A stretch of DNA of 64,000 bases from Acidobacteriota bacterium. GTDB taxonomy: Bacteria > Acidobacteriota > Holophagae > Acanthopleuribacterales > Acanthopleuribacteraceae. The translations under genes were made by a program, and so were the position numbers. The notes beneath the pieces were generated by a model. That model was given only the letters and a program-made list of their open reading frames with translations. It did no database searches and was not told where the DNA came from. Of the stretch, positions 1 through 64,000 are shown in pieces. Position 1 is the stretch's first letter. The number at the start of each line of letters is the position of its first letter. The DNA is taken from assembly GCA_030066195.1 (NCBI GenBank), contig JASJCB010000006.1:1-64000 (forward strand). The letters are read 5' to 3'.

Positions 1-1
1 G

Positions 2-1102
2 GAAACCCTGGGAAAGCTTTTGTACAACAAGATGCTTGAAACCCATAACAAGGCCAACGAATTAGAGAAGACCGACCTGGACGCCGCGGCGCAAGGCCAG
101 GTGCGCGCGGCGCGCATTGGGGCAGGCGCTTCCCCCTGCTACCCCAAATTGGACATCTACCACGCGGTCAACTTCAACATTGGCGTCAAGCTGATCACCA
201 GCAACCTGGAGCAGTCGAACCGTGACCTGGTGACCCAATTGTGCAAGGAACTGGCTGACTACACCGGTGAGTACAAGACCGATTTCCTCCGTAACATGGG
301 CGTCCGCGACTACAACTACGCCGCCAAGCTGTTCAACGCCGAGAAGTACGAGGAAGCCAGGGCCGTACTGGAAGCCATCCCCGCCCCGCCCGACGAGGAA
401 GAATACAACCGCGTCCTGGCCAACACCTACACCCTGATCATCGACAAGATCTGGGAAAACAACAAAGATGAGGAGAGCGAGACCGAACGTGCCGCCAACA
501 AGACAAAAATGGACGCCTTGATGGTCAAATTGGAAAAGGTCGACAGCAAGCAGCACGAGGTGATGAGACAACGTCTGGCCCAGTTGGAGTTGATTGAGTT
601 GGACAAGAAAGGCAAGTTGGAAGAGGCCCTGGAACTGGCAGCCAAGGATACTACGACCGAAATGAACCAGAAGAACTACCTGTCCGTTCTGGTGCGTTTC
701 AGCAACATCAAGCGCGAAAACAAGAATTGGGACAGCGCCTTGAGCATGTTGGACAATGCGGTTCAGGCCGACTGGTCCAAAACCATGCTCAACGACCTGC
801 GCTTCAATACTTACGTAGACTGGTTGGACAGCTTCAAGGAAGGCGACTATGCCGCGCAGATCGATGTCTACAAGAAGGCGTTCTCCGACGCCAAGCTGGA
901 TCTTGCCGGTGAAAACGGCCAAATCATGTCTCACAACTACGGCAATGCGCTCTACCTGAAGATCAACAACCTGATCGAAACCCGCAAGTTCAAGGAAGCC
1001 TCCGCGGCCAGTAAGGCGGCTCTCAAAGAAGTGCCGGAACATCCCGAACTGAAAAAGCAGGGGGAGTTGATCAAGCGTATCATGGACCGTATCGGCGGCT
1101 AG
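2..1102 (+). CDS. TPR-like repeat protein, 5' end outside window
   Basis: This is the C-terminal part of a helical repeat protein. The frame is open from base 2 with no stop upstream, so the gene starts outside the window; a TTG at 20 is in frame but there is no reason to prefer it. The visible 366 residues are rich in Lys, Glu, Ala and Leu. They contain TPR-like helical pairs, for example around LFNAEKYEEARAVLEAIP, LDKKGKLEEALELA and ETRKFKEASAASKAALKEVP. No catalytic motif is seen. The role is unknown; such proteins are normally scaffolds for protein-protein contacts. It is followed by a strong terminator, so it ends its transcription unit. Confidence 0.75.
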   Translation, partial: ETLGKLLYNKMLETHNKANELEKTDLDAAAQGQVRAARIGAGASPCYPKLDIYHAVNFNIGVKLITSNLEQSNRDLVTQLCKELADYTGEYKTDFLRNMGVRDYNYAAKLFNAEKYEEARAVLEAIPAPPDEEEYNRVLANTYTLIIDKIWENNKDEESETERAANKTKMDALMVKLEKVDSKQHEVMRQRLAQLELIELDKKGKLEEALELAAKDTTTEMNQKNYLSVLVRFSNIKRENKNWDSALSMLDNAVQADWSKTMLNDLRFNTYVDWLDSFKEGDYAAQIDVYKKAFSDAKLDLAGENGQIMSHNYGNALYLKINNLIETRKFKEASAASKAALKEVPEHPELKKQGELIKRIMDRIGG

Positions 1103-1127
1103 CTCTTCGCGTCGCAAAAGTTAAACG

Positions 1128-1167
1128 GGGCCGGTTTTCCTCTGGGAAGCCGGCCCTTTTGTTTTTT
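1128..1167 (+). terminator. Rho-independent terminator after TPR gene
   Basis: GGGCCGG (1128-1134) pairs with CCGGCCC (1150-1156). The stem continues inward through TTTTCC/GGGAAG with G-U wobbles, giving about 13 pairs. It is followed by a T-rich tail (CCCTTTTGTTTTTT). It lies 25 bases after the stop of the TPR-like gene. Confidence 0.85.
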
Positions 1168-1368
1168 CATGAAAACGGGGAGCGCTGATTACCCCCAGGC
1201 CTCAGAAATAAGCACAACGCCTTCAGTGTTTCCCATACCCGGGGGCGGCGGTATAGCGCCGATTTCGGCAAACCCGACATTCGCTTATGACTTCCAAGAT
1301 CGGCCTCGCTGGTGTAGAATGCCCTGGCCGGCCCTTGGCGGACGCGATTTCCGAAATGAGGAGACAGC

Positions 1369-1932
1369 ATGAACAGCGAGCAGGTATATATCACGGCGAA
1401 CCCCACACCGAACCCCGACGCCTTGAAATTCATCGTCGACCGCCAGATCGTTGACGGCGATCCGATTTCCATCAACGACCCCAAGGCGGCCGAGGGCAGC
1501 CTGTTGGCTGAGAAATTGTTCGAACTGGAAGGCGTCAAGACCCTGTTTGCCTTCCAGAACTTCGTTACGGTAACCAAGGACGGGGATCAACCCTGGCAGG
1601 AGTTTGCCCGGGCCATCGGTAAAATCATCCGCACGCAGATTCAAAGCGGTGAGCGACCCTATTTCCTACCTGCCGAGAAGATCCACCGCGATTCGGGCCT
1701 GGATGACGATGAAAAGGTCAGTATCATCAAAAGTGTGCTGGACGAGATTCGTCCCATGGTGGCCATGGACGGCGGCAATATCGTCTTCGCGGGTTACAAC
1801 GACGGAATCGTTCAGCTGATGATGCAAGGCAGCTGCGCCGGTTGCCCCAGTTCAACCATGACTCTGAAAAACGGTATTGAAACGCGCCTGCGAGAGTTGC
1901 TGCCGGAGTTGAAAGACGTGGTGGCCATCTAA
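1369..1932 (+). CDS. Nfu/NifU-type Fe-S cluster scaffold or carrier
   Basis: This 187-residue protein has the two-domain layout of mitochondrial NFU1 and related bacterial Nfu proteins. Residues 5-95 resemble the Nfu N-terminal domain (starting TANPTPNPDALKFIVDR). Residues 110-187 form the NifU C-terminal domain with the cluster-binding C156-x2-C159 in GSCAGCPSS. The family accepts a 4Fe-4S cluster between two monomers and passes it to apo-enzymes in the cytoplasm. A GAGGAG ribosome site lies 7 bases before the ATG. It stands alone, with no isc or suf genes beside it in this window. A Nfu carrier is the firm call; its client enzymes cannot be told. Confidence 0.93.
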   Translation: MNSEQVYITANPTPNPDALKFIVDRQIVDGDPISINDPKAAEGSLLAEKLFELEGVKTLFAFQNFVTVTKDGDQPWQEFARAIGKIIRTQIQSGERPYFLPAEKIHRDSGLDDDEKVSIIKSVLDEIRPMVAMDGGNIVFAGYNDGIVQLMMQGSCAGCPSSTMTLKNGIETRLRELLPELKDVVAI

Positions 1933-2784
1933 ACAGGTTTCCGGAAGCCGAACCGACGAAAGCCCCTGCCGCTCCGCCCGCGCATGATCGAGATATCGGA
2001 CTTGCGCGCGCATGGATATTGCACCGTATCCGTGCGCCGTCGGCTCCCTCATTACTACGATCAGGTCACGTCTTCCGGCTGATGTTGACTGTTTCCAGAA
2101 AAGAGCAATTCCGCGCAACCCGGCCCAAAATAAAAAAAGTGAATAATTTTCACATTTAGTCTGTACAATCAGCACCAAATCTGGAAAGATAGTCTGAACA
2201 TCATATCTAATGCCGCCGACGGCGGGCTTTATTGCACCTATTGATGTATTTCTTTCGGCGGTTCGATGGTTCAGCCTTCTTACTCTTTACACCGGAGTAA
2301 ATTCCATGTCTGCCTTGTCAACCTTACGCCTTCCCTTCGGCACTACGCCGAGAGAGGTCGACATCTTGCCTTTGCCCATTGCCTTACCGGCAGCAGGTAG
2401 ATCTGCCCAAGACTCGGGATAGTCTCAAGCTGCTTTTTGCAAACAAGTTGCTCCAGGGAAACCAACAGTTTCCCGCGGCCGGTGAGCACCTTGCCGAATG
2501 CGATTCAGGTGAAACGGGCGCCTCTTTGATTGAGAGCTGAAGACCCGATTTTATATGGCATGTCCCTGATTCGGTAGCGGCAAACAAAACTTGTTTGTAA
2601 TCGCCCTTGCCTTGTACTCATCACCGAAACCACCCCGGTTTCGGATCAACTCCCCTTTAACCCCGGGCGCGTTTCGGGCAGGTAGTGGTCTGCTCGTTCG
2701 AACCTACAATTTCCCATTTTCCATAACCACAATGTATCTAATGGTTTTTCTTTGAAACCACAAGCAGTTTTGGAGGATTTTCTA
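1933..2784 (+). other. Long intergenic region, no supported gene
   Basis: About 850 bases between the nfu gene and the next secreted-protein gene. Short frames exist but have poor start context and no recognisable protein. There are several small inverted repeats: GTGAA-taatt-TTCAC (2140-2154), CCGCC-gac-GGCGG (about 2213-2225) and CCGAAACC-acccc-GGTTTCGG (2624-2644). I could not match any known riboswitch core. It probably holds the promoter and long leader of the 2785 gene. Confidence 0.5.
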
Positions 2785-3387
2785 ATGAAGTTTTCAGTGA
2801 GGAAGATTTCGTTGCTTCTCGCTTTCGGCCTTATCATCACCCCCTGGGTCAGCGCGGGTAATGTGATGCAAATGAACCTTGACCAACTCACCAATCGCTC
2901 CGCCAAGATCTTTCGAGGTACCGTTCTGGATATGAAAACCGGAAGCCTGGAAATCGGCGGCGGCACCCTGCCCACCGTCACCTACGTGGTTCAGGTAACG
3001 GACGGTTTGAAAGGCACCTATCAAACCGTCAAGAACATGCAGGTTGCCGAAATCACCATGATCGGGACCGTCAAAAAAGAAGAACGTCGTTCCGGCGACA
3101 ACCTGCACATTTCCATTCTGCCCAAAATGCCGGAATTGCAGGTTGGCAGCGAGTACCTGCTGTTCTGCACCCAACCCAGCTCCGCCGGTCTGTGCACCAC
3201 CGTGGGCCTGGGCCAGGGCAGCTTCCGCATCGTGACCAAAAATAAAGTGGATACGCCGCTGAACGAAATCGATAACCTGGGTCTCTTCCGGGATATGCCC
3301 CAACGCAGTGCCCATTCCGATCCCAGCTCCATTACCTACACGGATCTGGCCAATGAGATTCGCAATATCATCGGAGGGGGCAAGTAA
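2785..3387 (+). CDS. Secreted protein of unknown function, coupled to metalloprotease
   Basis: This 200-residue protein starts with a typical Sec signal peptide (MKFSVRKISLLLAFGLIITP, cleavage probably after VSA). The ATG at 2785 is chosen over an in-frame TTG at 2752 because GGAGG lies 8 bases before it and the signal peptide begins there. The mature part has beta-strand-like stretches (KIFRGTVLDMKTGSLEIGGG, VTYVVQVTDGLKG) and a few cysteines near FCTQPSSAGLCTT. No family is recognised. Its TAA overlaps the ATG of the next gene in TAATG, so the two are translationally coupled. This suggests the product is a partner, inhibitor or chaperone of the protease. Confidence 0.8.
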   Translation: MKFSVRKISLLLAFGLIITPWVSAGNVMQMNLDQLTNRSAKIFRGTVLDMKTGSLEIGGGTLPTVTYVVQVTDGLKGTYQTVKNMQVAEITMIGTVKKEERRSGDNLHISILPKMPELQVGSEYLLFCTQPSSAGLCTTVGLGQGSFRIVTKNKVDTPLNEIDNLGLFRDMPQRSAHSDPSSITYTDLANEIRNIIGGGK

Positions 3388-6020
3388 TGAAAAAGCAACT
3401 TTTTTCCAAAGTCATCGCGGTAACGGCCGCCTGCCTCCTCATACTCCCCGGTTTCGCCGGCGGTAGCCTGGATATCTGTCAGTCCGGCGTGCCCTTTGTC
3501 TGGCCCGCCAACGGCACCGCAATAACCTACAATGTGGACATGGGTGGTCTGGCGACCTTGAACAGCGCCGACGCCACCCAGTTTGTCGACGATGCCTTCC
3601 AGCGTTGGGCCGACATCCCCTCCTGTGCGGCCTCCTACAAGAAAGGACCCGCCCTGGCCCAAGATATCGATGAGACCAATGTCATCGCTCTCTTGAACAC
3701 GCCGACTCCCGACGGCATCTCGCCCATCGTTTTGGACGAAGACGGCGACATTTTCAACCTGCTGTTCGGTTTCGGTTCCGGGGTCCTTGGTTTTGCAGGT
3801 CCCGAGTGGGTCAACCCCTCCGCTTGTGAAATCATCGAAGGCCTTGCCTTCATCAACGGCGGCGCCGTGGATGCGTTTTTCCCCTTGGAGGAACTGTTCG
3901 GTGTCGTGGTCCACGAACTGGGTCACTTCAGCGGCCTGGCCCACGTGGTGGTCAACGCCGAGGTAGCGCTTTTCGGTGACAGCACCGGTCCCTCGCCCAA
4001 CAATACCGTTCCCCCCGAAAACCTGTTTGAACGACTGGCCACCATGTATCCCTTCGCGGTTGTGGGCGGCGGTCAAGCCACTCCTGCCGCCGATGATATC
4101 GCCTACCTGACTTCCCTCTATCCCGAGCCCGGCGCCCTGGATAACGTGGGCCGCATCTCCGGTACCATCTTCGGCCCGGACGGCACCACCCGGATCAACG
4201 GTGTCAACATCATTGCCCGCAACCTGGCCGATCCGTTCGACGACGCGGTCTCGGTGATTTCGGGTTACCTGTCCACCTCCAGCAGTCAGGCCGACCCCAA
4301 CTCGGGTCGTTATACCCTGAATGGGCTGACCCCCGGCGCGGACTACATCGTTTTCGTTGACGAGTTGCTTGCCGGCGCCTTCTCCACCCCGGCGCTCAGT
4401 CCTCTGCCCGGCGCCGAGGAACTGTACAACGGCGCCAACGAGTCCTCCGACCCTACCACCGATGACCCGGCCGCGTTTACGACAATCACCGCCGTTGCCG
4501 GCACCACCATTCCCGACATCGACATCATCTTCAACACCCTGGCCCCGGGCCCCGTGCCCCTGGGTGACGATGACTTCGTAGAACTGACTCTGCCGTTCGA
4601 TTTTCAACTCTGCGGCGAAACCTATACCTCCGTGTTCCTTAACTCCAACGGTAACCTGACCTTCGGCGCGCCCAGCACCGATTTCTCCGAATCCAAAGCC
4701 GATATGTTGGGCGGCCCGCCTCGCATCGCCGGTTTGTGGACGGACCTCAACCCCACCGGCGGCGGCGTGGTTTCCTTCGACATTCCCTCGTCCAAGGAAT
4801 TCGTGGTTCGCTTCGACGGCGTACCCTCCTTCCCCGCTACCGGCTCCAATACCTTCGAAATCAAGCTGGAGAAGAAGGGTCGTGTCACGCTCACCTATGA
4901 CGGCGTCACCGAGGCCTTTGCCGTGGTCGGCACCAGTTGCGGCAGCGACAACACCACCGGTTTCGAGACGGAAGACGACTTCAGCAACAGTCTGTGGCTA
5001 AGCTTTTGGAAGGTTGCTTTCTACGAGGAATTCGCCGCGGCGGATTTCGACCTGGACAACACCTCACGTCGTTTCAACGTACCCAAGAAAGCCTTCAAGG
5101 ACCGTTTTGAACCCAACAACACATTGGCCGACGCGGCGCATATTCGCCCGGACTTCAGCAGCAACAGCAGCCGCTTCCACCTGACCCGAATCGACGGTGA
5201 AAGTGACGATGTGGACTTCTTCGAGTTCGATCTCAAGGCTAACCAGTTCATCGCCATCGAGGTAGTGGGCGGTAACCTGGACTCCTTCATCGGCCTGTTC
5301 GACCGCAACACGGGCGACTTGCTGATCACCGATGATGACGGCGGCGGCGGCCTTAAATCGCGCCTGTTATTACAGGCCAATGAAGATCTGGAACTGGCGC
5401 TGGCCGTGACCACCTTCCCCGACTTCGATTTCACCGGCGACGGCGGCAGCAGCGGTCGTTACCTGTTGACGGTCAACAAATACGACGGTGAGGTCCTGCC
5501 GCAGGGCGACGACACCACCTTCGAATTGCCGCTTGGTTTCGACTTCCACTTCAACGGCCAGGACTACAGCAGTGTCTTCGTCAACTCCAACGGTAACCTG
5601 ACCTTCGGTGCTTCCGATACGTCCTTCTTCTCGTCGGTTTCCCTGCTGCTGAACGGCCCGCCCCGCGTCGCTCCGCTGTGGGTCGACCTGAATCCCAGTA
5701 CGGGCCTGGTCATCGCGGAAGATACATTCTTCGGCAAGAAGATCAACTTCGTCAGTACTCCCAACTTCTTCTCCACCCAGCCCAACTACTTCTCGGTAGA
5801 ACTGCAAAAATGGGGCGGCATCTCCTTCGACTACGAGGCGATTTCTTCCTTCTCATCCATTGTAGGCGTCACCGAGGGCGGCGGTGCGGTCGATCCGGGT
5901 CCCAGTGACTTCTCCAGTTGGTGGACCTTCCCCAGCGCTCAAGGAACCTCCTACGAGCAATTCAGCTCGTCAACCAATATGTTCGATCTTGGTTTCTTCG
6001 GCGTCTGGTTCTGGCCGTGA
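3387..6020 (+). CDS. Secreted matrixin-like zinc metalloprotease with adhesion domains
   Basis: 877 residues with an N-terminal signal peptide. The catalytic domain (about 25-250) carries the metzincin site HELGHFSGLAH (H176, E177, H180, H186) and a plausible Met-turn at LATMYPF. Next comes a carboxypeptidase-regulatory-like segment (about 255-340). Two copies of a nidogen-like module then start near residues 393 and 707, sharing the motif VF(L/V)NSNGNLTFGA and a PPR(I/V)A-LW-DLNP stretch. A bacterial pre-peptidase C-type domain (about 571-700, starting DRFEPNN) sits between them. The likely role is extracellular protein breakdown. It overlaps the stop of the upstream secreted-protein gene by one base and ends at a strong terminator. 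The enzyme class is well supported; the substrate is unknown. Confidence 0.85.
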   Translation: MKKQLFSKVIAVTAACLLILPGFAGGSLDICQSGVPFVWPANGTAITYNVDMGGLATLNSADATQFVDDAFQRWADIPSCAASYKKGPALAQDIDETNVIALLNTPTPDGISPIVLDEDGDIFNLLFGFGSGVLGFAGPEWVNPSACEIIEGLAFINGGAVDAFFPLEELFGVVVHELGHFSGLAHVVVNAEVALFGDSTGPSPNNTVPPENLFERLATMYPFAVVGGGQATPAADDIAYLTSLYPEPGALDNVGRISGTIFGPDGTTRINGVNIIARNLADPFDDAVSVISGYLSTSSSQADPNSGRYTLNGLTPGADYIVFVDELLAGAFSTPALSPLPGAEELYNGANESSDPTTDDPAAFTTITAVAGTTIPDIDIIFNTLAPGPVPLGDDDFVELTLPFDFQLCGETYTSVFLNSNGNLTFGAPSTDFSESKADMLGGPPRIAGLWTDLNPTGGGVVSFDIPSSKEFVVRFDGVPSFPATGSNTFEIKLEKKGRVTLTYDGVTEAFAVVGTSCGSDNTTGFETEDDFSNSLWLSFWKVAFYEEFAAADFDLDNTSRRFNVPKKAFKDRFEPNNTLADAAHIRPDFSSNSSRFHLTRIDGESDDVDFFEFDLKANQFIAIEVVGGNLDSFIGLFDRNTGDLLITDDDGGGGLKSRLLLQANEDLELALAVTTFPDFDFTGDGGSSGRYLLTVNKYDGEVLPQGDDTTFELPLGFDFHFNGQDYSSVFVNSNGNLTFGASDTSFFSSVSLLLNGPPRVAPLWVDLNPSTGLVIAEDTFFGKKINFVSTPNFFSTQPNYFSVELQKWGGISFDYEAISSFSSIVGVTEGGGAVDPGPSDFSSWWTFPSAQGTSYEQFSSSTNMFDLGFFGVWFWP

Positions 6021-6042
6021 TCATCATCGTTCGTTAATTAAC

Positions 6043-6074
6043 ATGGCGCCGGTTTATCCGGCGCCATTTTTTTT
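6043..6074 (+). terminator. Rho-independent terminator after metalloprotease
   Basis: ATGGCGCCGG (6043-6052), loop TTTAT, then CCGGCGCCAT (6058-6067), followed by seven Ts. The 10-bp stem is perfect. It closes the two-gene metalloprotease unit. Confidence 0.93.
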
Positions 6075-6194
6075 GCCCGAAAAAAAAGACTCGAATGATC
6101 ACCTTTACCCGGCTTCAGAGGCCGGCATCAGGCTTGCTTGTTCCATAACCGTCCGGCCTCGTCCGGGCTTCATTTTCGGTTAGAGGATTCCATC

Positions 6195-9134
6195 ATGCCT
6201 TTCCTGCCTTTGTTTGTGCTCTTCTTGTCCGTTGCCGGCTTTGCCCAACTGCCCACGCCCTATGAACTTATCGAAACATCCAACCTGGCCCCTTCAAATC
6301 CCGGCAGCTTTACCGCTTTCAACGGCGATATCTACTTTGCCGCGGAACACGTGCTGTTCGGCCGCGAACTCTGGGTCTTGCGAGCCGGTGAAGAACGGCC
6401 GCGATTGTTTGAAGACCTGGCGCCCGGCGAAGGTTACGGCGTCAGCGGGGAACTGTTGTTGATTGACGGACGGCTGTATTACGACTCCAGCCAGGGGTTG
6501 ATCATTATCAACCCGGACGACACGCGGGTTTGGACAGGTATCAAGGGCGCAAGGATTTTCAACGGCAGGTTTTACACCTACGAGGACGGCATCCTCTCAG
6601 TGGTCGAGGGTGAGACCACGGTTTCCCTGGGTCCCTTCGATCTGTTTGCGGGAGAAACTCAGTTCGTCGATATGGGCGACGACCTGTTTGCCATTAGCGC
6701 TGTCCGGGATAGGGGGTTCACTGTCTCCCGCTTGGGTGAATCCGGTTTCGAAGAGGTGACACTTTTTATTGAGGACGAAAACTTGTTCGGACCCGGCCCT
6801 GATCGCGGCATGAACATGGAACTGATTCCCGCCGCCGATCGCTTCTACATGCTGATCGACCGTGGAAACGACGGCGACCCCGTCGAAGAACTATGGGTAA
6901 GCGACGGAACCGCCCAAGGCACGAAACTCCTGAGCAGTGCGGACGATATTTCGGCGGCAGCCGTGCTAGGTGACACCCTGTATTTTCTTGCCCCTAATGA
7001 GGTCAACAACGGCCTTTGGATGACCGACGGCACCCCGGAAGGCACGCGGGCTTTCACCAATCTGGTCGGTCTACACCTAAGCGGCCTGTCCGTTGTGAAC
7101 GATACCTTGTTACTGCATGCCAATAGTTCGGGTTTGTTGCGCTTTACCGGCGGCGGTTACGAGCAAATCGGCGATTTCCGGGTCTTTTCCATACGGGACG
7201 AACTCAATGACAATCTGGTTCTGCCGGGCGACGGCTATGCCTACGGTTTCGCCTCTCACGACAGTCGACACCACCTGATGCGTACGGACGGCACTGTCGA
7301 GGGTACCGTCCTGGTTGCTCCCCTTTCTTTTTTCCCTGAAACCAAGGATCTGGCAGCGGCGGGTGATCGGGTGTTATTAGGCGGGGAAGACGAACCCGTT
7401 CTGGTTCAGGACGGCGCCATGTCCTTCCTGGATATCAACCCGGATACTTCCAAATACACGGATGGGGCCTATGAGGCGAACATCGTCAACGGCAAGCTTT
7501 ACTACATCACCGCCGACACCCTTCGGCGCATGGACGACGACGCATCGACACCGGTGCTGGGCCTGGAGGGAGCCGACCTCAGCGGGTTCGAAATATTCTC
7601 AGCCGGTGACCGCGTTGTCGTCTTCAATCTTTCTGACCAGACAGCGCATCTTTTGGGCGATACCCTGGAAGAAACCCAAACGACGAGTCTGGATTTCGGT
7701 CCGAACACTGTTGTCAGACAAATATTGCCGGCGGATGATCGATTCTTTTTGTCGGTAGACGTTCATGACAAATTTGAGGTCTGGGTAGCTGACGGCAATT
7801 TGGAAAACCTGACGCTTGTGGATACGATCACGCCATTGCCATTTTACTTCGAAGTCGAGAGCCATGACGACCGTCTCTATTACATGAAGCAAATCGATGA
7901 TGCCTTTCACCTGATATCCGCGGGCGGCCCCGGGGATGTGGTTGCAGTTGCCGAACTGCTGGACGACGAACCTCAATCCTGGGAAGAAGGCATCAGTGAA
8001 TTTCGCCTGGTGAACGGGGCGCTGTACTTCGCTCTGGAGGTACCCTACTACGACAGCTATCTTCTAGATTGGAGAACCAGAACCGAATGGCATCGCACGG
8101 ACGGCACGGCGGAAGGCACCTATCCCGACCCGGACGGCATCTTTCCCATTCTGGCCCTGAGCGGCGGTAACTTCCGTCTTTTCGATAACGATAACCACTG
8201 GGGCGGCGCAACGCTTTATCGCTACCCGGAAGACGGCAGCAGAGAATTTTTTGTCAACTCCCTGGACGCGCGGCACCGTTGGGCCGAGCACCGCCCTGTA
8301 AACGGCAACTATGCTTTTCCGGTGATCGCCTTCGGCAACCTGCCGATGGGTTTCTACATCACGGACGGCACCATGGAAGGCACCAGGCTGATCTACGATT
8401 TCGAGGCCGATTTCGATATGCCGGAACTCACCTTCCTTGGCCAGGACGGTTCTCTGATCTACTTCGCGGAAGATATTCGATATGCCTACAATCGTTATAA
8501 CCTCTGGGCCTGCAACATGGAGAGTGATTCCCTGACCATGCTTGCTCGAGACCTGAATCTGGGCGAGGCCTTGGAAGAAAGCATCGTTTTCGACGGACAC
8601 CTGTTCTTCCGGGCGTCCGATGAGGAGACGGGACAGGAATTATGGCAAAGCGACGGCACGCCGGAGGGAACAATCAGCCTGGACCTGAACCCGGGACGCT
8701 TGAGTGCTCAACCCAGTAATCTGACCGTTCACAACGACGTCCTATGGCTGAGAGCATGGGCGGAAGACGGCTACTGGTACTGGTGGCGCCGCGAGCGCTT
8801 CACCTCCACGGAACCGTTGGACGTCTCCATCCTGGCCCCAAGCTTCACCGTCGGCAGTTGTCCGGCCTCGGCCTATGCGCGAGGAGATACGGCCAACGCC
8901 GAATTCCAGTGGACAATCCAAGGCGGCGTCATCGTGGGTCCCGACGATACCCACAAAATCCGCTACCGAGCCCTGGGTACGGACCCGGTAACCCTATCGC
9001 TGACGGTAACCAGAGGAGAAAGAAGAGGCGAAGCCCAAACCGATTCATCGGTGATCCTCATCCCCTTCGACCCTTGTGGTGAACAAGTCGCGGGTCAGAT
9101 CCGAAGTGACGGTCTCCTCCCAACTCATCGATAG
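6195..9134 (+). CDS. Secreted ELWxxDGT-repeat protein
   Basis: 979 residues. The ATG at 6195 is preferred because GAGG lies 8 bases upstream and a signal peptide (MPFLPLFVLFLSVAGFAQ) begins there. The mature protein repeats the motif [E/G]LW.[S/T]DGT..GT, with clear copies near residues 232, 273 and 814 and weaker copies near 361, 632 and 721. Between them are beta-rich stretches of the form LYF-A-DE--G-ELW. Such repeats are known from surface or secreted proteins of several bacterial phyla and probably form a beta-propeller. The C-terminus (about 890-979) resembles an Ig/PKD-like beta domain. No enzymatic residues are visible. It lies alone between a terminator and a palindrome-rich region. 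Confidence 0.8.
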   Translation: MPFLPLFVLFLSVAGFAQLPTPYELIETSNLAPSNPGSFTAFNGDIYFAAEHVLFGRELWVLRAGEERPRLFEDLAPGEGYGVSGELLLIDGRLYYDSSQGLIIINPDDTRVWTGIKGARIFNGRFYTYEDGILSVVEGETTVSLGPFDLFAGETQFVDMGDDLFAISAVRDRGFTVSRLGESGFEEVTLFIEDENLFGPGPDRGMNMELIPAADRFYMLIDRGNDGDPVEELWVSDGTAQGTKLLSSADDISAAAVLGDTLYFLAPNEVNNGLWMTDGTPEGTRAFTNLVGLHLSGLSVVNDTLLLHANSSGLLRFTGGGYEQIGDFRVFSIRDELNDNLVLPGDGYAYGFASHDSRHHLMRTDGTVEGTVLVAPLSFFPETKDLAAAGDRVLLGGEDEPVLVQDGAMSFLDINPDTSKYTDGAYEANIVNGKLYYITADTLRRMDDDASTPVLGLEGADLSGFEIFSAGDRVVVFNLSDQTAHLLGDTLEETQTTSLDFGPNTVVRQILPADDRFFLSVDVHDKFEVWVADGNLENLTLVDTITPLPFYFEVESHDDRLYYMKQIDDAFHLISAGGPGDVVAVAELLDDEPQSWEEGISEFRLVNGALYFALEVPYYDSYLLDWRTRTEWHRTDGTAEGTYPDPDGIFPILALSGGNFRLFDNDNHWGGATLYRYPEDGSREFFVNSLDARHRWAEHRPVNGNYAFPVIAFGNLPMGFYITDGTMEGTRLIYDFEADFDMPELTFLGQDGSLIYFAEDIRYAYNRYNLWACNMESDSLTMLARDLNLGEALEESIVFDGHLFFRASDEETGQELWQSDGTPEGTISLDLNPGRLSAQPSNLTVHNDVLWLRAWAEDGYWYWWRRERFTSTEPLDVSILAPSFTVGSCPASAYARGDTANAEFQWTIQGGVIVGPDDTHKIRYRALGTDPVTLSLTVTRGERRGEAQTDSSVILIPFDPCGEQVAGQIRSDGLLPTHR

Positions 9135-9337
9135 AGCGGACTGAAATGATCGCAAAATTCCGCTCAAATGAACCGCACCTTGGTTATCGATGATGCGATC
9201 CCCTATGTAACCCGCGACCTCTTAAAAACTCCTGGTCACGCCGGACATTTTTCTCATGAGGGTCCTCTCGTGATGTTTTTACACCCTATGCATGCTACAT
9301 AGGGTCGGAAACCGATGATATACCCGGTTCATATCGT

Positions 9338-9374
9338 TTCGAGCCCCGGCAATCGTTGACAAACCGGGCTCGAA
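9338..9374. repeat. Inverted repeat TTCGAGCCC(C)GG
   Basis: TTCGAGCCCCGG (9338-9349) faces CCGGGCTCGAA (9364-9374) across a 14-base loop, with one bulged C in the left arm. It differs in sequence from the CCCTATGYA palindromes but lies within the same cluster. There is no T-tract on either side. Confidence 0.6.
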
Positions 9375-9473
9375 TTCAGTTGAACTCTTGCAATCGACGA
9401 AATCATCGGCCGGTAAAAATATGAACGCCCGTTTTCGGAGATTTTGGGGGGGTTGCAGACTACATACCCTTAG

Positions 9474-9528
9474 AAACCGTTGATGCGACCCCCTATGTAG
9501 ATTACATAGGGGGTGAAATCAACGGTTT
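9474..9528. repeat. Two-tier long palindrome
   Basis: Outer arms AAACCGTTGAT (9474-9484) and ATCAACGGTTT (9518-9528) are perfect complements. After a 4-base internal mismatch (GCGA/TGAA), inner arms CCCCCTATGTA (9489-9499) and TACATAGGGGG (9503-9513) are also perfect, closing on a 3-base loop. The 22 paired positions form the most complete copy in the cluster. Confidence 0.85.
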
Positions 9529-9834
9529 TTACCCCTATGCAGCGTGCATAGGGTCCAAAATCAACGATTTTTAACCACATGCAGGTTAATGGGTTGTCGT
9601 ATCGGCGTTTCACAACCACATTTTTCAAAATGTTCTCCAAATTCGCAGAAAATGGACCCTCATCAATTTAATGTTGCGGAAAATCAACGGTTTTTAACCC
9701 TATGCAGCGTGCATAGGGGGTGATTTCAATGATTTCTAAGCTTCCGTTGCAATAAGCGTCTAAATACCGGTGATTAATCCCTAAATGGGGAATCTTGCTA
9801 ACTGAAATTTGACAACCGGACACAACCGGCCGCT

Positions 9835-10695
9835 TCAAAGGGACCCGGCGCAGGGCTTTCGGCCCGTTACGGCCAGGGTGGTTCCCGGTATCCACAAGGC
9901 CGGTTTGCCTAATTTACCGGTCAATTTCAATCCCAGCTTGGACCCGATCAGCGAGATGGGGAAGGCGTGGGGATAAGGGAGAGGTTGCAGGTCGGTCAAA
10001 CCCGCTTCTTGCATGAGCCTGGTCAGGGTTGACTTGTCGAAATATAGGATGTGTTCCGGCAGTTTGAAAGACGGCCAGCGTTTACCCATGCAGCGGCGCC
10101 ACCAACTGCCCATATGGGGGGTGGACAAGACCAACGCGCCGCCCGGCTTCAGACGTTTGACCATATCGCGCACAAAGGCGTGAGGGTTGTAGACGTGCTC
10201 GATGACATGGTTGGCGACGGCAAGGTCGAACAGGGGCTCCTCCGCCACCATCTCCAGTCCGCCCGTGTGCACTCGATCCGCGTATGCGTCGGCCCGCTCG
10301 GCCGCTTCAGGGGAATAGTCGGTGGCCTCGCGATAATCGAAATAAGCGCCGGCCTCGCGCAGCAGGTAGCCGAAGCCGCAGCCCACCTCCAACAGGCGAC
10401 CGCCCGTTATGCCCCGCTTCTTCAGGTTGACCATCAACCGACGGAACGTCATGCCCAGCGCCTGTTCTTGGGCATGGTAATCATCGTAGCCGCTTTCCTC
10501 GCTCGCGTAATAAGCGCCGTCCCGGTATAGACCGGCCATGTCTTCCTCGCGGGGGCGCGGACTTAAGTAAAAGAAGGCGCAGGATCGGCAACGGAGGATG
10601 CGGTAGCCGGGCTCACCCGACCAGGCGTAGACGGGATCGGCCGAAGCGGCGTTACATAGGGGGCAGTTCGGCTCTTCCCAATGGGTAGTTGTCAC
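9835..10695 (-). CDS. Class I SAM-dependent methyltransferase with N-terminal zinc ribbon
   Basis: 286 residues. An N-terminal zinc-ribbon (CPLC ... CRSC, about residues 11-38) precedes a Rossmann methyltransferase domain with SAM motif I LLEVGCGFGYLL, an acidic strand-2 end (EATDYSP) and motif IV-like FDLAVANHVIEH. This matches the Methyltransf_23-type enzymes found in polysaccharide, lipid or natural-product modification. The start is a GTG with GGAGGAG 9 bases upstream, and no ATG is nearby. The substrate is not predictable. It is divergent from the M28 peptidase gene, with about 215 bases between them. Confidence 0.85.
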   Translation of the reverse strand: MTTTHWEEPNCPLCNAASADPVYAWSGEPGYRILRCRSCAFFYLSPRPREEDMAGLYRDGAYYASEESGYDDYHAQEQALGMTFRRLMVNLKKRGITGGRLLEVGCGFGYLLREAGAYFDYREATDYSPEAAERADAYADRVHTGGLEMVAEEPLFDLAVANHVIEHVYNPHAFVRDMVKRLKPGGALVLSTPHMGSWWRRCMGKRWPSFKLPEHILYFDKSTLTRLMQEAGLTDLQPLPYPHAFPISLIGSKLGLKLTGKLGKPALWIPGTTLAVTGRKPCAGSL

Positions 10696-10911
10696 GTTTG
10701 TTTACTCCTCCATGGGGCTCGACCCCAATTTGTCCTAACATAGCAGGCCCGGGCTCCCGAAAAGTGGAAAATAGTCGGGTTCGGAGCCGTAAAAAATCCC
10801 ATGGCGCGGGTTTCGCTGTTTTTGCATCTTTCGCCTTGGTTTAAGCGACTCGGAGCTATACCCGTTCGGTTCGCCATATCCGCCGATCGGAGCCATAACA
10901 GAGGTTGTTTC

Positions 10912-12447
10912 ATGACACTACTGCTCGCCTTGCTCGCTTTCACCAACCCGGAAGTCATCGATCTTCAATATCGAGCGCACATCCGATTTCTTGCCGACGA
11001 CCTGCTGGAAGGCCGGGATACCGCCGAACGCGGCCAAAAGATTGCCGCCCGTTACCTGGCCTCGCAGATGGCCTTGGCGGGCGTTCAGCCGGGCCTGCCC
11101 GACACCGAGGACCCTTATTTTCAAACTTTCGGCCTGACCGCCGATTCCCTGGCTCCCAACAAGGTTCAATTGAAGGCATCCGGTTCGGGCCCTACCGTCC
11201 ATTTGAATTACGGCAAGGAGTTCGACAGCCTCTCGCTGGGCGATTTCGAGGTGGAAGCGCCCATGATCTTCGTGGGGTACGGCCTGGAAACCGACAAATA
11301 CAGCGATTACGAGGGCGTGGATGTCAAGGGCCGTTGGGTGCTGATTATGGAAGGTAACCCCTCCACGGACGACAAAGACAGCATTTTCTCCAAGATGAAT
11401 CGTCGCGATCTCAACACCTGGCGTCGATTTCGCCGCGCGCGCACAAAAGGCGCCCTTGGTGTGATCTACCTGAAGCAAACGAAACTGATCTCCATGGGAG
11501 AGATGTCCAACCTTTCCCTGGAGGGAGAAGAGGAAGACCGCAAACCCCCTTCTTTCATCATGCTGCGGGTAGCTAAAGAGAAACAGGAAGCCCTCACCGG
11601 CCGGTATTACAAGCGCATTCAAAAATCGCTGGACGATATGCTGCGAACACAAAAACCCCAATCCTTCGAGTTGAAGCGCCGAACCCTTACCATCACCCAG
11701 GAAGCGGACCAGCACATCTTGACCACGGAAAATGTGGTCGGCATCCTGCCCGGCAGCGATCCCAAGCTGCGGGATGAGTACCTGGTGGTCAGCGCCCACT
11801 ACGATCACGTGGGCGTTCGCGGCAAGCAGGTGTATAATGGCGCCGACGACAACGCCTCGGGAACCACCACGGTCCTGCTGTTGGGTGAGCACCTGCAACG
11901 CCTGGAGCGGCGACGCAGTATTATCCTGCTGCTGGTTTCCGGCGAGGAAAAGGGCCTCTTGGGTTCCGAATACTTTGTTAAAAACCCGATTGTGCCCAAA
12001 GAGCAAATCGTCGGCAATATCAACCTGGACATGATAGGCCGCAACAAAACGGGTGAGATGGGGATCATTCCGGCAGAAACCCAGGGTTTGACCAACATAA
12101 ATGAGATCGCATTCAAGGTTAATGAAGAGGGCGGCCACGGTTTTAAATTCTTGACGGACTGGGATCGCTACAACCGACGCAGTGATCATTATAATTTCGC
12201 GCGTGCGGGTATACCGGCCGTCTTTTTCTTTGCGGGCACCCACGAAGATTACCACGAGCCCGGCGACGACTGGCACAAACTGAATTACGAAAAGATAACC
12301 GCTTTCTATGGTTTCCTGGAAGAACTCATGGTCAAGTTGGCCAACGCCGACGACAGACCGTATTTCGTTAAACCCCCCGGAGGCGGATCGGCTCAGCCCA
12401 TGAATACGCCGCCGGCAGGGGATTCGCGGGGCGGGGGCAAGCGCTGA
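10912..12447 (+). CDS. Secreted M28-family zinc aminopeptidase
   Basis: 511 residues. The ATG at 10912 has GAGG 7 bases upstream and opens a short hydrophobic leader (MTLLLALLAF). Residues about 110-240 look like a PA insert domain. The M28 catalytic ligands are all visible: H296 (SAHYDHVG), D312/D313 (GADDNASG), E345/E346 (SGEEKG), D373 (NLDMIG) and H426 (RSDHYNF). The family removes N-terminal residues from peptides using two zinc ions. The weak leader leaves export likely but not certain. The C-terminal 25 residues are a Pro/Gly-rich tail. It is convergent with the anti-sigma gene, with no clear terminator between. Confidence 0.9.
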   Translation: MTLLLALLAFTNPEVIDLQYRAHIRFLADDLLEGRDTAERGQKIAARYLASQMALAGVQPGLPDTEDPYFQTFGLTADSLAPNKVQLKASGSGPTVHLNYGKEFDSLSLGDFEVEAPMIFVGYGLETDKYSDYEGVDVKGRWVLIMEGNPSTDDKDSIFSKMNRRDLNTWRRFRRARTKGALGVIYLKQTKLISMGEMSNLSLEGEEEDRKPPSFIMLRVAKEKQEALTGRYYKRIQKSLDDMLRTQKPQSFELKRRTLTITQEADQHILTTENVVGILPGSDPKLRDEYLVVSAHYDHVGVRGKQVYNGADDNASGTTTVLLLGEHLQRLERRRSIILLLVSGEEKGLLGSEYFVKNPIVPKEQIVGNINLDMIGRNKTGEMGIIPAETQGLTNINEIAFKVNEEGGHGFKFLTDWDRYNRRSDHYNFARAGIPAVFFFAGTHEDYHEPGDDWHKLNYEKITAFYGFLEELMVKLANADDRPYFVKPPGGGSAQPMNTPPAGDSRGGGKR

Positions 12448-12510
12448 ACTCCTGAATCGAACAAGGCATGAACTTCTCTGTGCTGAACACCCGATTTTTC
12501 AAGCGGTGCG

Positions 12511-13140
12511 TCAGCCTTCCAGGATCATTTCCAACAGGCGCACCTTGGCGTCGTAGGACTGGGTGAGCGCCACGTAGCTGATGACATTGCCCGGGTTTTC
12601 ATGGCTCATGCGTTCGCAATCGCGAATGGCGTCGTTGATCACTTCCAGGTTACGCGTATAAGCGATCGCGACTTCGGGCGGTAACTGAGCCAGGCGTTCC
12701 ATGGCCAGGTTTTCCATCCTTGCGATAGCCGCGTGGAAGTTGGCCTGAGCCAGATCCAGTTGTTTCCGCGCCTCGCTCAACTCCGCCATCATGGCCTGGT
12801 CGGGCTCTGTGTTGCTTTGATCACCTCTGAAAAACAACAGCATGCCCGCGACCAGTACAGCGGCCATGGCAAGTGCGGGCGCGGCCCACCCACCGGGCAA
12901 CACGCGAAACCGACGTCGGGGATAGGTCTGTTCAGTTCGTTCTCTGAGGCGATCGAAGGCGCCGGCAGAGGCCGGCGGCACCGTGTTTGCGGCAAGGCCT
13001 TTCAATGCGGCCAGGTCTTCAGCCAGTTCGCGAAGCTCGGGCGACGCGTCCAGGGCCCGGTCCAAGCGGGCCTGCTCCTCCGGACTGAGCGTTTCGTCCA
13101 AGGAGCGGGAGATCAGTTCGATAACGGCTTCGTCGTTCAT
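12511..13140 (-). CDS. Anti-sigma factor, single membrane span
   Basis: 209 residues. The cytoplasmic part (1-85) has the look of an anti-sigma domain (IELISRSLDETLSPEEQARL) but no HxxxCxxC zinc motif. A single hydrophobic helix (WAAPALAMAAVLVAGMLLFF, about 85-105) follows, then a helical periplasmic region. The ATG at 13140 overlaps the sigma gene stop in ATGA, and GGAG lies 8 bases before it. An ATG two codons earlier is too close to that site. The overlap indicates coupled synthesis with the ECF sigma factor it should restrain. Confidence 0.82.
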   Translation of the reverse strand: MNDEAVIELISRSLDETLSPEEQARLDRALDASPELRELAEDLAALKGLAANTVPPASAGAFDRLRERTEQTYPRRRFRVLPGGWAAPALAMAAVLVAGMLLFFRGDQSNTEPDQAMMAELSEARKQLDLAQANFHAAIARMENLAMERLAQLPPEVAIAYTRNLEVINDAIRDCERMSHENPGNVISYVALTQSYDAKVRLLEMILEG

Positions 13141-13670
13141 ATGCATCGCTCCGTGGCCAGGAGTGGTTTCAACTGATTGCGCAGGGCAACCCGAGCGCGG
13201 GAGAGCTGCGATCGCGAGGTACCGGGACTGATGCCCAGAATCTCGCCGATCTCCTCATGCCGCAGGCCCTCCTGGTCGTGTAGGATGAAGACCTTGCGGA
13301 AACCCTCGGGCAGCGAGGCAATCGCTTTTTGCAGGACCATGGCGGTTTCGGTGTCCGGCGGCGGCGCGCCTTCCTCCGGTGTCTCATCCAGGGCAAGATC
13401 GTCGCGCCCTTTGCGGCTCTTGACGAAGTTGATCAGGTGATTGGTGGCCAACCGGTAGACCCAGGTACTGAAGGAGGACTTTTCGCCGAAGCTGTCGATC
13501 TTGGCCATGATCCTCATAAATATCTCCTGCATCTGTTCTTCGGCATCGCCGGTGTTTCGCGTGAATCGGTAGCAGAGGGCGTATATCCTGCCGTGATACT
13601 TGCGATATAGGTTTTCCAGGTACCGTGTTTCGCCGCGTTTGATTTCGCGGATCCAAAACAATTCTTCCAA
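13137..13670 (-). CDS. ECF-type RNA polymerase sigma factor
   Basis: About 177 residues with both sigma regions. Region 2 includes YALCYRFTRNTGDAEEQMQEIF and FSTWVYRLATNHLINFVK. Region 4 includes LPEGFRKVFILHDQEGLRHE and the helix-turn-helix LGISPGTSRSQLSRAR. No ATG is in frame near the 5' end. A GGAGGAGAGG tract lies just before the TTG at 13670; a TTG at 13691 overlaps that tract and is less likely. It is the first gene of a sigma/anti-sigma pair. Target promoters are unknown. Confidence 0.88.
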   Translation of the reverse strand: MEELFWIREIKRGETRYLENLYRKYHGRIYALCYRFTRNTGDAEEQMQEIFMRIMAKIDSFGEKSSFSTWVYRLATNHLINFVKSRKGRDDLALDETPEEGAPPPDTETAMVLQKAIASLPEGFRKVFILHDQEGLRHEEIGEILGISPGTSRSQLSRARVALRNQLKPLLATERCI

Positions 13671-13905
13671 GGAAACCCCCCTCTCCTCCAACTTGGACAG
13701 CCGGAAACCGGGAAACGTTGCATGGGTCCAGGTCTATTGTATGCCTTTTTCACGGGTGTCCGTAGCGGAAAGCAGCGGGGGAACCGGGGATGATTGAGAT
13801 TCAGCGGCGCCTGGAACGAAACTCGGCGGATCGGCTCTTCCTCTCGTGATGACCATCATTTCGACTTATCGGTCTTCGGTTTGTGCCGTTAGTGCGGTGT
13901 CCGAG

Positions 13906-14262
13906 CTAATTATTACGCTTGTCCCAAATCTCGAAGGCCTTGCCGAGCTGTTCGACCTCGCCGGCGCGCAGGGTTTTGACCCCAGGCGGCGTAAGGCGCG
14001 TCTCGCGATTGACCATGCCCGACCGAACCAGGCCTTCCACCTCGGTTAAACTGTAGACCATGCCCTTGCAGGCAGGGTTTTCGACGGTCCAGCCTTCCTC
14101 GTCGAACACCTTCTCCACCTTGCAGTTGAGATTGGTGGTCTTGTCCACGGCAAATTGGGTGGTGCACCCGTTACAGGTTGTCTTCAGCCGTTGCGCAGGC
14201 ATCTTGTGATAAGGCACCGTGGTTTGTCGGCGGCATTTTGGACAAGTAACCCGTACCTGCAT
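13906..14262 (-). CDS. Zinc-ribbon protein with GYF_2-like region
   Basis: 118 residues. The N-terminus is an MJ0042-type zinc ribbon (VTCPKCRRQTTVPYHKMP, then CNGC about 17 residues later). The C-terminal half (VYSLTEVEGLVRSGMVNRET onward) resembles the GYF_2/GYF-like module that binds proline-rich peptides. A ribosome site AGGGGGAAA precedes the ATG. The function is unknown. It lies upstream of the ECF sigma gene on the same strand with a 235-base gap, so co-transcription is possible but not shown. Confidence 0.7.
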   Translation of the reverse strand: MQVRVTCPKCRRQTTVPYHKMPAQRLKTTCNGCTTQFAVDKTTNLNCKVEKVFDEEGWTVENPACKGMVYSLTEVEGLVRSGMVNRETRLTPPGVKTLRAGEVEQLGKAFEIWDKRNN

Positions 14263-14769
14263 GTTTTCCCCCTGTTAGGTTTCTTGAGGATATTCCAACA
14301 TGCCCGGAGACGGTGTTCAATCCCTTTTTGCGCAACATTTATTCAGTGGGGAACACCGGCAGGTTGTTTCGAGGCTATCCAACGATAGTCCGCGGAACGG
14401 GTGGAAAACCGCTCTTAAATTACAATGTCGAACCGCCGTGACGAGTTGGCATGCCCTGTGCTCTATGTCTTAACTCGAGAATACCGGATGGTTCCAACGG
14501 ACCATAATTCATCTCTATTTTAATGAGGTTAACTCATAGCCTACAGGGAAACCCGCAAAATGAATCTTACAAATCAGACAATCGGTACAGGATTCTGGAA
14601 TTTTCCATGACCGCACAAGACAGGACAATGCGTCGAGAAGAACTTTGGCATAGGATCATCGTGCTTGTTTTGCCCGGTCTGATTGGAATCCATGTGCCTG
14701 AGCCGGAAGGGGCAGCACTTCAACCAAGGAGTATCATAGTCTCATCCGGCCCTTGACGGAGGATATTAC
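14263..14769. other. Intergenic region with possible small ORF
   Basis: About 500 bases, AT-richer than its neighbours. A frame from ATG 14607 to 14756 would give a 49-residue peptide with a hydrophobic stretch (HRIIVLVLPGLIGIHV), but its ribosome site is poor and I do not call it as a gene. The last 14 bases hold the GGAGG of the next gene. No RNA gene was recognised. Confidence 0.4.
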
Positions 14770-17304
14770 ATGACCAACAGCCTTCAACAAATCAGCGTGG
14801 AGCAATGTCCCGATCCCGCTCCTTTACCGGATGTAACCGCCCTGCCGTTGGAAACAATACAGCCGCCTGCACTTCCCGTATTCCCGCAAATCGATATTCC
14901 GGGTTTCTGGTGGGCGGAAAGTCTTTTTCTCCTTCTTCCGGCATTGGTCTTTGCCTATTACTTTTTTACGGGCGGTACCTGGTCCTTCAATCATGTTTCC
15001 ACTTCAAAGCCCCAAAAAAGCAGCAAGGTTTTGGTGGGCCGTATCACGCCTGCTTATCCAACCCCCATCTGGGTGCTTTGGGTTGTGATCGGATTATGTC
15101 TGCTACTGGGTATCAATCACGGCATCCAGAATTACCGGGTCGCCCGTGCGCTTGACCTTGCTGAAAATGCCTTTCAACAAAAGGCTTTCGATGAGTCGAA
15201 GTCGCATCTGAGCGCGGCGCACAGTCCTCGTTACTGGACCCCCGTTTCATTTTTCGGAATTGTCGGCTATCGTCAGGCAATGGCCCGGCCCCGCTTAGAG
15301 GACATGCGGGAAGTCGTCAATACCTCCCGCTTGATTGAAGCGATCGAAGCACAATCGCCCTCGGGCACCGCCGATGCCCTGGAAGCATTGACCCCCTGGA
15401 AAGATGCAAACTATGCCGAAACGCGATCAGCGGCCGTGGCGGGCAATACCTATCTCGCCAGGCATCGTTTGATCTCGGGAAATACCGGTGAAGCACTCAC
15501 CTTGGTGGAGAAGGCGGGTCGAATTGACCCGAAGCGCGTGAACCCGCTGCTATGCCGGGCGCGCTATCATCATGCAGCCGCAAGCATCATGAATGGAGCC
15601 GCCGATTCCATCACTCCTTTATTGCAGGAATTGGATATGGATGAATGCGACCTTACGGATGACACCAGGGTTTTGCTGCGCATTCACTACGCGAGGGAAC
15701 GGTCCGCAAAGATGATCGATCCCCAAGTCGGCAAAGGTGATTCCGGTAAGGTATTGCAGTTGTATCGCAATGCCTATGAATACTCGGCCGTAAAAGACCA
15801 CCCCCACGATGTCGTCACCTGTGACCTTGCCGGCGCCTTGGGCATCCATGCCGTTGCCCTCACCACACACAACCAGTTCAGCCGGGCCGTGGCGATTCTG
15901 GATGAATCGGATCAACTGATTCCCGATCAGAAATTTGTACGCGAGTTCCGTCCGAAAACCTTGCTCATGTGGGGATACAGGGAACTGCAACAAGGCCGGT
16001 ATCGGAAATCCATCGATATTCTGGAGCGAGCACGAAAAGAGAGTCGCGACCCGCAAATCACCCAAGCCCTGACCTCGGCCTGGCAGGCAAAAGGGCTGGC
16101 TGCCTTGGAGGAAAGCCAATACGAAACAGCTGTCCACGACCTGAAGCAAGCCGTAAAATTGTCGCCCCATGTTCCGGCCATAAGAAAACACTTGGGAGAA
16201 GTATACGTGAAACGCGGCGAGGTTTCCCTGAAAACGGGAGACCTGAATAAGGCTCGTCGCGATTACAACGAAGCATCCCGTACATCCGGTGAACACCGAC
16301 AAATCGCGCGAATGATCTTGAATTCCCTGGGCCGCGGTGAGCAGCGCATGCGTGAGATCAATCGGGCGCCCTCGTGGTTGGAGGTACCCGGCGTAAAGAG
16401 CTTTGTTCCCAAGGATGCCGACCGGGACGGCAAGGTAGACTACTTCGCCTTTTACAATGGAAATGCGGAACACCCCATTATGGTCGGCAGGCCGCAATCC
16501 ACCGGTGAAATTCGCTTGACGGACCGAGATGGAAACGTCACGCGCATCATTCGGGACCAGGATCGAAACGGTGATTACAGCGAACGCGTTGACTACAACG
16601 CCGGCGTCATCGATGCCCTGGCCGTGGATGTAGACCGAGACAGGCGCCCCGACGTATTGCGCGATTACCAGGGCACCGAATCCTTTATCGAGAAACCTCT
16701 CTCAGGCAATATCGTTCTGGTCATGAAGAGCGGCGTCGTCGGTGAGGAAACCGATCCGTTCAACGAACCCGATCTCTATATCAAGTTCTTCATGAACGGG
16801 GAATACCTGGGGCGAACGGATCACGATCAGGACACCTACTACCCCATATGGAATCAAGGTTATGTGATGAACTATCGCTTCGGGGATAGAATCCAATTGC
16901 AAGCATGGGACGCCGACCTGATTTACGACGACTTTATCGATAGGATCGATATCGGACGCTACCCGGAGAAGGGGGTTTATACCTTTAATTTGAAACGGGT
17001 CGCGGTCAATGTGGATGTCAGGCCCTCCAGGCTGAAGGACGGTCATTTCATTCGAGACGAAGTTTCCGGCGTCAGCGAGAATATCTTTCGCGACTATCCG
17101 GCCTCCACGCCGGAGGCAAGTCTCATCATCGCCGGCGCGGAAGCATCTCAGGAAATGACCAATATCAAAAGGGAAACTGCCAAATGGGTAGCCTTGAATG
17201 TCTTGATTCCGGCCGTCCTTCCCACGCGATCCGTGGTGGGTGTGCTCATGCGTGATTACGTAGCGGAGGCAACCATGGAGGCGTTCCTACCCACTCCGGA
17301 GTAG
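14770..17304 (+). CDS. Membrane-anchored TPR protein with EF-hand-like loops and C2-like domain
   Basis: 844 residues; GGAGG lies 8 bases before the ATG. Two membrane helices are visible near residues 46-68 and 99-118, with a short loop between. TPR-like repeats then run to about residue 530, clearest at IRKHLGEVYVKRGEVSLKTG and YRELQQGRYRKSIDILERA. Residues about 550-630 contain three Asp-rich loops of EF-hand/dockerin type (DADRDGKVDYF, DQDRNGDYSERVDY, DVDRDRRPDV). A region near 645-735 resembles a calcium-binding C2 domain (DPFNEPDLYIKFF ... IQLQAWDADLIYDDF). I know no named family with this order. A calcium-responsive membrane scaffold is an inference. Confidence 0.65.
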   Translation: MTNSLQQISVEQCPDPAPLPDVTALPLETIQPPALPVFPQIDIPGFWWAESLFLLLPALVFAYYFFTGGTWSFNHVSTSKPQKSSKVLVGRITPAYPTPIWVLWVVIGLCLLLGINHGIQNYRVARALDLAENAFQQKAFDESKSHLSAAHSPRYWTPVSFFGIVGYRQAMARPRLEDMREVVNTSRLIEAIEAQSPSGTADALEALTPWKDANYAETRSAAVAGNTYLARHRLISGNTGEALTLVEKAGRIDPKRVNPLLCRARYHHAAASIMNGAADSITPLLQELDMDECDLTDDTRVLLRIHYARERSAKMIDPQVGKGDSGKVLQLYRNAYEYSAVKDHPHDVVTCDLAGALGIHAVALTTHNQFSRAVAILDESDQLIPDQKFVREFRPKTLLMWGYRELQQGRYRKSIDILERARKESRDPQITQALTSAWQAKGLAALEESQYETAVHDLKQAVKLSPHVPAIRKHLGEVYVKRGEVSLKTGDLNKARRDYNEASRTSGEHRQIARMILNSLGRGEQRMREINRAPSWLEVPGVKSFVPKDADRDGKVDYFAFYNGNAEHPIMVGRPQSTGEIRLTDRDGNVTRIIRDQDRNGDYSERVDYNAGVIDALAVDVDRDRRPDVLRDYQGTESFIEKPLSGNIVLVMKSGVVGEETDPFNEPDLYIKFFMNGEYLGRTDHDQDTYYPIWNQGYVMNYRFGDRIQLQAWDADLIYDDFIDRIDIGRYPEKGVYTFNLKRVAVNVDVRPSRLKDGHFIRDEVSGVSENIFRDYPASTPEASLIIAGAEASQEMTNIKRETAKWVALNVLIPAVLPTRSVVGVLMRDYVAEATMEAFLPTPE

Positions 17305-17679
17305 TGATGAGGCTTTTTCATATTACGAAAGAGATTCCATAATCATCCACTAGATATAGTAGTCAATGCCGGTAATCGGCACCTCCCATGGTGGTGTTGT
17401 TTCAGGAAGACGGAGTTCCGGGCATTGTGGCTCCATAAAAGGTTCCACAACCTGAAAAACGCGTAAGGAAAATGAAAAGCAAGCGAAAAATAAAGCGTTG
17501 CCCACAGGGCAAACAACAGCTTGGAAAACGTTGGGCCCCAAGGGTTTCTTTTATTTTTCCCCTTGTTCTCGTCAACCCTTTATGAGAATATGATGTAACT
17601 GTGGTTCATTTTTTTGTTGGATCATTCATTTCATCGATCTTTCTGTGTCGATTGATTCCCACTTTGGAGGATTTTCAGG
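17305..17679. other. Intergenic region, no supported gene
   Basis: About 375 bases between two plus-strand genes. A 63-codon minus-strand frame (17350-17541) has no ribosome site and no recognisable sequence, so I reject it. The final bases carry TTTGGAGGATTTTC, almost the same ribosome-site context as before the secreted-protein gene at 2785. Confidence 0.4.
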
Positions 17680-18732
17680 ATGAGAGGTTCCATTCCCTTC
17701 TTCGTCTCTCTCTGTCTCTCCCTACCGCTGTTTGCCGATCACGGTCCCCTTCCCAAGGACGGCCTCACCAACCCTGTCAGGCTCGCTTCCCCGCCCACCG
17801 GCATGTCACGGGCGGATTTCGAGGATTTGGAACTCGGCCCCTTGGAAAAGATACCCGACCGGCTCTTGGAGCGGTCGGACAATACCTATGTGGTGGCCGA
17901 CGGTATCGGCGGTTCGAAATCTTTAAGACATGTTTCCGACGGCAGTGGTCTTGCGGCTTTTCATCCGGCCGGCCCTGTCTTCGAGCGCGCCTTTCATCGC
18001 CTCAGCCAGGACGTCCGCATCTCGGCAATCGGCAGTACGTATCAAATCTGTCCGGTTGACACGACCATGGAATATCTGATCACCCGGGTCTCCTTTGAAC
18101 CGGACGGCCGCATTCTGATCGGCGAGGTCAACCATCAACTGGACCGTTTTCAATTCCACGACTCGGGTGTGCGCTATACGCCCGGGCAGACCATCGAAGT
18201 TACCGTCGAGACCACGCCCAAGGGCCTGTTTCACGTTCGGCTGGATGACCGGATGGTGCACACGGGCATTGAAACCAATTTTGCAATGACGGGTCAACCC
18301 GGACAGACCAACGGCATGTTGTACTTCACCGGCAACGAGGCTGTCGGCAACCCCGGGGGCGAGGGCGCCACCTTGACCATTGACAACCTCATCCCGGCTC
18401 GTTTTGAAATAGACAAACTCTCCATTAAGGGCGAAACCCTGACCATTAAGGGCGAATGTCCGCTTGGGGTGGACATCTACGCACGCGGCCCTCAGGGTAC
18501 CGTTCTGGTGGCCGCGGATGTTGCGGTGGAAGGCGCCGTCCGGTTAACCGTTCCCTTTTATCCCGACAGCGTGTACTTCGCCTCGGAAGACGGCGGCAGG
18601 TCTGCCCTGAGCGGCATTACTTCAGGCCTTACGGTGCCCACCCTGGGCCAATGGGGCATGTTCAGTATGGCTTTGATCATGCTGACAGGCGGTATCTTCT
18701 TCTTGCGAAAACGCCGGCTTGCCCTGAGCTGA
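17680..18732 (+). CDS. Exported protein with IPTL-CTERM sorting signal
   Basis: 350 residues with an N-terminal signal peptide (MRGSIPFFVSLCLSLPLFA). The C-terminus has the tripartite sorting signal: VPTLGQWGM, a hydrophobic helix (FSMALIMLTGGIFFL) and a basic tail (RKRRLALS). This is the IPTL-CTERM type, which elsewhere is handled by an exosortase (exosortase H). The middle (about 40-250) looks like a beta-sandwich of the concanavalin/laminin-G kind, but I see no catalytic residues. It should be anchored at or released from the cell surface. No exosortase gene lies in this window. Confidence 0.82.
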   Translation: MRGSIPFFVSLCLSLPLFADHGPLPKDGLTNPVRLASPPTGMSRADFEDLELGPLEKIPDRLLERSDNTYVVADGIGGSKSLRHVSDGSGLAAFHPAGPVFERAFHRLSQDVRISAIGSTYQICPVDTTMEYLITRVSFEPDGRILIGEVNHQLDRFQFHDSGVRYTPGQTIEVTVETTPKGLFHVRLDDRMVHTGIETNFAMTGQPGQTNGMLYFTGNEAVGNPGGEGATLTIDNLIPARFEIDKLSIKGETLTIKGECPLGVDIYARGPQGTVLVAADVAVEGAVRLTVPFYPDSVYFASEDGGRSALSGITSGLTVPTLGQWGMFSMALIMLTGGIFFLRKRRLALS

Positions 18733-18754
18733 ACGAATCCGCACAAAAAACAGG

Positions 18755-18780
18755 CGCCGGGATTTCCCCGGCGACCTTTT
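18755..18780 (+). terminator. Probable terminator after IPTL-CTERM gene
   Basis: CGCCGGG (18755-18761) pairs with CCCGGCG (18767-18773) across a 5-base loop. A short T run (ACCTTTT) follows. It lies 22 bases after the stop codon. Confidence 0.7.
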
Positions 18781-18920
18781 CGGCCGGAGACGAGGAGACA
18801 GATCGATATTTTCGCATCTGACTCGACCGCCCGTTGCGCAATGTTGAAGATGGATGATTCGCGTTAGAACCCGGAAAATCTCCCGGGTGAAAACCTTCTT
18901 GAAATTTTTATTTGCATTAT

Positions 18921-18958
18921 TGATATATCAGCAGTATTCTCTTCTTGGGGACGTCCCC
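18921..18958 (+). promoter_or_regulatory. Two palindromes upstream of hydroxyproline genes
   Basis: TGATATATCA (18921-18930) and GGGGACGTCCCC (18947-18958) are both perfect palindromes within 62 bases of the start of the first catabolic gene. The AT-rich one has the size and symmetry typical of GntR-family operators, so it could be the site of the regulator encoded three genes on. That link is inference. Confidence 0.4.
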
Positions 18959-18982
18959 AGTCCACCTTGAGGAGCTGCTACC

Positions 18983-19897
18983 ATGTCTATCCAATGGCAC
19001 GGCGTTTTCCCCGCCGTCACCACCAAGTTCACCGCAACCCTTGATATCGACCGGGACCTCATGGCCCGCCACATCCAGGCCCAGTTGGAGGCCGGCGTCA
19101 ACGGCATCATCGTTTTGGGAACCCTCGGCGAGAACCCTGTTCTTTCTTTCGATGAAAAACTGGCCGTGGTAGAACACGCCGCCGCCGTGATCGACGGCCG
19201 GGTTCCTCTGGTGGCCACCGTTGCCGAAACCACTACGGCCGGCGCATGCCGGTTTGCCCAGGAGGCTGCCTCGCGCGGCGCCGACGGTTTCATGGTTCTG
19301 CCAGGCATGCTCTACGTCTCCGACCGCCGCGAGACTATCGCTCATTTCCGTGCCGTCGCCGACGCAACCGAGCGACCCATCATGATCTACAACAACCCCG
19401 TTTCCTATAAAGTGGACGTGACCCCGGATATGTTCGAGGAACTGGCCGATGAGCCCAAGTTCCAAGCTATCAAGGAATCGTCTGACAACGTGCGCCGCAT
19501 TACGGATATCATCAACCGCACGGGTGATCGCTATCGCATCTTCACCGGTGTCGACGACCTGGCTTTGGAAAGTCTGATGCTGGGCGCCGTCGGTTGGGTG
19601 GCCGGCCTGGTCTGCGCCTTTCCCCGTGAAACCGTGCGGATCTATGACCTGGCCAAAGAAGGCCGTTACGAGGAAGCTCGGGCGCTCTACCGCTGGTTCA
19701 TGCCGTTGCTTCACCTGGATGTATCCACCAAGTTGGTACAAAACATCAAGCTGGCCGAGGCCATGGTGGGTCTGGGCTCCGAATACGTGCGTCCGCCTCG
19801 TTTGCCGTTGGTCGGAGAGGAGCGCGACCGGGTGGTTGCCGTTATTCAGGACGCATTGGCAAAACGCGAGGCCTTGCAGCCGGCGCTTGGTAGCTGA
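18983..19897 (+). CDS. DapA-family lyase, likely pyrroline-4-hydroxy-2-carboxylate deaminase
   Basis: 304 residues, the normal length for the dihydrodipicolinate-synthase (NAL) superfamily. The Schiff-base lysine is K164 in FQAIKESSDN, and the catalytic tyrosine is Y136 in MIYNNPVSY. The GTLGEN loop (about 46-51) replaces the usual GTTGE. By family alone this could be DapA, an aldolase or a deaminase. The neighbouring 4-hydroxyproline epimerase, D-amino-acid dehydrogenase and semialdehyde dehydrogenase point to the deaminase that turns 1-pyrroline-4-hydroxy-2-carboxylate into 2-oxoglutarate semialdehyde and ammonia. The ATG has GAGGAG 9 bases upstream. It is the first gene of the cluster. Confidence 0.85.
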   Translation: MSIQWHGVFPAVTTKFTATLDIDRDLMARHIQAQLEAGVNGIIVLGTLGENPVLSFDEKLAVVEHAAAVIDGRVPLVATVAETTTAGACRFAQEAASRGADGFMVLPGMLYVSDRRETIAHFRAVADATERPIMIYNNPVSYKVDVTPDMFEELADEPKFQAIKESSDNVRRITDIINRTGDRYRIFTGVDDLALESLMLGAVGWVAGLVCAFPRETVRIYDLAKEGRYEEARALYRWFMPLLHLDVSTKLVQNIKLAEAMVGLGSEYVRPPRLPLVGEERDRVVAVIQDALAKREALQPALGS

Positions 19898-20053
19898 GCC
19901 CCGGGTGTGAACTATACTTCCGGGGTAAGAGCGAATTGCAAGTTTCAGGATTGATGATAAACCCAAGGACAATTTTACTCCCAAGCAAAGAGCACGCGGG
20001 ATGCGTGCGTGCCCAGGGGTCACCCCTGGGGAGTTTCACGACGGAGAGGCGAT

Positions 20054-21490
20054 ATGGAACTTCACAAATTATTGATTGGCGGTAAGTGGGTCGACGGATC
20101 GAGAGTCCGCGACAATATCAACCCCTCGGATGTCACCGAGGTGGTCGGTCGTTTTACGGAGGGCGGCGCCGGTGAAATCGACGCGGCGGTTGCGGCTGCC
20201 GGCGAAGCTGCCCCCGCTTGGGCGGCTTCCGGTCCCCAGCAGCGTTTCGACGTGTTGGACTTCATCGGGTCCGAAATTCTGGCGCGCAAGCAGGAACTGG
20301 GCCTGCTTCTCGCTCGCGAGGAAGGCAAAACCCTGCCCGAGGCAGTGGGCGAGGTCGGTCGCGCGGGTCAGATTTTCAAGTTCTACGCGGGCGAAGCGCT
20401 CCGCTTGCGTGGGGAACGCATTCCCTCCACACGACCCGGGGTGATGGTGGAAGTCACCCGCGAGCCGTTGGGAGTGGTGGGCATGATCACGCCGTGGAAC
20501 TTTCCCATTGCGATTCCCGCTTGGAAGATTGCCCCGGCGCTCGCTTTCGGTAACACGGTGGTCTTGAAACCCGCTGAATTGACCCCGGCCTGTGCCTGGG
20601 CGCTGGCCGATATCATCCATCGTTCGGACCTGCCGCCCGGGGTGTTCAATATGGTGAACGGCGCGGGTTCGGAAGCGGGCGCGGCCCTGGTGCAACATCG
20701 GGATGTAGCGGGCATCAGCTTTACCGGCTCCGTCGAAACCGGTCGCGGTATCGCCGCCGCCTGCATCGGACGCATGGCCAAATTCCAATTGGAGATGGGC
20801 GGTAAGAACCCGCTCATCGTGCTGGACGACGCCGACCTGGACACGGCCGTCGCCTGCGCGGTCAACGGCGCCTTCTTCTCCACCGGCCAGCGTTGTACCG
20901 CCTCCAGCCGCCTGATCGTGACCGAGGGCATCCATGACCGCTTCGTCAACGCGGTCAGCGAAAAGATCGCCTCGCTGGTGGTGGGCGACGCCGTCGCTTC
21001 CGACACGCAAATCGGCCCCGCCGTGGACGGCCGCCAGTTGGAAAAGAACCTGGCCTATATGGACATCGGCCGCAAGGAAGGCGCCGAGTTGGTTCGCGGC
21101 GGCGAGCGCGTCACGTGCGAGAAGGACGGCTTCTATATGAGCCCGGCGTTGTTCGTAAATACACGCAACGACATGCGCATCAACCGCGAAGAGATCTTCG
21201 GCCCCATTGCTACGGTCCTAAAAGCCGCCGATTTGGAGGAGGCCATGGCCCTGGCCAATGACACGCCCTTCGGCCTGTCCGCCGGCATCTGCACCACCTC
21301 GCTAAGCGCGGCCGAGCACTTCAAGGCAAACGCTCGCGCCGGCATGGTGATGGTCAACCTGCCCACGGCGGGCGTCGACTACCACGTCCCCTTCGGCGGA
21401 ACCAAAGCATCATCCTACGGCAGCAGAGAACAAGGCAGCCACGCCGCCGAGTTCTACACCACCGTAAAAACCGCCTATCAACTAGCATAA
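20054..21490 (+). CDS. Aldehyde dehydrogenase, likely 2-oxoglutarate semialdehyde dehydrogenase
   Basis: 478 residues, full length for the ALDH superfamily. The nucleophile is C281 (GQRCTASSR) and the general base is E247 (LEMGGKNPLI). The MITPWNFP motif (about 142-149) and FTGSVETG of the NAD(P) site are present. The ATG at 20054 is favoured by GGAG 8 bases upstream and by the family-typical start LHKLLIGGKWVDG. In this cluster it fits the last step of hydroxyproline breakdown, oxidising 2-oxoglutarate semialdehyde to 2-oxoglutarate. Succinate-semialdehyde or other aldehyde specificity cannot be excluded from sequence. Confidence 0.88.
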   Translation: MELHKLLIGGKWVDGSRVRDNINPSDVTEVVGRFTEGGAGEIDAAVAAAGEAAPAWAASGPQQRFDVLDFIGSEILARKQELGLLLAREEGKTLPEAVGEVGRAGQIFKFYAGEALRLRGERIPSTRPGVMVEVTREPLGVVGMITPWNFPIAIPAWKIAPALAFGNTVVLKPAELTPACAWALADIIHRSDLPPGVFNMVNGAGSEAGAALVQHRDVAGISFTGSVETGRGIAAACIGRMAKFQLEMGGKNPLIVLDDADLDTAVACAVNGAFFSTGQRCTASSRLIVTEGIHDRFVNAVSEKIASLVVGDAVASDTQIGPAVDGRQLEKNLAYMDIGRKEGAELVRGGERVTCEKDGFYMSPALFVNTRNDMRINREEIFGPIATVLKAADLEEAMALANDTPFGLSAGICTTSLSAAEHFKANARAGMVMVNLPTAGVDYHVPFGGTKASSYGSREQGSHAAEFYTTVKTAYQLA

Positions 21491-21573
21491 GCAATTGAAA
21501 CGGACCCGGGAAAGCCGCAAGGCCTTCCTCTTCCCTTGAAACTGGCAACTTGCAACTGGTAACTTGCAGCTTG

Positions 21574-21583
21574 TAACATGTTA
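21574..21583 (+). promoter_or_regulatory. Palindrome upstream of gntR
   Basis: TAACATGTTA is a perfect 10-bp palindrome 60 bases before the GntR start. It is preceded by a near-repeat of AACTTGCA(A/G)CT units (21541-21572). This is a candidate autoregulatory site; it does not match the TGATATATCA palindrome upstream of the first catabolic gene. Confidence 0.35.
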
Positions 21584-21614
21584 GTTACGGATGAAGCTAT
21601 CGAGGAGGTACATC

Positions 21615-21644
21615 ATGAATCTTGCCCCTGGAGGTTGCCGATAA
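21615..21644 (+). CDS. Possible 9-codon leader peptide before gntR
   Basis: ATG at 21615 follows GAGGAGG by 7 bases and reads MNLAPGGCR, then a TAA whose last base starts the gntR ATG (TAATG). The gntR gene also has its own GGAGG at 21630-21634, inside the leader. It could be a coupling leader or an accident of sequence. Confidence 0.3.
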   Translation: MNLAPGGCR

Positions 21645-22288
21645 TGGATCAAGCGACCATTTCATTGGCAGACCAAGCCTATTCCTTGATCGAGGAGATG
21701 ATCGTCACCCTGGAGCTGGCGCCGGGTTCGGTCTTCTCTGAAAACGATTTGAGTAAGCGCATCGAAATCGGCCGTACGCCCATGCGCGAGGCCCTGCAAC
21801 GCCTTTCCTCGGAACGGTTGTTGAAGGCCATGCCGCGCCGGGGCATGCTGGTCACCGAGATCAATATCGCCGACCATTTCAAGATCTTGGATACGCGCCG
21901 TGTCCTGGATCGACTGTTGGCTACTCGCGCCGCCCGCCGGGTGGACGACGGCAGCAAGGCCGACCTGCGGGGAATCGCCCGAAAGATGCAGGAAGCGGCC
22001 GAGGAAAAGGATCTCAACGCCTTCATGCGCCATGATCGCGAGTTGGACGAAACCCTGGCGCTGATTGCCAACAACCCCTATGCCGCACAGGCTGCCGCCT
22101 GCATGCATGCCCATTGCCGCCGTTTCTGGTATCAATACCGCGGCGCGGGTGACCTGGTCCGGTCCGGCCAATTGCATGCCGCCCTGGTCGATGCGGTGCT
22201 GGAGGGTGATGAGGAGGCCGCGGCGGCCTGCTCCGATCAACTTATCGACTACCTCGTGGAGTTCACCAACGCCGCATTGACGCATTAA
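21644..22288 (+). CDS. GntR-family (FCD/FadR-type) transcription regulator
   Basis: 214 residues. The N-terminal winged helix (about 8-75) includes LAPGSVFSENDLSKRIEIGR and the recognition-helix stretch TPMREALQRLSSERLL. The C-terminal half is an all-helical FCD domain with the metal/ligand residues D...H (FMRHDRELDETL) and later His residues (HAHCRRFW, GQLHAALVDA). The start at 21644 has GGAGG 9 bases upstream. Its place inside the hydroxyproline cluster makes it the likely local regulator, sensing a pathway intermediate. Whether it activates or represses is unknown. Confidence 0.9.
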   Translation: MDQATISLADQAYSLIEEMIVTLELAPGSVFSENDLSKRIEIGRTPMREALQRLSSERLLKAMPRRGMLVTEINIADHFKILDTRRVLDRLLATRAARRVDDGSKADLRGIARKMQEAAEEKDLNAFMRHDRELDETLALIANNPYAAQAAACMHAHCRRFWYQYRGAGDLVRSGQLHAALVDAVLEGDEEAAAACSDQLIDYLVEFTNAALTH

Positions 22289-22344
22289 ACAAATCATCCC
22301 TCCGCGGCGGCGCCCTGATCGTCGCGGTCGTAGGAGCTTCATCC

Positions 22345-23346
22345 ATGGCTACCCACACCTACTTCTGCATTGACGCCCACACCTGCGGCAATCCCGTTCG
22401 TGTGGTCGCCGGCGGCGGTCCTCCCTTGCAGGGCGCCGACATGAGCGAAAAGCGGCAACATTTTCAAGCCGAATACGACTGGGTGCGCACCGGCCTGATG
22501 TTCGAACCGCGCGGCCACGACATGATGTCCGGCACTATTCTCTACCCGCCGACGCGACCCGACTGCGACGCCGCCGTTTTGTTTATCGAAACCAGCGGCT
22601 GTCTGCCCATGTGCGGCCACGGTACCATCGGCACCGTCACCGTCCTCATCGAACGCGGCCTGGTGACGCCCGCCGTGCCGGGCAGGGTTACGCTGGAAGT
22701 ACCCGCCGGCGTGGTCGAAGCGCACTATACTACCGACGGGACCAGAGTGACTTCAGTTCGTATCGTCAATGTGCCGTCATTCTTATACAGGACGGGGCTG
22801 GACGTAGACTGCCCCGACCTGGGCTCGCTCACCGTAGACGTAGCCTACGGCGGTAATTTCTATGCAATTGTGGAGCCCCAGGAGAATTACAGGGACATGG
22901 CGGATCTCAACGTGAACGACTTGCTGCGCTATAGCCCGATCCTGCGCAAGCGCCTGAACGCCGCCTACCACTTCATCCACCCGGAAAACTCCACCATCGA
23001 GGGATTGAGTCACATACTGTGGACCGGCAAACCCCTGGAGCCCGGTTCTGACGCCCGCAATGCGGTCTTCTACGGCGAAAAGGCCGTCGACCGCTCGCCC
23101 TGCGGCACCGGCACCAGCGCTCGCATGGCTCAGCGCTTCGCCGCCGGTAAGCTGGGCGTGGGCGAGTCCTTTGTACACGAAAGCATCATCGGCAGCACCT
23201 TCCGGGGTCGCATCGAGGGAACCACCAGGGTGGGCGAGTTCGAAGCGATCATTCCCAGTATCGAGGGTTGGGCCCACATTACCGGCTTCAACACCATCTT
23301 CATCGACGACGCCGACCCCTACGCCCACGGCTTCCAAGTCGTTTAA
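22345..23346 (+). CDS. 4-hydroxyproline 2-epimerase (proline racemase family)
   Basis: 333 residues, normal for the family. Both catalytic cysteines are present: C90 in MCGHGTIG and C253 in SPCGTGTSAR. These define active proline racemase/hydroxyproline epimerases and exclude the Thr-containing dehydratase branch. The enzyme works in the cytoplasm without cofactor, converting trans-4-hydroxy-L-proline to cis-4-hydroxy-D-proline. Distinguishing hydroxyproline from proline rests mainly on the neighbours, which supply the remaining steps. It follows gntR by 56 bases and precedes the dehydrogenase by 9 bases, so it is in the same operon as the latter. Confidence 0.9.
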   Translation: MATHTYFCIDAHTCGNPVRVVAGGGPPLQGADMSEKRQHFQAEYDWVRTGLMFEPRGHDMMSGTILYPPTRPDCDAAVLFIETSGCLPMCGHGTIGTVTVLIERGLVTPAVPGRVTLEVPAGVVEAHYTTDGTRVTSVRIVNVPSFLYRTGLDVDCPDLGSLTVDVAYGGNFYAIVEPQENYRDMADLNVNDLLRYSPILRKRLNAAYHFIHPENSTIEGLSHILWTGKPLEPGSDARNAVFYGEKAVDRSPCGTGTSARMAQRFAAGKLGVGESFVHESIIGSTFRGRIEGTTRVGEFEAIIPSIEGWAHITGFNTIFIDDADPYAHGFQVV

Positions 23347-23355
23347 GGAGCAGTC

Positions 23356-24600
23356 ATGAGTAAAGGATCGGTTCTGGTCATCGGCGCCGGTGCGGTCGGC
23401 ATCTGTACTGCCTGGTATTTGCGCCGCGCGGGCTACGAGGTCTCGGTGATCGATAAGGGCAAGGCGGGCGCCGCCTGCTCCTCCGGCAACGCGGGTCTGC
23501 TGGTGCCCAGTCACATCGTTCCCCTGGCCGCGCCCGGCGTGGTAGCTCAGGGCATCAAGTGGATGTTCAACTCGCGTAGCCCCTTCTACATCAAACCCAG
23601 GTTAAGCGGCGCGTTGATCTCCTGGGCTTGGAAGTTTCGCGGCTACTGCACCGAAGATCACGTTCAGGCATGCATGCCCGTGCTTCACGACCTGATCCAG
23701 GAGAGTATGTCGCTGTTCGACGAACTGGCCGCGGAAGAGAACATCCAAATCTATCGCGAGGGCCTGTTGATGCTTTATCGCACCGTCAAGGGGCAAAAGG
23801 ATTGCGTGTCACTGGCGAAGCAGGCGCAAGCCTTGGGCCTGCCCGTACGTGTGCTGGACAACAACGGCTTGCGCGATTTGGAACCCAACGTCCGCACGGA
23901 AACGAGGGGCGCCGTCTACTTCGAACAGGACGCGCACCTGGACCCCACGGCCATGATCGACCAATTGACAAAACAACTCCGCGCCGACGGCGTCGAGATC
24001 ATGGAAGACACCGAGGTCACCCGCCTGGAAACGGCTCGGGGCAGGGTCACGAGCGTACGCACCACGGCGGGCGAACATCGCCCTGACCAGATCGTCCTCT
24101 GCGGCGGCGCCTGGTCGCCCGACATCGCCGAAGCAACAGGGATGCGCCTGCCGATCCAAGCCGGCAAGGGCTACAGTCTCACCCTGCCCGCCGGTGACAT
24201 CCGTCCTCGTATTCCCATGATCCTCGCGGAGGAAAAGGCGACGGTCACGCCCATGGGCGATCAACTGCGTTTCAGCGGCACCATGGAACTCTCCGGGCTT
24301 GACTCCTCGGTCAACCGCAAGCGTGTCGAATCCATCCTCGACATCATTCCCAAATATCTGCCCGACATCGATCCTGCGGCCATCCGAACCGAGAATGTCT
24401 GGTCCGGCTTCCGACCTTGCACCCCGGACGGTCTACCGCTGATCGGCCGTGCTCGCGGCATGGACAACCTGGCGATTGCCTCCGGTCACGCCATGATCGG
24501 CATCACCCTGGCTCCGGTCACGGGCCGGCTGATCACGCACCTGCTGGACGGTAAACCGATGAAACACGCGGCGGAACTCAGACCCGATCGCTTCAACTGA
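23356..24600 (+). CDS. FAD-dependent D-amino-acid dehydrogenase, likely for D-hydroxyproline
   Basis: 414 residues of the DadA/DAO superfamily. The FAD dinucleotide fold is at the N-terminus (VLVIGAGAVGICTAWYLRRA, Glu/Asp at the end of strand 2 in SVIDKG). The SSGNAG motif and the C-terminal SGHAMIGITLAPVTG FAD contact are typical. AAGGAG precedes the ATG. In this operon it should oxidise cis-4-hydroxy-D-proline to 1-pyrroline-4-hydroxy-2-carboxylate, passing electrons to the respiratory chain. A general D-amino-acid dehydrogenase is the alternative. Confidence 0.88.
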   Translation: MSKGSVLVIGAGAVGICTAWYLRRAGYEVSVIDKGKAGAACSSGNAGLLVPSHIVPLAAPGVVAQGIKWMFNSRSPFYIKPRLSGALISWAWKFRGYCTEDHVQACMPVLHDLIQESMSLFDELAAEENIQIYREGLLMLYRTVKGQKDCVSLAKQAQALGLPVRVLDNNGLRDLEPNVRTETRGAVYFEQDAHLDPTAMIDQLTKQLRADGVEIMEDTEVTRLETARGRVTSVRTTAGEHRPDQIVLCGGAWSPDIAEATGMRLPIQAGKGYSLTLPAGDIRPRIPMILAEEKATVTPMGDQLRFSGTMELSGLDSSVNRKRVESILDIIPKYLPDIDPAAIRTENVWSGFRPCTPDGLPLIGRARGMDNLAIASGHAMIGITLAPVTGRLITHLLDGKPMKHAAELRPDRFN

Positions 24601-24828
24601 CCACGGCTTCAAACATGACCGAGGGTGACTTTCGGAAAAATCGCCGGAAATATTCGTGAAAGAGTGGCGCCGCGGGGGCTATGTGAGCGAGAATTATCCT
24701 TCGATCACCGGTAAGGGTGATGATGAGCGGCTATCCAGTTACCGTTTCCATGCCCGGGGCGCGCTCTTCGGTTTCATTGCCTTTATCGAACGGGGTACAT
24801 GTCCGCTTTGGAAAAACCCCTGCAATAA

Positions 24829-28569
<3,741 letters not shown>

Positions 28570-28694
28570 AAGCGAAAAGCTGCTTCCTGACATCTGGTTT
28601 CGGGCATATCCGTTATCCACCCAACGGCCCCATGTCCGACCAAACAGATGCCCGTGCGGCGCCGGCCGATTCCGGTCATCCCCGACTCGTCGAG

Positions 28695-29786
28695 TTAACG
28701 GGCGCCGGCGGCGGGGAAGCGTTGCAGGTGTCCGTCGGTGCTTATGGTCAAGCGGGGCAGGTTGCCTTGGGGTTCCAACAAAGCGTTGAAACCGGAGATA
28801 CCGATCTCCAATTTGGGCAGCAGGTAACCCCGCGCTTTTTCACTCTCCAAACCCAGGGCCTTCAGGTCGTCGGTGAACCGGCCGTGGCGGCGTTGGTATT
28901 CGCGCTGGGCGTAATAGATTCGGTAAAGGACGCGAATGCCGTCCGCCTCCGGTTCGGGCTCGAAGGCGACCTTGCCCCTGCCTACCGTCACGCTACTGAA
29001 CTGCACGTAACCCCAGCGTTCCGGGTAGTGCATACTGATGAGACCCGGCGGCGACCAGACCCAGTTGTTTTCCGGGTAGGGTTTGCCCGTTTTGGGGTTT
29101 ACGACCTTTCGGTAGGTCCCCTCCACCACTTCCATGCGCCAGTCTACCCTGGAGAAGCCCATCCGCCAGCGGTCGCCGTTTCCGGGCGGTGTCGGTTTGT
29201 CGGCGGCTTGTTTGAGCACCTTCCAGGGAATCGCGATTTCCACGCTCCAGCCCTTATCGATATCGGCCGGGTTGTTCAGGGTGCCGTCGATCCACACCGC
29301 TGTCTTCAGGCCCGTGATATCCCAGGCGTCGATCGCCTTGCCGTCGTCGCGGTAGGGCTTGGTCAGGAACAGGTCCCATTCCGTACCCAGGGCGTTGATC
29401 TCCAGTTCGTAGTAGTTGTGCGTGTCGCCGTCCGGGTCGATGAAGACCTCGAAGTCGTCATCGTAGTAGATTACCGAATCTCTTTCCGTGAGCTTGGCCC
29501 AGACGTGCGGTTCATGGAGTTGGGCGCCTATATAGAGGTATTGGTCGTCCCATAACATGCGCGCTCGGGTCAGCAAGGGAGGCGCCGGTTTGGAGGGTCC
29601 TTCGATATCGGCAAAGGGTTGGGTCGGCTCAGCGGCCTTCCAATCGGCCTCGTCCAGTCGACCGTCCATTTTCAGGGGCGCCGATGCGCGGTAGCAGACA
29701 TAATGGCGTGGAGCAAAGGGTGTCTTGGGCGTCGGAAACGGTTGGTCGCCGAACGCCGTCGGCAAAAGGCATAACCAAAGCAGCAT
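28695..29786 (-). CDS. Exported CBM9-like carbohydrate-binding protein
   Basis: 363 residues with a short signal peptide (MLLWLCLLPTAFG). Residues about 30-270 match the CBM9-like beta-sandwich seen in many stand-alone secreted proteins: DGRLDEADW near the start, ARMLWDDQYLYIGAQL, and DDDFEVFIDPDGDTHNYYEL in the centre. The last 90 residues are helical and of unknown type. The gene begins 3 bases after the GH130 stop, with GGGGA before its ATG, so the two form an operon. It probably binds plant or algal glycan; no catalytic site is evident. Confidence 0.8.
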   Translation of the reverse strand: MLLWLCLLPTAFGDQPFPTPKTPFAPRHYVCYRASAPLKMDGRLDEADWKAAEPTQPFADIEGPSKPAPPLLTRARMLWDDQYLYIGAQLHEPHVWAKLTERDSVIYYDDDFEVFIDPDGDTHNYYELEINALGTEWDLFLTKPYRDDGKAIDAWDITGLKTAVWIDGTLNNPADIDKGWSVEIAIPWKVLKQAADKPTPPGNGDRWRMGFSRVDWRMEVVEGTYRKVVNPKTGKPYPENNWVWSPPGLISMHYPERWGYVQFSSVTVGRGKVAFEPEPEADGIRVLYRIYYAQREYQRRHGRFTDDLKALGLESEKARGYLLPKLEIGISGFNALLEPQGNLPRLTISTDGHLQRFPAAGAR

Positions 29787-29789
29787 GGA

Positions 29790-30752
29790 TCAATTCCCCG
29801 CGTAACAGGCCTCGATCAATTCGTTGACAGTGGCCAGGAATAGACAGACGTGAGTATCCGCGGCTCCATAGTAGATCAAGACCCGGCTCTCGGGCAAGGC
29901 CGTAGCGTCGCTTTCGTCCTCGGCTACCCAACCCGTGGGGAAGACTACATTGGGCACCTGGCCGGTCAATTCGTAAGTTTCGCGAGGCTCCAGAATGTTG
30001 TAGCGGCCGCGAACGATGACCTTGCTCGGGTCGTCCAGGTCCAGCAGGGCGACGCCGGCCTGGTAGATATTGCTGCTGCCGAAATGGGTGGCGACGCCGT
30101 GGTAGAGGAACAGCCAGCCCCGTTCGGTGCGCAGGGGCGGCGTGCCGGGACCGATCAGTTCGTCCCAGTAGCGCGGTCGGCCCTTGAACAGGTCGCCGAC
30201 GGGCTCCCAGGTCAACAGGTCGTATGAGCGGGACAAGCGGATGGTGTCGCCGGTTGGGGGCGCGTCTGCTCGTCGCAACGTATTGGGCCGGTCCAGGCGC
30301 AGATAGGCGCCGTCAAAGGTTCGGGGGAAGAGGACGGCATTGCGGCATTCCTCGTCGCCGGTCAAACCCAGGAAACGGAAGGTCTCAAAGTCACGGGTTT
30401 CGGCCAGGCCGGTCAGGCAACCCGCATCGGTGTCCAAAGCCAGGGTGATGAGAAACCGGTCGGCCAGGGGCGTGATGCGCGGGTCGTAGATATGATAGGG
30501 GAGGTGGGGGAGCCGGTCCAAGCCCCGGAAGACCACGGGCTCCGGGTTCACCTGGAAATGAAAGCCGTCGTCACCGTGCGCGGTCAACAAAAAGGTTTCA
30601 CGACCCCGGTTCTGCACGCGCAGCAGTAGGGTAACGCCGTTGTTGAAGCGCACGGCGCCTGGATTGAAGACGGAAGAGACATCGGCCAGGCGAGGCGGCG
30701 CGCCGGGCAGTTCCCGGGGTGAAAGAATGGGATTGTTGACAAATCTTTTCAC
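29790..30752 (-). CDS. GH130-family glycoside phosphorylase/hydrolase
   Basis: 320 residues of the five-bladed beta-propeller GH130 family, formerly DUF377. Visible family features are NPILSP near the N-terminus, FNPGAVRFNNGVTLLLRVQ, the YDPRITPL segment carrying the catalytic Asp, and ELIGPGTPPLRTERGWLFLYHG. Characterised members phosphorolyse or hydrolyse beta-mannosides such as mannosyl-glucose or mannosyl-N-acetylglucosamine. The subfamily is not clear by eye. There is no signal peptide, so it acts in the cytoplasm. It is the first gene of a two-gene operon with the CBM9-like protein. Confidence 0.87.
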   Translation of the reverse strand: MKRFVNNPILSPRELPGAPPRLADVSSVFNPGAVRFNNGVTLLLRVQNRGRETFLLTAHGDDGFHFQVNPEPVVFRGLDRLPHLPYHIYDPRITPLADRFLITLALDTDAGCLTGLAETRDFETFRFLGLTGDEECRNAVLFPRTFDGAYLRLDRPNTLRRADAPPTGDTIRLSRSYDLLTWEPVGDLFKGRPRYWDELIGPGTPPLRTERGWLFLYHGVATHFGSSNIYQAGVALLDLDDPSKVIVRGRYNILEPRETYELTGQVPNVVFPTGWVAEDESDATALPESRVLIYYGAADTHVCLFLATVNELIEACYAGN

Positions 30753-30925
30753 GTGGTTTGCTCCATTCCAAGGTGCTTTTTACGGCCTAAGAGTACCATA
30801 AAGCATAGAAAAGCCCGGTGCGTCTGCATACCCTATCTAAAGGTCGAACCAACTCTAATTTCACAAGATAGCTCGGGCCGGCTTGGAGTGTAAAATATCC
30901 GGTTAGAAACCCGTGAGATATGACA

Positions 30926-30967
30926 CACTATATAGTGGTTGACATGAAATCTAAAACCATATATTGT
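30926..30967 (+). promoter_or_regulatory. Sigma-70-like promoter with adjacent perfect palindrome
   Basis: TTGACA (30939-30944) and TATTGT (30962-30967) are separated by exactly 17 bases. Immediately upstream lies CACTATATAGTG (30926-30937), a perfect 12-bp palindrome ending 1 base before the -35 box. The region is AT-rich against a GC-rich background. It reads toward the two-gene unit starting at 31030, leaving a leader of about 55 bases. It is the best sigma-70-like promoter I can see in the window. Confidence 0.65.
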
Positions 30968-31029
30968 GGTGAAAACGCGGAAGAGATTGCCTTCTTTTTT
31001 CGACATATTTTTCAATTACAAGGTGTGGA

Positions 31030-31455
31030 ATGTCTTATTGGAATCAGTTTCATGTTTCAGCACGCCACTCGGAAGCCATCGCCATTCTCAACCACGTACG
31101 CCACTACTTAACGGGCCGTAAACCCGCTCCGCCGTCAGGGGCGCAGCAGTCCATATGCCGTAAAGCCGTTGCCCTGGAAGGGTTTGCGGCCGGTTCCGAC
31201 GATAGTTTCATCGAGGTAGACGCCTTGTCGCCCGCGTTCGAGTTGTCCAACGCCTTGCACGGTGCAGCCACCAGCCTGCACTATGACGAGGAACAACGTC
31301 GCAGCACGCTCGCCGGTTTTGAAGCTTTGTTGGACGGGATCCGACCCGACAGCGGCGAGGCGCATCGCGACCTGATGCACCTGGTGGAACGGTCCATGGA
31401 CAGCATCAGCGGCATGCCCGCGGAGGGTCAGGTCCGACAGCTTGTCGCGATCTGA
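31030..31455 (+). CDS. Unknown small protein, partner of HExxH-dCTP deaminase fusion
   Basis: 141 residues, not recognised. AAGG lies about 6 bases before the ATG. The sequence is soluble and mostly helical, with the acidic C-terminal stretch EAHRDLMHLVERSMDSISGM. A Pro-rich segment (GRKPAPPSGAQQ) separates the first 27 residues. It sits directly downstream of the strong promoter and ends 7 bases before the fusion gene's ATG at 31463, so the two are co-transcribed. A regulatory or antitoxin-like role for the downstream enzyme is only inference. Confidence 0.6.
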   Translation: MSYWNQFHVSARHSEAIAILNHVRHYLTGRKPAPPSGAQQSICRKAVALEGFAAGSDDSFIEVDALSPAFELSNALHGAATSLHYDEEQRRSTLAGFEALLDGIRPDSGEAHRDLMHLVERSMDSISGMPAEGQVRQLVAI

Positions 31456-31462
31456 CGGGTCC

Positions 31463-33400
31463 ATGCAGTCGCCCAACGTCCACCGTGAAGCGGCCTACAG
31501 CATTGTACAATCTGAGCTGGAAAAGGTAGATCGTATCCGGCGCAAGCGGGTTTCGCCCGCCATCGGCGTCGCCGTGGATGTGATTGCCGAATTCCTGGCC
31601 CATGCGCTGGAGGAGGTGGAAGACGCCTACGACCTGAAGACCCTGCGGTCCCGCCTGGCCGTGATTACCTTTTTCCTCAACACGGTTCTGCGCAGTATCC
31701 GCGACACGGCGACCTACTGGGCCATGCCCCTGATTCGCGAATGCTACACCGCTTGCGGCATCGACCCGGAACAGCGCACCATTACCATCGTGCAAGCCCA
31801 GGAGAACGAAACCTACTCGGTGATTCCCAACATCATCGGCATCCTGCGACGGCAGATCAACTTGCACGAGGGCTCGGAGCGCTCCAAGGTTTGGGAACGC
31901 TGGGAGAAGGAACACCCCATTATCGACATCTTCACCATCCCGGCCGAAGCGCGTTACGATATTGCCTCCATCGCCATGATCGGCCACGAGGTCGGTCATA
32001 TCTATTGGGTCACACCAAGCGGCCGCAACTTCCTGGCTCGTAAGATCGACAGCTTCGGCGAAAAGGTTTCGGAGCCCCACCTGGAGGAATACCTTTCCGA
32101 CGAGGTGGCGCGTTTTCTCCTGGGTCCCGCTTTCGATTTCGCCATGGTCAAGCTGTTGGTTTCCATGCCGCTGGACGCAAGCCTGGGCTGCGCTACGCAC
32201 CCATCAAGCGAGAGCCGCATCCGGCGATGCCTGGAGAGCCTGCGCGGTTACCGGTCGGGCAGCAGGACCTCGGAGTTGAGCGCCAAGGCCTATCTGCGCC
32301 ACGAGGAGTTGAACACCTGCCTGGATCACATGATCGGCGCCCTGGAAAAAGCCGTCGACCGACACCATCCCGAAGAGGCCGAGCGACCGATTGACCGCGC
32401 CACCGCGCGCCTTGCCGCCGACATCATCGCCGACCCCGGCTTCAAGCACAAGCGCGCCACCTTCAACTGTTCCCTACTGGCGATCTGGACCTGGATCCGG
32501 CCTGAACTGGACGCCATGCGCCCGCCGTTCGAGCATGTCACGCGTGACGCGCCCATCGCCATCTCGCCCAGGCGCGCCGTGATCGGGGTCAGTCTCTATT
32601 ACTACAGCGGCGCCTTCGCCACCAATAGCAACGAATACTACGCTCATTCCGACAAAAGCGATACCGAGCGCATCGCCTTTATTCGCCGCACCCTGGTCAA
32701 CCAGCTCAAATACGCGGTCGGCCTGCACGATTTTGTCAAGAAGGCCCAGGAGCGTTACTGCGGCGACAATTTCGAGAACACCGATTGGGATCGCGGATTG
32801 TGGGACATGCGCGAGCGTAAGGAAGGCGCGCCGCTGGCGGTCGTGCCGTCCATCCACCCCCGCGAACAATACGGCCCCCATTCCATCGACCTGCGCCTGG
32901 GTAACAGCTTCCTGATCAACCGGCTGACCAAGTTCGCCTACATCGGCAACCGGCTGTTGCGCGGCGGCGGCGATCCGGCCTCGGAAGGGGCGCATATCAA
33001 GAACTTCTACGACGAACTCTACCTGCCCGTGGGTGACGAATTCATCCTCCATCCACACCAGTTCATTCTGGCTTCGACCCTGGAATACGTCAGCATGCCC
33101 GGCGACTATTACGGCCTGGTGCTGGGCCGAAGCTCCTGGGGGCGGCTGGGCTTGAATATTGCCGCGGCTACCATGGTGCAGGCCGGGTTCAAGGGCTGCC
33201 TCACCCTGGAACTGCGCAATCTGGGCGAAACGCCCTTGTCCCTGAAGGTGGGCCTGCGCATCGCCCAATTGACCCTGTCGGCGGTTCCCGAACACAAGAG
33301 CAAGACCAGCTACCTGCAACGGGCCGATAAATATATCGGCTCGGTTTCGGCGGAAGTCTCCAAACTACACAGCGATCCCGATTGGGACATCCTGGATTGA
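31463..33400 (+). CDS. Fusion of HExxH metallopeptidase-like and dCTP-deaminase-like domains
   Basis: 645 residues, starting at ATG 31463; an in-frame TTG at 31442 is possible. The N-terminal half has a gluzincin-type site: HEVGH (H175, E176, H179), then EEYLSD (E208/E209, D213) as likely third ligand, and THPSSESRIRRCLE, resembling the HPSxExRI motif of M48 peptidases. No membrane helices are seen, unlike HtpX/Ste24. The C-terminal about 170 residues match dCTP deaminase/dUTPase: HSIDLRLGN, GRSSWGRLGL (S557, S558, R561) and FKGCLTLELRN (E583). These align in spacing with E. coli Dcd S111, R115 and E138. Both sites look intact. I know of no described protein with this pairing. Confidence 0.75.
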   Translation: MQSPNVHREAAYSIVQSELEKVDRIRRKRVSPAIGVAVDVIAEFLAHALEEVEDAYDLKTLRSRLAVITFFLNTVLRSIRDTATYWAMPLIRECYTACGIDPEQRTITIVQAQENETYSVIPNIIGILRRQINLHEGSERSKVWERWEKEHPIIDIFTIPAEARYDIASIAMIGHEVGHIYWVTPSGRNFLARKIDSFGEKVSEPHLEEYLSDEVARFLLGPAFDFAMVKLLVSMPLDASLGCATHPSSESRIRRCLESLRGYRSGSRTSELSAKAYLRHEELNTCLDHMIGALEKAVDRHHPEEAERPIDRATARLAADIIADPGFKHKRATFNCSLLAIWTWIRPELDAMRPPFEHVTRDAPIAISPRRAVIGVSLYYYSGAFATNSNEYYAHSDKSDTERIAFIRRTLVNQLKYAVGLHDFVKKAQERYCGDNFENTDWDRGLWDMRERKEGAPLAVVPSIHPREQYGPHSIDLRLGNSFLINRLTKFAYIGNRLLRGGGDPASEGAHIKNFYDELYLPVGDEFILHPHQFILASTLEYVSMPGDYYGLVLGRSSWGRLGLNIAAATMVQAGFKGCLTLELRNLGETPLSLKVGLRIAQLTLSAVPEHKSKTSYLQRADKYIGSVSAEVSKLHSDPDWDILD

Positions 33401-33561
33401 TGCCCCGGGCGTCACGCGGATAGGCAAAGATTGCCGAAACCGGTCTCACGACGGTTCACCGGCCCTCGCTGTAGCGCCGAAACCATATGGCCCGCAAACG
33501 ATTCACCGCGAGTCGCCGCTTTTGGCACCGAACCTGCTCACTACCGGGGCGGAGGTTGGTC

Positions 33562-34659
33562 ATGATCCGAATAACCGGCATATTTTTCCTTTTACTCACC
33601 GGCTTCAGCGCACAAGCGCAAGTCCGTTTGAAGGATATCGCATCCATCGAGGGTGTGCGGCCCAACGTCCTGACCGGATTCGGCATCGTCGTCGGCCTCA
33701 ACGGCACCGGGGATAAGGATCAGACTCGTTTTACCACCCAGGCGTTGGCCAATGCCCTGGCCAAGTCGGGGATCAGCCTCGCAGCCTCCTCCATTAAAGT
33801 CAAAAACGTCGCCCTGGTGCTGGTGCAAGCCGAATTGCCCCCGTTTGCGCGATCCGGCTCACGCATCGATGTGACGGCTTCCAGCACGGGTGATGCCCAA
33901 AGCCTGCAGGGCGGCACCCTCTTACTGACCGAACTGAAAGGTCTCGACGGGCAAACCTACGCCCTGGCTCAGGGTCCGCTGTCCATCGGCGGATTTGGCG
34001 CGGGTGGCGGCGGTTCCTCCGTAACCGTCAATCACCTCACCGTGGGCCGCGTTCCCAACGGCGCCATGGTGGAACGCGAGGTTACCTTCGACTTCCTCGC
34101 CGAGGGTCGTGTCCGCTACATCCTCGACCAATCCGACTTCACCACCATGGACCGGGCCGTGACCGCGATCAATCGCCTGCTGGGCGCCCGCTACGCCCGC
34201 TCGCTCAATCCCCGCATCATGGAAGTGATCATCCCGCCGGAACAAACGGCAGACACCATCGCCTTCATCAGCAGGTTGGAGAACCTGACCATTCGACCCG
34301 ATACGGCGGCGCGCATCGTCATCAACGAACGCACCGGCACTATCGTCATCGGCGAGAATGTGAAAGTTGACCGGGTGGCCATTGCGCACGGAAGCCTGAC
34401 CATCCAAATCCAGACCGAAAACATTGCCGTTCCCTCACCGGGCGCCTTCCGGCCCGCCGATACCGTTATCGAAACCAATCAAATCACCACGGTCGATCAG
34501 GGCGGCGACGCCCGGGTCATGATTGCCGATGAAGGCGTTTCGCTGGGATCGATTGCGCGCACCTTGAATGCCCTCAAGGTTTCCCCACGCGACATCATCG
34601 CCATCTTCCAGGCGCTCAAAGAAGCCGGGGCCATCCACGCCGAACTGAAACTGATCTAA
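33562..34659 (+). CDS. flgI: Flagellar P-ring protein FlgI
   Basis: 365 residues with a signal peptide (MIRITGIFFLLLTGFSAQAQ). The mature protein begins VRLKDIASIEGVRPNVLTGF and has the strongly conserved GLNGTGD, PPFARSGSRIDVTASSTGDA and the C-terminal region FRPADTVIETNQITTVDQGG. It is exported to the periplasm and forms the ring around the rod in peptidoglycan. The ATG at 33562 has GGCGGAGG 6 bases upstream. No flgH (L-ring) or flgA lies beside it, which is unusual but seen in some lineages. It is the first gene of a seven-gene flagellar run. Confidence 0.96.
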   Translation: MIRITGIFFLLLTGFSAQAQVRLKDIASIEGVRPNVLTGFGIVVGLNGTGDKDQTRFTTQALANALAKSGISLAASSIKVKNVALVLVQAELPPFARSGSRIDVTASSTGDAQSLQGGTLLLTELKGLDGQTYALAQGPLSIGGFGAGGGGSSVTVNHLTVGRVPNGAMVEREVTFDFLAEGRVRYILDQSDFTTMDRAVTAINRLLGARYARSLNPRIMEVIIPPEQTADTIAFISRLENLTIRPDTAARIVINERTGTIVIGENVKVDRVAIAHGSLTIQIQTENIAVPSPGAFRPADTVIETNQITTVDQGGDARVMIADEGVSLGSIARTLNALKVSPRDIIAIFQALKEAGAIHAELKLI

Positions 34660-34670
34660 GGAGACGTAAC

Positions 34671-35111
34671 ATGAATATCGAAACCTTAGGCCGCCGTTCA
34701 TCCGTATTCCTCCATGGAGGGGAATCGAAACCTCCCATCGACGACCCGGCACGGCCCGGTTTTTCAGACCTGTTCGAAAAGGTTTCCGGAAAAACCGATA
34801 CCGATTCCAAGGCTCAGGAGCATGACACCATGATGGAGGCCGCTAGACAAATGGAAGTTCATCTGGTAACCTTCATGCTCAAGACCATGGACGCGGCAAG
34901 CGGCGAGGGCGGTTTGCTCGGAAGCTCTTCGGAAGGAATGGGTTACTTCAAAGACCAGTTCTTTTCGGATATGGCCGAAGAAATCGTCAGCCGGCAGGGG
35001 CTGGGATTTGCCGAGTCGTTGAAGAATACCTACCAACCTAACTCGTTGAGTTCCCAGCGTGATTCGCAATTCAAGCTCGATTCCCCTGTTACCGATAAGA
35101 CTAATGGTTAA
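34671..35111 (+). CDS. flgJ: FlgJ-like rod-binding protein, no muramidase domain
   Basis: 146 residues. Residues about 50-110 match the rod-binding domain (ARQMEVHLVTFMLKTMDAAS, then GYFKDQFFSDMAEEIVSRQG). The peptidoglycan-cleaving C-terminal domain of enterobacterial FlgJ is absent, as in many non-gammaproteobacteria, so a separate lytic enzyme must open the wall. The ATG is 11 bases after the flgI stop with GGAGA before it. The C-terminal 35 residues are polar and variable. Confidence 0.88.
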   Translation: MNIETLGRRSSVFLHGGESKPPIDDPARPGFSDLFEKVSGKTDTDSKAQEHDTMMEAARQMEVHLVTFMLKTMDAASGEGGLLGSSSEGMGYFKDQFFSDMAEEIVSRQGLGFAESLKNTYQPNSLSSQRDSQFKLDSPVTDKTNG

Positions 35112-35144
35112 TGATGAGGAAGGGATTCATCACCGGAGTATCCT

Positions 35145-35438
35145 ATGAAAATCAGCAAACGTTCAGTATCATCTTCCTACGTCGGAGCCACTCAAGCCTA
35201 TGGCAAGAACAAGGCCCCGTCTGAAGCAAAACCCGTTCGGGAAAGCGACTCCGTGGAAGTATCGGCCTCCGGCAGCCTGTTTCAATCTGCTCAAGCCGCC
35301 GTGGAAAATGTGCCCGACATCCGTGCGGAGGCTGTCGAACCCATCCAACAGGAGATGGCCGACGGTTCCTACCACCGCGATGAATACGAGGTGGCGGAAA
35401 AGGTGATCGAGGATCAGATCAATACTCCAACCCCGTGA
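35145..35438 (+). CDS. flgM: FlgM-like anti-sigma-28 factor
   Basis: 97 residues. The N-terminal half is disordered and basic. The SDSVEVSAS segment and the C-terminal helices (VPDIRAEAVEPIQQEMADGS, YEVAEKVIEDQI) match the FlgM family. It should bind FliA in the cytoplasm until the hook is finished and then leave through the export apparatus. GGAG lies 8 bases before the ATG. Its place just before flgN and flgK is usual. Confidence 0.87.
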   Translation: MKISKRSVSSSYVGATQAYGKNKAPSEAKPVRESDSVEVSASGSLFQSAQAAVENVPDIRAEAVEPIQQEMADGSYHRDEYEVAEKVIEDQINTPTP

Positions 35439-35469
35439 AGTCTTTCCTCCTTGTTAATGAGGAGGAATC

Positions 35470-35802
35470 ATGTCGGACCCCATTTTTTTGCGAAGTATGA
35501 TGTCTGGTTCGGTCTATGCCGAGCAGACGCATAGTGCGCATCTACAGGGTCAACAGGCCGCGAACGAGCGAGCGGCGCGATTACGCCAGGAAAGAATGCG
35601 TCATGAGAATGCCGCCGTCAAACAAATGGTAGAAGCCGGAAAAGCCGAGGTCAAGGACCGCGAGGACCGGCAGGACGGACAGGCTCACGATAACCCGGAA
35701 GAAGATGAAGATGCCGTGATGCATCGAGAAGGCTCACCCGAGGACGACAGCGAACTCGGGAATTCCGAAGAGGAGGTACGCCACATCGATCTCACGGTCT
35801 AG
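35470..35802 (+). CDS. Small acidic protein in flagellar operon, unknown function
   Basis: 110 residues, very polar. The first 25 residues (MSDPIFLRSMMSGSVYAEQT) are followed by a long charged helix with many Arg, Gln and Glu. An acidic tail (EEDEDAVMHREGSPEDDSEL) ends in HIDLTV. GGAGGAA lies 5 bases before the ATG. No family is recognised. Between flgM and flgN, with 31 and 9 base gaps, it is surely co-transcribed with flagellar genes and may be an export chaperone or assembly factor. Confidence 0.75.
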   Translation: MSDPIFLRSMMSGSVYAEQTHSAHLQGQQAANERAARLRQERMRHENAAVKQMVEAGKAEVKDREDRQDGQAHDNPEEDEDAVMHREGSPEDDSELGNSEEEVRHIDLTV

Positions 35803-35811
35803 GGGATCGAT

Positions 35812-36306
35812 ATGCGCGAGTACCTGGAAAAGCTCCTTTCCCTGCTCGAACACAAACACGAGATTCTGGGCGATCTGATCGATCGCCAGGAGACGTTCAA
35901 ACGCTTTTTGATTAAACCGGAATGGGCGCGTTTCTATCAGGTGACCCTGCCTCAGGAGCAACTCCTGAACCGGTTGCGTCAGATTCAGTCCGCCCAGGAC
36001 TACCTACTGGCCGAATTGGCGAAGCGCCTGCGTCTGAAGGGACACATCACGGTCAAGGGCCTTTGCCCCTGCCTGGAACCCGAATGGCAGCGCGCCTTGT
36101 TGGCCGCAACCGCCAGGATCCGCGAGGACGTGGAGCGCTTACAGAACCTGACCCGGCTGAGTCAGTTGTTGCACCAGGCCCAGTGGTCGTTCCTGCGTCA
36201 GTCGGAACGCGCAGCATCGCCGCAAACGGCCCAGTTGGACGTCTATACACCGCATGGTTACACCCGACAGTTACCCGGCGGCAATCGCTTCATCCGGGAG
36301 GTGTAA
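35812..36306 (+). CDS. flgN: FlgN-like export chaperone
   Basis: 164 residues, nearly all helical, with the FlgN-type start (YLEKLLSLLEHKHEILGDLI) and heptad-like leucines through residue 140. FlgN binds the C-termini of FlgK and FlgL in the cytoplasm and delivers them to the export gate. The flgK and flgL genes follow immediately, which supports the call. One CPC motif (GLCPCLEPE) in the middle is unusual. The identification rests on length, helical pattern and position more than on motif. Confidence 0.78.
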   Translation: MREYLEKLLSLLEHKHEILGDLIDRQETFKRFLIKPEWARFYQVTLPQEQLLNRLRQIQSAQDYLLAELAKRLRLKGHITVKGLCPCLEPEWQRALLAATARIREDVERLQNLTRLSQLLHQAQWSFLRQSERAASPQTAQLDVYTPHGYTRQLPGGNRFIREV

Positions 36307-36309
36307 GCC

Positions 36310-37815
36310 ATGGTCGGTCTCAACCAATCCCTGTTTACCGGCTTCAGCGGCGTGCAAACCGCACAGGTAGGCCTGAACGTAACGGGTAACAATATTGCCA
36401 ATGTGAACACGCCTGGTTATTCCAAGCAACTGGCGAACAGCATCCCCAAGGGCGTGTTCCGCACCCAGGGCCTGACCATGGGCACCGGCGCCGACGTCAT
36501 CCAGATCGGCGCCGCGCGGGAAACCCTGGCCAATGACCTGCTGACGGCCCAGGAAGGCCGCACCACCTTTGCCGAACAACTGGCCTCCGGTTTCAACGAC
36601 ATCGAGACACTGCTGGGCGAGACCGACACCACCGGCGTGGCCGCGCGTCTGAACGACTTCTTCGAGAGCATGGAAGCCGCGACCCAACGCCCCAGCGATA
36701 TCGCCGCCCGCGAGAACCTGTTGGTAACCGCCGACAATCTGGCCACGGAGATTCGTGGACGCGACGCCGACCTCTACGAACTGCAAACGCGCACCGATAC
36801 CGATATCCAGGAATTGGTGAACCGCATCAACGAAATCGCCGTCCGCATCGAGGACCTTAACCGGCAGATCAGCACCCAACCCGACCCGGCCCAGGATCTG
36901 ATCGACGACCGCTACCAACAGATCAACGAGATCAGCAAATTGATCGGCGTGGAGACTTTCGAGCTGGACAACAACCAGATTCAAATCAATATCCTGGGTC
37001 CCAACCAGATCCTGGTCGGACGCGAGATGCGCAATACGCTCCAGGTCTCCACCAACCCGGCCAACAACGGCTTCTTCAATGTGGAGTTGGATGTCAAGGG
37101 TACGGTTACGGATATCACCAACCAGATCGTGACCGGCGATATCGGGGCCAGGATCCAATTACGCGACCAGGAGATTCAACCCATTCGCGATCGCCTGGAC
37201 AATCTGGCCGCGGGTTTGATTATCGAAATGAACACGGTCCACCAGGCGGGCTTCGACCTGAACGGCAATACCAATATCCGCTTCTTCGATCCCGACAACG
37301 CCACGGTCCTGGGCGCTACGCCGATCGGCACCGTCGACGCGACGCGTTACCAGGGCATGGCGGGCGCCATTCAGCTTTCCACCGACCTGCTGGTAGATCC
37401 TCTCGACCCGGCCCAGGGTTACGACGCCACGGCCCTGGCGCTCAGTGCTACCGGCGCGTTCGGCGACAACGGCGTCGCTCTGCAAATGGCCGGCTTGCGC
37501 AACAGCACCGATGTCATCGACGTGGACCGCGACGGCGATCCCACCAACGATACCGGGGCCGGCAGCTTCGAGCGTTATCATTCGGACACCCTGGCTTTTC
37601 TGGGCGGCCGCACCCGCAGCGCCAACCTGAACCTGGATACCCAGCAGGCCCTTTTAGAGCAGGCCGAGGTACGCCGCGAGCAGGTTTCCGGTGTCAGCCT
37701 GGACGAGGAAGCGGTCAGCCTGAACCAATACCAACGCGCCTTCGAGGCGTCTTCACGATTCCTGAGCGTGATCAACCAGCTCACCGGCGAGATCCTGAAC
37801 CGGTTGGGTAGCTAG
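36310..37815 (+). CDS. flgK: Flagellar hook-filament junction protein FlgK (HAP1)
   Basis: 501 residues. The N-terminus has the rod/hook-family motif (LNVTGNNIANVNTPGYSKQL), and the C-terminus has the matching helix (VSLNQYQRAFEASSRFLSVI). The two ends pair to form the axial core, with the variable middle outside. It is secreted through the flagellar export apparatus, so there is no signal peptide. GGGAGG precedes the ATG, and the gene begins 3 bases after flgN. A DVDRDGDPTNDTG loop near residue 400 looks like a calcium-binding insert. Confidence 0.95.
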   Translation: MVGLNQSLFTGFSGVQTAQVGLNVTGNNIANVNTPGYSKQLANSIPKGVFRTQGLTMGTGADVIQIGAARETLANDLLTAQEGRTTFAEQLASGFNDIETLLGETDTTGVAARLNDFFESMEAATQRPSDIAARENLLVTADNLATEIRGRDADLYELQTRTDTDIQELVNRINEIAVRIEDLNRQISTQPDPAQDLIDDRYQQINEISKLIGVETFELDNNQIQINILGPNQILVGREMRNTLQVSTNPANNGFFNVELDVKGTVTDITNQIVTGDIGARIQLRDQEIQPIRDRLDNLAAGLIIEMNTVHQAGFDLNGNTNIRFFDPDNATVLGATPIGTVDATRYQGMAGAIQLSTDLLVDPLDPAQGYDATALALSATGAFGDNGVALQMAGLRNSTDVIDVDRDGDPTNDTGAGSFERYHSDTLAFLGGRTRSANLNLDTQQALLEQAEVRREQVSGVSLDEEAVSLNQYQRAFEASSRFLSVINQLTGEILNRLGS

Positions 37816-37827
37816 GGGAGGTAGATC

Positions 37828-38733
37828 ATGGCCTTTCGCGTCACTCAATTCCAAACGGACCAGCAGTTCCTCTTCCAACACCGCATCGCGCGCGAGGAAG
37901 AATCGCGCATCCTGGAACGCCTGTCTACCCTGAAGCGCGTCAATCGCGCCTCCGATGACCCCAACAACTACGGCCGGATCAGCGACAGCAAGAACCAACT
38001 GTCGGAAACAAGCGCCTATCGCGAGGTCATGCAGGCAACCATGGAACGCTTTACCCAGACGGAAACCGCCCTGTCCGGCATTCGCAACGCGATAGACGAT
38101 GCCCGGGAACTGGTGGTGGGCGGCGTCAGCATTACCAATACCGACCTGGAGCGGGAAACCGTGGCCGATCAGATTGCCCAATTGCGCCTGACCATCATCA
38201 ACCGCCTGAATACTACGCACGAGGGCGAGTATATCTTCTCCGGTACGCTGACCAATGTTCAGCCCTTCCAGGACCCGGTCACCGGCAATTACTCGGGCAA
38301 CGCGGAACTGCTGCAAATCCGCACCAGCGCGACCGATAACCTGACCACCAACTGGACCGGCGACGCCATCGCCTACGGCCCAGGCGGTCAGGGCAGCGCC
38401 GACGACATTCTTGACGCCCTGGCCGATTTGGAAACCGCCTTCCGCAACAACGACCTGGTTACCATCAACGCCGAACTGCCGCGCCTGGAACCCATCGACG
38501 AGCGCATCAACCAACTCATCAGCCAGGTGGGTACGCGAACCACGCGCCTGATTGCGGAAGACAATCACTACGAGCAGTTCGAAATCGGTCTGCAAGCCGT
38601 ATTGGCCGAACTGGAAGACGCCGACCTGGCCGAAGAAGCCCTGAACCTGGAACAGTCGCGCAACACCATCGACGCCCAGTTACGCACCCAGGGTTCGGTC
38701 AGCCGCCAGTCCCTGCTGGACTTCCTGAGCTGA
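37828..38733 (+). CDS. flgL: Flagellar hook-filament junction protein FlgL (HAP3)
   Basis: 301 residues. The flagellin-like N-terminal helix (EEESRILERLSTLKRVNRASDD) and C-terminal coiled-coil helix (EEALNLEQSRNTIDAQLRTQ) are typical, and the centre contains YIFSGTLTNVQPF. It forms the second junction zone between hook and filament. GGGGAGG lies before the ATG, 12 bases after flgK. It ends the flagellar run; the next gene is convergent only 7 bases away, and no terminator is visible. Confidence 0.94.
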   Translation: MAFRVTQFQTDQQFLFQHRIAREEESRILERLSTLKRVNRASDDPNNYGRISDSKNQLSETSAYREVMQATMERFTQTETALSGIRNAIDDARELVVGGVSITNTDLERETVADQIAQLRLTIINRLNTTHEGEYIFSGTLTNVQPFQDPVTGNYSGNAELLQIRTSATDNLTTNWTGDAIAYGPGGQGSADDILDALADLETAFRNNDLVTINAELPRLEPIDERINQLISQVGTRTTRLIAEDNHYEQFEIGLQAVLAELEDADLAEEALNLEQSRNTIDAQLRTQGSVSRQSLLDFLS

Positions 38734-38740
38734 TCCGGAA

Positions 38741-39301
38741 TCAGCAGAGGTTTTCCCTAAGATCTCTGAGCACGTTGACGGCTTTTTTGGTAAGTCGGTT
38801 TTCCATCTCCTCAAAGGAGAGGTCCTCAGTCGTTTCCAAAATACTTTCGATATCTCTCAGGTGCTTTTCGCTGCCGCCTTCCTCAAAAAATTCCAGCTTG
38901 CGGATAATCACGTACTCGGGCGGAGCCACCCAGATCTTGCTTCCCATGAATTCGAATAGCTCGCGCTTTTCCATGGCCCAAAGGTGAAGCGGGTCTCTGC
39001 CCTCCAAGTAAATATCCGCCTTGAAGCCCGACGCGTGATGGATCAGGTTGAAATGCCCGCGCACAAGCCGCCGGGTTTCCAAACGTAGCATTTGAATGGA
39101 GGGAGTATAGAATTCTTCCAGGAGAAAAGCCCGCTCAAATGCATCCAGGTTGCTCATTTTCAAGCGCAGAACCAGATCGATATTAAACGTCATTCGCGGC
39201 TCGCCGTAGATCATGGCGGCGACGGACCCCGTGGTCATATAATCCAGGCCCAAGCTGTTGAGGCGATCCGTAAAAACTTGAAAAAGGTTAGGTTCTAGCA
39301 T
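38741..39301 (-). CDS. Nucleotidyltransferase-fold protein, AbiEii/MNT-like
   Basis: 186 residues. The N-terminal motif TTGSVAAMIYGEPRMTFNID is the nucleotidyltransferase pattern GS...R.T.DID, except that the first catalytic aspartate is Asn (N40) while D42 remains. The rest (YVIIRKLEFFEEGGSEKHLRDIESIL) is typical of the DUF6036/AbiEii-like group, which often act as toxins or orphan transferases. It overlaps the upstream small gene by 14 bases, a toxin-antitoxin-like layout. The Asn change may mean weak or altered activity. Confidence 0.72.
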   Translation of the reverse strand: MLEPNLFQVFTDRLNSLGLDYMTTGSVAAMIYGEPRMTFNIDLVLRLKMSNLDAFERAFLLEEFYTPSIQMLRLETRRLVRGHFNLIHHASGFKADIYLEGRDPLHLWAMEKRELFEFMGSKIWVAPPEYVIIRKLEFFEEGGSEKHLRDIESILETTEDLSFEEMENRLTKKAVNVLRDLRENLC

Positions 39302-39479
39302 ACATAAAGATCTCTTTTACTGTCTCTTGGACCTTTTCCTCATCCCAATCGGGGTGCTTCTTGCGTATGGCGGCAGCTTTCAAATGACGCGCCGACCAGT
39401 ATAGCCGCATGGAAGCATTGAGCTTCTCCTCAGCGGTCATTTTCTTGAAGATCTCTTTCTGAACGGGGTGCAACGGCAT
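39288..39479 (-). CDS. Small protein paired with nucleotidyltransferase
   Basis: 63 residues from the ATG at 39479, which follows GGGGAGAGG by 7 bases; an in-frame upstream extension is not needed. The sequence is helical and basic (MTAEEKLNASMRLYWSARHL, then KKHPDWDEEKVQETVKEIFM). The TAEEKL..S..L pattern with HPDWDEEKV is familiar from small orphan proteins next to nucleotidyltransferases. It overlaps the transferase start by 14 bases. It may be its antitoxin or a cofactor protein. Confidence 0.65.
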   Translation of the reverse strand: MPLHPVQKEIFKKMTAEEKLNASMRLYWSARHLKAAAIRKKHPDWDEEKVQETVKEIFMYART

Positions 39480-39730
39480 GGCAAACCTCTCCCCTCCCAT
39501 CTTAGACCAAAGGTCCGGCCCTCGCAACACACCCACGAGCCGGGTTAGGCATCATAATCCTGCTGCATTCCTTGTCGTAGTCGTTTCGATCATCCGGGAG
39601 CCGGGCTCACCTGGGACCAATCTGTTTCTTGTTGTATTCAGGTGAAAACATCCTTTTTGGGCGTAAAGAAGAGGCTTTGGCTTCAAATGCGAAAGTTTTT
39701 TACATTAACGATCGGTTTTTAGTTCCTTAC

Positions 39731-39767
39731 CAATGAAGTCTTAGCCATTTTTGGCAAGACTTCATTG
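39731..39767 (-). terminator. Hairpin across the stop codon of the 39762 gene
   Basis: CAATGAAGTCTT (39731-39742) is a perfect complement of AAGACTTCATTG (39756-39767), with an inner GCC/GGC extension and an ATTTTT loop. On the gene's strand the TGA stop is inside the first arm. There is no T-tract afterwards, so it may stabilise the transcript end rather than terminate, or mark the element end. Confidence 0.6.
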
Positions 39768-41276
39768 CCCTCCTGCTGCAAGCTGAGGAATCACGACCAT
39801 TTCCTTGAACTTTAGAGCCATGGCGATGACCTCTCGTCCGAAGCTGGTGAGGTAATACTTGTAAGTTGTGCCTACCTTCTTGATCAGCCCATGTACACGG
39901 AGTCGTTTGAGAATTCTCGAAATTTGTCCCGGTGATTTCCCGGAAAGCTTTTTCCGCAACGATCCACTTCGAAACCCTCCAATATTGAACTCCCCGGCCA
40001 GGAGCGCTTGGAAGATCGACTGGTCTTCCTGCATCAGGAAATGAAATCCCTTGAAGGTACGGCCCTTATGGACTACCTTCTTGGTGATCTTTTCTAATTT
40101 ACGAATCCCGATGCTGGGATCATCCAAACTGGCCAAAAAATCTAGGTACCGATAATTGGCGGCTCGTAGAATTCTTAGCAGAGAACCCAGACTGTAGATA
40201 CCTTTTTTCATGGGAGCCCACTTCATCTCACGGCTACCGTCGCGATGTTCTACCTCTCGGTAGTGCTTAAAAAAAGAAAGGTCATTAACCGTTGTCTCAA
40301 TTCGGAGAACGAGGTGATATTTGTCGTACATCTTAATGGAAACCTTGTCCATGTGATGCTTGATGCAGGTCCCTTCAATGCGGGTATGAAAGCGGTTGCC
40401 CGCTTCACCTTGGAATTTCGGATGAAGCTTCTTTCCCAAGAAGGTAGCGATTTGTTCCGGCTTGACTGTGTGGATGGCTGTCCGTGTCAGCTGCTCATAG
40501 ATCGGCTGCAAATCGCTCTGCCGTTTGAACACCACGTCGGTCGCGTATTCTACCTGCATGACACTCCAGTGATAATTGACACCAAATTGCTTGAACACCG
40601 GGCAATACTTCTCTGCAAATTGGTCCAATCGCTGATGAATCTTCCTCACCTCGAATTGATCAGCTTCTTCCTGAGCGCGCTGATAGTCGCCGATTTCTAC
40701 AAAAGCATTGTCGAGCAGTTCGAAGTCAATCCCTCGTTGCTTCAACACCCCCGCCAACCAGTTGTGGCCATTGAAGTAAATTTGAAGCCGAAAAGGGCAC
40801 CAGGTTGGAACGCGGACATAAGTCAACCCAAGATCTTCGTCGATGAAGTAGAGGTAGTAGTGGAGGCATTTGCCCGTGGTGGATTTCAGGTAGGTCTTAT
40901 GCGTTTTTTTATCGTGCCATGGCTTGTAAGCCGGGCACGATTCCATTGCTGATAGAATATGAACCAATCCGGGAGCTTCGCCTCGGTGTTTCAAGACCTT
41001 CTGGATCAAGGCTTCCTTTCGGACGCCCCCTTTATTGATGTGCTCGATTTCCAAGTTGTTAGATCTGGCAATTGCTTCCACATTTTCCCGGACCTGATCT
41101 CGAAGCTCTTGGGCATAGTTCGGATAGTCGAATATTCGAACTCCTTCCGCATACAACAAACTGGTCATTCCTTTTGCATGGCACACCCCAGGCAAAGTAC
41201 CTTGAACAATCACGCGATCATAGACAGATAGGACACCGTGAATCTGGTTACGGTACCGTTCACAGAATTTTTCCAT
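39762..41276 (-). CDS. Probable transposon-associated protein with C-terminal winged helix
   Basis: 504 residues. The N-terminus (MEKFCERYRNQIHGVLSVYD) and the motif VQGTLPGVCHAKGM resemble a widespread multi-copy family often labelled MarR-like or hypothetical. I recall it as transposon-like, but this is memory, not a search. Residues about 130-180 contain YLYFIDEDLGLTYVRVPTWC. The last 90 residues look like a winged helix (KLSGKSPGQISRILKRLRVH, then KKVGTTYKYYLT). No DDE or HUH motif is obvious. The ATG follows GGGGGAAG, which lies in a hairpin arm. Confidence 0.55.
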   Translation of the reverse strand: MEKFCERYRNQIHGVLSVYDRVIVQGTLPGVCHAKGMTSLLYAEGVRIFDYPNYAQELRDQVRENVEAIARSNNLEIEHINKGGVRKEALIQKVLKHRGEAPGLVHILSAMESCPAYKPWHDKKTHKTYLKSTTGKCLHYYLYFIDEDLGLTYVRVPTWCPFRLQIYFNGHNWLAGVLKQRGIDFELLDNAFVEIGDYQRAQEEADQFEVRKIHQRLDQFAEKYCPVFKQFGVNYHWSVMQVEYATDVVFKRQSDLQPIYEQLTRTAIHTVKPEQIATFLGKKLHPKFQGEAGNRFHTRIEGTCIKHHMDKVSIKMYDKYHLVLRIETTVNDLSFFKHYREVEHRDGSREMKWAPMKKGIYSLGSLLRILRAANYRYLDFLASLDDPSIGIRKLEKITKKVVHKGRTFKGFHFLMQEDQSIFQALLAGEFNIGGFRSGSLRKKLSGKSPGQISRILKRLRVHGLIKKVGTTYKYYLTSFGREVIAMALKFKEMVVIPQLAAGGQ

Positions 41277-41282
41277 ATGTGC

Positions 41283-41376
41283 TTCCCCCGCTGAGATCCC
41301 AGTTCGATTGTCAAGAGACTACCACAATCTTTGTGCAGATTCTTAGAAGCGTTGATCTTGACAATCTCAGGGGGAA
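41283..41376 (-). promoter_or_regulatory. Leader hairpin predicted to hide the ribosome binding site
   Basis: On the minus strand, TTCCCCCTGAGAT (from 41376 downward) can pair with ATCTCA-GC-GGGGGAA, the latter ending at 41283. Inside, GATTGTCAAGA pairs perfectly with TCTTGACAATC (41366-41356 and 41316-41306). The GGGGGAA of the 3' arm is the ribosome binding site of the gene starting at 41276. The whole structure spans about 94 bases. Confidence 0.65.
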
Positions 41377-41492
41377 CCGTTGTTGCACCTTTTATGGTCT
41401 CAGGTGCTCAACACTTTTATCCTGGTGCCCCCCTTTTCCAGCTCGTCTGGCTTAGGTTGTGCCGAATCTAATGATGCGGGGAATGAAAAAGT

Positions 41493-41519
41493 TTAATTTT
41501 AGACTTGATCTAAAATTAA
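41493..41519 (+). promoter_or_regulatory. Fur/PerR-type operator
   Basis: TTAATTTTAGA (41493-41503), spacer CTTGA, TCTAAAATTAA (41509-41519): a perfect 11-bp inverted repeat, very AT-rich, 41 bases before the Fur-family start. It fits the size and style of PerR/Fur boxes and suggests autoregulation. No second copy is seen directly before katG. Confidence 0.75.
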
Positions 41520-41560
41520 TCGTGGTTTATATTTGGATCATGAGATAGGAGAACCCCTGC

Positions 41561-41956
41561 ATGCAAAACATCGAACAGATGCTCGTCGAACATGGAGTCC
41601 GCCCCACTATCCACCGCATTCACATCGCCCGATACATCCTCGGTGAGGCCGATCACCCCACCGCCGATGAGGTGCTGGACTGGGCAAATCAGAACCTGTC
41701 GAAGATCAGCAGGGCCACGGTTTACAACACGCTCCGCGAGTTGACTCAGGCCGGCCTGATCCGGGAGTTCCGGTTTCCACAGGTTTCCAGAACCGTCTAT
41801 GACAAAAATACCGAAAACCATTTCCATTTTTACGATCAGGCGTCGGATTCTTTCATGGATCTCAACGCCGATTCCGTGAAGGTGGATATCCAATTACCCC
41901 CTTCCTTCAAGGTTAATTGCGTCGACATCCTCGTTTCAGGTAACTGTTCTCAGTAA
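41561..41956 (+). CDS. perR: PerR-like Fur-family peroxide regulator
   Basis: 131 residues. The winged helix (about 10-80) has the Fur-family recognition stretch ISRATVYNTLRELTQAGLI, and HPTADEVLDWA before it. The metal site ENHFHFYD (about 86-93) with an Asp in VYDKN matches PerR. The structural zinc CxxC pairs are missing; only one Cys is near the C-terminus. It probably senses peroxide through a bound Fe and controls katG, two features downstream, and itself through the box at 41493. A Fur or Irr-like role is the alternative. Confidence 0.85.
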   Translation: MQNIEQMLVEHGVRPTIHRIHIARYILGEADHPTADEVLDWANQNLSKISRATVYNTLRELTQAGLIREFRFPQVSRTVYDKNTENHFHFYDQASDSFMDLNADSVKVDIQLPPSFKVNCVDILVSGNCSQ

Positions 41957-41980
41957 TTCCCAACGCACAACAATACTCAA

Positions 41981-42049
41981 TCCGTGAAGGCGGCCGATTA
42001 CCACCTTCCTACCAGGTAAATTGTGTCGCAATCCCCGGTTCAGGCAGCC
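41981..42049 (+). pseudogene. Decayed duplicate of the perR 3' end
   Basis: TCCGTGAAGG at 41981 and the following 60 bases resemble 41873-41942 in the perR coding region. Shared blocks include GATTACC/AATTACC, CCTTCCT, AGGTAAATTG/AGGTTAATTG and GGTTCAGG/TTTCAGG, with a small deletion. The copy has no open frame and lies just after the gene. It looks like an old short tandem duplication. Confidence 0.6.
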
Positions 42050-42264
42050 GGCCGGCCGTAGTGCGGCTTGCCGGAGGACCTGACGACTGCTGTAGGTCTA
42101 CCCCGAGGTAGACAGTCGAAATCGCATGTGGGATTTCAGGGAGAGGTTTGCCTCGATTTGCCCTGTTTCACCACACGTGTGCCTGCATATCCGATGATGG
42201 TCGTACCGCCCATGGGTCGACCATTGCGGATCGCGAAGTTTAAGTTACAAGGAGCTTTTAGGTC

Positions 42265-44511
<2,247 letters not shown>

Positions 44512-44525
44512 GTCTACTGCCTGAA

Positions 44526-44552
44526 CGTCGCGGCGGCCCTGCCGTCGCGACG
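44526..44552. terminator. GC-rich hairpin between convergent genes
   Basis: CGTCGCGGCGG (44526-44536) pairs with CCGTCGCGACG (44542-44552) with one G-T wobble. It sits between the ends of katG and the convergent propeller gene. No T-tract follows on either strand, so its efficiency as a terminator is uncertain. Confidence 0.5.
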
Positions 44553-44558
44553 CTCTAC

Positions 44559-45527
44559 TTAGCGTCTCACTTCAACAGGATGTAATTGCATGTTTTCGTC
44601 ATCGGGATCTATCAGGAAGATGGTAGAACCGCTGAGACCTATATATTCACGGTTGGATTTAAAGGGCCCCCCAAGTTTTTTTCCCGTGATATGGAAGCAC
44701 TGCATCATAGTTTCATAGGCAGATACATTACGGTAGACAGCAACGAAGCAGCCTTCAGTAAGGGCCTTGATTGCCAGGATTTCGGTATATTCATCTCGGT
44801 AGTTTTCAACCTTCATCGGGTGATCGCCCATCGTCAGTGCCTTTGCCATGTCCAGGTGTTTCCAACCCGGTAAACCGATGGGGATGACACCGCGTTTTTT
44901 TAAATCAAGATCGAGAATATGAACCTTGGGAACCAGATTCTCGACAGCAATCACAGATACTTTTTTGTCAAATACAAGGTGATCGGCATCGATCGTGAAG
45001 AAGCGGTCATTCAATTTTGCTGCTTTGTGGTTGGAGAGGGCAAAGCCGAAGCGTCGTTTTGCGAAGTCATTTCTTAGAAGAAGTGTAAGATTCCAGAGGC
45101 CCTCTGCAGCATCGACCAAGAACAGGCGGTGATTTCCCATGGGAATGAATTTGCCATGATTTTCGAGATAAACGTCTTCGGATTGTGGCCGGCGTTGCTT
45201 GAACTTGCCGGCCCTGTCGAAAATATTGAACTGTCTCACATAGGGATCGTAGATCCATAGCTCTTTGGTGTAGGGGTCCCAGGTGGGCCACCCCGGCACT
45301 TCAAAGTCTCCCGGACCTTGACCACGTTTGCCAAAAGATCGTATTTTCTTTCCCTCAACCGTAAATTCATGAAAAAAGAAACCACTGTCGTCCGCGCCGA
45401 CCACGAGCAGGTTATCTTCGAGCGGCGCCACGGCAACGATAGGTATGAAGTCATTTGATTCAAGCTGAATCGGTATTCGCGACACAAACACATCTACAAG
45501 ATTCATGATGCATAACAAAGAGAGCAT
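44559..45527 (-). CDS. 6-bladed beta-propeller protein, probably exported
   Basis: 322 residues from the ATG at 45527, which has AAGGA 7 bases upstream and begins a weak hydrophobic leader (MLSLLCIMNLVDVFV). The motif IRSFGKRGQGPGDFEVPGWP matches the F-GQGPGEF signature of 6-bladed propeller proteins common in Bacteroidota and Acidobacteriota. Further blades follow (LWIYDPYVRQFNIFDRAGKF, HILDLDLKKRGVIPI). No enzyme motif is present. Longer in-frame starts upstream lack ribosome sites. The role is unknown. Confidence 0.7.
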   Translation of the reverse strand: MLSLLCIMNLVDVFVSRIPIQLESNDFIPIVAVAPLEDNLLVVGADDSGFFFHEFTVEGKKIRSFGKRGQGPGDFEVPGWPTWDPYTKELWIYDPYVRQFNIFDRAGKFKQRRPQSEDVYLENHGKFIPMGNHRLFLVDAAEGLWNLTLLLRNDFAKRRFGFALSNHKAAKLNDRFFTIDADHLVFDKKVSVIAVENLVPKVHILDLDLKKRGVIPIGLPGWKHLDMAKALTMGDHPMKVENYRDEYTEILAIKALTEGCFVAVYRNVSAYETMMQCFHITGKKLGGPFKSNREYIGLSGSTIFLIDPDDENMQLHPVEVRR

Positions 45528-45761
45528 AACCTGTCCTTTGATTAAGGCGGGGGCATAGCCCCTACTCATTATAAAAGAAGGGTACGGCGCAAAGTGCCGG
45601 TGACTTTTATATGACCCTCCCTTGGGCAGGCAACACATGAAGACTGCCCGGGCCTGGCCCGATCTCCCGGCACCTTGGGTTAGTGGAGAGTCGGCTGTTT
45701 TGTTTTCGCGAAGCGGGCAATCGGAAGCCGGCCGGCAATCCATGTACGGAAAAACCCCTCG

Positions 45762-47411
45762 TCAATCCCTCACCAGCAACTCATACTGATAGGAGATGGT
45801 TTTAGTTTCTCCGGGTTCCAGCACCAGGTTCCAGGTAAGTTGGTTGCGTTGATTGATGTGGAGGACCCCCTCTTCCAACAATTCGACAACGGGTTCACCG
45901 TCAGCTTGGAGAAGATTTCCTGAGAATCTCTTTTTGATTACCAGATTCACCGGCTCCGGTCGCATATGACCGACAACCAAAGAACCGGAAATCTTTTCTC
46001 TTCGGTAGGTACGCCCCAGCAATCGGGTTGTCCGGCGTTCACCCTCTTCCACTCGCTCCGTGTCGCTGTTGATGATGCCCAAAGCCCGGGTCAAGAGCAA
46101 GCCGGCCTGTCCGCTCGGCGGGGTCCATGTACTGGTTGTCTGTCCGACCGGGCGGTTGTTTTCAAGAATAAGAGCCGGCGCGGTGGTCATGGGAAAGGAG
46201 AGTGGATTGCGAAAGCGGATACCATCCCAGATGTCCACCGGTTCCGGGGTCTCGGGTGTTGTGTAGAGGTTCCGTCGGTGGATCGGCGAACCGTCGGGGT
46301 TTCGTCGATCGGTCACTGACCATTCTACGTAGCGTTCATAGGATGCGGTGCCGGAGCCTGTTTTCCGAACTATCGATTCGCCCCTGGCAAGCGTCACCGG
46401 CCCGATTTCCTGATAATGCATATCCCGGCCCTCCCCCGTTGGATTGATCGGAAAAGGATCTGCCTCGGGAGTAACGATGACCGCTTGAGAAAACACATTG
46501 GCAAGTGGTTTTGGATCGTGAGGTCTCCTGTCGGCGATTCTCTTTAAAAAGTCGGCCCATGTCGTATCCGGCGACAGAGGAGAGAGAACATCGGCGAACT
46601 CAATATTGGGAAAGCCGGTGATCAACTCCAGGTGAGCATTCTCAAGATCGCGCCACTCATTGCGGATGACCGCTTTTTGGACCAGGACCAATCGCCCGTC
46701 AGCACCCAGATCGAGCCGATAGCTGGGCGCCCAGGACAAACCACGGCAAAGGTAATTGATTCGAACAGTGACCGGTCCCGAAGAATTGACCTGTAGGAGG
46801 AGCACTGCTCTTTCCCGCTTGATAACCAGGCCTTTATCGGGTGGGGGCTCGTCGGCTTTAATCATGGCAACCATGCTTGCATTCACGACATATCGGTCCT
46901 TACCGGAAACCAGATGCAGGAACGGGTCATGTGTTCCTTTCGGACCGGCGAAAACCAGGGTGCCGCTTAAATTGGGCAAGTCTTCTTTGAGGAAAAGAGA
47001 GACCTTTCGACCCGACAAGGCCTGATAAATCAGGGGTTCTTCACGTGGCGTCGGCTCAACCCTCGAATCAATCCAGGGCCGGTTCACCTGGAACCATCGC
47101 GGGTGTGGCGCCATGGTTTTCTCGTCGGACATAACTGATTTTTCCAGGGGTTCCTCAAACTCACGCCGCACCACCCGAGCGGTTACCTGACCGTCGCTTT
47201 CGATCCAGAGCGTTCCGTGGACAGGGCGAGGAATCTCAGTCAAAATGTAGTTACCGGTTCCATCTATCATCACTTCTTCGGTAACAGCCGCCAAACCGTT
47301 TTTAAAAAGGCCTGCCCATGTCACTCGGCTCTTGACCACAATCTCATCAGGGTTCGCCTGGGCCGCGTTGCAGGCGAGCCATCCAACACACAACAAAAAA
47401 AGACGATTCAT
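45762..47411 (-). CDS. Exported DUF4139-like protein
   Basis: 549 residues with a signal peptide (MNRLFLLCVGWLACNAAQA). The ATG at 47411 has GGAGG 10 bases upstream. Residues about 210-270 (NYLCRGLSWAPSYRLDLGAD, then VIRNEWRDLENAHLELITGF) and the C-terminus (NLVLEPGETKTISYQYELLV) fit the DUF4139 beta-sandwich. Between them lies a low-complexity, Pro-rich stretch. Biochemical function is unknown. It is likely periplasmic or surface-associated. Confidence 0.7.
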   Translation of the reverse strand: MNRLFLLCVGWLACNAAQANPDEIVVKSRVTWAGLFKNGLAAVTEEVMIDGTGNYILTEIPRPVHGTLWIESDGQVTARVVRREFEEPLEKSVMSDEKTMAPHPRWFQVNRPWIDSRVEPTPREEPLIYQALSGRKVSLFLKEDLPNLSGTLVFAGPKGTHDPFLHLVSGKDRYVVNASMVAMIKADEPPPDKGLVIKRERAVLLLQVNSSGPVTVRINYLCRGLSWAPSYRLDLGADGRLVLVQKAVIRNEWRDLENAHLELITGFPNIEFADVLSPLSPDTTWADFLKRIADRRPHDPKPLANVFSQAVIVTPEADPFPINPTGEGRDMHYQEIGPVTLARGESIVRKTGSGTASYERYVEWSVTDRRNPDGSPIHRRNLYTTPETPEPVDIWDGIRFRNPLSFPMTTAPALILENNRPVGQTTSTWTPPSGQAGLLLTRALGIINSDTERVEEGERRTTRLLGRTYRREKISGSLVVGHMRPEPVNLVIKKRFSGNLLQADGEPVVELLEEGVLHINQRNQLTWNLVLEPGETKTISYQYELLVRD

Positions 47412-47587
47412 ATCTTCCAAACCTCCGATTCTTTACTGAAACCAGCTTCTTTTATTATGGTTCCTGCTACCGGAGAGTTGTCAGAGCAGCGTCAAAAAGT
47501 TGTAAAAAAATGCTCCGGACCAGGGTTCAAGGCATACCCAATTCTTCCAATTCTTTTGTTAAGCCCGATGATGTTACCCTGGCCGAC

Positions 47588-49879
47588 CTATCGCGTCACG
47601 CGATTTCGGGCGGCTTCCAGGATGTCCAGGATGGTTTGATCTTCCAGTCGCTCGGCGAAGGTCCAGGCCGATTCACCGTTTTCTGTTTCGTAGTCGGCAT
47701 CCGCGCCCGCGTCCAGTAAGGCGATGGCGCCCGCCGCGTCGCCCCTGTGGACTGTCCACATGAGCGCCGACCAGCCCTGTTCGTCCGTTCCTTGCCATTG
47801 GGCGCCCCTGGCCAGGAGCAGGTAGAGGGTGCTGATTGCCGTCCGCGACGCGGCGGTGATGACCGCGGTTCGGCCGTGCTCCTCGACGGTGTCCAGGTCC
47901 GCGCCGGCATCCGCCAGGAGGTTGACGGCTTCCAGGTTTTCCTGGCTTGCCGCAATGGCCAGAGCCGTGGCGCCGTGGTTTTCGCGGCAATGAACATCGG
48001 CCCCGTGTTCCAAGAGCGCCTCGATTACCGGGACCTGGTTGTTGAAGGCCGCGTACATCAAGGCTGTTTTGCCCTGCTCGTCGGTTCGATCGATCTGCGC
48101 TTTATTTTTCAGGAGGAAATTGACCAGTTGCAGGTCGCCGCGCATGGCCGCAACCATCAACGCCGTATTGCCCCCGTCGTTGGCCAGGTCGATATCCGCA
48201 CCCTGATCTACCAGGAATTGAAAGAGACCGTGGTTGGCGCGCGCCACCGCCCAAAGCAGCGGTACCCAACCGTTGCCGTCGCGGCGATTGAGATCCATGC
48301 CGCGCTCGAGCAGGAATTCCAGGACACCATGGTGTCCCTGTTGAACGGCCAGAGTAAGCACGTTCTGGCCGCGCTGGTCCGTTTCATTCAAGGAGGCGCC
48401 GTAATCCAACAGCACATTCATCACCGAGACGTGGCCGCGGAAACCGGCCCACAACAAGGCGGTGAAGCCTTGTTCATCCACCGCGGCCACATCGGCTTCG
48501 TGTTCCAGCAAGCGTCGAACCATGCCGGGATGTCCGCCCCTGGCCGCTTCCATGAGGATGGTGCGTCCGTCCGCCGTTTGTTGGTTTACGTCGGCGTCGT
48601 ATTCCAGCAGGTCCGCGACCAGAGCGTCGCGGTCTCCTTCGACGCCGCCGGCGGTATCCACGTCCAGATAGGCTTCCTCGGGAATCTCTACCCCGGCCAG
48701 GCCGACCGCATGGGCCAGGACCGTTCGACCGTAATGATCGGCCGCGGTAACCTCGGCGCCCAGACGCAACAGGGTACGGGTGACTTCCACATGGCCGCTG
48801 TCGGCCGCCAGCATGAGCGCCGTGCGACCCAATCGGTCCTGATCTTCCAATTTAACGCCGCGACCCACCAACAGGGCAGCCGCGTCACTGAAGCCGTTGC
48901 GCGCGGCAACCATCAGGCTGGTCATGCCCAGGTTGTTGCGGGCGTGTATGTCGCAACCCATGCGGATCAGTTCGCGCAGAACCTTTTGCCGGCCCATGGC
49001 GGCGGCCCAAAGCAAGGGGGTCATCTGGTTGGCGTCGGGATCGCCGAATTGGGCGTTCCAACCGCGTAAGGTACTGACAAGGTTCACGTCTCCGGTTCTC
49101 GCGGCCAGGGCGGCGCAAGTGGTATTGTCGTCGCGGCGGGCATGGAGGTCAGCGCCGTATTCAAGCAGATGTTGGACGGTTTCACGGCAGCCGCCGCCGG
49201 GTTTATATTCTTTAAGGCACCACATGATCGCCGACCAGCCGGTCAGGTTGGTCACATTGGCGTCGGCCTGGTGTTCGAGAAGTTGGCGGACCACCTCGTG
49301 ATGACCACCGCCCGCGGCCCACATAAGGGCATTCATCCCCCAGCGATCACGCGTGTGCACATCGACGCCGTGCGCCAGCAGCGATGCGACTACAAGCTTT
49401 TGGCCGTTGCGGGCGGCCAGCATGAGCAGGGATGTTTCATCCCGATTCATGACATTCAGGCTCGCGCCCAGATCCACCAGGCGAAGGGCGATGTCCCGAT
49501 GTCCGCGCAGGGCGGCCCACATCACCGCGGTCATGGCGAACTGGTCCTTGCGGTCGATATTGGCGCCGGCGGCAAGCAGGGTTTCCACGGTTTCCTCGTG
49601 ACCCTCGCGAACGGCCAGGATGAGTGGTGTCGCGCCTTTCTTGTCCTGAAGATCGATGTGGGCCCCGGTACGCAGCAGACCGGCTGTCACGGCGATGTTG
49701 CCGGCGGCCGCGGCTTCCATGAGCGCGGTGCGCCCGTCCTCATCGGCCAGGTTGACGTCGACGCCGTCGTCCAGGGCGGCGGTCAAGGCCACCTGATCGT
49801 CGTCACGGGCCGCACGGAGAAAATCGGCAAGGGCCCCGTTCGCGTTTTCCAGTACGTTGTTTTCGTCTTGTTCGCTCAT
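47588..49879 (-). CDS. Long ankyrin-repeat protein
   Basis: 763 residues, built almost wholly of about 22 ankyrin repeats from residue 30 on, each with the consensus G-TALM-AA--GH---V--LL--GA. It has no signal peptide and no attached catalytic domain. The ATG at 49879 (MSEQDENNVLENAN) has AAGGTGA before it and is preferred over an in-frame start 10 codons earlier. Repeats near residue 410-425 are interrupted by an acidic insert (EEAYLDVDTAGGVEGD). A cytoplasmic protein-binding scaffold is the natural reading; ankyrin chains this long are uncommon in free-living bacteria. Confidence 0.88.
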   Translation of the reverse strand: MSEQDENNVLENANGALADFLRAARDDDQVALTAALDDGVDVNLADEDGRTALMEAAAAGNIAVTAGLLRTGAHIDLQDKKGATPLILAVREGHEETVETLLAAGANIDRKDQFAMTAVMWAALRGHRDIALRLVDLGASLNVMNRDETSLLMLAARNGQKLVVASLLAHGVDVHTRDRWGMNALMWAAGGGHHEVVRQLLEHQADANVTNLTGWSAIMWCLKEYKPGGGCRETVQHLLEYGADLHARRDDNTTCAALAARTGDVNLVSTLRGWNAQFGDPDANQMTPLLWAAAMGRQKVLRELIRMGCDIHARNNLGMTSLMVAARNGFSDAAALLVGRGVKLEDQDRLGRTALMLAADSGHVEVTRTLLRLGAEVTAADHYGRTVLAHAVGLAGVEIPEEAYLDVDTAGGVEGDRDALVADLLEYDADVNQQTADGRTILMEAARGGHPGMVRRLLEHEADVAAVDEQGFTALLWAGFRGHVSVMNVLLDYGASLNETDQRGQNVLTLAVQQGHHGVLEFLLERGMDLNRRDGNGWVPLLWAVARANHGLFQFLVDQGADIDLANDGGNTALMVAAMRGDLQLVNFLLKNKAQIDRTDEQGKTALMYAAFNNQVPVIEALLEHGADVHCRENHGATALAIAASQENLEAVNLLADAGADLDTVEEHGRTAVITAASRTAISTLYLLLARGAQWQGTDEQGWSALMWTVHRGDAAGAIALLDAGADADYETENGESAWTFAERLEDQTILDILEAARNRVTR

Positions 49880-50059
49880 GATCACCTTCACCGAAAGGGA
49901 GACGTTCACCGTCGGAGAACCATGGATCCATTGATGTTTGAAAGCCCGGATTGAATCAATGTGGGTAGAGACTTAGGTAACACAATGGTATATAATAGGC
50001 TATACGCTGTCCGTGATCCAAGCAAAAGTTTCGCCTGGAGTCATTTCAAGGAAGAGTTC

Positions 50060-50707
50060 ATGCTTCAATTCGATGGTTTGACCTTAGAAGATATCAGGGT
50101 TTACGCCGTGGACCCCGTGGACGCCCGCGTGATCGATATCAGCCAGGGCGGTATGGCGGTCGAAACAATCGTTCCCTTGCATATGGGAGAGCAGTATCGC
50201 TTCAAGATCAGCGTGGCCAATTCCTCGGTGTCCTTGGACGGGGAGGTCATTCGCTGTAGTCTTCAGCAACTTTCGGAAGACGTGGAAGGTCACAACGTCC
50301 CTGTTTACTTGAACGGGGTTCGCTTTTTGATTCAGCGCAATCCACTGGAGATCAGCCTGCTGGAGGTGTTGCACGCCAATGTGGTGGGCGAACGCCGGAC
50401 GTCGCCCAGGCTTAAGCCCCAAATGATGATGCGGGTTGAGATCGCGCATCCCTTGAACAGCATCATCAAAGAGTTGGGCGAGGATGGTCTTACCATGGAG
50501 AGCGACATCATTCCCGATATGGACGAGGAACGCAACCTGCTGCTGCAAGCCGGCTACGAAACCCTGATTCTGCCTACCCGAGTGCTCCATGTATCCAAGA
50601 AGGAAGGCTTCGACAGCTATAACACACGCTTGGAGTTTACCAGTGTGGGCGAGCACGAGTCGGCGGTTCTTTCGGCGCTGGCCGCGATCTCCAATCCCGA
50701 GGAATAA
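50060..50707 (+). CDS. PilZ-domain-like protein
   Basis: 215 residues from the ATG at 50060, with AAGGAAG 6 bases upstream. The N-terminal half contains RVIDISQGGMAVETIVPLHM, like the (D/N)xSxxG part of a PilZ domain. The second half has RRTSPRLKPQ followed by ELGEDGLTMESD, a similar pattern. Classical PilZ binds cyclic di-GMP through an RxxxR motif; here such a motif may be RRTSPR before the second domain. Binding is therefore possible but unproven. It is divergent from the ankyrin gene and convergent with the next gene, 1 base away. Confidence 0.6.
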   Translation: MLQFDGLTLEDIRVYAVDPVDARVIDISQGGMAVETIVPLHMGEQYRFKISVANSSVSLDGEVIRCSLQQLSEDVEGHNVPVYLNGVRFLIQRNPLEISLLEVLHANVVGERRTSPRLKPQMMMRVEIAHPLNSIIKELGEDGLTMESDIIPDMDEERNLLLQAGYETLILPTRVLHVSKKEGFDSYNTRLEFTSVGEHESAVLSALAAISNPEE

Positions 50708-50708
50708 C

Positions 50709-51839
50709 TCAGAACTTGAAGTTCTTGAAATTGATGCCGTGTTTCTTGAGCTTGAGCAAACCGCCGGAGATCTCGGTCATGATCATCAGCTTGAGGTGAT
50801 CGCGGTTCATCTTGCGAAAACCGAACGGCGGCAGAATACGGAAGGCGTCGGACGCGGGCGCGCCCTCGAAATCCAGGGTGGCGTCGGCGCGCAGGCTGAC
50901 GCCGTGATTGCCGTCAAATCTCAGGCTGAAGCCCCGTAAGGTGCGGTCAGAGGCAAAATCGAGCACGATATCTCCGCGCCCCTCCGCGTTGACCGAGTTG
51001 TTGGTGAAGTCGATGCGGAAGGGCAGCCATTCCCTGGTGTAGTCAATGCTGAAGTTGGCGAATACGTTGTCGTCCACATTGGTGTAGAAAACCACGGCCG
51101 GCAGGAAACTGCCGTGGTGCAGCCAGATCTCGTATCCGCCCTCATGCCAGAAGGTCCACATCTTGCGCAGGGGTATGGGTTTCTTGCCCAACGGTTTGCG
51201 CGCCTTACTGAGCGGTTTGTAGAGGCGGATGACATGAACCTCCTTGCCCATGTGCATGCCGGTGCCCGCGTAGACCGATCGATAGTTGCCGCTGTTCAGC
51301 ACCTGGTTCTTCATGGCGTTGAGGTGTCGCAGCAGGTAACTGCGGTAGTTTCTGAGACCCGCGTTGTCGGAGCGGCCGCGCTTGGGCGTATCGGAAAAGG
51401 CGCGGAAGGTTTGACTGGCCACCAGCGAGCGGCGCAGGTCGTGAACCATTTCTACCTCGCCCAGGCCGCCTTCCAACTCCATGCGGTAACGGCCGTTGGG
51501 AGCGGCCACGCCTTCCAGGTCCAGGTTGAAATCGATCTGCTCGCCCGTGTCGGCCGTCGGGACGCGGCGCGACACGGCGCGAGCGGGCAGGTCGGCATCC
51601 ACCCGCAGGCGGAATTCAACGGATTTGTGTTCCCCGTAGACGTTGGGTACCCAGATCTTCTCCATGGCGTCGAACATATTGGACAGCAGCATGTGCGGAC
51701 TGAGCGCCTGCTCGCGCTTCAAATCCTGAACCGCGGGCCCGCCCCTACGGGCGCGGTCGGCCTCGCCGCTCCGACTGTATTTCTGGGCCGGAGTATTCGG
51801 CACGCTGTAAAGTAACGCCAGGAGAATCAGGTACTTCAT
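50709..51839 (-). CDS. Exported protein of unknown function, coupled to polA
   Basis: 376 residues with a signal peptide (MKYLILLALLYSVPNTPAQ). The ATG at 51839 is 1 base after the polA stop, and GAGG of its ribosome site is inside the polA 3' end, so translation is coupled. The mature part is beta-rich (FRLRVDADLPARAVSRRVPT, then NYRSVYAGTGMHMGKEVHVI) and resembles outer-membrane lipoprotein-sorting (LolA/LolB-like) folds only vaguely. No firm family call. Confidence 0.7.
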   Translation of the reverse strand: MKYLILLALLYSVPNTPAQKYSRSGEADRARRGGPAVQDLKREQALSPHMLLSNMFDAMEKIWVPNVYGEHKSVEFRLRVDADLPARAVSRRVPTADTGEQIDFNLDLEGVAAPNGRYRMELEGGLGEVEMVHDLRRSLVASQTFRAFSDTPKRGRSDNAGLRNYRSYLLRHLNAMKNQVLNSGNYRSVYAGTGMHMGKEVHVIRLYKPLSKARKPLGKKPIPLRKMWTFWHEGGYEIWLHHGSFLPAVVFYTNVDDNVFANFSIDYTREWLPFRIDFTNNSVNAEGRGDIVLDFASDRTLRGFSLRFDGNHGVSLRADATLDFEGAPASDAFRILPPFGFRKMNRDHLKLMIMTEISGGLLKLKKHGINFKNFKF

Positions 51840-51840
51840 G

Positions 51841-54486
51841 TTATTTCGCCTCTTTCCAGTTGGTCGCCGTGTGGGCTTCCGCGGTGAGCGGTACGCGGAA
51901 GTCCACCACGTGTTCCATGGTTTGTCGCAATAGTTCGGACACGCCCTCGGCCTGCGCCTCGGGGCATTCCAGGACCAGTTCGTCATGCACTTGAAGCAGC
52001 AGCCTCGCATCGGGGTACTGTTCACGCAGGGCCGCATCCAGTTTGATCATGGCCAGCTTGATGATCTCGGCGGCACTACCCTGGATCTTGGTGTTGACGG
52101 CCAGGCGCTCACCCTGGGCCTGTAGATTCTTGTTACGGGATTGAATCTCGGGGAGTTCGCGCAGGCGTCCTGAGAAGGTTCGCACCTCGCCGGCTTCGCG
52201 CGCATCGTCAATCACCTTGTCGCGGAAGGTAAGTACATTGGGCATCTTCTCGAAATAGGTCTTGATATAGGTTCTGGCCTGCTTGCGGGGGATGCCCAGT
52301 TCCTGAGCCAGGCGGAATTCGCCCATGCCGTAGATCAGACCGAAGTTGATGCTCTTAGCCGCTGCCCGTTCCTCGGGCGTGACCAGATCGGGCATCACGC
52401 CCATGATCTCGCTTGCCGTGCGTCGGTGGATATCCTCGCCGTTGCGGAACCCTTCCAACAGGGTTCTGTCCTCGGAGAAATGAGCCATCAAGCGCAGTTC
52501 GATCTGGCTGTAGTCGGCGGCCACGAAGATATGACCCTCGCGGGGCACAAAGGCGGCGCGGATGTCGCGACCGAGTTCCGAACGGATGGGGATGTTCTGC
52601 AGGTTGGGATTATTGGAGGACAAACGGCCGGTGGCGGTTACGAACTGGTTGAACGAGCTGTGAACGCGGCCCGTGTGTTCGTTGATCATTTTGGGCAAGG
52701 CATCCACATAGGTCGATTTAAGCTTGGTAACCTCGCGGTATTCCAAAAGCTTTGCCGGCAGCTCGTGTTTTCCGGCCAGGCGTTGTAAGACCTGTTGGTC
52801 GGTGCTGTAGGAACCGGTTTTGGTGGTTTTCTTGACCGTGGGCAGTTCCAGTTTCTCGAAGAGAATATGCCCCAGCTGTTTGGTGCTTTTGATATTGAAG
52901 CGTTCACCGGCCAGTTCGTAGATTTTTTCTTCCAGGGCCTCGATATCGGCGGCCATACGCCCGGACATTTCTTCCAGGTAGGCCGGGTCGATAAGAATGC
53001 CGCTCAGTTCCATGCGTGCGAGGACCGGCACCAGCGGGCGCTCCACCGTCTCATAGACGTTCAACAGGTCCCGGGCTTCGACCTTGGGTTTGAGGGTGTT
53101 GTAGAGCCGCAGGCAGATATCGGCGTCCTCACCGGCATATTGACAGGCGTCCTTGGGATCGACGGTGGAAAAGGGTTCTTCGCCGGGGCAAACCTCTTCG
53201 TAGTGAATGGTGCGGTAACTGAACAAGACCTCGGCCAGTTCGTCCAGACCGTGGCGGGTGTCCGTGGGGTTCAGCACGTAACTCATCAGCATGGTGTCGT
53301 CGAAGGTTCCGTCCAACTCCCAGCCGCGCGCTGCCAGCACGCTGATATCGTACTTGGCGTTGTGGGCGCATTTCCGCAGGGAGGGGTCGGCAAAAAGGGG
53401 ACGAAGCAGGTCCTCGGCCGTTTGTGTCCAGCTTTCGTCGCAGGCGTCGTGTCGCAGGGGAACATAACCGATCCGTTCGTCATCCGCGGCCAAGGCCACG
53501 CCGACCAGTCGGGCCTGAACCGGATCCAGCGATGTGGTTTCGGTATCGAACACAAAGAACCCCTTCTCCGCAATCACGGCAATCATCTCTTGCAGACGCT
53601 CGGGCGTATCCAAAAGTCGATATTCCTTTTGGCAACGTTTCAATTCAACCGGTAGATCCTTCAACAGGGTCTTGAAATTGAGCTTGATGAACAGTTCGCG
53701 AATCTTCTCGCCGTCAGCGCCGCGTGTCTTGTAGTGATCGGGATCGAAAGCCAGGTCCATATCGGTGCGAATGGTGACCAGGTCCTTGTAAAGATCCAGC
53801 TTTTCACGGGCGTTCTCGAAGCCCTCGCGGTAGGACTTGCGAGTGATCTTGTCCAGGTTCTCGTAAATACCGCCCAGGCTGTCGTACTGCTCCAGCAATT
53901 TCTTGGCGCCCTTTTCACCCACGCCGGGCACGCCGGGAATGTTATCGGCGCTGTCGCCCCAGATGGTCAGCAGGTCGATCACCTGGTCGCGCCGGCAGCC
54001 GAAGTACTCGGGTACGCCGTCCTCGCCCAGGTAGTGGATGTTCTTCTTGGCGTCGTAGAGGACGATATCGTCGCCGTCCAAAAGCTGCAACATATCCTTG
54101 TCGCCGGAAACGATCACGGCTTGAAAGCCCTGCTCGGCCGCGCGCTTGGCCAGGGTGCCCATGACATCGTCGGCCTCGAAGCCGTCCTGCTGAATGCGGG
54201 GGATGTTCCATGCGTCGACCAGTTCCTTGATGATGGGAATCTGCGGGGCCAGGTCCTCGGGCATGCTCTCGCGGTTTGCCTTGTACTCGGGATACATCTC
54301 TTTGCGGAAGGTGGGCGTAGGCGAGTCGAAGGCCACGGCCAGGTACTCGGGGTTCTCATCGGCGATCAGCTTCTTGAGCACGGTGGTAAAACCGAAGACG
54401 GCGTTGTTGTCGATATTCTTGACCGCGTAATAGGCGCGGAAGATGTGGGCGAAGGCATCGATAATAAAAAAGCGTTGACGTGTCAC
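51841..54486 (-). CDS. polA: DNA polymerase I
   Basis: 881 residues with all three domains: 5' nuclease (FFIIDAFAHIFRAYYAV to about 290), 3'-5' exonuclease with intact DTETTSLD motif, and family A polymerase (DYSQIELRLMAHFSED, then KSINFGLIYGMGEF and VHDELVLECP). It fills gaps and removes primers in the cytoplasm. The start is GTG at 54486, with GAGGAG 7 bases upstream. The in-frame TTG five codons earlier overlaps that ribosome site and is rejected. The proofreading site is intact, unlike in some bacteria. Confidence 0.97.
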   Translation of the reverse strand: MTRQRFFIIDAFAHIFRAYYAVKNIDNNAVFGFTTVLKKLIADENPEYLAVAFDSPTPTFRKEMYPEYKANRESMPEDLAPQIPIIKELVDAWNIPRIQQDGFEADDVMGTLAKRAAEQGFQAVIVSGDKDMLQLLDGDDIVLYDAKKNIHYLGEDGVPEYFGCRRDQVIDLLTIWGDSADNIPGVPGVGEKGAKKLLEQYDSLGGIYENLDKITRKSYREGFENAREKLDLYKDLVTIRTDMDLAFDPDHYKTRGADGEKIRELFIKLNFKTLLKDLPVELKRCQKEYRLLDTPERLQEMIAVIAEKGFFVFDTETTSLDPVQARLVGVALAADDERIGYVPLRHDACDESWTQTAEDLLRPLFADPSLRKCAHNAKYDISVLAARGWELDGTFDDTMLMSYVLNPTDTRHGLDELAEVLFSYRTIHYEEVCPGEEPFSTVDPKDACQYAGEDADICLRLYNTLKPKVEARDLLNVYETVERPLVPVLARMELSGILIDPAYLEEMSGRMAADIEALEEKIYELAGERFNIKSTKQLGHILFEKLELPTVKKTTKTGSYSTDQQVLQRLAGKHELPAKLLEYREVTKLKSTYVDALPKMINEHTGRVHSSFNQFVTATGRLSSNNPNLQNIPIRSELGRDIRAAFVPREGHIFVAADYSQIELRLMAHFSEDRTLLEGFRNGEDIHRRTASEIMGVMPDLVTPEERAAAKSINFGLIYGMGEFRLAQELGIPRKQARTYIKTYFEKMPNVLTFRDKVIDDAREAGEVRTFSGRLRELPEIQSRNKNLQAQGERLAVNTKIQGSAAEIIKLAMIKLDAALREQYPDARLLLQVHDELVLECPEAQAEGVSELLRQTMEHVVDFRVPLTAEAHTATNWKEAK

Positions 54487-54659
54487 CTGGGCGCTCCTCA
54501 AGCATGTATTCGGGCCGCACCATCATAGCGGGAATCGGACGGGTATGGGAATAAAAGACTCGGTTCGGCCGGATTGCCCGTCCCGATCATTTGAACCCTT
54601 CTGTCCGGGTTATTAATTTGCTATGTTTCGTTATAACGATTATCGACCGAGGCAGACCC

Positions 54660-56153
54660 ATGAAAGAAGCCGTGCTTGCTATTGACCAGGGAACTACCGG
54701 AACCACCGTTATCGCCTTCGACCGCCGGGGCGAAATCCTCGCCCGCGCCTATGCCGAATTTCCCCAGATCTATCCAAAACCCGGCTGGGTGGAACACGAT
54801 CCGGAGGTTATCTGGCAAACCACCGAGGGCGTGATTCGGGAGGTTCTGACGCAAGGGTTTTCCGTACAAGCCGTCGGCATTACCAATCAGCGGGAAACCA
54901 CGGTGATCTGGGATCGTCATAGCGGCAAACCCATCCACAACGCCGTGGTCTGGCAATGCCGCCGCACCGCCGATCTATGCCGCGACCTGGCCTCTTCCGA
55001 GGATATCTTCCGGCAAAAGACCGGCCTGGTGATAGACGCCTATTTCTCCGGCACCAAGGTGCGCTGGTTGTTGGATCATGTCGCCGATGCCCGTGCAAAA
55101 GCCGCCGCCGGCGATTTGTGTTTCGGCACCATCGATACCTGGCTGATTTGGAAGCTGACCGGAGGCAAGCGCCACGTCACCGATTTCACCAATGCCTGTC
55201 GCACCCTGATGTTCAATATCGACAGCCGTAAATGGGACCCGGAATTACTGTCCTTGTTGGACATCCCCGACAGCCTGCTGCCCGAGGTTTGCGATTCCAG
55301 CGGTTCCATTGCCGTTACCCGCGCCGACAGTGTCTTCGGCGCGGAAATCCCCATTACCGGCATCGCGGGCGACCAGCAGGCCTCGCTTTACGGCAATCGC
55401 TGCACCTCACCCGGACTGGCCAAAAACACCTACGGTACGGGCTGTTTCCTCATGGTCTACAACGGCGAGAAACGCGTTTCCTCGCGACATGGTTTGCTGA
55501 CCACCCTGGCTTGTCGACTCGACGGCAAACCGGCCTATGCCTTGGAAGGCGCGGTGTTCATCGCCGGCGCGGCCGTCCAATGGCTGCGCGATCAACTCGG
55601 CGTCATCGAGAGCGCGCCGCAAACCGAAGGCCTGGCGGAGTCCCTGGCCGATAACGGCGGCGTTTACCTGGTGCCCGCCTTTGCCGGCCTGGGCGCGCCC
55701 TATTGGGATATGGATGCGCGCGGCGCCCTGACCGGAATCACCCGAGGCGCGGGCCGTGCTCATTTTGCGCGGGCCGCGTTGGAGTCCATCGCCTACCAAA
55801 GCAAAGACGTCCTGGTAGCCATGCAAGCAGACACGGGCGCCGAACTGACCGAACTGCGCGTGGACGGCGGCGCCAGCAACAACGGCTTCCTGATGCAGTT
55901 TCAAGCCGACCTGTTGGGCATTCCGGTTCGACGCGGGGACCATGCGGAGATGACCGCCTTCGGCGCCGCCCTACTGGCCGGCAGAGCCTTGGACTTTTGG
56001 GAACCCGGCGTGCTGGACAATCGTGCTCAGGACGCCGATCAGGCGGACGCAACCAAGGTCTTCACCCCCAAAGCGTCCAAGGAAGACATGGAGCGCGTCT
56101 ACGCCGGCTGGAAACGGGCGGTTGCTTCAGTGCGTACGAACGCGGAGGCTTAA
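54660..56153 (+). CDS. glpK: Glycerol kinase
   Basis: 497 residues of the FGGY kinase family, with the glycerol-kinase N-terminus LAIDQGTTGTTVIAFDRRGE and GWVEHDPEVIWQT. The conserved NQRETTVIWDRHSGKP, GTIDTWLIWKLTGGK and GGASNNGFLMQFQADLLG are all present. It phosphorylates glycerol to sn-glycerol-3-phosphate using ATP. The ATG at 54660 has GAGG 8 bases upstream; an upstream extension lacks a ribosome site. It is divergent from polA and stands alone, with no glpF or glpD beside it. Confidence 0.96.
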   Translation: MKEAVLAIDQGTTGTTVIAFDRRGEILARAYAEFPQIYPKPGWVEHDPEVIWQTTEGVIREVLTQGFSVQAVGITNQRETTVIWDRHSGKPIHNAVVWQCRRTADLCRDLASSEDIFRQKTGLVIDAYFSGTKVRWLLDHVADARAKAAAGDLCFGTIDTWLIWKLTGGKRHVTDFTNACRTLMFNIDSRKWDPELLSLLDIPDSLLPEVCDSSGSIAVTRADSVFGAEIPITGIAGDQQASLYGNRCTSPGLAKNTYGTGCFLMVYNGEKRVSSRHGLLTTLACRLDGKPAYALEGAVFIAGAAVQWLRDQLGVIESAPQTEGLAESLADNGGVYLVPAFAGLGAPYWDMDARGALTGITRGAGRAHFARAALESIAYQSKDVLVAMQADTGAELTELRVDGGASNNGFLMQFQADLLGIPVRRGDHAEMTAFGAALLAGRALDFWEPGVLDNRAQDADQADATKVFTPKASKEDMERVYAGWKRAVASVRTNAEA

Positions 56154-56230
56154 ATGGATCTGCCCGCTTCCCCCAGGCGTCGCCTTCCTGTCGGGCATTC
56201 ATTCAAAACCATACGCGACCGGAAAACTGG

Positions 56231-57766
56231 TCAACAACCCACCACGTGGATGGTTTTTCCCTCGTGCTGTACCTCATCCCAGGTGATCTTCTTGTCCCAA
56301 TCCCTCTCCGCGTTCGGGTCGAAAATGATCAGCCAGCCTTCCTCCAAACCCAGGGTGACCAAATAACCGGTGAGCTGCACAATACCATTGTCCCTAGTGT
56401 CCTTTCGCCGTTGAATCTTCAGTTCCAGCGCATAGCGATGACCTTCCAGGTAGATACACAGATCGAAGCGCCCGCGACCCGCGGAGTACTCGCGGTCGAT
56501 GCGCCCGCCGCCGTTGACGATGCGTTGCAGAAAGGCTTGTAGAATCAGATGCGGCGCCGCTTCCCTGTAGTCGTATTTCTCGACCCAGATAGCACTGTTC
56601 TCTCGCCAGAATTGCTGGAATGCTTTCAGTAACGCGGTCATGTCGATACGACCGTTGTCGATGAAACGTCCGGTCAGGGAGGTCGGTAACTGGTATTGGC
56701 TGTCGTAAGACAAGGTGCGAATGATCACTTCGCTGTAAATGGGATTGGCAGGCAACACATCACCCTTGTTCTTGATCAACAGGCCCAGGTCGAACGTATA
56801 GGATGCATCGTCACTGGAGAATTCCAGGTTGACCTGTTGGCCCAAGAGCACCGGCTCGACAATGCGACGTACACGGGGTTCTTTCAAGCGTTCCAACAGG
56901 CTGTCGATATGGGTATCTCGGCGTAGAATGATGTTTTCCACGGCGGTTTCCACCAGATCTTCGGTAATGGTTCGGCGGATATCGTTCTTCAACATTTTCA
57001 CGACCATCTCGCGGGCAATGGCGTTGCAAAGCCAGGGCTGTCCTTGACTCTGCCGGTAGACCGCCTCCACGGCCTCCTCGGTAAAAATCTGGCCGGTGGC
57101 CGCCGTGTGCTGCCCGTATAATTGGGCGACTTCTTCATGCGTGAAATTGCGAATCGTCAAAGCTTCGGAAACGATATTGAAGGGGCTTGCGCTGCCCAAT
57201 GTTTCCCGCTCGTTACGCACCATGGCTTTGTAGTCACGGATGTTGCGCATACCCACCAAAGCAAGGGAGTGGATAAAAGGCCGTTTGGCACGTTCTACAT
57301 AACCCTTGCGGAGTTGGCGGAGAAAGGAAATCAGGGTGGTATTGGAGAGGCAGTCTACCTCGTCGAACATCACCACCAATGGCTTGGGGCTCGTGGCGCA
57401 AAACTGATTGAAGCCCGCGCGCAAAGCCGAACCATAGTGACGTTCCCCGGGATTCGGGAAGGACCCGCCGATGTCGGTTATTGCATCTTGAACCGCCTGA
57501 ACCACAAAGGGAATGCCCTCTTGGGCATCGGCGATGCCCTGCGCTTCTTCCAGAGAACAATAGACGGCCAGATAACGGCCTTCCGCGTTGAGTTGTTCCA
57601 CGAAGCTTTGAATTAAAGTGGTCTTGCCCACCTGACGCGGGGCGTGGATCACAAAAAAACGCTTCTCGTCCACCAACTGCTGAAGGTCGCCGCAACGGGC
57701 TTCAGACGGAAGCATATAGTGGTCTTGAGGGACACAGGGACCGGCGGTATTGAAGAATTTGGCCAT
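56231..57766 (-). CDS. P-loop ATPase with C-terminal PD-(D/E)XK nuclease-like domain
   Basis: 511 residues. The Walker A motif APRQVGKTT is at 42-50 and a Walker B-like LVVMFDEVDCL lies near residues 130-140. A winged-helix-like middle follows. The C-terminus holds GRGRFDLCIYLEGHRYALEL then KIQR, the D...ExK pattern of PD-(D/E)XK nucleases. This is the AAA-like/AAA_14-type protein family common in many copies in environmental bacteria. The function is not established; roles in defence or mobile elements have been suggested. The ATG has CGGAGG upstream. Confidence 0.75.
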   Translation of the reverse strand: MAKFFNTAGPCVPQDHYMLPSEARCGDLQQLVDEKRFFVIHAPRQVGKTTLIQSFVEQLNAEGRYLAVYCSLEEAQGIADAQEGIPFVVQAVQDAITDIGGSFPNPGERHYGSALRAGFNQFCATSPKPLVVMFDEVDCLSNTTLISFLRQLRKGYVERAKRPFIHSLALVGMRNIRDYKAMVRNERETLGSASPFNIVSEALTIRNFTHEEVAQLYGQHTAATGQIFTEEAVEAVYRQSQGQPWLCNAIAREMVVKMLKNDIRRTITEDLVETAVENIILRRDTHIDSLLERLKEPRVRRIVEPVLLGQQVNLEFSSDDASYTFDLGLLIKNKGDVLPANPIYSEVIIRTLSYDSQYQLPTSLTGRFIDNGRIDMTALLKAFQQFWRENSAIWVEKYDYREAAPHLILQAFLQRIVNGGGRIDREYSAGRGRFDLCIYLEGHRYALELKIQRRKDTRDNGIVQLTGYLVTLGLEEGWLIIFDPNAERDWDKKITWDEVQHEGKTIHVVGC

Positions 57767-57781
57767 AGAAACGCCTCCGTT

Positions 57782-57833
57782 CCCATTCTACCCTGGCTTC
57801 AAAGCGGCCAGGGGATGTTTTTGCAGCACGGTC
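57782..57833 (-). repeat. Intercistronic repeat with hairpin, copy 1
   Basis: A 52-base block (starting CCCATTCTACCCTGGC on the plus strand) is repeated almost exactly at 59686-59738. It holds CCCTGGC (57791-57797) facing GCCAGGG (57807-57813) across 9 bases. It lies 16 bases before the start of the 57766 ATPase gene. Confidence 0.85.
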
Positions 57834-57914
57834 TACTCTTAGTTTGTGTTCCTAACGCCGATGAAACCGACTCAAAAACAAACGATCATCCGGGCCTTTA
57901 TCAAGGGAGGACGG

Positions 57915-59645
57915 TCACCACTTGAAACGCGTTTTGTCCGCGTAAAGAATACCGGCCTTCTTCAATCTTTCGATGTTGACATCGGCGATCGGTTCCTCAC
58001 TGTAGAACAGAAACAGCGTGTCCTCGGACATCATGTCGACCAAAACTTTTCGGGCTTCGATAAAACTCAAGACCTGGTCTTTATTGACCTTCCCTTTCCA
58101 GTCCTTGACCTCTACGACCAGGTCCGGTCCCGTGTTCGATCGGGCATACAGATCGATTTCCACGGTGTTTTCGCCGTCCGGGTGTATGGTGTGTTTGTCA
58201 ACGGTTTCGAAGGGTTCGAGACGTGCGCCCGGGTTCGGGGCATGGTCGGCCAGATCACCGAGGCACAGGCGCTTTTGACCGGCCATGGCCAACCGGTAAC
58301 GCATGCGGTATTCGGCGGTTTGTCCCTTGTAGTTGCCGACGCGGCCTTTCTCGCTCTTCAGGCTACGCGTCAGTTCCTCCAACTCTTCTTCGATATGCTT
58401 GCGCACCACCGATAAATCCACTCGGGCGATTTCCGGTTCATAGGCCTTGCGGAAGACCATTTCGAAGACGGGATCACCCAGGCCTTTGTATCCCCAGCGG
58501 GTTTGGCCCTGAGCCAGGATATCCGCCGCAACCAGCTTTTGCAGCAGGTTGTCCAGTTCTCGATCAGTAAGCTCCAGGCCCAGGTCTTGGGTAATCTGTT
58601 CGCGGTTACGTTCCTCGGTTCCGTGTTTGGCCAGGTAGAGCACGATCCGTTTGGCGTTGGTATCATTGGTTCGTTCGATCACGTTGGCAAGGTATTCGAA
58701 CCATAATTTGGCGATCTGTCCCTTGGGGATATCGGTCTCGTAATCCAGGACGGCACGCACACCGTCGATGGTGGTGAGATCCTTGGGATGACTATCGCTT
58801 TGGAACATCAGTGAAATGGCATATGGATCGCGATCACAGGCTGTGGCCATCCAGGCCGCGCTACGGTCGCTCACCGGCCGGCCGTAGACGCGAGCATAGT
58901 TATATACCGCGGCCAGGGCGTCGTCTTCATTCAGGCTTTCGAGATAGAAGGACCGGTAGCGGTCTACCATTTTGTCGATGACGCGGGAGAGCCAACCGAC
59001 ATAACTACCCGCGATGATTTGCGGGGAGATCTTGCTGGAGCCGGTGTATTGGTAGGAACCGGTTAGCACGATCGGCTCAGCTGCCTGCTCACTATCGTAG
59101 ATAAATTCATCCAGATATTGGAACTCATCGAGGATTTGGATAATGCGTATGTCTTTCTTGATCGAGATACGATGTCCCGCTCGATGGGCGTGTTCCCAAC
59201 ACATGCCGCTACGGTTCCCGGCAAGGTACACTTTCATGTCATCGATATCTTGAAGTATATAGGCGTCATTCAAGGCCAGTTCTTTCAATCGATCCATGGT
59301 CAGCGGTTTGGCAATGAAATCGGGTTCTCTGTTTTTAAACCCGTAATAGAAGCTGAGAAGGGAGCAGTAGAAGAGTTCCGAAAACTCAAGTAGCGTATGC
59401 CTGTTTTCGGGAATGCGAAAGTAGAAGGGGACCACCTTGGGATCGTTGCGGGTGTAGATGATATTGAAGAGCCGTTGCAGCAGCGCGGTTTTGCCCTTGC
59501 GACGCCGCGCCAGGACGGCTGTTGACGGGCCCATCTTCTTCTTAACCCGATCTATCCATGTCAGGAAAAAATCGAGTTCCTTTTTCCTACCCACAAAGAA
59601 ATCGGGATTACCGATTTCCTCCTCTAATGCCAGTTCCAAATCCAT
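57915..59645 (-). CDS. ATPase with C-terminal nuclease-like domain, paralog A
   Basis: 576 residues. Walker A-like ARRRKGKTALL is at 46-56 and Walker B-like IIQILDEFQYL near 180. A winged helix (EERNREQITQDLGLELTDRE) follows around residue 350. The C-terminus shows VEIDLYARSNTGPDLVVEVK, the D...ExK pattern of a PD-(D/E)XK nuclease. The ATG at 59645 has GAGG 8 bases upstream. It is the tandem paralog of the gene at 59911 and has the same length. In the first 320 residues the two differ at many positions; after that they are nearly identical. The role is unknown. Confidence 0.78.
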   Translation of the reverse strand: MDLELALEEEIGNPDFFVGRKKELDFFLTWIDRVKKKMGPSTAVLARRRKGKTALLQRLFNIIYTRNDPKVVPFYFRIPENRHTLLEFSELFYCSLLSFYYGFKNREPDFIAKPLTMDRLKELALNDAYILQDIDDMKVYLAGNRSGMCWEHAHRAGHRISIKKDIRIIQILDEFQYLDEFIYDSEQAAEPIVLTGSYQYTGSSKISPQIIAGSYVGWLSRVIDKMVDRYRSFYLESLNEDDALAAVYNYARVYGRPVSDRSAAWMATACDRDPYAISLMFQSDSHPKDLTTIDGVRAVLDYETDIPKGQIAKLWFEYLANVIERTNDTNAKRIVLYLAKHGTEERNREQITQDLGLELTDRELDNLLQKLVAADILAQGQTRWGYKGLGDPVFEMVFRKAYEPEIARVDLSVVRKHIEEELEELTRSLKSEKGRVGNYKGQTAEYRMRYRLAMAGQKRLCLGDLADHAPNPGARLEPFETVDKHTIHPDGENTVEIDLYARSNTGPDLVVEVKDWKGKVNKDQVLSFIEARKVLVDMMSEDTLFLFYSEEPIADVNIERLKKAGILYADKTRFKW

Positions 59646-59685
59646 ACAGCGCACCTCTGCGGCTCCATGCATGCTCCTTCATGCC

Positions 59686-59738
59686 CCCATTCTACCCTGG
59701 CTTCAAAGCGGCCAGGGGATGTTTTTGCGGCACGGCCT
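59686..59738 (-). repeat. Intercistronic repeat with hairpin, copy 2
   Basis: The second copy of the 57782-57833 block, with the same CCCTGGC/GCCAGGG hairpin and TGTTTTTGC beside it. It lies about 40 bases before the start of paralog A. The spacing suggests that each ATPase gene plus one repeat was duplicated as a unit of about 1.9 kb. Confidence 0.85.
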
Positions 59739-59910
59739 GTCTCCGGTTCCGTACGGGCCGTAAACGCCGGCCGCATCCAAAAGCCCTGCTTCATTGTCAA
59801 CCGAAAACCTTCAGGAATCGACGCTAAGTTCGATGGGATGGGGTCATGATCCTTCGTCCCAATCGATCTACCCACAAACCATCATCCCGGGCTTGATCAG
59901 AGGAGGATGG

Positions 59911-61641
59911 TCACCACTTGAAACGCGTCTTGTCCGCGTAGAGAATGCCGGCATTCTTCAATCTTTCGATGTTCACATCGACGATCGGTTCCTCACTGTA
60001 GAACAGGAACAGCGTGTCCTCGGGCATGATGTTGCTCAGGACTTTTCCGGCTTCGATAAAACTCAAGACCTGGTCCTTGTTGACCTTTCCTTTCCAGTCT
60101 TTGACCTCTACGACCAGATCCGGTCCCGTGTTCGATTGGGCGTATAGATCGATTTCCACGGCGTCTTCGCCGTCCGGGCGCACGGTATGTTTGTCAACGG
60201 TCTCGAAGGGTTCGAGACGTGCGCCCGGGTTCGGGGCATGGTCGGCCAGATCACCGAGGCACAGGCGCTTTTGACCGGCCATGGCCAACCGGTAACGCAT
60301 GCGGTATTCGGCGGTTTGCCCCTTGTAGTTGCCGACGCGACCTTTCTCGGTTTTCAGGCTGTGTGTCAGTTCCTCCAGCTCTTCTTCGATATGCTTGCGC
60401 ACCACTGACAAATCCACCCGGGCGATTTCCGGTTCATATGCTTTGCGGAAGACCATTTCGAAGACGGGATCACCCAGGCCTTTGTATCCCCAGCGCGTTT
60501 GGCCCTGAGCCAGGATGTCCGCCGCAACCAGCTTTTGCAGCAGGTTGTCCAACTCCCGATCGGTAAGCTCCAGACCCAGATCTTGGGTAATCTGTTCGCG
60601 GTTGCGTTCCTCGGTTCCGTGTTTGGCCAGGTAGAGCACGATCCGTTTGGCGTTGGTATCGTTGGTTCGTTCGATCACGTTGGCCAGATATTCGAACCAC
60701 AGCTTGGCCAAGCGTCCTTGAGGGATGGTCGTTTCGTAGTCCAGGACCCTGCGCACGCCCTCGATGGTGGAAAGGTCCTTGGGCTGGAGCGGGCTTTCGA
60801 ACATGCAGGCAATGGAATAAGGGTCCCGATCACAGGCTTCCGACAACCAGGCCGCGCTTTTGTCCGTGACTTCCTCGCCGTAGGCGCGGGCATAGCTGTA
60901 AACCGCGGTCAGGGCTTCCTCCGGGGCCAGGCTGCCGAGATGGTACTCATTGTAGCGATCCACCATTTTATCGATAATGCGTGTCAGGCGACCCACGTAA
61001 CTGCCCGCGATGATCTGGGGCGAAATTTTGCTGGAACCGGTGTGTTGGTAGGAGCTGGTCAGAACCTCCGGCTCCTTGGCCGCCTCGTTGTTGTAGATAA
61101 AGTCATCCAAATATTGGAATTCATCGAGGATCTGGACGATGCGTTCATCCTTTTTATCGGATATGCGATGACCGACTCGATGTGCATACAACCAACCCGC
61201 ATCCTGCGATCCCATGGCGAGATAGTCCTCCATGGCGGCGATATCTCTGAGGATGAATGGATCTTCTGAGGCGAGTTGCTTCAACTCACTCATTCCCAAG
61301 GGCTCTCTCAAGAAATCGGGTTCCCGGTTTTTGTACCCGTAATAGAAGCTTAAAAGTGACCGGTAAAATAGGTCCGAAAAGCTAAGAAGTGTTGTCTTTT
61401 TTTCGGGAATGCGAAAGTAGAACGGGATCACCTGAGGATCGTTGCGGTTGTAGAGGATGTTGAAGAAGCGCTGAAGCAAGGCTGTCTTACCCTTTCTGCG
61501 TCGCGCCAGGAGGGCTGTTGACTTGCCCAGCTTCTTCTTGACGCGTTCGACCCAGAGCTGCAAAAAGTCCAATTCCTTTTGTCTGCCCACAAATAAATCG
61601 GGATTTCCGATTTCTTCTTGCAGCGCCGGTTTCCATTCCAT
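59911..61641 (-). CDS. ATPase with C-terminal nuclease-like domain, paralog B
   Basis: 576 residues from the ATG at 61641 (AAGGTG 7 bases upstream; a start 13 codons earlier lacks a ribosome site). Motifs are the same as in paralog A: ARRRKGKTALL Walker A, IVQILDEFQYL Walker B, winged helix, and VEIDLYAQSNTGPDLVVEVK nuclease-like site. It is the first gene of the three-ATPase run. Only about 15 differences from paralog A occur after residue 320. The 3' flanks of the two genes also match (GGTCACCACTTGAAACGCGT), confirming a tandem duplication. Confidence 0.78.
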   Translation of the reverse strand: MEWKPALQEEIGNPDLFVGRQKELDFLQLWVERVKKKLGKSTALLARRRKGKTALLQRFFNILYNRNDPQVIPFYFRIPEKKTTLLSFSDLFYRSLLSFYYGYKNREPDFLREPLGMSELKQLASEDPFILRDIAAMEDYLAMGSQDAGWLYAHRVGHRISDKKDERIVQILDEFQYLDDFIYNNEAAKEPEVLTSSYQHTGSSKISPQIIAGSYVGRLTRIIDKMVDRYNEYHLGSLAPEEALTAVYSYARAYGEEVTDKSAAWLSEACDRDPYSIACMFESPLQPKDLSTIEGVRRVLDYETTIPQGRLAKLWFEYLANVIERTNDTNAKRIVLYLAKHGTEERNREQITQDLGLELTDRELDNLLQKLVAADILAQGQTRWGYKGLGDPVFEMVFRKAYEPEIARVDLSVVRKHIEEELEELTHSLKTEKGRVGNYKGQTAEYRMRYRLAMAGQKRLCLGDLADHAPNPGARLEPFETVDKHTVRPDGEDAVEIDLYAQSNTGPDLVVEVKDWKGKVNKDQVLSFIEAGKVLSNIMPEDTLFLFYSEEPIVDVNIERLKNAGILYADKTRFKW

Positions 61642-61708
61642 GTAAGACACCTTAACGGCCCATTCACTTGCAATCATCATAACACGCTGGAAATAAGGCG
61701 CGGAGGGG

Positions 61709-63175
61709 TCATTGCTTTGATTTGTGCTTCAGGAACCGGCCCAGGGCCGTCTGCAATAGAAGTAGGTGCCCGCCGGGGAAAAGATACCGGGTGAGCGGGT
61801 AGAGTATAGCCGCACCGCCGAAAAGAACGATCGCGTGATATGTCAGGTTACCCAGTGACAGCGAGCAGCCGACGATCCAGCCGGCAAACGCGAGGATCAG
61901 CAGCGCGAATTGTCCCAGACGTCTGAGGTTGGGCAACCGCCTCGCCATGAGCGCCCAGCAGTAGATGGTGCCCGTTACCGCCGCGACCACTTGCAGCCAG
62001 GCAATGGAAACCAGGGGTAATTCCCATTGGACGATGACCATAAAACCTGCGACTGCCGGGACCAGGTGCAGCAGGTCGGAAACCGTGGTGTGGATCATGC
62101 GGCGCTCGACGCGGAAGACCACGCCCGGGTAATAGCGCAAGCGAACCATGAAAGCGCCCAGCAGCAGTTGGGGCAGAAAGTCGATCACGCGGGCGTATTT
62201 GGGCAGGAAGTAAAGCAGAACCTGCGTCCCGGCGATGATGGGCACCGTGGTCACCAGGAAGATCAGCAGGTTGAAGGTTGCAAAGTCGAAGACCATATCG
62301 TGGTTGCGGTCCTTGGGATCGGAGGCGGCCAGATTCTTGGTGACCTTGCGCTGGAACACGGAGTTGATGGAATTGAGTACCTGGGTCATGACATTGGTCA
62401 GCGTCAGCGCCACGGCGTACTGACCGGCCATGCCCTGGGGCACCTTGCCGGAGAAGGCGAAAAGGGTCAACTCCCAGCCGTTGCACAGTTGGCGGAGGAA
62501 ACCGTTGGCCCACAGGTGCAGGCCGTTGCTTACGGCATGGCGTACAAACTCCAGGGGCAACTTTTCAGGGGGCGGGAAGTAAGTTGAAAAACCCAGGACA
62601 AAGACGGAGGCAGTGGCCAGGAAGAGTCCCCAAACGTACCCGGACAGTCCGTAGAAGATGACGCCTGCCAGCGAGAGCCCGAAAGCCAGGAGGGTATTGA
62701 TGATGTCGATACGAGCGATTGCGCTGAAGCCGCCGGTGGCCCGGAAGTGATTTCGGGCGTATTCATTGGGAACCGTGATCAGTCCCCATAAAACCAGGGG
62801 AAGCAGCAGGGCCCCTTCCAAAAAGCGAAAAGAGATGAAGGAACCTACCAGAATCCCGGCGAGGGAACCGGCCAGGGTGAATCGCCAGGCCAACTGACGA
62901 TAGCGGCGACAGCTGACCTCGTCGCCTTTTGCCTCTGCTTCGGGGTAGAAGAAATTCAGGACCGAGAGGGTGCCGATGGTCACACGCGGCAGGTAACTGA
63001 ACCAGGTGGCGATGAGTCGCACCACGAACATGATCTCCGGCGTCAGCAGGGGAATGATAATCAGCGACCTGCCGAAACGAAAGGGGAGCGTGATCATCTG
63101 GCGGCTCATCATCAGCCGGGCGTCGCGGCTGTCTTTGTTGGAGATGAGTTCGGGGGCCGAGGACGTGTTGCTCAA
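61709..63175 (-). CDS. Polysaccharide/lipid flippase-like membrane protein
   Basis: 488 residues with about 12-14 hydrophobic helices, in the layout of Wzx/MATE-type flippases (MOP superfamily), e.g. LRRLGQFALLILAFAGWIVG near the C-terminus. Such proteins move lipid-linked glycans across the inner membrane. No glycosyltransferase genes are seen in this window, so the substrate is open. No ATG is in frame at the beginning: the TTG at 63175 is the first start, and an ATG 21 codons later is an alternative. It follows the substrate-binding protein gene by about 20 bases on the same strand. Confidence 0.75.
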   Translation of the reverse strand: MSNTSSAPELISNKDSRDARLMMSRQMITLPFRFGRSLIIIPLLTPEIMFVVRLIATWFSYLPRVTIGTLSVLNFFYPEAEAKGDEVSCRRYRQLAWRFTLAGSLAGILVGSFISFRFLEGALLLPLVLWGLITVPNEYARNHFRATGGFSAIARIDIINTLLAFGLSLAGVIFYGLSGYVWGLFLATASVFVLGFSTYFPPPEKLPLEFVRHAVSNGLHLWANGFLRQLCNGWELTLFAFSGKVPQGMAGQYAVALTLTNVMTQVLNSINSVFQRKVTKNLAASDPKDRNHDMVFDFATFNLLIFLVTTVPIIAGTQVLLYFLPKYARVIDFLPQLLLGAFMVRLRYYPGVVFRVERRMIHTTVSDLLHLVPAVAGFMVIVQWELPLVSIAWLQVVAAVTGTIYCWALMARRLPNLRRLGQFALLILAFAGWIVGCSLSLGNLTYHAIVLFGGAAILYPLTRYLFPGGHLLLLQTALGRFLKHKSKQ

Positions 63176-63194
63176 AAGCCGGGTTCCCGCGCTC

Positions 63195-64000
63195 TTACTG
63201 GGGTTTCCAGGTGAAGGAACGGTCTACCCACAGCAGCCAGCGCGCGTAATCTACCTTGCCGCGTTCCCGTTGCAACTGGGAGCTGAGGTTCTGCCAGGCG
63301 GCCTCGGGACACTGACCGAAACCGTAGGTTTTGACCTGGTCGGAAGTAAGGTACGGCAGGGTAGCTTGGAGGATTTTGAACTCGCTGTCGTAACGGTCTT
63401 TAGCCTTCAGTTCCGGCAGGTAGTGCTGAACTACCAGTTCATAGCAGGCGCGCGGGTCTTTCAGCACGTCGTTCATGCCGCGAAAGGTGGCTCTCAGGAA
63501 ACCTTCCACAAGTTGGGGTTTCTCCTTATGGAACTTGCGCGAGGTCATCAAACCCACGCCCGGGATGCGACTGCCGGAGCCCGGCATACGCGTGTAAACC
63601 TTCATGCCAAGATCCTCCAAACGAATGGGTTCGTTATTGATATAACCGACCACCGCGTCTACCGAGCCCTGCTTCAAGGCGGCAACCTGGGTATAGCCGA
63701 TGGAGACCACGCGTACATCGGTCAGCTTGAGGTTCATTTCGGCAAGCATGGATTTCAGACCCAGGTACGAGGAGCCGTAGGTACCCGTGATGCCGATCCG
63801 TTTCCCGCGCAGGTCCTCGCCGTTCAAGATGTCCTCGGCGGCAATCATGGCGATAGGGTAGGTCTGGTAAAGCGTGGCCACATTCACCAGCGGCAGTTTG
63901 CGCACGGCCGCGTGCATGAAGGCGTCCGGGTCGGCCGAGGCGATATGGACCTTGCCGAGCGCGACCAGTTTGGAGATATCGGGTCCCATGGTGTAGTCCA
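63195..64000 (-). CDS. ABC-type substrate-binding protein (NMT1/SsuA-like), 5' end missing
   Basis: The visible 268 residues run off the window edge: the frame is still open at base 64000 and reads DYT just before MGPDISKL. The pattern ADPDAFMHAAVRKLP, LRGKRIGITGTYGSSYLGLK and DAVVGYINNEPIRLEDLG matches the NMT1/THI5/SsuA family of periplasmic solute-binding proteins for sulfonates, nitrate or pyrimidine precursors. The ligand cannot be told. The permease and ATPase genes are not in the window and may lie upstream on the missing side. Confidence 0.83.
   Translation of the reverse strand, partial: DYTMGPDISKLVALGKVHIASADPDAFMHAAVRKLPLVNVATLYQTYPIAMIAAEDILNGEDLRGKRIGITGTYGSSYLGLKSMLAEMNLKLTDVRVVSIGYTQVAALKQGSVDAVVGYINNEPIRLEDLGMKVYTRMPGSGSRIPGVGLMTSRKFHKEKPQLVEGFLRATFRGMNDVLKDPRACYELVVQHYLPELKAKDRYDSEFKILQATLPYLTSDQVKTYGFGQCPEAAWQNLSSQLQRERGKVDYARWLLWVDRSFTWKPQ

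Follow-up and report, generated by a model that had tools for sequence, protein, structure and literature searches.

Several described systems lie close to the locus analyzed here. In nuclease-protease pairs, trypsin- or caspase-like proteases activate an MBL-type nuclease, and such pairs are shared among defence systems (PMC12799240). Deaminases provide another precedent for phage defence, with AvcD being held by an RNA antitoxin (PMC10511110). Long Argonautes are encoded in operons in which the associated proteins are nucleases, Sir2, VirE-N and membrane proteins (PMC6299218, PMC10620215), and a word search of these two papers returned no peptidase partner of Argonaute.

The present locus lies in a 64,000-nucleotide stretch of an Acidobacteriota contig (the window) and consists of a small gene followed by a gene that joins a peptidase-like domain to a dCTP-deaminase-like (DCD) domain. 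We put at roughly 0.5 the probability that it belongs to a defence-type cassette that is mobile and has a specialised dCTP-deaminase effector under the control of a soluble M48-like peptidase and a small helical partner. The genes and the sites upstream of them are as follows:

30926 to 30937, no strand: 12-bp perfect palindrome CACTATATAGTG, possible operator, repeated partly at 30957-30969
30939 to 30967, + strand: promoter-like TTGACA-17-TATTGT, 10 of 12 consensus bases, consensus match only
31030 to 31455, + strand: gene 1, small 141-aa protein, positional counterpart of the small first gene of about 30 related operons
31463 to 33400, + strand: gene 2, 645-aa fusion of an M48-like gluzincin domain (residues ~1-430) and a DCD domain (~455-645)

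The two open reading frames that the preliminary description had read as an operon of a small gene and a fusion gene were both confirmed at these positions. Residue numbering of gene 2 assumes the ATG start at 31463, with an alternative TTG start at 31442. The GC content and third-codon GC of both genes match those of neighbouring genes, and both are thus regarded as ordinary coding sequences. The gene 1 product had zero matches in Pfam, NCBIfam, PADLOC and PHROGs, and it belongs with a group having versions of ~145 aa. The promoter-like site lies about 60 bp upstream of gene 1 within an AT-rich intergenic stretch (GC of 0.42 in comparison to 0.57 for the window), where it is flanked by the palindrome CACTATATAGTG and its partial copy (30926-30969). 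The sequence CACWATATWGTGG is exact at 30926-30938, and the partial copy at 30957 has 2 mismatches; since the palindrome pattern has 4 matches in the window in comparison to 1.9 expected, it is the placement alone that is suggestive, and the palindrome and its partial copy make self-regulation of the operon possible.

Relatives were traced by tblastn of plasmids, then by a joined-profile scan of genome contigs, plus a viral scan. The results showed that in related loci the same parts are three separate genes, in the order small protein, HExxH protein and DCD, which mostly abut or overlap. This order was found by tblastn in Bradyrhizobium quebecense (L003), in E. coli P1-like plasmids (L006) and in Emticicia oligotrophica (L005). 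The joined profile detected 80 DCD loci in genome contigs, and 11 came from the viral scan; a HExxH gene stands directly before the DCD gene in about 28 of all these loci, the two genes in most cases overlapping slightly or being a few bases apart, and the small gene is directly upstream of the HExxH gene in nearly all of the 28. With only the N-domain as query, an initial viral scan had zero matches. Carriers of the three-gene form are plasmids, a P1-like phage-plasmid, Bacteroidota, Pseudomonadota, Geobacter and Aminicenantes, and one further operon came from the Bacteroidota sample (L126, DCD E=3.7e-41). At this last locus (L126:2865-6851) the divergent HExxH-DCD operon is followed by a 128-aa gene and then by a gene for an NA37 nucleoid-associated protein; the HExxH gene of Bradyrhizobium yuanmingense (L010:4587-5953) seems interrupted, with two frames and an internal TGA.

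Among about 30 related loci, the fused form was found in the window only. A false fusion arising from a frameshift or a lost stop was ruled out, as the frame is open and a linker takes the place of the separate DCD gene's start. The junction is marked by the following stretch:

32702 to 32755, + strand: conserved C-terminal stretch of the peptidase domain (L414, K417, K431)

The relatives' HExxH protein ends just past this stretch, where the DCD gene begins, and the window protein continues into the linker. The fusion announced in the preliminary description is thus real, but it is an exception, and the search for the same fusion and its small neighbour in other genomes returned operons of separate genes in the same order. 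As proteins that are fused commonly function together, the fusion supports a physical complex of peptidase and DCD, and suggests that the two proteins interact.

The peptidase-like domain carries three motifs, at the residues where a gluzincin-type site (HEVGH, EEYLSD and HPSSESRI) had been proposed:

31985 to 31999, + strand: HEVGH, residues 175-179, predicted metal-binding/catalytic motif; H175, E176 and H179 invariant in all homologues aligned
32087 to 32101, + strand: E209 to D213 (E-Y-L-S-D), presumed third metal ligand, like M48 ExxAD; invariant
32198 to 32218, + strand: H246-P247-S-S-E-S-R252, counterpart of M48 HPxxxxR; P247 and R252 invariant, H246 nearly so

Over 30 sequences, P160, H175, E176, H179, E209, D213, P247 and R252 are invariant and G178 and H246 nearly so, even though the 30 divergent homologues have only about 13-20% identity to the window protein. 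The conservation of the HExxH residues on which the earlier reading depended was therefore found, and a chance HExxH, a motif of little weight by itself, was ruled out by seven residues being invariant across divergent homologues. By a simple pattern scan, the spacing from HExxH to ExxxD is some 34-78 residues and HPxxxxR follows another 32-48 residues on, which is the order of M48. The N-terminal 430 residues had no match above any cut-off, and the scores to PF01435 (M48) were below the 20.3-bit cut-off, at 12.5 for the window and 16.1 for the E. coli homologue; we thus call the domain M48-like and not a member of M48. An hhalign comparison with Ste24-type M48 gave E=8.8e-7 and a probability of 91% over the ExxxD-HPxxxxR region. 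The HExxH family profile also picks Ste24-type M48 genes in genomes, and four weak genome matches (L127-L130) were rejected as cassettes since they are true Ste24 peptidases. No clear transmembrane helices were seen in the HExxH proteins checked, and, judged by its sequence, the domain is distantly M48-like and soluble. In comparison to the Ste24/HtpX group of M48, the cassette protein shares the order of HExGH, ExxxD and HPxxxxR and the profile-profile match to Ste24, but falls under the Pfam cut-off, has a long helical N-terminal region and is without clear transmembrane helices. The predicted structure of the N-domain (pLDDT 61.5) is of usable confidence for residues 1-260 only, a Foldseek search with this low-confidence model gave no PDB match at E<=0.001, and no solved relative of the HExxH proteins was found. 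A 1058-aa HEVGH protein beside a pentapeptide-repeat-like gene (L131:4820-7993) gave a weak profile match and is unrelated or of doubtful relation.

For the small protein, the model of a homologue other than the window's own (L013) was all-helical with a pLDDT of 80.6, and had no PDB matches. In one group, all 19 of 19 small proteins start with M-hydrophobic-x-Ala/Ser, ahead of the helical core and with low predicted confidence, and this start is a possible site of docking or cleavage. Profile comparison of the small-protein groups gave a weak match between the proteobacterial and the Bacteroidota proteins and none for the window's group, so that, with homology between groups undetectable in this way, the small proteins may be analogous proteins that occupy equivalent positions.

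The DCD domain is marked by three features:

32861 to 33280, + strand: DCD domain, residues 467-606 (PF22769, E=2.9e-30; TIGR02274, E=1.4e-31)
33128 to 33145, + strand: R556-S557-S558 to R561, predicted nucleotide-binding/catalytic Ser and Arg
33209 to 33211, + strand: E583, counterpart of catalytic E138 of E. coli Dcd by alignment

The curated cut-offs were passed (109.6 vs 92.8 bits for TIGR02274 and 105.8 vs 27 bits for PF22769), and the best PDB match of the C-terminal domain was E. coli dCTP deaminase (E=1.7e-20). The Pfam, NCBIfam and PDB matches thus agree on the C-terminal DCD fold with S557/S558, R561 and E583 as key residues, as had been predicted from the sequence. S557, R561 and E583 align with S111, R115 and E138 of E. 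coli; the E. coli Dcd row of the alignment was entered by hand as a yardstick, and the same comparison was obtained from the PDB match and from Pasteurellaceae rows. The Ser/Arg/Glu set is retained in the cassette DCDs with rare changes, and a KY stretch is conserved too. The canonical TAH-type His loop is shortened or altered, reading AATMVQAGF in the window, and the sugar-site Asp before Pro-Gly (ID/VD-PG motif) is Gln or His in most cassette DCDs, being kept in L016 and L023. With the canonical Asp and His lost, the exact substrate may differ. The thirty cassette DCDs, the window's among them, fall into a single clade with support of 98/92, which 98% of the bootstrap trees recover and from which housekeeping DCDs are separate. 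Contig C46 of the window genome encodes such a housekeeping DCD, and C197 gave a shorter match that is dUTPase-like; identity of the cassette DCD with the housekeeping enzyme was rejected on the basis of the separate genomic copy and the separate clade, and the cassette DCD is therefore regarded as an additional, specialised copy. In comparison to the Dcd family of dUTPase fold (PF22769/TIGR02274), the likeness lies in the scores above curated cut-offs and in the Ser, Arg, Glu and KY residues, while the differences are the clade of their own, the absent TAH-type His, the Asp that is mostly Gln or His, and the link or fusion to a peptidase beside a housekeeping DCD.

The HExxH proteins linked to a DCD also form one clade, and its deep groups match those of the DCD tree, namely the window with L009/L023 and Bradyrhizobium-like sequences, the Bacteroidota and the proteobacterial group. 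This indicates that the cassette parts travel together. The exact position of the window is unsure due to long branches in both trees.

The small gene and the HExxH gene were also found behind long Argonaute genes, in eight Bacteroidota loci without a DCD (L120, L121, L122, L124, L125, L132, L004 and L005, with Spirosoma and Emticicia plasmids among them), where the order is long Argonaute, small gene and a HExxH protein homologous to the cassette's. All 6 of the 6 Argonautes scanned were recognised by the PADLOC model pAgo_II, with E values between 1.7e-215 and 3e-302, while those of L132 and Spirosoma were assigned by position and aligned motifs. The GID and RDG motifs are retained, so these Argonautes may be active nucleases, and the HExxH proteins linked to them form a clade of their own. 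Because the pair occurs here without a DCD, it looks like a portable regulatory unit and not a DCD-specific one. We tentatively propose, at somewhat less than even odds, that the small helical protein and the soluble M48-like peptidase are a swappable immune control unit that has joined at least two unrelated partners, specialised DCDs and long Argonautes, which would act by proteolysis and which in the window is fused to its effector. The Argonaute operons often include a sigma-factor gene, and Spirosoma has a PD-(D/E)XK nuclease ahead. A PIF1-like helicase gene comes directly after the Argonaute-small-HExxH set in two loci (L125:6929-9079 and L132:3811-6024), and a multiubiquitin gene lies near the Spirosoma operon (L004:1-200).

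That related peptidases pair with Argonaute, likewise a sensor-type partner, speaks for the alternative that we rank first by a narrow margin, in which the DCD-like domain would bind dCTP, dUTP or a phage-modified nucleotide and switch on the peptidase, the true effector, to cleave a host or phage protein. The change of the sugar-site Asp to Gln or His could weaken catalysis or shift specificity, and a fusion would pass the signal directly; the catalytic Glu, Ser and Arg are however retained in essentially all members, which a pure sensor would not need, and we consider this alternative unlikely in comparison to a deaminase effector.

The family is rare and its spread patchy. Within the window's phylum, 1 of 297 genomes was positive, the window itself only. 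After removal of the four true Ste24 matches, 8 of 396 genomes remained in the Bacteroidota sample: L126, the centre genome and six that belong to the Argonaute-linked clade, one of which had no Argonaute gene in the stretch covered. The Pseudomonadota sample gave 2 of 399, one being the centre genome and the other unclear. A search of 5426 genomes found the E. coli cassette in 8, and each time the carrier was a plasmid of about 90-110 kb. Conjugative plasmids and P1-like phage-plasmids (L087) are among the carriers of the cassette. On the P1-like plasmids the cassette fills the pmgF-mat interval, where phage D6 holds simB, a superimmunity accessory, and in Emticicia the genes hsdR and hsdS of a type I RM locus flank the DCD operon. 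Known defence neighbours amounted to 45 PADLOC families among 110 neighbours in comparison to 8 among 110 for other DCDs, counted by family model and not by locus, with several overlapping models per protein, and the defence-gene excess near DCD operons is modest. Neighbouring genes include AbiEi, CapP-like, E1-like, HerA-like and Tn7-type genes. ImmA/IrrE-type (CapP-like) peptidase genes lie at L009:2413-3318, L013:7162-7710 and L058:6921-7451, and E1-like genes of ubiquitin-activating type near two operons at L041:7160-8533 and L011:7985-9409. The window copy sits between glycosidase genes and the flagellar operon, with no defence island there, and at the flgI site of four same-family genomes the flagellar operon is kept, other genes are upstream and the cassette is absent. 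A setting in defence islands, which was raised earlier, or in mobile elements was seen for Emticicia and the P1-like plasmids, with a modest enrichment overall, and was not seen for the window itself.

A three-gene operon that opens with the small gene and is carried by plasmids and by a phage-plasmid would also fit an addiction or competition module, with the DCD as toxin and the small protein and peptidase as the antitoxin arm, so that loss of the element frees the toxin and phage protection is a by-product. The palindrome and promoter-like site upstream of the operon agree with such a module, and homologous regulatory pairs with different partners resemble promiscuous antitoxin networks. 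One copy nevertheless lies inside an RM locus and another in a superimmunity slot, both typical sites of defence cargo, and many copies are on chromosome-size contigs, where addiction brings little. This explanation comes next in order and appears improbable. The least probable explanation is an extra dCTP deaminase that feeds dUTP/dTTP to element replication or uracil-DNA, with the HExxH protein as a maturation factor or regulator: the DCD domain scores above the dCTP-deaminase equivalog cut-off, phages often carry DCDs and uracil-DNA has been proposed for such phages (PMC11990801), but the window genome already has its housekeeping DCD, DCDs of the clade were never seen without the peptidase except for one case at a contig edge, canonical residues are altered, and the peptidase has no obvious part in nucleotide supply.

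The defence reading is supported by the fixed order of abutting or overlapping genes, the matching clades of DCDs and peptidases, the conserved catalytic residues, the fusion, the patchy spread, the mobile carriers, the RM-locus and simB slots, the absence of the cassette at the flgI site of same-family genomes, the separate housekeeping DCD, the Argonaute-linked pairs, and the precedents of protease-activated effectors and deaminase defence. Weighing against it are the setting of the window copy between glycosidase genes and the flagellar operon, the modest excess of defence genes, the loss of Asp and His in the DCD, the peptidase domain scoring below the M48 cut-off, and its predicted structure (pLDDT 61.5) without a solved-fold match. 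Under the defence reading, the deaminase would be restrained at rest by the peptidase and its small partner, and a cue on infection would alter one or the other of these two. The deaminase would then be freed by cleavage, either of the small protein or of the assembly of peptidase and deaminase, and may turn dCTP into dUTP and so stall or poison the DNA synthesis of the phage. The fusion of the two larger genes in the window is in keeping with one working complex. The operon, its gene order, the motifs, the clades, the mobility and the fusion are observed, whereas proteolysis, its substrate, the trigger, the order of events, the defence role and the direction of control are inferred. If this reading is true, a metallopeptidase would join the proteases controlling bacterial immune effectors, the dUTPase-fold DCD family would gain a defence role, and systems that drain nucleotides and Argonaute systems would make use of one and the same regulatory pair. 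The compact operon, of about 2 kb, is present in a P1-like phage-plasmid of E. coli.

With regard to known systems, neither of the two window proteins matched a PADLOC v2 model up to E=1, the relatives had no convincing match, and membership of a known defence family was rejected as there was no PADLOC, NCBIfam or informative PHROG match. The pairing of a peptidase with a DCD or an Argonaute was not found in the open-licence PMC literature, and the family libraries and the preliminary description, which knew of no account of this domain pairing, agree with this. AvcD-type antiphage deoxycytidine deaminases are zinc-dependent and have a fold other than the dUTPase fold, so the precedent of antiphage deaminases applies by analogy only. 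The earlier appeal to dCTP deaminases as antiphage factors accordingly stands insofar as a defence role is plausible, but the dUTPase-fold DCD family has no PADLOC match. The likeness to AvcID and dCTP deaminase defence is that the cassette would remove dC nucleotides on infection, while no PADLOC model fits the cassette DCD and a protein partner and peptidase take the place of the RNA antitoxin. The likeness to long Argonaute operons is that eight pAgo operons end with the small gene and a homologous HExxH gene; the difference is the HExxH peptidase-like partner itself, since the published associated proteins include no peptidase. Trypsin-like or caspase-like protease domains and MBL nuclease domains are absent from both window proteins (Pfam, NCBIfam). 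The nuclease-protease pairs resemble the cassette in that a protease is linked to an effector enzyme, through separate genes or by fusion, in various defence contexts; they differ in that here the protease is an M48-like metallopeptidase that accompanies a deaminase or follows an Argonaute, activation being our proposal. We rate the pairs of PMC12799240 as the nearest concept, the parts being new and enzyme defence under protease control being known.
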